A DNA stretch of 20,126 bases. Source: Ramicandelaber brevisporus (Eukaryota; Kickxellomycota; Ramicandelaberales; Ramicandelaberaceae). Shown one piece after another: positions 1 through 20,126 of the stretch (position 1 is the first letter of the stretch; each line of letters opens with the position of its first letter). The notes beneath the pieces were generated by a model. The model searched no databases and was not told where the DNA came from. It was given only the letters and a program-made list of their open reading frames with translations. Made by a program: the position numbers and the translations under genes. Location of the stretch: the NCBI GenBank assembly GCA_025201865.1, contig MU602676.1, positions 67,513 through 87,638 of the forward strand. The letters are read 5' to 3'.

Positions 1-43
1 CACAGGCAAGAGCAGTAAAGACGGCAATGGCAAGAATCTTCAT
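1..43 (-). CDS. 5' end of a gene for a secreted protein (partial, runs off the left edge)
   Basis: Read leftward from the ATG at 41-43, the first 14 codons give MKILAIAVFTALAC: one charged residue followed by a hydrophobic run ending in small residues. That is the n- and h-region of a typical eukaryotic signal peptide, so the product is probably secreted or enters the ER. Nothing of the mature protein is in the window, so its family cannot be named. A TATA-like element lies about 105 bp upstream, which supports this start. The weak point is length: 43 bases can look like a signal peptide by chance. Confidence 0.5.
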   Translation of the reverse strand, partial: MKILAIAVFTALAC

Positions 44-148
44 ATGGGAAAGTACAGAGAGTACGCTTATGTCAATTATGTCAATTGTGTTGATAGTGAA
101 GAATGGCGAGCTGAAGCAACAAGTGAAACAAATGCTGACGACCACCAG

Positions 149-160
149 CAATATATATAG
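149..160 (-). promoter_or_regulatory. TATA-like element upstream of the left-edge gene
   Basis: The minus strand carries CTATATATATTG here, about 105-115 bp ahead of the ATG at 43. That spacing is normal for fungal TATA promoters. No other TATA-like run lies between it and the gene. The assignment rests on sequence and position only. Confidence 0.4.
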
Positions 161-197
161 GCAAAGTGTGCCACCAGAATACTACTTTACTTTATAG

Positions 198-652
198 ACT
201 AACAATGGCCCCAGTGTCAAGACTACTACGGGTGGTGGTCACTTCACAGTTACCAGTGTTGGCTATACTCCGTTCCCCCGAGTGCAAAACAGCCATGCCG
301 ATTGACCTGCCTTAGTCCGGACAACACAAAACGGAAGCACCGGAAGAGCATTTCCATTCAATGCGTAAACCCTGTGCAGCGTCAGCTGACCAACACGAGG
401 TGACTCCGAGCCTATACGGGTAGTTCTCTTTTACACTAACACCTTAATGGTTCACTGGATCGCCGGAAAAGCATGGCAGCACCACCTACACTGGCAAACT
501 TGTCGATGGCAAACCTTACACTTTCGCCCGGCGATCAATTGGATTCTAATTGGCAATTCTTTACTGCGGCTCTGACAGCCACAGCCCAGCCTTCCGAGGA
601 CACGTGCGGGCCAAATGCACTACCAGGTTCGGCGATGCAACACGTTGATTAA
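198..652 (+). pseudogene. Frame-broken remains of a probable extracellular protein gene
   Basis: There is no long ORF, but short protein-like stretches follow one another on the plus strand in changing frames. From 204: NGPSVKTTTGGGHFTVTSVG, then YTPFP. A one-base shift near 276 continues it as ECKTAMPIDLP. Bases 448-522 give GSTTYTGKLVDGKPYTF, and another shift leads to GDQLDSNWQFFTAALT, ending at a TAA at 650-652. The Gly/Thr/Ser-rich, beta-like composition resembles secreted fungal proteins. At least three frame changes and several stops interrupt it. No clear start codon is seen, so the 5' end is missing or lies in an unseen exon. The family is not recognised. Very short introns could explain some breaks, and chance similarity is not excluded. 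Confidence 0.35.
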
Positions 653-655
653 TTC

Positions 656-1538
656 GTAATCGGATGTCGTGAATAACCGCTGAGATAACTTTCTATTTAA
701 ACGCGGTTGAGGTTACCGACTTTTTGGATCAGTCACAGGCATCTATTCTTATTAAACAATATCACGGTCGATCGAAGAAACACATATCGTACCTGGGGTA
801 TTTTGCTATGAATCTTGGTCGTAAACAACCTAATTGAAGAGGGGAACGGCTAACCGCTGCGGCTGATGTTGATCATAATTCAACGAGATTTTGAAATGAT
901 TAAAGTAAAACGGGCAAATATTGCCGGAATCCAGAAAAGTTCGTTTGAGTGACTAAAGATTCAAATTAGAAGCTGACTTTTAAAAACACTGCTTCAGATT
1001 CTTTTTATTCACAGATACCGATAACGGTCGCACACATTACACCCCACTACTCTGACTAATACAGCATGAAACTGTGTGCTGCGTGTTTCAGAACAGCTCA
1101 GCTTTGAGACTGTGCACTGTTGTGTGGCCTGCTACACTTCTCATTTCATGGCCAGTCTGATATCGAGATGACTGTAGATATTCAGGGTTGTGCTGCGTGC
1201 GTGCGTACGTGCTCTCGCAGTGTATTCCATCCGTTCCGAGACATCTCACTGCCAATTCGTCGCTCGGTGTATATTTGCAGTCATCTTTGTTGTAAAAAAG
1301 CACTGTGTCTCTACAGTCTTGTTCCCACTCATTCGGCCAAAATGCGAGAAAAAAGAATAACACTCGTGATACTCGCGGCGTATTCTGGATTGAGTGTATG
1401 AATGGGAACAACGTTTCACCCTTCATTCATTCGCGCACTGCCCCTCCCATCAGACTTCTACAGCATATCACAGAACAGCTCCTTCCCGTACTTTCGTCAA
1501 TCGTCCACCATAGCTCTCTCCGCCCCCGCTTCTCGCAA
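656..1538. other. Intergenic stretch with no supported gene
   Basis: This AT-leaning stretch follows the degraded gene and precedes the ATG at 1539. Open frames of 93-112 codons occur on both strands around 1088-1426. They overlap each other and are rich in Cys, His and Arg, as expected of random frames, so I do not call them. The frame of the 1539 gene is open back to an ATG at 1305, but that extension looks like untranslated leader. A weak TATA-like run (TATATTT) lies at about 1269-1275. Confidence 0.5.
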
Positions 1539-1886
1539 ATGACAAAAGTGGTGCTCGGCCGTATTTGTGGGCAAGAAAAAACACTTACCGGCGAGTTCGT
1601 GACCGACCAGGGTCTCCTTCTGGATGCTACCCTTACGCTGACTACTTCTGTGGACGATCTAATTTTTGGACCTGCTGCTATTCACGAGTATGATAGCATT
1701 GATACTCTCCGCGGTGAATTCAGAATTGGCTCTGGCTCGGTGTTTGGGCCAAATGAACTTCATCTTTTGCTGATGAGTCATTCTGGCGTCAAGGCGAAGA
1801 TCACTGGTAGAATTTTCCCACCGCTTTCAAGTGCCTTGAACGAAGATGGCGGTAGTGTTCTTTTCAAACAACGAGATGAAATGTAA
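1539..1886 (+). CDS. Orphan 115-aa protein, probably beta-rich
   Basis: I start this gene at the ATG at 1539, giving MTKVVLGRICGQEKTLTGEF and 115 residues ending QRDEM. The frame is open back to 1305, but those 78 codons are basic, Ser/His-rich and lack the alternating pattern seen after 1539. From residue 3 to about 95, hydrophobic and polar residues alternate with Gly turns (GRICG, GEF, GEFRIGSGSVFGP, ITGRI), suggesting a small beta barrel or sandwich. There is no signal peptide, membrane segment or catalytic motif. I do not recognise the family. An AATAAA follows about 65 bp after the stop. The gene converges on the ceramidase gene with 107 bp between stops. Confidence 0.55.
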   Translation: MTKVVLGRICGQEKTLTGEFVTDQGLLLDATLTLTTSVDDLIFGPAAIHEYDSIDTLRGEFRIGSGSVFGPNELHLLLMSHSGVKAKITGRIFPPLSSALNEDGGSVLFKQRDEM

Positions 1887-1951
1887 TTCTCTTTTCATTG
1901 TTCTTGTTGTTAAGTGCTTTGGTTTAATGTATTCAAAGTGAAAGGTAAAGT

Positions 1952-1957
1952 AATAAA
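1952..1957 (+). terminator. Candidate poly(A) signal for the 115-aa gene
   Basis: AATAAA occurs 66 bp after the stop at 1886, followed by an A run. It is the only exact hexamer in the 107-bp gap before the convergent ceramidase gene, and is a reasonable cleavage/polyadenylation signal. Confidence 0.4.
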
Positions 1958-1993
1958 AAATCACAGCCAAAACACACTCTCCGTAATCAGATT

Positions 1994-2857
1994 TTAAGTT
2001 AATTTGGCCTTGGGAGATTCTACCAAGCGCAACATTATTCCTGCCGTTGATTTCAGCTGAATGTTATCAGCGGTGCCAAGGTGCATCATGCGGAAATATC
2101 TCAATGAAACCACCGAGTTGTATGCAGCCATAGCCGACAGGATGTGCCACCACAGATGCAGCTGCAACAGAACGTTGATGGGCTCGCTGTTGAAGAACTC
2201 ACGCACTGCAATCACGTACTCGCAGCGGAACATGTCGATTGCCCAAACTGTGAGAGCTGGAATGGATGCACGCAAGATCAGCCACAAGCCATACTCCATC
2301 GACTGGATAGATGCAGCACTAGCGGATTTCTTTGCATAATTGCTGCTGCGGAACTGAGTGAAGAGATACCAGAAACTAGTGTAGAATACAACTGCTTGAA
2401 TGAGGTAGCCGGTTTGGAAGACAATGGACAAGTCAACTACAAAGTAAGCGTACCACAAGCCCAAGCAAATGGAAAACAATGTGGCAAGGAGACCCCATCT
2501 CGGCGGTGCACCAACTTTTGTGTGTGAAGAGAACAGTGAGTAGATAAAGATTGTAAGCACAATGACCATTGGCACTTCGTCGTACATTTGCTCTTCGATA
2601 CGCAGCGTCGCGTGGAACATGGTTGATCCAATGCCAAGAATCACCATTGACAAGTAGCACAGTTTGAATCGAAGCTCCAGCGAGCGCGAGGATACCAAGC
2701 CGTAGAGAGCGAGAATGATAAAAGTGGCGTTACTCCAGGTATTCCACCATTCGGCAATGTACTGGGTGATCTCGTAGTCTTCCTCGCAGAAATCGACGTT
2801 GGCTGTACGTGGTCCCCAGTAGCGAGGATGATGCTGAGCACTGGCTGCAACTGGCAT
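1994..2857 (-). CDS. Alkaline ceramidase (Ypc1/Ydc1/ACER family)
   Basis: An integral membrane amidase that splits ceramide (dihydro- or phytoceramide in yeasts) into sphingoid base and fatty acid, usually in the ER/Golgi. The 287-aa frame fits the family. The N-terminal calcium-site block DFCEEDYEITQYIAEWWNTWS spans residues 22-42. The three zinc-site regions are visible: Ser78 and His82 in GIGSTMFHATL, Asp93 in YDEVP, and His234/His238 in LHLWWH. These correspond to human ACER3 Ser77, His81, Asp92, His217 and His221. About seven hydrophobic segments fill residues 43-270. I chose the Met at 2855-2857 because the family starts a few residues before the Tyr-Trp-Gly-Pro block. The frame is open a further 71 codons upstream to 3070, but that part is Ser/Thr/His-rich leader-like sequence. 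The fatty-acid preference cannot be read from the sequence. Confidence 0.93.
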   Translation of the reverse strand: MPVAASAQHHPRYWGPRTANVDFCEEDYEITQYIAEWWNTWSNATFIILALYGLVSSRSLELRFKLCYLSMVILGIGSTMFHATLRIEEQMYDEVPMVIVLTIFIYSLFSSHTKVGAPPRWGLLATLFSICLGLWYAYFVVDLSIVFQTGYLIQAVVFYTSFWYLFTQFRSSNYAKKSASAASIQSMEYGLWLILRASIPALTVWAIDMFRCEYVIAVREFFNSEPINVLLQLHLWWHILSAMAAYNSVVSLRYFRMMHLGTADNIQLKSTAGIMLRLVESPKAKLT

Positions 2858-3474
2858 GATAGACCTTTGTGCTGTCTTCAAGCTGAATCGAGGTGTATAT
2901 TTGCTTGTGTGTGTGCTTGTGTGTGTGTTTATGAAAGCGCGTGTGTGAAAGAAAGAAGAAGAGAGAAAGTTAAGAAAGGAAGAAACAGAGCAAAGGGAAC
3001 CCGACCGTCCTATATTGCTTGCTTCGTTTGAAATACACGCCGATGAATCCGGTGATAGTAGCTGTGACACAAGGCTTTTTCCCTCTTCGATCTCTTAGCA
3101 TCGGCCAATTCGGTTGATTCGGACTTTCGCCGCAGCATCATTGCCACCGAATCTGCTCGGCATTCAGACAGTGGCGTCATTACGCATCCTACCGCTAGCC
3201 CTTCGTTCCTTCTTTAATAAACATCACCACTCAGTCTTCCTTTGGTCTGTTTGGCATGCGAAAGGTCAATAACCTTCTCGAATGCGGTCGAAATTGTGGA
3301 GAATGTGGCTTGGTTGACCAGCAATGATGGGTTAACACACGCGTCAGTTCATTTCTTTGCGTCTCTCCGACATCAGCTTTCTCTTTTCTCTTTTATTTTT
3401 TTGTTCTTCTTTGTTAATCGGTCAATCGACAACAGCGTCTCTACAGCAAACCACACCAACTTCATCAGCCAAGA
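2858..3474. promoter_or_regulatory. Divergent promoter region of ceramidase and SGT1
   Basis: This 617-bp gap separates two genes read in opposite directions. It contains a TG-rich microsatellite-like run (about 2905-2930) near the ceramidase start, a purine-rich tract (about 2945-3000), and a strong pyrimidine tract (about 3376-3415) 60-100 bp before the SGT1 ATG. CT-rich tracts just upstream of starts are common in fungal housekeeping promoters. No clear TATA box or additional gene was seen. Confidence 0.5.
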
Positions 3475-4563
3475 ATGAGCAGTGCCAGCGAGCTTTACGC
3501 GAAGGCAAACGAGGCCTTTGTTGAAGAGGACATCGAAGAGGCTCTCTCTTTCTACAATCAGGCGATCGAGGCAAGCAAATCTGCTCCACAGGCCGAATAC
3601 TTTTACAAGCGCGCTCTTGCCCACGGCAAGCTAAAGAAGACTGAGGACTCCCTTGCTGATCTCAACACTGCCATTGGTCTGACCGACGGCAAGGAGGCGC
3701 TGAACGAGCTGCTCGTCAAGGTTCTCGGCAAGAAGGGCGATATCCTCTTCAAGCAAAAGGATTATGTTGGCGCCAAAGAGGTTTACGAGCGCGCTCGGGA
3801 TTTGGCCAAGAATCCAAGCAAGCTCAATGACCTCATTTCCAAGTGCGAGCCGCATGTTACCAAGATTCAGGCTCAGAAGGCTGTGGCCGCCGCAGCTGCC
3901 ATTCCGCCAGTGGCTCCAATGGTGAAGCGCGACTGGGACTACTTCCAGAACGACTCCAACTTGACCATCAATGTATATATCCGCAATGCCCGCAAGGAGA
4001 ATGTAACGGTGGAGATCTTTGAGCGTGCTGTCAACGTGTCGGTGAAGACTGCCGATGGCCGTGACATTATCCATGACTTTGATCCGCTCCTGCACCCGAT
4101 CATTGCTGCCGAATCATCGTTTGAGGTGCTATCGACCAAGATTGAAATTGTGCTCAAGAAGGCCACTGCTGGTAAGCTCTGGCCAGAGTTGACTGGTGAT
4201 GATGTTGCCGTTGCCGCTGAGACTGAGTCTGCCGAGTCTGCCGCTTTGTCTGCAAGTGCCAAGGCTGCTGCTGGATTTGCTCCGCCATCGTACCCAAGCT
4301 CCAGCCGCTTTGGACCAAAGAACTGGGACAAGATTGGTAAGGAAGCTGAGAAGGAGGAAGAGGAGGTCCGCAAGAAGCATGGCGACGGCAACATCTTCGG
4401 CTTGCTTTACAAGGATGCCGACGAGGATACCAAGCGTGCCATGATGAAGAGTTACCAGGAGAGCGGCGGCACTTGCCTCAGCATGAACTGGAAGGAGGTT
4501 GGTAAGCAGCGCACCAAGATTGAGCCACCAGAGGGCATGGTTGCCAAGAAGTATGAGTACTGA
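3475..4563 (+). CDS. SGT1: SGT1, HSP90 co-chaperone and SCF/kinetochore assembly factor
   Basis: The 362-aa protein shows all three SGT1 parts in order. Residues about 3-130 form TPR repeats (ELYAKANEAFVEEDIEEALS, then YFYKRALAHGKL and GDILFKQKDYVGAKEVYERA). Residues about 149-240 form the CS domain, starting VKRDWDYFQNDSNLTINVYI and ending KLWPEL. Residues about 272-362 form the SGS domain, with SSRFGPKNWDKI and the signature DGNIFGLLYKDADEDTKRAM, ending VAKKYEY. By family knowledge, the CS domain binds the HSP90 N-terminal domain, the TPR binds Skp1 in yeast, and the SGS domain contacts client or HSP70-class partners. It acts in SCF ligase and CBF3 kinetochore assembly. An Ala/Ser/Glu-rich linker (about 240-270) joins CS and SGS. 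No intron is needed. The start is the first ATG and aligns with the family N terminus. Confidence 0.96.
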   Translation: MSSASELYAKANEAFVEEDIEEALSFYNQAIEASKSAPQAEYFYKRALAHGKLKKTEDSLADLNTAIGLTDGKEALNELLVKVLGKKGDILFKQKDYVGAKEVYERARDLAKNPSKLNDLISKCEPHVTKIQAQKAVAAAAAIPPVAPMVKRDWDYFQNDSNLTINVYIRNARKENVTVEIFERAVNVSVKTADGRDIIHDFDPLLHPIIAAESSFEVLSTKIEIVLKKATAGKLWPELTGDDVAVAAETESAESAALSASAKAAAGFAPPSYPSSSRFGPKNWDKIGKEAEKEEEEVRKKHGDGNIFGLLYKDADEDTKRAMMKSYQESGGTCLSMNWKEVGKQRTKIEPPEGMVAKKYEY

Positions 4564-4704
4564 GAAACAAACAGATGATTAAACAAACAAACAAACAAGC
4601 GAGTGTAAACAAGCGGATGCAAACAAAAAGGCGTGCTATTAATTGATTGGAAGCTATTTTATTCTTCTTTTTTATATTTATGCCATTAGACGACTGTGTT
4701 CTTC
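4564..4704. other. Shared 3' region between SGT1 and MOB genes
   Basis: This is a 141-bp convergent gap. Just after the SGT1 stop is an AAAC tetranucleotide run (about 4580-4600). On the minus strand an AATAAA hexamer (plus-strand tttatt at 4658-4663) lies about 42 bp after the MOB stop and is a good candidate poly(A) signal for that gene. Confidence 0.4.
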
Positions 4705-5467
4705 TCATTTGAAGCGCTGTGGAGCCGGGTGCGGTGCTGGAATGGCTGAACTACCACCAGCTGCAGCTCCAGCGGCCGCTGTTGGTTGTGGCTGAACAAG
4801 TGGGAAATCGATGCGTGGCAGCCAGGTTGCCAGACACTCAATATCTGCTCCTCGAAGCATGGCATACCTGACACCAAATTTAACAACGTGCGAGCACGAC
4901 GTGTTGAGCAGCACTTCCAGCTTACGGTCTCGAATCAACGACAAATGATGCGCATACAAATGAGCATAAACGCGCACAAGTCGCTTAAACATTTGCGGAG
5001 CGGTTTGACCGCGGAATGCTGGCGGAAACGACACTAGTCCACTCTGGTTCTGATTCTGGTTCTGGCTCTGACTCGGCTGCTGTTTCTGCTGAGATGAATG
5101 CTTGGTAGATGTGCGTGGAAACTCCTTTGGGTCACTGAACTTGCGCTGACCCCATTCCATCAACAGACTCACATATTGCGGTGCAGCCACTTTGGTCGGG
5201 TTCTTGAAGACACTCTCTTCAGTAACTGGCCAATCGCACCACAAGTACTCGAATGTATCGCCAACAGTCATTCGCGGGCAATTGTGAGTTGTGCATTCGT
5301 CTTGAACAGTGTGCCACAACAAGTTGACGTGGTTGAAGAAGTCGACCAGGTGCAAGGCGATCCACTCGTCGAGCTGCTCACCTTCTGGGAGTGTCAAAAG
5401 GGTTTCGATGCCGCTGTTGCCGGAGCCAAAAGCGCGTTCTGCCATTGCGCGCACATCGGCGCGGTTA

Positions 5468-5506
<39 letters not shown>

Positions 5507-5550
5507 AGCTGCTGAGGCTGTCCAGCAGAGGACGGGATCGCAGAGGACAT
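4705..5550 (-). CDS. MOB-family kinase coactivator with polyglutamine N terminus
   Basis: MOB proteins bind and activate NDR/LATS (Dbf2/Orb6-type) kinases in mitotic exit, cytokinesis and polarity signalling. The 281-aa frame from the ATG at 5548-5550 shows a 12-Gln run (residues 16-27), then the MOB core from about residue 50: LPEGEQLDEWIALHLVDFFN, the zinc ligands Cys86 and Cys91 (ECTTHNCP), EYLW, and the second pair His197/His202 in RVYAHLYAHH, then LNTSCSH. These match the human MOB1 Cys79/Cys84/His161/His166 spacing. Two oddities: a Gln/Ser-rich insert of about 25 residues (148-172) before the usual FP..F stretch, and loss of the canonical C-terminal motif (family: DRRELAPLQ; here LRGADIECLATWL), followed by an Ala/Pro-rich tail. 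Subclass (MOB1, MOB2 or other) is uncertain. The frame is open further upstream, but that part lies over the neighbouring Ett1 gene. Confidence 0.88.
5470..5505 (-). repeat. (CAG)12 trinucleotide repeat encoding polyglutamine
   Basis: Twelve uninterrupted CTG units on the plus strand are CAG codons for the 12-Gln run of the MOB protein. A pure repeat with no synonymous CAA interruption is prone to slippage, so its length may vary among strains. Confidence 0.9.
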
Positions 5551-5772
5551 TTCTGATAGTCGCTTCTGATGTGTGGAGTAGTAGCAGTTCGAGAGAGTGT
5601 GTAAACAAACAGAGAACAAACACACACACACACACACGAATGGAGAAGCTGAGGAACTGGCAATAAAACACCACAATTGACCGACCAAAAAAAAAAACAG
5701 CAACAACAACTTGATCAACAACAAAAGAAAAAAAGAGAGGAGCGAGATCAGCGCTGATAACGAGCAAACAAC
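5551..5772. promoter_or_regulatory. Bidirectional promoter of MOB and Ett1/Nro1 genes
   Basis: Only 222 bp separate the two divergent start codons. The gap holds a CA dinucleotide run (about 5619-5637), a poly-A tract (about 5686-5697) and A-rich sequence up to the Ett1 start. Poly-A tracts in fungal bidirectional promoters commonly exclude nucleosomes. No TATA box was seen. Confidence 0.5.
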
Positions 5773-7344
5773 ATGGCACCAAAGAGACCAATGGGACTGG
5801 CCGGAGCGGCTCGCGCTCGTACCGCTGCTGCTTCTTCTGCCTCTTCTGCTGCTGCTGCTTCTGCTGCTGCTGAAGACTCTTCTCCTGTCAGCAACGCAAA
5901 GCGAGTTAGACTCACAAACGACAGCACAACGAGTGCAGCTGCCGACGGTGCCAAGGAGAGCGCCAGCGCAGAGGGTGAGGAGGAGGAGGTTGATGATGTC
6001 AGCGACGTTGTTAAGCTGTTCCAGGATGCGTGTGAAATGCGTGAGTCCGATCCAGAACAGTATGAGCAGCTTCTTCATGGCATTGTGAACGAATGTGACC
6101 GAATGGTTCGTGCCCATGTGCAGCAATTGATGGCTGAACTTGGGAGCGAGGATGCAGTTACCGAAGGCGAGCAGAAGGCCCGAGCAGAGAAGAACAACTT
6201 GCGCAGTGAGCGGATTAGTGCACGATTGAATGGTAAGAGTGTTGATGTCAAGGATGTGGATGGCAAGTTCTGGCTTCCAGCCGAGTTCTATTTGACGTAT
6301 GCTGGCGCATTGTACTGCCTTGTTGAAACGATGCCAAGCGATGACGACGACGACGATGATAATGAAGAGGATGACGAAGAGGAAAGCGAAAAGCCGTCAA
6401 ATGAGGACAAGATTGGATTCTATGAATTGGCGCTGGAGCAGCTTAAAAAGGCTCGTAGCAGCGATGTTACTGACTCTACGTTGAGTGAGTCTAGCCAACA
6501 AGCTGCAGCAAAGCGCGGTGCTGAGTATTCTGTGCATCACAATGCCATTGAGACTCTCGAATCCAACATCAACTTGTGCCTCATGTCGTTGGTTCCAGGT
6601 TCAACTGACGATGAGGATGAGGATGAGGATGAGAGCGATAATGAAGAGGACGAGGAGAGTGAGGAAGAAGCAAGTAAGCAAGTTGAGTATCTGGCAACTG
6701 CTGCCAGTGCAATTGATGACGTTGTCCAGCACTTTAACGACACCAATCAAACCAACACGGCTGATTTGGCAAAGCTGCTCAATTCTGCTCTTGTTCTTAT
6801 TCAGAGTGCACCTGCCTCCATCTCGGCCGACCACATTGTTCCTGTGATGCACCTGGTCCCGTCCACTATTGAGTCAGATGACACCGAGCTTAATGCTGCT
6901 CTTGGTCAGTGGTACTGGCACGTTGCTTCTGTCGTTATTGATGCTGCTGATGATGACGATAGTGATGATGATGATGATAGTGAGGATGAGGATGCTGTCA
7001 AGAGCAAGGCTAGTGGCTCTGCAGCTGGATCCAAGGCCGATGCCGAAGAGAGTGAAGTGAACTCTGCTCTTGTTGCATCAATCTGCGCTGAGCTTGATAC
7101 GGCCGCCATGTACCTCACCAAAGTTATCGACTCCAAGTCAGCTGACGACCATCTTCTTGCCAACACTCTGGTTACACTGGGCGAAGTTGAGCTCAACCGC
7201 GGCAACTACGAAGAATCCGAAGATGCCCAAAACTCAAAGTACGAAATTGCACGCAGCCACTTCCGCAAGGCGCAGACTCTGCTTAAATCGTACTGTGAGG
7301 ATCTTCCCGAACCCCTCCTGGACTTCCTTAACAATGATAATTAA
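5773..7344 (+). CDS. Ett1/Nro1 family protein (enhancer of translation termination / Ofd1 regulator)
   Basis: The start APKRPMGLAG matches the Ett1/Nro1 N terminus (basic, Lys-Arg-Pro-x-Gly-Leu), and LLHGIVNECDRMVRAH (about residues 100-115) matches the conserved Ile-Val-His-Glu-Cys-Asp-Arg segment. Further family-like blocks are FYLTYAGALYCL (about 174-185), GFYELALEQLKKA, and a C-terminal LVTLGEVELNRGNYEESEDA region with TPR-like helices. Budding yeast Ett1 supports translation termination with Tpa1. Fission yeast Nro1 imports and inhibits the dioxygenase Ofd1, controlling oxygen-dependent Sre1 turnover. At 523 aa it is longer than the roughly 400-aa yeast proteins. The excess is an Ala/Ser-rich segment (about 20-65) and three acidic insertions (about 187-210, 277-300 and 391-410) that break the helical repeats. 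An Ala/Ser-rich N terminus next to KRVR could hold a nuclear signal. Confidence 0.82.
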   Translation: MAPKRPMGLAGAARARTAAASSASSAAAASAAAEDSSPVSNAKRVRLTNDSTTSAAADGAKESASAEGEEEEVDDVSDVVKLFQDACEMRESDPEQYEQLLHGIVNECDRMVRAHVQQLMAELGSEDAVTEGEQKARAEKNNLRSERISARLNGKSVDVKDVDGKFWLPAEFYLTYAGALYCLVETMPSDDDDDDDNEEDDEEESEKPSNEDKIGFYELALEQLKKARSSDVTDSTLSESSQQAAAKRGAEYSVHHNAIETLESNINLCLMSLVPGSTDDEDEDEDESDNEEDEESEEEASKQVEYLATAASAIDDVVQHFNDTNQTNTADLAKLLNSALVLIQSAPASISADHIVPVMHLVPSTIESDDTELNAALGQWYWHVASVVIDAADDDDSDDDDDSEDEDAVKSKASGSAAGSKADAEESEVNSALVASICAELDTAAMYLTKVIDSKSADDHLLANTLVTLGEVELNRGNYEESEDAQNSKYEIARSHFRKAQTLLKSYCEDLPEPLLDFLNNDN

Positions 7345-7367
7345 ACTGTTTCTTTTGAATCTAAAAA

Positions 7368-8648
7368 CTAAAATTGTCTTGAAGCAGCTGGATAGACTGA
7401 TGTATAGCGCGGATATTGGCCTAGTACAATAACCTGTTTCGAAAATTCTCGCAGGTTTTCTACAGCCCTCAATACATTATCATCACCGCCGGCAGATGAT
7501 GGAGCAGCCGCGCCGTCAATATCCAATAATATTGTATACTCCCACGATCCATGAACTGCAGCTCTGTGCTTTGGTTCCCATCTGGCCAGTCCATCTCCTC
7601 CTGCTTCTCCTGCTTCTCCATCATCATCACCAGTATTCGCTGATGGTGCTCTTGGCTGGCGAGTCTCCAGTCTGCATACATTAATATCTCTCATTGCAAA
7701 GCTTCCCAATATCTTGAACAGTATTCCCGTAGCGTTTGGTACACTCAGTGCAATTGATGTTTTGGGTATCAAATGCCGTTCTGGGATCACTGGCTGTCTC
7801 GATACAATCACATATCTTGTTAGATTCGACAGTCTATTCACTGCTGCACTGCTCACTGCTGGTGTCCCACTCCCACTCCCACTTTGAGTCGCTGTAATAT
7901 CCTCGCACAGCACTTTTAATCCATAAATGGCTGCTGCATTTTTACCTGCAATCGCTGCACATCTCTGTGGCATCGCCAGTAAATCATCTCCTTTTGCTCT
8001 TGACCAAGTCGGTATCGATCTCGATGTTCTATTCAGCATTGAATACAGCTTTGCATTCTTCGCGTACTCCAGCCTTGACGCATGTGCAACCGATGCCAAA
8101 TCTCTTGCACAGGCCGCTGAGTTCTGCCGATGCACATACACAACGCCTCCATTCTCGCCACGTTTGTTCTGAGGCAAGTTTGAAATGAAATCATGACATT
8201 GAGCCAGTACGTCCGGATGGCTCCAAATCTCTGTAATATTGTCCAAGCTGTCGGCCTCCGGGTTCGCTACGAGGCAATACCGCTCATCATAAACAAACTC
8301 GCCAGTAATAAACAGCCGCTGCTCAGGATTTGGGTCGCGCTGATGGTGAACGAGTAAATCAATTGTGCTATTGATCATGCCGCTACGGATATTCTCGAGC
8401 GGTAAGATGACATGGTCGATAGTGCGTGAATCCAGCAATGCAGAAATGAGGGTGTCGAGACGTTCGAAAGGAGCTGTGGAGAGAGATACCGATCGCGAGG
8501 AGAAGAGAGGCGTAGAAAAGAGTGGGCCGGTAGTATGTAGATGGTGGAGACGCTTGATGGCTTCTTCAGCAAACGCACCGCGGATCCCGTGGAAACCAAC
8601 ACGAACGGTCGAAGATGCGCCAGTGGCAGTAGTCGTTGACGCTTGCAT
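7368..8648 (-). CDS. PHA2: Prephenate dehydratase with C-terminal ACT domain
   Basis: It converts prephenate to phenylpyruvate, the committed step to phenylalanine, in the cytosol. In the 426-aa frame, the catalytic domain starts at residue 16 (VRVGFHGIRGAFAEEAIKRL). It includes the prephenate-binding block ILPLENIRSGMINSTIDLLV, the DLASVAHAS helix region, AAIAGKNAAAIYGLKVL, and the hallmark NLTRYVIVSR with Thr277 as the catalytic threonine of the TRF/TRY motif. The ACT domain follows (TSIALSVPNATGILFKIL, DINVCRLETR). The usual regulatory motifs GALV and ESRP appear as GILF and ETRQ, so phenylalanine feedback may be altered. Two Gly/Ser/Asp-rich insertions, one before the Thr motif and one inside the ACT domain (about residues 344-368), make it longer than yeast Pha2. 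The stop lies 23 bp from that of the Ett1 gene. Confidence 0.93.
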   Translation of the reverse strand: MQASTTTATGASSTVRVGFHGIRGAFAEEAIKRLHHLHTTGPLFSTPLFSSRSVSLSTAPFERLDTLISALLDSRTIDHVILPLENIRSGMINSTIDLLVHHQRDPNPEQRLFITGEFVYDERYCLVANPEADSLDNITEIWSHPDVLAQCHDFISNLPQNKRGENGGVVYVHRQNSAACARDLASVAHASRLEYAKNAKLYSMLNRTSRSIPTWSRAKGDDLLAMPQRCAAIAGKNAAAIYGLKVLCEDITATQSGSGSGTPAVSSAAVNRLSNLTRYVIVSRQPVIPERHLIPKTSIALSVPNATGILFKILGSFAMRDINVCRLETRQPRAPSANTGDDDGEAGEAGGDGLARWEPKHRAAVHGSWEYTILLDIDGAAAPSSAGGDDNVLRAVENLREFSKQVIVLGQYPRYTSVYPAASRQF

Positions 8649-9206
8649 CAGGCTATACAGTCAAGAATTTTATAAAGTAGAGACAGCAGTATTGACGCAA
8701 AACAAACACCAAGAATATAAGATGAACTAATCCTTTATCAAGTGAAAAGATGCAGCTGTCGCAATCTCATCTGGAGTATGAATAGACGGATGGTTATGAG
8801 TTACAGTACATTATACGTTTCCAGCAGCGAGACAGTCGTTGTATGTGTTTTTTTTTGTTATTTCACTCACTCGTTCGGTGTCGCCACAGCATGTTGCCAA
8901 TTGAAAATGAAGTTGATTCTGGAAAGAATAGGTAAGCTTTGATAGGAAGAGTGCTCATGCATATATGAGGGGAAAGTAGATGGGTTACCGATGTGATGTT
9001 GGTGCACTCAAAGTATCCAGACTTTCTTCCGCAGCAGAGGCTCCGATGCCCCAGAGTATATTTTGCACCGACTGACAACTGTCTGTTTGTCCTCCTCTTT
9101 TGGTCGCACGATTCTTCACCTCTTCCCGCATACATACACGAACAAGCAAGCAAGCAGACAAGCAGACAAGCAAGCAAACAGATAACTCTACAAACACTGA
9201 TAAGCA
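8649..9206. promoter_or_regulatory. Divergent promoter region between prephenate dehydratase and the H3-tail-like gene
   Basis: The 558-bp gap holds a TATA-like TTTATAAA on the minus strand at about 8668-8677, rather close to the dehydratase ATG. It also has a T run at about 8847-8857 and plus-strand TATA-like runs at about 8958-8966 and 9056-9065. A consensus-looking splice donor GTAAGC lies at 8932-8937. A pyrimidine-rich stretch (about 9076-9130) is preceded by CTGACAA. A run of AAGC/AGAC units (about 9143-9180) lies just before the downstream start. A leader intron for the downstream gene is therefore possible. No separate gene is supported. Confidence 0.4.
9143..9180 (+). repeat. AAGC/AGACA short tandem repeats in the leader of the H3-tail-like gene
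   Basis: Imperfect units of CAAG and CAGACAAG recur five to six times, ending about 27 bp before the ATG at 9207. Similar A/C/G-rich leaders precede other genes here (AAAC units before 10230, CAA/AAT units before 12085). This looks like a local habit of 5' untranslated regions rather than a specific site. Confidence 0.6.
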
Positions 9207-9983
9207 ATGGCAAGAACAAAGCAGTCTGCACGAAAACACCAAACTGGCGAAATGATACCGGAGATGATACCGCAGTCATTCAAAGTTGAATGTGGTGAAA
9301 TAGTTTATGGCCAGCTTCAGACGATTTGCCACGGATACCACGCAACAGCTCATGACAACTGGGTTTCTCCATACAACGACTATGATGATGAGCACGAAGA
9401 AGAAGAGAGTAATACAGGTTCAGTGACCCTGAAGACGCTGAACTTCAAGTGCGCTGCTCGCAATGGTGTTTGGCACGCCAAGAAGATTATGATGGAATCC
9501 GAGCGTGGACCAGAACTCTTGGGATACATGATACATCACTCTGATATCGATCCACAAGAACTGATGGACGAGGTGAAGAAGGTTCCATGCAACAGACCGC
9601 ATGATAACCCGAATGTCGGCTTGATTTATTGGAGCTCCTGGGGAGGCCACGAAGGATTGGGCATTCCAGACAACATTCCTGGACTCGGTGACAACATGAA
9701 GATTGACGAGGATATGATGGGTAGCCGAATTATGCTCTTCGACAGGGATAACATGTTAAAAGATGGATACGGTGTGCACATTCCAGTAAAATACTGCATG
9801 TACGAGAATGGATACCTCATCTACAGTGGCGAGAAACATGATACATTCACAGATTCTGACGAGCTGGTGGCACTCGTGTATGACAGCGATGAGATTATTG
9901 GTCACGCTTGTCCTGAAGATCCAAGTGAGGGATATCACAATTTTGAGGTGCTGGAGATTGACGGCACGGAAACATCCCAGTGA
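9207..9983 (+). CDS. Acidic 258-aa protein beginning with a histone H3 tail-like sequence
   Basis: The protein begins MARTKQSARKHQTGE. After Met removal, which Ala at position 2 favours, residues 1-9 equal histone H3 ARTKQTARK except Thr6 to Ser, keeping Arg2, Lys4, Arg8 and Lys9. Ser10 is lost (His), and TG follows one residue late. Nothing beyond resembles a histone: there is no histone fold, Lys14/Lys18 region or basic character. Instead there is a 12-bp tandem duplication (EMIP twice, residues 15-22), an acidic stretch (about 58-67), a Gly/Trp-rich segment (IYWSSWGGHEGLGIPDNIPG, about 137-156), and an acidic, probably beta-rich C terminus. There is no signal peptide or membrane segment. 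The start is strong: a TAA (9201-9203) sits in frame just upstream, with G at -3 and +4. The rest of the protein is not recognised. A mimic role is inference. Confidence 0.72.
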   Translation: MARTKQSARKHQTGEMIPEMIPQSFKVECGEIVYGQLQTICHGYHATAHDNWVSPYNDYDDEHEEEESNTGSVTLKTLNFKCAARNGVWHAKKIMMESERGPELLGYMIHHSDIDPQELMDEVKKVPCNRPHDNPNVGLIYWSSWGGHEGLGIPDNIPGLGDNMKIDEDMMGSRIMLFDRDNMLKDGYGVHIPVKYCMYENGYLIYSGEKHDTFTDSDELVALVYDSDEIIGHACPEDPSEGYHNFEVLEIDGTETSQ

Positions 9984-10123
9984 TTCACATTAGTAATGAG
10001 AGAGGAATACTAAACAATCTTTTTAAATAGTTGGCAGTCAAAGTGCACATGCCGATACGAAGGTGCGGCAATAGTAAATGAGCTTCATTGTGGATGGGGG
10101 AGAGAGAGGAAGGAACAATCGAT

Positions 10124-10155
10124 AGTATCACACATGAGAATGCACTTGTGATACT
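10124..10155. repeat. Perfect 9-bp inverted repeat downstream of the H3-tail-like gene
   Basis: AGTATCACA at 10124-10132 and its exact reverse complement TGTGATACT at 10147-10155 flank a 14-nt spacer. It lies 140 bp after one stop and 75 bp before the next start. It could be an RNA hairpin in a 3' untranslated region or a dyad site for a dimeric regulator of the coiled-coil gene. Confidence 0.6.
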
Positions 10156-10229
10156 TGTCACGAAAAATGACAGGAAGAAATGGCATAAAACCAGACTGAA
10201 GAGTAAAATAAAAAAATAAACAAACAAAC

Positions 10230-11903
10230 ATGAACGCGCATCCAACTACCACAACGACAGCTACCACTGCACACGCTCAAAGCGACTATCTTCAAGATAC
10301 TGGACACAGGAATGTAGGCGACTACGGCGACGGCGATGGCGACGACGATTACACCCCGTATCCACACAGCAGCGTACTGTTTGACACGGCGATCCGTGCT
10401 CAATTAGACGCTGCTGTCGATCAAGTTCAATCTCTTGCTGCTTCTCGTACTTCTCTTCAATCTCGACTTTTGTCAGCTGACGAGGCGCGACTCGCTGCCA
10501 GAGAAGGACAAGGCACACAAGCGAGAGAGTTGAAAGACCAACTTCGCGCGTTACGGTTTGAATTGGATACGGTGCGTAATCAAAGGGCGAGAGACTTGAG
10601 GGAAGTTGACGAAGAACGCACCAAAGTGGGACATAGATTGGATAACGTGATGGAACAGATGATGACTGGCAACACATCTGGTGGACGGATTAGAATACCT
10701 CAGATTGTTAGAACTGGCACGCCTCAGCTCGATATCAGCAATACCATTGGTGCTAGTGGGCTTGATGACAGAGCGGCGGCAGCGGCGGCTCGACGCCTTG
10801 ATGACGCACTGGCTAAGGTGGTTAATTTAGAGACTGATATCAGACGACTCCAAACGGAGTGTAATGAAAAGGATAAACACATTGATGAGCTTCAGCAAGA
10901 CAATGATAGACTGTTAGCACGTATTGCCAGAGGAGTGGAGCAACCTCGAGAGCAGCATCAGCAATCGGAATATCAGCAGCGGCGTGCTCAGTCAGCGTCG
11001 CCAACTGCAGGCTTTCAACCAGCGGCAGCAGCATCTGGCCCAGCTTGGCCGTCTTCCACAGAATGGGCTAGCATCCTTCGAGATAATGGCAATCTCCGTG
11101 CACACAATCGTGAAATGGAGCGTCAATTGGATCAAATGCGTATTGAGCGAGATGATGCACACCGTCAGCAAGGTGAACTCGAGCACAGGATTCGCACGCT
11201 CAGAAGTAAGCGCGAAGGAACCACATCTACGACTTCAGCCGCAACCACTCTACGGCAACGCATTGTCGAGCTCGAGGCACAAGTTGAAGAATTGCAAGAA
11301 AACAATCGTGAGCTCTCTGCCGAACTTGCAGGCACACGAACAACCTCCACTGTTCGTCGCCAACCCGCTCAGCCAGTGTCACTCGAAACACACCACACTC
11401 TGCTCCGTACAAACGAACGTCTCGATACTGCAATGCGCCAGGCTATGGACGAAGTTGACCAGTTGCGTTCAAATCTCTCTGAGCGCGACGATCGCATCCG
11501 AACTCTTGAGCGCCGCATCACTGCAGTGACTCGTGATGCGTGTCGGCATCAAACCACGATTGCATCGCTCCAAGCCGAACGAGACTCACTTGCCATTGAT
11601 CTTGCAGATGCTTTCGAGCACAAACAATCAGACACAACCTCGTCAAAAGCAGCAGCTTCGAATTGGGAGATTGAACGGACGCGGCTGTTGGATGAAATAC
11701 AGCAGCTTGTGGATATTCAGCGAGCAACAATTCTGTCGAAGGACGAAACCAAAGCCAAGTACGTTAGAGTATCGCAACAGAGTCAGCACCTGTCGGAGAC
11801 ATTGGCCAAAGTTAGGCATGACAATGAACTTCTCCAGGCACAGCTTCAATCAGAGATTAGACTCCGTGAGAGAATCGAACAGCGACTGCGGAATACCTCC
11901 TAA
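10230..11903 (+). CDS. Long coiled-coil protein of unknown family
   Basis: The 557-aa frame starts with a Thr/Ala-rich segment, then an acidic Gly/Asp stretch (about 29-41). From about residue 50 it is nearly all heptad-rich helix: LDAAVDQVQSLAASRTSLQS, ELKDQLRALRFELDTVRNQ, VVNLETDIRRLQTECNEKDK, QRIVELEAQVEELQENNREL and so on to the last residues, LRERIEQRLRNTS. Three breaks interrupt it: about 145-190, a Gln/Ala/Pro-rich linker at about 238-275, and a Ser/Thr-rich stretch at about 325-338. Such rods usually act as scaffolds or cytoskeletal or spindle-pole components, but no family signature was recognised and similarity to other coiled coils would be uninformative. The start has A at -3 and follows an AAAC-rich leader. 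It has no intron or membrane segment. Confidence 0.82.
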   Translation: MNAHPTTTTTATTAHAQSDYLQDTGHRNVGDYGDGDGDDDYTPYPHSSVLFDTAIRAQLDAAVDQVQSLAASRTSLQSRLLSADEARLAAREGQGTQARELKDQLRALRFELDTVRNQRARDLREVDEERTKVGHRLDNVMEQMMTGNTSGGRIRIPQIVRTGTPQLDISNTIGASGLDDRAAAAAARRLDDALAKVVNLETDIRRLQTECNEKDKHIDELQQDNDRLLARIARGVEQPREQHQQSEYQQRRAQSASPTAGFQPAAAASGPAWPSSTEWASILRDNGNLRAHNREMERQLDQMRIERDDAHRQQGELEHRIRTLRSKREGTTSTTSAATTLRQRIVELEAQVEELQENNRELSAELAGTRTTSTVRRQPAQPVSLETHHTLLRTNERLDTAMRQAMDEVDQLRSNLSERDDRIRTLERRITAVTRDACRHQTTIASLQAERDSLAIDLADAFEHKQSDTTSSKAAASNWEIERTRLLDEIQQLVDIQRATILSKDETKAKYVRVSQQSQHLSETLAKVRHDNELLQAQLQSEIRLRERIEQRLRNTS

Positions 11904-12038
11904 GCTATTTTGTCATCCCTTTTGTGCTTTCTGGTTGCATTTCCAATCAATTAATCAATCATTCTCTCATCTTCGGTGTCTTACTCTCGTAAAAAGTCTG
12001 TTGTTTATTGTCATTCCCTATTAAGCTCGTATCTTTTG

Positions 12039-12077
12039 CAACAACAACAACAATAACAATAACAACAACAATAATAA
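12039..12077 (+). repeat. CAA/AAT trinucleotide run in a 5' leader
   Basis: About 39 bp of CAA and TAA/ATA triplets end a few bases before the ATG at 12085. On RNA this would be an unstructured CAA-rich leader, which generally favours scanning and efficient initiation. It is also a microsatellite likely to vary in length. Confidence 0.7.
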
Positions 12078-12084
12078 CGAAGCA

Positions 12085-13386
12085 ATGCCACGTTATCCTG
12101 CTGCCAGTGCCAGCAGCAGCTTCGGCTCGTCCACTGGTCACAATGTCCATTCATACCCTCGTTTATCGTCTGTCAGCGGTGGTAGCAGTGGTAGCAGTGG
12201 TAGTAATAGCAGTAGCTCCAACCGGATGAATGCTCTTCATATCACTCCAAGCAGCGGCGGCGGCAGTATTGGCTCCGATCGCTTTGGAATATCTCCTGCT
12301 TTAGATGCCCGCCGTATGCTTTCAGTGCAGCCTGTCATCGCCAGTTCGGCAGCCAGTACGCCAGTGCCAAACAGACACTCGAAGACTATGTCGCCGCTTG
12401 TTGGTGGAGTCACGAGCTTGCGTCGCATACAGCCTGATGAATTCGACGAGGTTGACTTCAACGACGATGATATTGGCCAGATTGTGAACAGCACTGTACC
12501 GAGCGGCAATGGTGGCAGCGGTGATGATGCTGGATTGTTTGATGACGATGATGCGCCAAAACCATCGTCTCGGTTTAACAAATCAAATGCGGATGCTGAC
12601 GACGGTGCCTCGGATGCGATAACGCGTGCTCAGAGGTTTCTGGACAATGATGATGATGCTGCTGCTGATGATATTGATTTTGATGATGATGCTGTTGTTG
12701 TTGTTGATTACGATGGCAAAATGGGCCGTATCGATGATTCGCAGTCGTCACTATATTCACCGATGCTCACCATTGGGAACAGCGCTGGTGCTACAATTAG
12801 TGGGCCGATTCGTCCAAAGCCGCGCATGGCGTTTGCTGGCTCGTCTAGCTTCACTGCATCGAATGGCACTGCTGGTGGAATGAGCGATGTGGGTGAGAAG
12901 AAACTATCGTCACTTGCTCCGAAGATGGCTTTGAAGCGCTTGGAGTCGATTGAAGTGATCTCAAACGATGCTCCAAGTGCTAAAGTTACGGCGACTGCCG
13001 TTAAGGATGATATTCCGGTTTCAAAGAAGCGTAAATCCACTCCTACTGTCATTAGCAACGATGGCAGCCACAGCCACACGATTATTGAGGAAGTTGATGG
13101 AGATAACGACCATGGCGAAGGCGATAACGATGATGATTCAGGGGATGTTACCCTTGACTCGATGCGTGATGCTGTGAACGAGATGCGCCAGGGCATGCAG
13201 AAGGCGATGGCTGCGTATACTAAGGGGATCGGTTGGCTGGCCGAGTCGCAGTTCAAAGCCATGACTGATCGCTGCGATGAGCTGCAAGCCAGCGTTGATC
13301 GCATCAAGCAGCGCCAGGATGAAATGGCTGATCGTCTCGCTGGACTCATGCGCGGTCTTCAGAACTTGGCTGGCATGGCCAAGTAA
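12085..13386 (+). CDS. Low-complexity acidic protein with C-terminal helical domain, family unknown
   Basis: The 433-aa protein opens with a Ser/Gly-rich segment (residues about 8-60, including GSSGSSGSNSSSS). It then has three Asp-rich stretches (about 113-131, 147-155 and 188-211), a conserved-looking patch TSLRRIQPDEFDEVDFNDDD (about 110-129), and a basic PVSKKRKSTPT (about 310-320) that could be a nuclear localisation signal. The C-terminal 80 residues are clearly helical and probably coiled coil: MRDAVNEMRQGMQKAMAAY, then RCDELQASVDRIKQRQDEMA, ending LQNLAGMAK. That last part is the only region likely to fold. Such a layout fits a nuclear scaffold or a subunit docking by its C terminus, but I recognise no family. 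The start is the first ATG after a CAA-rich leader. Confidence 0.78.
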   Translation: MPRYPAASASSSFGSSTGHNVHSYPRLSSVSGGSSGSSGSNSSSSNRMNALHITPSSGGGSIGSDRFGISPALDARRMLSVQPVIASSAASTPVPNRHSKTMSPLVGGVTSLRRIQPDEFDEVDFNDDDIGQIVNSTVPSGNGGSGDDAGLFDDDDAPKPSSRFNKSNADADDGASDAITRAQRFLDNDDDAAADDIDFDDDAVVVVDYDGKMGRIDDSQSSLYSPMLTIGNSAGATISGPIRPKPRMAFAGSSSFTASNGTAGGMSDVGEKKLSSLAPKMALKRLESIEVISNDAPSAKVTATAVKDDIPVSKKRKSTPTVISNDGSHSHTIIEEVDGDNDHGEGDNDDDSGDVTLDSMRDAVNEMRQGMQKAMAAYTKGIGWLAESQFKAMTDRCDELQASVDRIKQRQDEMADRLAGLMRGLQNLAGMAK

Positions 13387-13521
13387 ACACTCGTTATCGT
13401 CAAAGGTCACTTTAGTAACAAAATTAAGAGTATGAGAGCTTTAAACTAATACTATCTGATGGAAGGAAAAAGAGAGAATTAAAGAATCAATCGAATAGTT
13501 TTTAAAAAGTTAAATGATGTT
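13387..13521. other. Shared 3' region between the 433-aa gene and Doa10
   Basis: A 135-bp, AT-rich convergent gap. On the minus strand the presumed Doa10 stop TAA (13522-13524) lies inside an AATAAA hexamer (13521-13526), so stop codon and candidate poly(A) signal overlap. Confidence 0.4.
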
Positions 13522-16500
13522 TTATTGAATGTCGCTGGATGGAGATGGAGTGACTGCAACTGATGGCGCATTTGATCCGTTGAAATTGTGGAGCATTTGA
13601 CCAATTCTGTACTCCTTTTCGCGAATATTCTCAAGCCATGGCTCAACGTGAATGCTTAACCGGTACAACATGAACACCAGCAATGCCACGGTCATCGCTG
13701 CTGGATACACAAGTTGAAGGAACTGCCATTGTGGCAGCAGCACTGTTACTACAACAATCGACAATGTTCAAGCCATGGCTCAACAATGCCACGGTCATCG
13801 CTGCTGGATACACAAGTTGAAGGAACTGCCATTGTGGCAGCAGCACTGTTACTACAACATTTGACGCTGGAATCGCAAAGTCTGCACTGACAACTGGGAT
13901 AATGCATGGCAACTTTGCAGAAATGTACTCAACGGCAGACGCAGAGTTGACCAAAGAAATTGCAACCAAGCTAGGAAGAACAGCAATCAGAGCAAATGTG
14001 AATGCCGATTGAGCAATGTACCAGATGGCTGTGCGCTGCTGCGTATCGAAGACAATGTATCGATCGTACAGTGCTTCCTTGATGGCTTGGACACGAGGGG
14101 ACTGTTCAAGTGGTCGCAAAATACGCCACAATGCGCGCGCAATCAAATAAGCCAGACCAACATCTTGAGCTGCATAAGTGACGGAGAAGGTGTCTGCAAT
14201 AGTTGCCGAGTTGTGAAGTGGAATCACAATGTACATGTGCACAATCAAGCTTGCCTCGAGGACAAGCAATCCAAGCAGCGCAAAGAGGAATTGGTACATG
14301 ATCAAATAAAGGACAGCTTTGCCGACAAGTGCAGCCAAATCGCTCCATTGTTTGCTCGAGAATGACTGCTTGATTTGTTTGAATCTCTCCATCGACAGCG
14401 CAAGGTAGCTGCCCGAGAACACAAATGCACCAAGTGTCAATGAGAACAAGTCATGCACATATGGCCGGCCAAGCACTGTGGCAAACAGCTTGCGACCAAC
14501 CAACACCGGCATGCCCAGTAGAAGCAACGCAACAAACAGCATAAACACAATCACTGACACACTGAATGCGATAAGACGCCACCAGAACAGAGGGGGCACG
14601 TACACTGCATTGTACTGCTCGGGTTTCGGTGCACGGAAACGCAATCCTTGGTCGTATTTGATATTGCGGCGGACGTATTCACGCGACTTGGCTTCAAGAA
14701 CTTCTGGGGCATGCTTGTCAGAGAGTGGGACATCATCAGCATCGACTGGGATGTGCTGTGGATAGCTTGGAGACAATCGCACATTGTTGACACGTGGACA
14801 GCGCACAAACCCACCATTTGGAATGAAGCCAACGTCAGGACCACCATACACTGTACCTTCCCGAGCACCGTTTGGATCGCGCAGATATGCATACGCATTT
14901 GGATGAGTCGCTTCGAACAACACATCGTCGCTCACAGCCATTGGACCCTTGTAATCTTTGTTTAACTTTACAACTCTACCCATCTCTTCACGTTTCATCT
15001 CGCCATATAAATACCACGACAGGCGCAACTGTGCAGCTAGGTATCGCATGGCGTGACTCAGTACCAAGCCGACTCGCTCTTGTGTAATTTGTTTCTGCAA
15101 AGTGTAGATGATCGCAAATTCCACCAAATAGTCCAGTGGAAGCTGAGGGAAGAGTGGCCAGCTAGTCAATCTAATGGGCAATAGGCCAGGGCTAAACACG
15201 TGACTAATTGCGGCAAAGCCAAAGAGGAATGAGAGAATGACACCCAGGTACATGAAGAAGCTGCGAGTAATTCGGCCCAGCATTGAAATAGCAGAGTGCA
15301 TTACAATCTCTTTGAATGGATCGGTTGAAGTGTCTTCGGGATCGCGAATGAACCAAATCACACCTGTGCGCAATAGTTTGCGAATTTCACGAACTAATTT
15401 GGAGAATGCCAGCATGAATATTGTGCCGATAAACCAGTGCATTGTTACGCTGGTCATTGGTGCAGAACGGAATGCCTCCCAGCGCGAAGAGAGTGTGGCA
15501 TCTGCAAAGAATAGGAGTGAGCTGAAGTTGATCGAAAAGCCAACCAACACTGGGAACAGCGCAAGCTCAATAAAGAAGAAAATCGCCACCTTGTTGATTG
15601 TAAATGTAACCTGCAATAAACTGTTCAATACTGGCGGCGTGTATGGTCCGTCCAAAACCAAGTAATAAAGAATGACGGCCATAAGAGTAGAGCCAACCAC
15701 CGCGGACAAGGCCGTGTTGGCAATACCATTGCTGTAAATGAGATATGCACGAAGTGACACAATGCGATCCATCACCGTCTGCAGAAGCACAGCTGGTGAC
15801 AACAACGACTGATCCACTTCAATCGTGAGCTTATACGGACCGAGGTATGCATTGATAAAAGATGCTGTCACAGACAGTAAGGCCAGTGCTTGGCGTGCGA
15901 TAGAGTTGAATCCATCGAGTGTAGCCATCAATGAAGGATGCAGAGCCAGGTTTCTAACACCATCTATAACTTTGATACTAGCCGATGACTGATCAAGTAG
16001 ATACGCAGATAAAACAGTTGAAACCGCCTCAATGGCCAAAGCAGTGTTTCCAATAAGTCCAAAGAAGTTACTGCCCAGAGTGATTAATGTAAATGTATAT
16101 GGAATCCACAAACCAGTGACCATCATCAATATCACAACTAAGAACACAACTGCTCCGTATTGCACAATATTAGCCATTGGCCCAAAGAATCCCATTGCTT
16201 CGAAAATACCATCAAACCCGTCAATTCCCATCACTGCATCATCTTCAAATCCATCATCCAGCTGTCCACCCATGGCCAATCCATCATTCACCGCTGGGAC
16301 TGGGACTGGGGCTGGAACTTGGACTGGAGCTTGCTGAGGAGGTCGAACGATCACTGGCGGCTGTGGTGGTGGAGCAGCAATACGAGGTTCATCATTGTTG
16401 GCAGGAATATGTGGGACTGGTAGATCCTGCACAAGTGGCTCATCGACATCAATATCATCCTCAAGTGTCTCCCAGTCATGATCATCATTGTCAATGGCAT

Positions 16501-17869
16501 CGCTATCATCGGTGTCAATGACATCGTCGTCATCACTGTCATCATCATCATTGTCACTGTCAGGTACATCGGCCCAAAAGGCTCGTTCAGGCAAGTCGGC
16601 ATTTCCAGCTTCTCCTGCTGTCGCTGTTATCGTTGTTCTTGCCGCTGCTTCTGTTTCTGGCTGACCGGGTGGATATGGACCATCAAGCGCGAGACCGAAT
16701 GTTGGGTGATCTGGGGCTAAAACACCACGCTGGATAGCAGTGAGCAGCATTGAAGCTTGTCTGTCATTATGCTCAATGACAAGTGGATCGTCCAGTGTTT
16801 CCACATAATTTGGATTGGTTGCTCTCCGACGTTGAAGTGCAATGGTTGCCGCATACTCTTCAAGAACAGCGACCGTAACTGGACCTTCAGGCTGATTGTC
16901 CGCTTGTGCTGCATCGTTGGCTGCCACCGCTGCTGCTGCTGGCTGGCCTGCTACTGGTTGAGCATTGACTTCGTCCTCGTCGTCATCATGCACGTTAAAC
17001 ACCACCCATTCACGGAGAGTCAGCAAAATGAGGAATGTGGCCAATCCCAGCGCAACGAGCGCGAGACCACGTCCGGCATCAGCTGCCACAGCATGAATGC
17101 CATCAGAGTTTTCATGATACCATCTTATCACTCCAGTTAGCTCCGAATTCTTTGCAACTTCACCAGCAGTCTCCTCAACCATTGGCAAGTCTTCAGGCCA
17201 GAATACTGAGCCTATTTGACGCCACAGTCTCAATGAAGTTTGCTCGGCTGTGTGTTTAGCTAGCACTGCATACGATCCTGCAACAGACCACATTGCCTCT
17301 GCCAACCGTGGCAATAGCATATAATACGATCCAGATTCAGCATCGCTAATGCCATCATCCTCACCATAACCAGTGCCTGGAATAGTCGCATTGCCCGCCT
17401 GAATATCTCCACTCATGTCTTTAGTTGCACCAGAGCTAAAATGCCGGTCACCCGACAGTTTGAATGCAGCCATCTTTGAAGACCACAGTAGTATCCTTGT
17501 AACCCACAATACCTGCAGCGGAATTAATAATCCCCAGACCATAACCACCATTACAAACCTCATTGCCTTAACCAACAGCGCCGTCGTTTGAATCGCAGCC
17601 TGTCTCAATACAACTGATCCAGGCAGAGTTGAGGGCATGTCTGGTGCAAACAGCGGCGTGAATCGAAACGTGTGGCCACAGAGTTCACAGGCGTCTTTGC
17701 TGCTGTGCTCAAGCCATTCAGCAAGACACTGCTGATGAACGTAGCGAATGCTGCCGGTGCACTTGCAAGGGTAGAAGAGTGGTTCGTCATCATCGGCGTC
17801 ACCAGAGCCAGCGCCGCCGCGGCACACACGGCAGATGGCGTCTGCCGGTAAAGGTGCTGAAGAACTCAT
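13522..17869 (-). CDS. DOA10: Doa10/MARCH6 ER E3 ubiquitin ligase, reading frame broken near its 3' end
   Basis: A RING-CH ubiquitin ligase of the ER and inner nuclear membrane that marks degron-bearing and misfolded proteins for degradation. Residues 13-64 carry the C4HC3 zinc set: Cys13, Cys16, Cys35, Cys37, His45, Cys48, Cys61, Cys64, with YPCKCTGSIRYVHQQCLAEW and CELCGHTFRFTPLFAPDMP as in the family. Many hydrophobic segments follow, with an acidic, Pro-rich loop (about 425-545). The continuous frame runs from 17869 to a stop at 13643 (1408 aa) but ends in unrelated sequence. The true family C-terminal element, ENIREKEYRIGQMLHNFN, lies in another frame ending at 13522. A 103-bp quasi-duplication (repeat units 13681-13756 and 13784-13859) separates them. 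Removing 103 bp would give 1415 codons including the stop. Whether this is a real lesion, an intron or an assembly error is open. Confidence 0.9.
13681..13859. repeat. Tandem quasi-duplication of 76 bp in the Doa10 3' coding region
   Basis: Bases 13681-13756 and 13784-13859 are identical over 76 bp, offset 103. Just left of the second copy, a 17-bp stretch (13768-13784) repeats 13631-13647, but the 33 bp that separate it from the first copy (13648-13680) are missing. The second arrangement is thus a rejoined, internally deleted copy rather than a simple tandem repeat. 103 is not a multiple of three, so it shifts the Doa10 frame. Confidence 0.9.
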
Positions 17870-18494
17870 CGATCAAGAGCGTCAGCGTCAGCGTATAGTT
17901 GTAATGCTGGCTGTGGACAATCTAGACGTGTCTCCGAGATCAATGTTGGAAAGCAACCACAAAGAACGAGAGGTGGAAATGAAAATTGCACTGGAGAAAA
18001 GTGAGAGAGAAGAACCAACTGTGAATGACATTTGCGAATGACGACGGATTGATGATACAAACACAATCGGCTCGCCCCACAACATGACTGTAATCGAATA
18101 AAAGGAAAAGACGATGGGATTCTTTTGGTGCACAAAGTGCAAAGTGCATCATCTCTTGTAGTAAGCGGGTACATTACATTGTGGTGACAACAAGCGAAAC
18201 AGTACATGCAGTGTCACATGTATTCAGGCTGCAGTATCAACTGGCAACATATTGTGGCGACAACGAGCGAGGCAGTGCATGTATTCAGCCTACATGTATT
18301 CAGTCTACATCACTCGTAGCTGAATGGAAGGGTTTGTCAGAGCGTTGTTACTAATCGATCATTAATGCTCCTGGCGAACTCCTTTTTCAGCAAAGCGACG
18401 TGATTGTTGACACGATATCCAGATGGATTTGCACCGAATCATTACGAACACACGAAATACGCTGTCACGTAGATTCACCAAAACAAACCAAACC
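17870..18494. promoter_or_regulatory. Divergent region between Doa10 and the F-box-like gene
   Basis: A 625-bp stretch with no supported ORF. The part next to Doa10 is featureless. From 18178 to 18306 there is a diverged tandem repeat (listed separately). The frame of the downstream gene is open from an ATG at 18423, but I prefer the ATG at 18495. No clear TATA box was seen. Confidence 0.4.
18178..18306 (+). repeat. Diverged tandem repeat upstream of the F-box-like gene
   Basis: A 31-bp unit at 18178-18208 recurs at 18251-18281 (offset 73) with five differences, all transitions. A shorter motif, CATGTATTCAG followed by GCT, CCT or TCT, occurs three times, at about 18217-18230, 18279-18291 and 18293-18306. 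The repeat lies 190-320 bp ahead of the start at 18495, inside the shared promoter region, so it may be a cluster of binding sites or a decaying duplication. Confidence 0.6.
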
Positions 18495-20063
18495 ATGCCA
18501 CCAAAACGACGCCGTACCACCACTGCGCTCTCCACTGCTCTGGACAACCTGCGTGCCAAGATCCGCAGCTTTGCGGACACTGCTGATGAAGAGCAGCTGC
18601 GCGAAGTGGCTCAGCTGATTGATATCCTCGGCATCTCCAACCACGGGCCGTTCCGTCTTCCGGATCTGCCGTATGAGTTGCTGGAGTATACTGCAGAAAG
18701 ATACTTTACTCGTCTAGAGGCTGCACCAATCTTGCCAGTGAATCGAGTATTCAATGAGCTCTTTGCTAATAGAGTCTGGAAATGTGTTGAGCTCGATGGA
18801 ACGAAGGTGAATGGCTGCAAAGTACCAATGCATGTGTTAATGAAGAACGTTCGACGCATCCGAACAGCTGAGTTGGGGCTCATTAAGCCCAATTTCTTTG
18901 TCTCTGGCTACTTTCATTACGCTACGTCGATTACCTTTGATATCAAAAAAGATATAGAAATGATGTTCACACTCCATCTCGAACAGATGAAAAACCTTCG
19001 CCATGTGACTCTCAGAATCAAAGACACATCGAATAGTGTGATTGATGCAGCAGCCAGATGGATTGATGACAGCCATCGTAGTGGACATGTTCAGCAGATC
19101 GTGATCCGTGCATCTTACTATCCAAGCAAATACCATGGAATTCATACATTGGCATCGCTGATGGACATGATCAAGTTCAAGAAGCGCACTCGTCTCGATT
19201 GTGCACATCGGGAGCCATTTCCAAACAGCATCATTCAGTATATGCCAGCCACACTTACCATTCTGAACATAGCCCAAAGAGCACTAACACGCTGTCACGG
19301 TGAGATCAACAAGCAAGTTTTCGGAGCAGACCCAGAATCTGTCTTCGTGCATCTACGTACACTTCTCGTCCAGGTGTGCTGCAGCAATTCGAGTCTCTAC
19401 GACTTCCAATCATTTGTCCCTGAGCGCTTTCCCGTTCTCAGCTACCTTGCTATGTGCATACCAGAGAGATGCTGCAATGGTGGTGTAGGTGCTCCGCTTG
19501 CGACAATCTTTTCCAATAAGCAATGGCCGTCTATCACAGATTTGAGGCTTGTTGGCGATAACACAATGGTGCCAGGTATTGGCCGACTGCTGTTTGAAGC
19601 GATGCCTGCTCTCCAGAGATGCACTCTTCAGAATATGGCTGAAGTTGACATTTCATCTGATCCGGACACGTGTCTGACCATCTCCAAGTTGTCTTTAATT
19701 GGTACTTCTTTTGAAACGAGTCATCTTGTAGGCAAGCTTCCATGTCTTGTTTATCTGGAGTTGGATTTCATGGACATTGGCTTGAACCGTTTGCAGCTCA
19801 TGGCATCTTGCAAGCGACTTGTGGAAATCAAACTGACGGACTGCGATATTACGGACGATGCAATTGCGGCATTATACAAGTATCCGTGCAATTCAGTCCA
19901 CAAGGCTGTGATCTCAAAAGACAAGGATGATGATTTTACGGACCGCATAGCTCATCTACTGCCCGCATTTCCAAATATTCGTATATTGGACTTGGCAACT
20001 GTTCCAGAGGACAAACGAATGAAATTTGTCTTAAAATGTCCAACTATCAATATCATTACTTAA
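18495..20063 (+). CDS. F-box-like protein with leucine-rich repeats
   Basis: The 522-aa frame from the ATG at 18495 begins with a basic PPKRRR stretch. About residues 49-98 fit an F-box: FRLPDLPYELLEYTAERYF, then PVNRVFNELFANRVWKCVEL, with the leading Leu-Pro, a central helix and the Asn-Arg-x-Phe/Trp end. The remainder is leucine-rich and irregular, with recognisable repeats near the C terminus (LVYLELDFMDIGLNRLQLM, LVEIKLTDCDITDDAIAAL, FPNIRILDLATVP). By family knowledge such proteins bind Skp1 through the F-box and recruit substrates to SCF ubiquitin ligases through the repeats. The substrate is unknown. Non-Dikarya fungi often carry many divergent paralogues of this type. An alternative start at 18423 would add 24 residues. 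The F-box match is by eye and moderately degenerate. Confidence 0.75.
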   Translation: MPPKRRRTTTALSTALDNLRAKIRSFADTADEEQLREVAQLIDILGISNHGPFRLPDLPYELLEYTAERYFTRLEAAPILPVNRVFNELFANRVWKCVELDGTKVNGCKVPMHVLMKNVRRIRTAELGLIKPNFFVSGYFHYATSITFDIKKDIEMMFTLHLEQMKNLRHVTLRIKDTSNSVIDAAARWIDDSHRSGHVQQIVIRASYYPSKYHGIHTLASLMDMIKFKKRTRLDCAHREPFPNSIIQYMPATLTILNIAQRALTRCHGEINKQVFGADPESVFVHLRTLLVQVCCSNSSLYDFQSFVPERFPVLSYLAMCIPERCCNGGVGAPLATIFSNKQWPSITDLRLVGDNTMVPGIGRLLFEAMPALQRCTLQNMAEVDISSDPDTCLTISKLSLIGTSFETSHLVGKLPCLVYLELDFMDIGLNRLQLMASCKRLVEIKLTDCDITDDAIAALYKYPCNSVHKAVISKDKDDDFTDRIAHLLPAFPNIRILDLATVPEDKRMKFVLKCPTINIIT

Positions 20064-20126
20064 ACTCATGTCATTTAATTTAACTATCTGTACACGACGA
20101 TGATAGCGATAGCAATAATATGTATC

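Follow-up and report, generated by a model that had tools for sequence, protein, structure and literature searches.

A histone H3-like N terminus on a diverged member of a eukaryotic protein family in Ramicandelaber brevisporus

Among the closest described counterparts of the locus considered here are non-histone proteins whose N termini resemble the tail of histone H3. In the parts of the two reports drawn on here, the H3-like N terminus of PAF15 is recognised and ubiquitylated by UHRF1 (PMC7060239), and the N-terminal SNAG peptide of GFI1 imitates the H3 tail and acts with LSD1 (PMC5896174). Two other cases went the opposite way: in the portion of PMC3022755 used here, HP1 binding was not seen for a methylated peptide from the ARKS region of ADNP, and the corresponding portion of PMC10833455 reports that ORF8 does not act as a histone mimic.

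The ORF at 9207 and the placement of its start

The window, that is, the whole stretch of 20,126 nt of R. brevisporus DNA that was analysed, contains an ORF (Table 1) whose first residues are MARTKQSARKHQTGE (in longer form, MARTKQSARKHQTGEMIPE); the H3 gene of the same genome (L009) opens MARTKQTARKSTGGK. As a sequence-only reading of the window had claimed, the two agree over H3 residues 1-9, where eight of the nine positions after the Met are identical and the sole change is Thr6 to Ser. The tenth residue is His in the window protein and Ser in H3, and the H3-likeness ends after K9. The pLDDT is below 50 over residues 1-15, so that the tail is predicted to be disordered. The same reading had described the body as acidic and not histone-like; indeed, residues 14-258 contain 47 D+E versus 16 K+R, and a Pfam scan of the window protein gave no family at E ≤ 1, histone included. 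The ORF locus is also absent among the 12 PF00125 matches listed for the R. brevisporus genome.

Table 1. Positions in the window, with the tail peptide and named members of the body family (columns: feature, position, strand, remarks)
ORF	9207..9983	+	Intact and intronless; 258 codons and a stop; belongs to a eukaryotic family without a Pfam name
MARTKQSARK segment	9207..9236	+	Matches H3 residues 1-9 at eight of nine positions past the Met; disorder predicted
Tail peptide, counterpart of H3 1-14			ARTKQSARKHQTGE
Body, residues 14-258	9246..9980	+	Starts at the GE common to paralogues; motifs GQ.Q, AAR.G.W, H.D, SG.KH..F..SDEL
YWSS, residues 141-144	9627..9638	+	In place of the conserved NRYD, lost here
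In-frame TAA	9201..9203	+	Two codons 5' of the ATG, with a TGA ahead of it; closes the frame unless bridged by an intron
Probable 5' leader	9110..9206	+	CT-rich tract, then CAAG/ACAA-rich part ending AGCAATG; by eye, function inferred
First exon of NCBI model P0001 (GQ42DRAFT_176083)	8907..8931	+	Encodes MKLILERI; probably a wrong gene model
NCBI-model intron	8932..9303	+	372 nt, GT...AG; would excise the H3-like tail and 18 more residues alignable with paralogues
TPR-like protein	5773-7344	+	Acidic; two genes upstream of the ORF
RINGv membrane-protein gene	13643-17869	-	RINGv match
85-nt direct duplication	13678-13762 and 13781-13865		96% identical; 3' end of the RINGv gene
F-box-like/LRR-like protein	18495-20063	+	Named by eye
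Family members in R. brevisporus			GQ42DRAFT_16222, GQ42DRAFT_177339, GQ42DRAFT_179373
Family members in Naegleria			N. fowleri FDP41_001946; N. lovaniensis C9374_009288
Other named family members			Willaertia magna ABK040_000345; Phlegmacium glaucopus BYT27DRAFT_7203284

The motif had been placed directly after an in-frame TAA, and this stop does lie in frame, one codon (GCA) before the ATG. The leader ahead of 9207 resembles, by eye, the leaders of two further family copies in the genome, L003 and L002, which are likewise CT-rich and then ACAA/CAAG-rich and end AGCAATG and AACAATG, respectively. Moreover, the annotated start of the paralogue P0002 is at the equivalent position, and its first 15 residues align with those of the window protein without a gap. 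The NCBI model P0001 contradicts this start: joining 8907-8931 to 9304 onward gives P0001 exactly, and P0001 and the window protein are identical from IVYGQ to the end. However, the stretch that the model skips, GEMIPEMIPQSFKVECGE, aligns with P0002, P0003, P0004 and the L002 copy, and no CTRAY motif was found in the 100 nt nearest the acceptor; given also the equivalent start of P0002, the NCBI model is probably wrong. If the same donor were instead joined to the AG at 9203-9204, the frame would be kept and the motif would lie inside the product (MKLILERIAMARTKQSARK, also written MKLILERIAMARTKQ); this second splice is unlikely because the only near CTRAY (CTGAT at 9197) is less than 10 nt from the acceptor. 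Judged from the sequence, the ATG at 9207 is well placed and is probably the start: the stops ahead of it, its leader and the ungapped alignment with P0002 speak for it, and the NCBI model, which splices the tail out, speaks against it.

The neighbours of this gene include the acidic TPR-like protein, which matches TPR_12 below the cut-off (E 0.0028) and which may be NASP/Sim3-like or Nro1/Ett1-like. The RINGv membrane protein is presumably Doa10-like, and the near-identical duplication, whether genuine or an artefact of assembly, shapes the C-terminal end of its long reading frame. The F-box-like/LRR-like protein, for which there was no Pfam match above the cut-off, has, counting itself, at least 93 matches in the R. 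brevisporus genome (of 216 candidates, 83 were scored), and at least eight of the other copies are at least 65% identical to it over at least 440 residues.

The body family and the variability of the tail

The family of the body, which the earlier reading had left to be sought by homology searches, turned out to be one without a Pfam name. A single-sequence search retrieved P0002 at E 1e-67, and a profile search retrieved the Naegleria protein P0005 at E 6e-36, with 15 matches in all, among them the protein's own NCBI record. Over the body, identity between the window protein and these relatives (P0002-P0015) is 43-46% for the R. brevisporus paralogues and 24-32% for the distant members. In the other aligned rows, the N, R and Y of the NRYD motif are present in 14 of 14 and the D in 13 of 14; the window protein has lost the motif and retains W145. 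No other of the 15 rows deviates so often from the strongly conserved columns: the window protein does so at 11 of 42 and the others at 0 to 8, the next most diverged row being P0013, with 8 of 38. By its sequence, the window protein is thus a diverged member of the family, by descent and not by the NRYD motif.

In one relative, the eukprot transcript P0014, a PBZ finger precedes the body (E 1.5e-13); the finger is absent from the other 14 of the 15 proteins scanned with Pfam (5 + 10) and from the window protein. PBZ fingers are PAR-binding, and, going by the part of PMC4245714 used here, the presence of the finger in P0014 is in keeping with a nuclear role for the family. Further full copies in the R. 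brevisporus genome are L002 and L003 (the latter being P0004), and fragments are present at L004 (with a stop), L005 and L006. With P0002 as the query of the R. brevisporus assembly, only the six places already known were recovered, and P0002 itself was not found. L002 and L003 are a segmental duplication; by eye, their flanks are alike on both sides, with a zinc-finger-like frame upstream and an F-box-like frame downstream. Similar F-box-like genes lie, again by eye, directly downstream of three copies or remnants of the body family (L002, L003 and L005). Occurring in fungi and Heterolobosea, unannotated and with one PBZ fusion, the family deserves a name and a test.

If ARTKQ.ARK were kept for its own sake, it might be expected to outlast the rest of the protein, as the sequence-only reading had envisaged; among the paralogues, the opposite is found. 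Between P0002 and the window protein, 4 of 12 tail positions are identical (A, R, K and S) versus 109 of 243 body positions (45%), and none of the aligned tail positions is shared with P0003 (0 of 6), P0004 (0 of 8) or L002 (0 of 8). An ARTKQ start occurs in none of the 13 other family members with a predicted N terminus, a count that covers paralogues and distant homologues and sets aside the fragments P0007 and P0015 as well as P0001, which is the same gene. Three protein searches found no orthologue outside R. brevisporus, and the comparison is accordingly one of paralogues and distant homologues. In a tree of 14 rows (P0007 and P0015 being left out), the window protein stands beside P0002 and P0003 with modest supports of 88/90 and 85/74. 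Since P0003, within this grouping, starts MIDSTDSG, the simplest history suggested by the sequences is that the H3-like tail was gained in the window lineage alone. The start of P0002 keeps MAR.K.S, and its gapless alignment over the first 15 residues, with A, R, K and S in common, suggests that a basic start of this kind probably predates the H3-like residues.

Kinship with H3, rarity and the competing explanations

Descent of the tail from a real H3 tail, at which the earlier reading had hinted, is not supported: the DNA shows no trace of it, and in the paralogues the same position holds a variable tail. The tail DNA is identical to that of the organism's own H3 at 21 of 30 nucleotides (3 of 10 third positions), and the same peptide written with independently drawn codons gives a mean of 22.9 of 30, with 94% of the draws at 21 or more. 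There is therefore no sign of copying from H3, and the ORF is not an H3 gene, an assembly join with one or a recent H3 copy; the join had been named as an outcome that would undo the earlier reading, and it is excluded at the DNA level. The proposed alignment of HQTGE to STGGK with a one-residue shift is not supported either: G14 is the same in all five aligned R. brevisporus members and E15 is common to the window protein, P0002, P0004 and L002, so that, on the alignment, the GE of TGE belongs to the body family and not to STGGK.

How rare such a start should be was estimated with composition models, which took residue frequencies from three sources. The probability of at least eight of nine matches per protein is 1.1e-9 (from the eight other window proteins), 5.4e-9 (from their N termini) or 2.0e-9 (from the family tails), which corresponds to 1.1e-5 to 5.4e-5 such starts expected per 10,000 genes. 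Given the MAR.K.S of P0002, the probability of the remaining five residues (T, Q, A, R and K) is about 8e-7. In the R. brevisporus genome, the MARTKQ pattern is found at three places, namely this ORF and two H3 genes. The shorter MARTK pattern is found at ten, of which two read MASTK and eight MARTK; these eight are the two H3 genes, the ORF and five that are not gene starts, being either short frames or part of a longer one.

As an empirical null, the degenerate pattern MARTKQxA was scanned over prokaryote and viral contig collections, which gave 61 matches in 55 + 6 stretches; position 3 is Arg in 49 of these matches. Ten reach eight or nine of nine. Eight of these continue as H3 and are presumably eukaryote contaminants; the other two frames, on prokaryote-labelled contigs (L063 and L046), are 19 and 28 aa long. 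The latter two read MARTKQTARK followed by non-H3 sequence and are possibly H3 first exons interrupted by an intron after K9. Three matches open ORFs of at least 100 aa without an earlier in-frame start, one being H3 and the other two being related 109-aa Caulobacteraceae ORFs (L068 and L077) that open MARTKQSAE, or six of nine. The scan is blind to eight-of-nine matches that differ within the first six residues or at Ala7, and among the places visible to it no non-histone ORF of at least 100 aa reaches eight of nine. The models and the scan together indicate that an eight-of-nine match is rare, yet that partial H3-like starts do arise by chance; the number of motifs and windows in which something might have been noticed is not measurable.

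The favoured explanation, to which we give a probability of about 0.6, is that the resemblance arose by chance in the unconstrained, disordered and fast-changing tail of a diverged paralogue. The gene belongs to a small R. brevisporus expansion of this Pfam-unnamed eukaryotic family. Its body is predicted to fold as a compact alpha/beta unit, for which the GntR/UTRA effector-domain fold is a tentative comparison and which in one relative is preceded by the PAR-binding zinc finger; its N-terminal 13 residues form a short extension, predicted to be disordered, whose length and sequence differ from member to member. In the window copy, with NRYD lost and constraint probably changed or relaxed, a tail of the basic MAR.K.S type that is still seen in P0002 would have drifted until it happened to equal H3 1-9 at eight of nine positions. 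If the protein is expressed, Met removal would leave a free Ala-Arg-Thr-Lys, and methylation by a Set1-type enzyme or binding by an H3 reader would be incidental and dependent on nuclear location, with the body doing the protein's work; the resemblance to H3 would then not have been selected. Against chance count the expectation of 1e-5 to 5e-5 per 10,000 genes, the presence of both ARTK and ARK, and the exact placement of the free Ala, and chance keeps its lead solely because there were many motifs and many windows in which a likeness could have been noticed, which is a factor of unmeasurable size. Selected mimicry is less probable and is to be held tentatively; here the paralogue would have traded an ancestral NRYD-dependent activity for a tail that readers or writers treat as H3 and that recruits or titrates chromatin enzymes. 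Such mimicry would account for a rare eight-of-nine match (rare by the composition models and by the collection scan) that is exactly N-terminal and has both the K4 and K9 contexts, on a tail that is predicted to be disordered and hence accessible, and the loss of NRYD fits a change of function. The Set1-type writer that the sequence-only reading presupposed is encoded in the genome: L038 is Set1/MLL-like by sequence, and the best PDB matches of its SET region are H3 lysine-4 specific methyltransferase chains (E 5.5e-34), followed by KMT2A. That Set1-type methylation would act on K4, and PHD or WD40 readers on A1-R2-T3-K4, belongs to the same tentative reading and is no likelier. The passages used here on the PBZ finger (PMC4245714), on PAF15 and UHRF1 (PMC7060239) and on GFI1 SNAG and LSD1 (PMC5896174) add a hint of nuclear work and precedents for N-terminal H3-like peptides that act. 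However, the aligned relatives do not share the tail. The match also exceeds what function alone would require, the H3 mimics known to us matching over fewer residues. Furthermore, H3-like motifs have misled before, at least in the portions consulted of the reports on ADNP ARKS (PMC3022755) and ORF8 (PMC10833455).

Two other accounts are less probable still. That the protein in the cell does not begin with the H3-like tail, the latter being removed in the NCBI splice form or made internal by use of the AG at 9203-9204, is unlikely: P0001 is reproduced exactly by its two exons, and the junction of the 8931 donor with that AG keeps the frame, but the NCBI form loses 18 residues that align with P0002, P0003, P0004 and L002 with LP, F and GEIV at fixed places, neither acceptor has a well-placed CTRAY, and both the equivalent start of P0002 and the leaders of L002 and L003 favour 9207. 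An ancient recombination event that brought in the 5' part of an H3 gene, with the silent-site likeness later lost, would explain the length of the match, its exact start and the abrupt end of the H3-like residues after K9. It is nevertheless very improbable, given that the nucleotide trace is absent (21 of 30, with 22.9 expected), that the organism's own H3 gene is one open frame without an intron after K9, that the gapless N terminus of P0002 suggests that a tail of equal length was already present, and that GE belongs to the body family; moreover, a peptide kept while its codons were lost would itself need selection.

Comparison with known systems

Coincidence in the tail thus remains the preferred reading, and the locus would be of use on either outcome. 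If the tail is not a case of mimicry, it offers an estimate of the chance frequency of H3-like N termini and hence a yardstick for claims of mimicry based on short motifs. If, as is doubtful, a paralogue lacking the core motif does present a nine-residue imitation of H3 with a free Ala, and is through it methylated at Lys4 and Lys9 or bound by H3 readers, the cell would be making a non-histone protein with nearly the whole K4-K9 segment of H3 on a body possibly linked to PAR and DNA damage, and this protein might act as a decoy, a recruiter or a chaperone. A tail acting as H3 would be a natural, long and cell-made mimic and a clean tool for studying how readers and writers distinguish H3 from look-alikes.

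The likeness to the organism's own H3 is confined to residues 1-9, identical save for T6S; the window protein differs in having no histone fold, in its codons and in showing nothing H3-like past K9. The H3 match of PAF15 is shorter than that of the window protein. Both are non-histones with an N terminus that resembles H3, and in PAF15, according to the part of PMC7060239 used here, it is readable as H3 and is ubiquitylated by UHRF1, whereas the window tail is a candidate by its sequence. Similarly, the SNAG domain of GFI1 and SNAI1 is an LSD1-binding imitation of the H3 tail at the N terminus (PMC5896174, in the part used here); it is common to a family of transcription repressors, whereas the window tail is not shared by its relatives. 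P0014 has a PBZ finger ahead of the body, unlike the window protein. With its relatives P0002-P0015 as a whole, the window protein has in common the GQ.Q, AAR.G.W, H.D, SG.KH and DEL motifs, and among the aligned rows it is the only member that opens ARTKQSARK and has lost NRYD.
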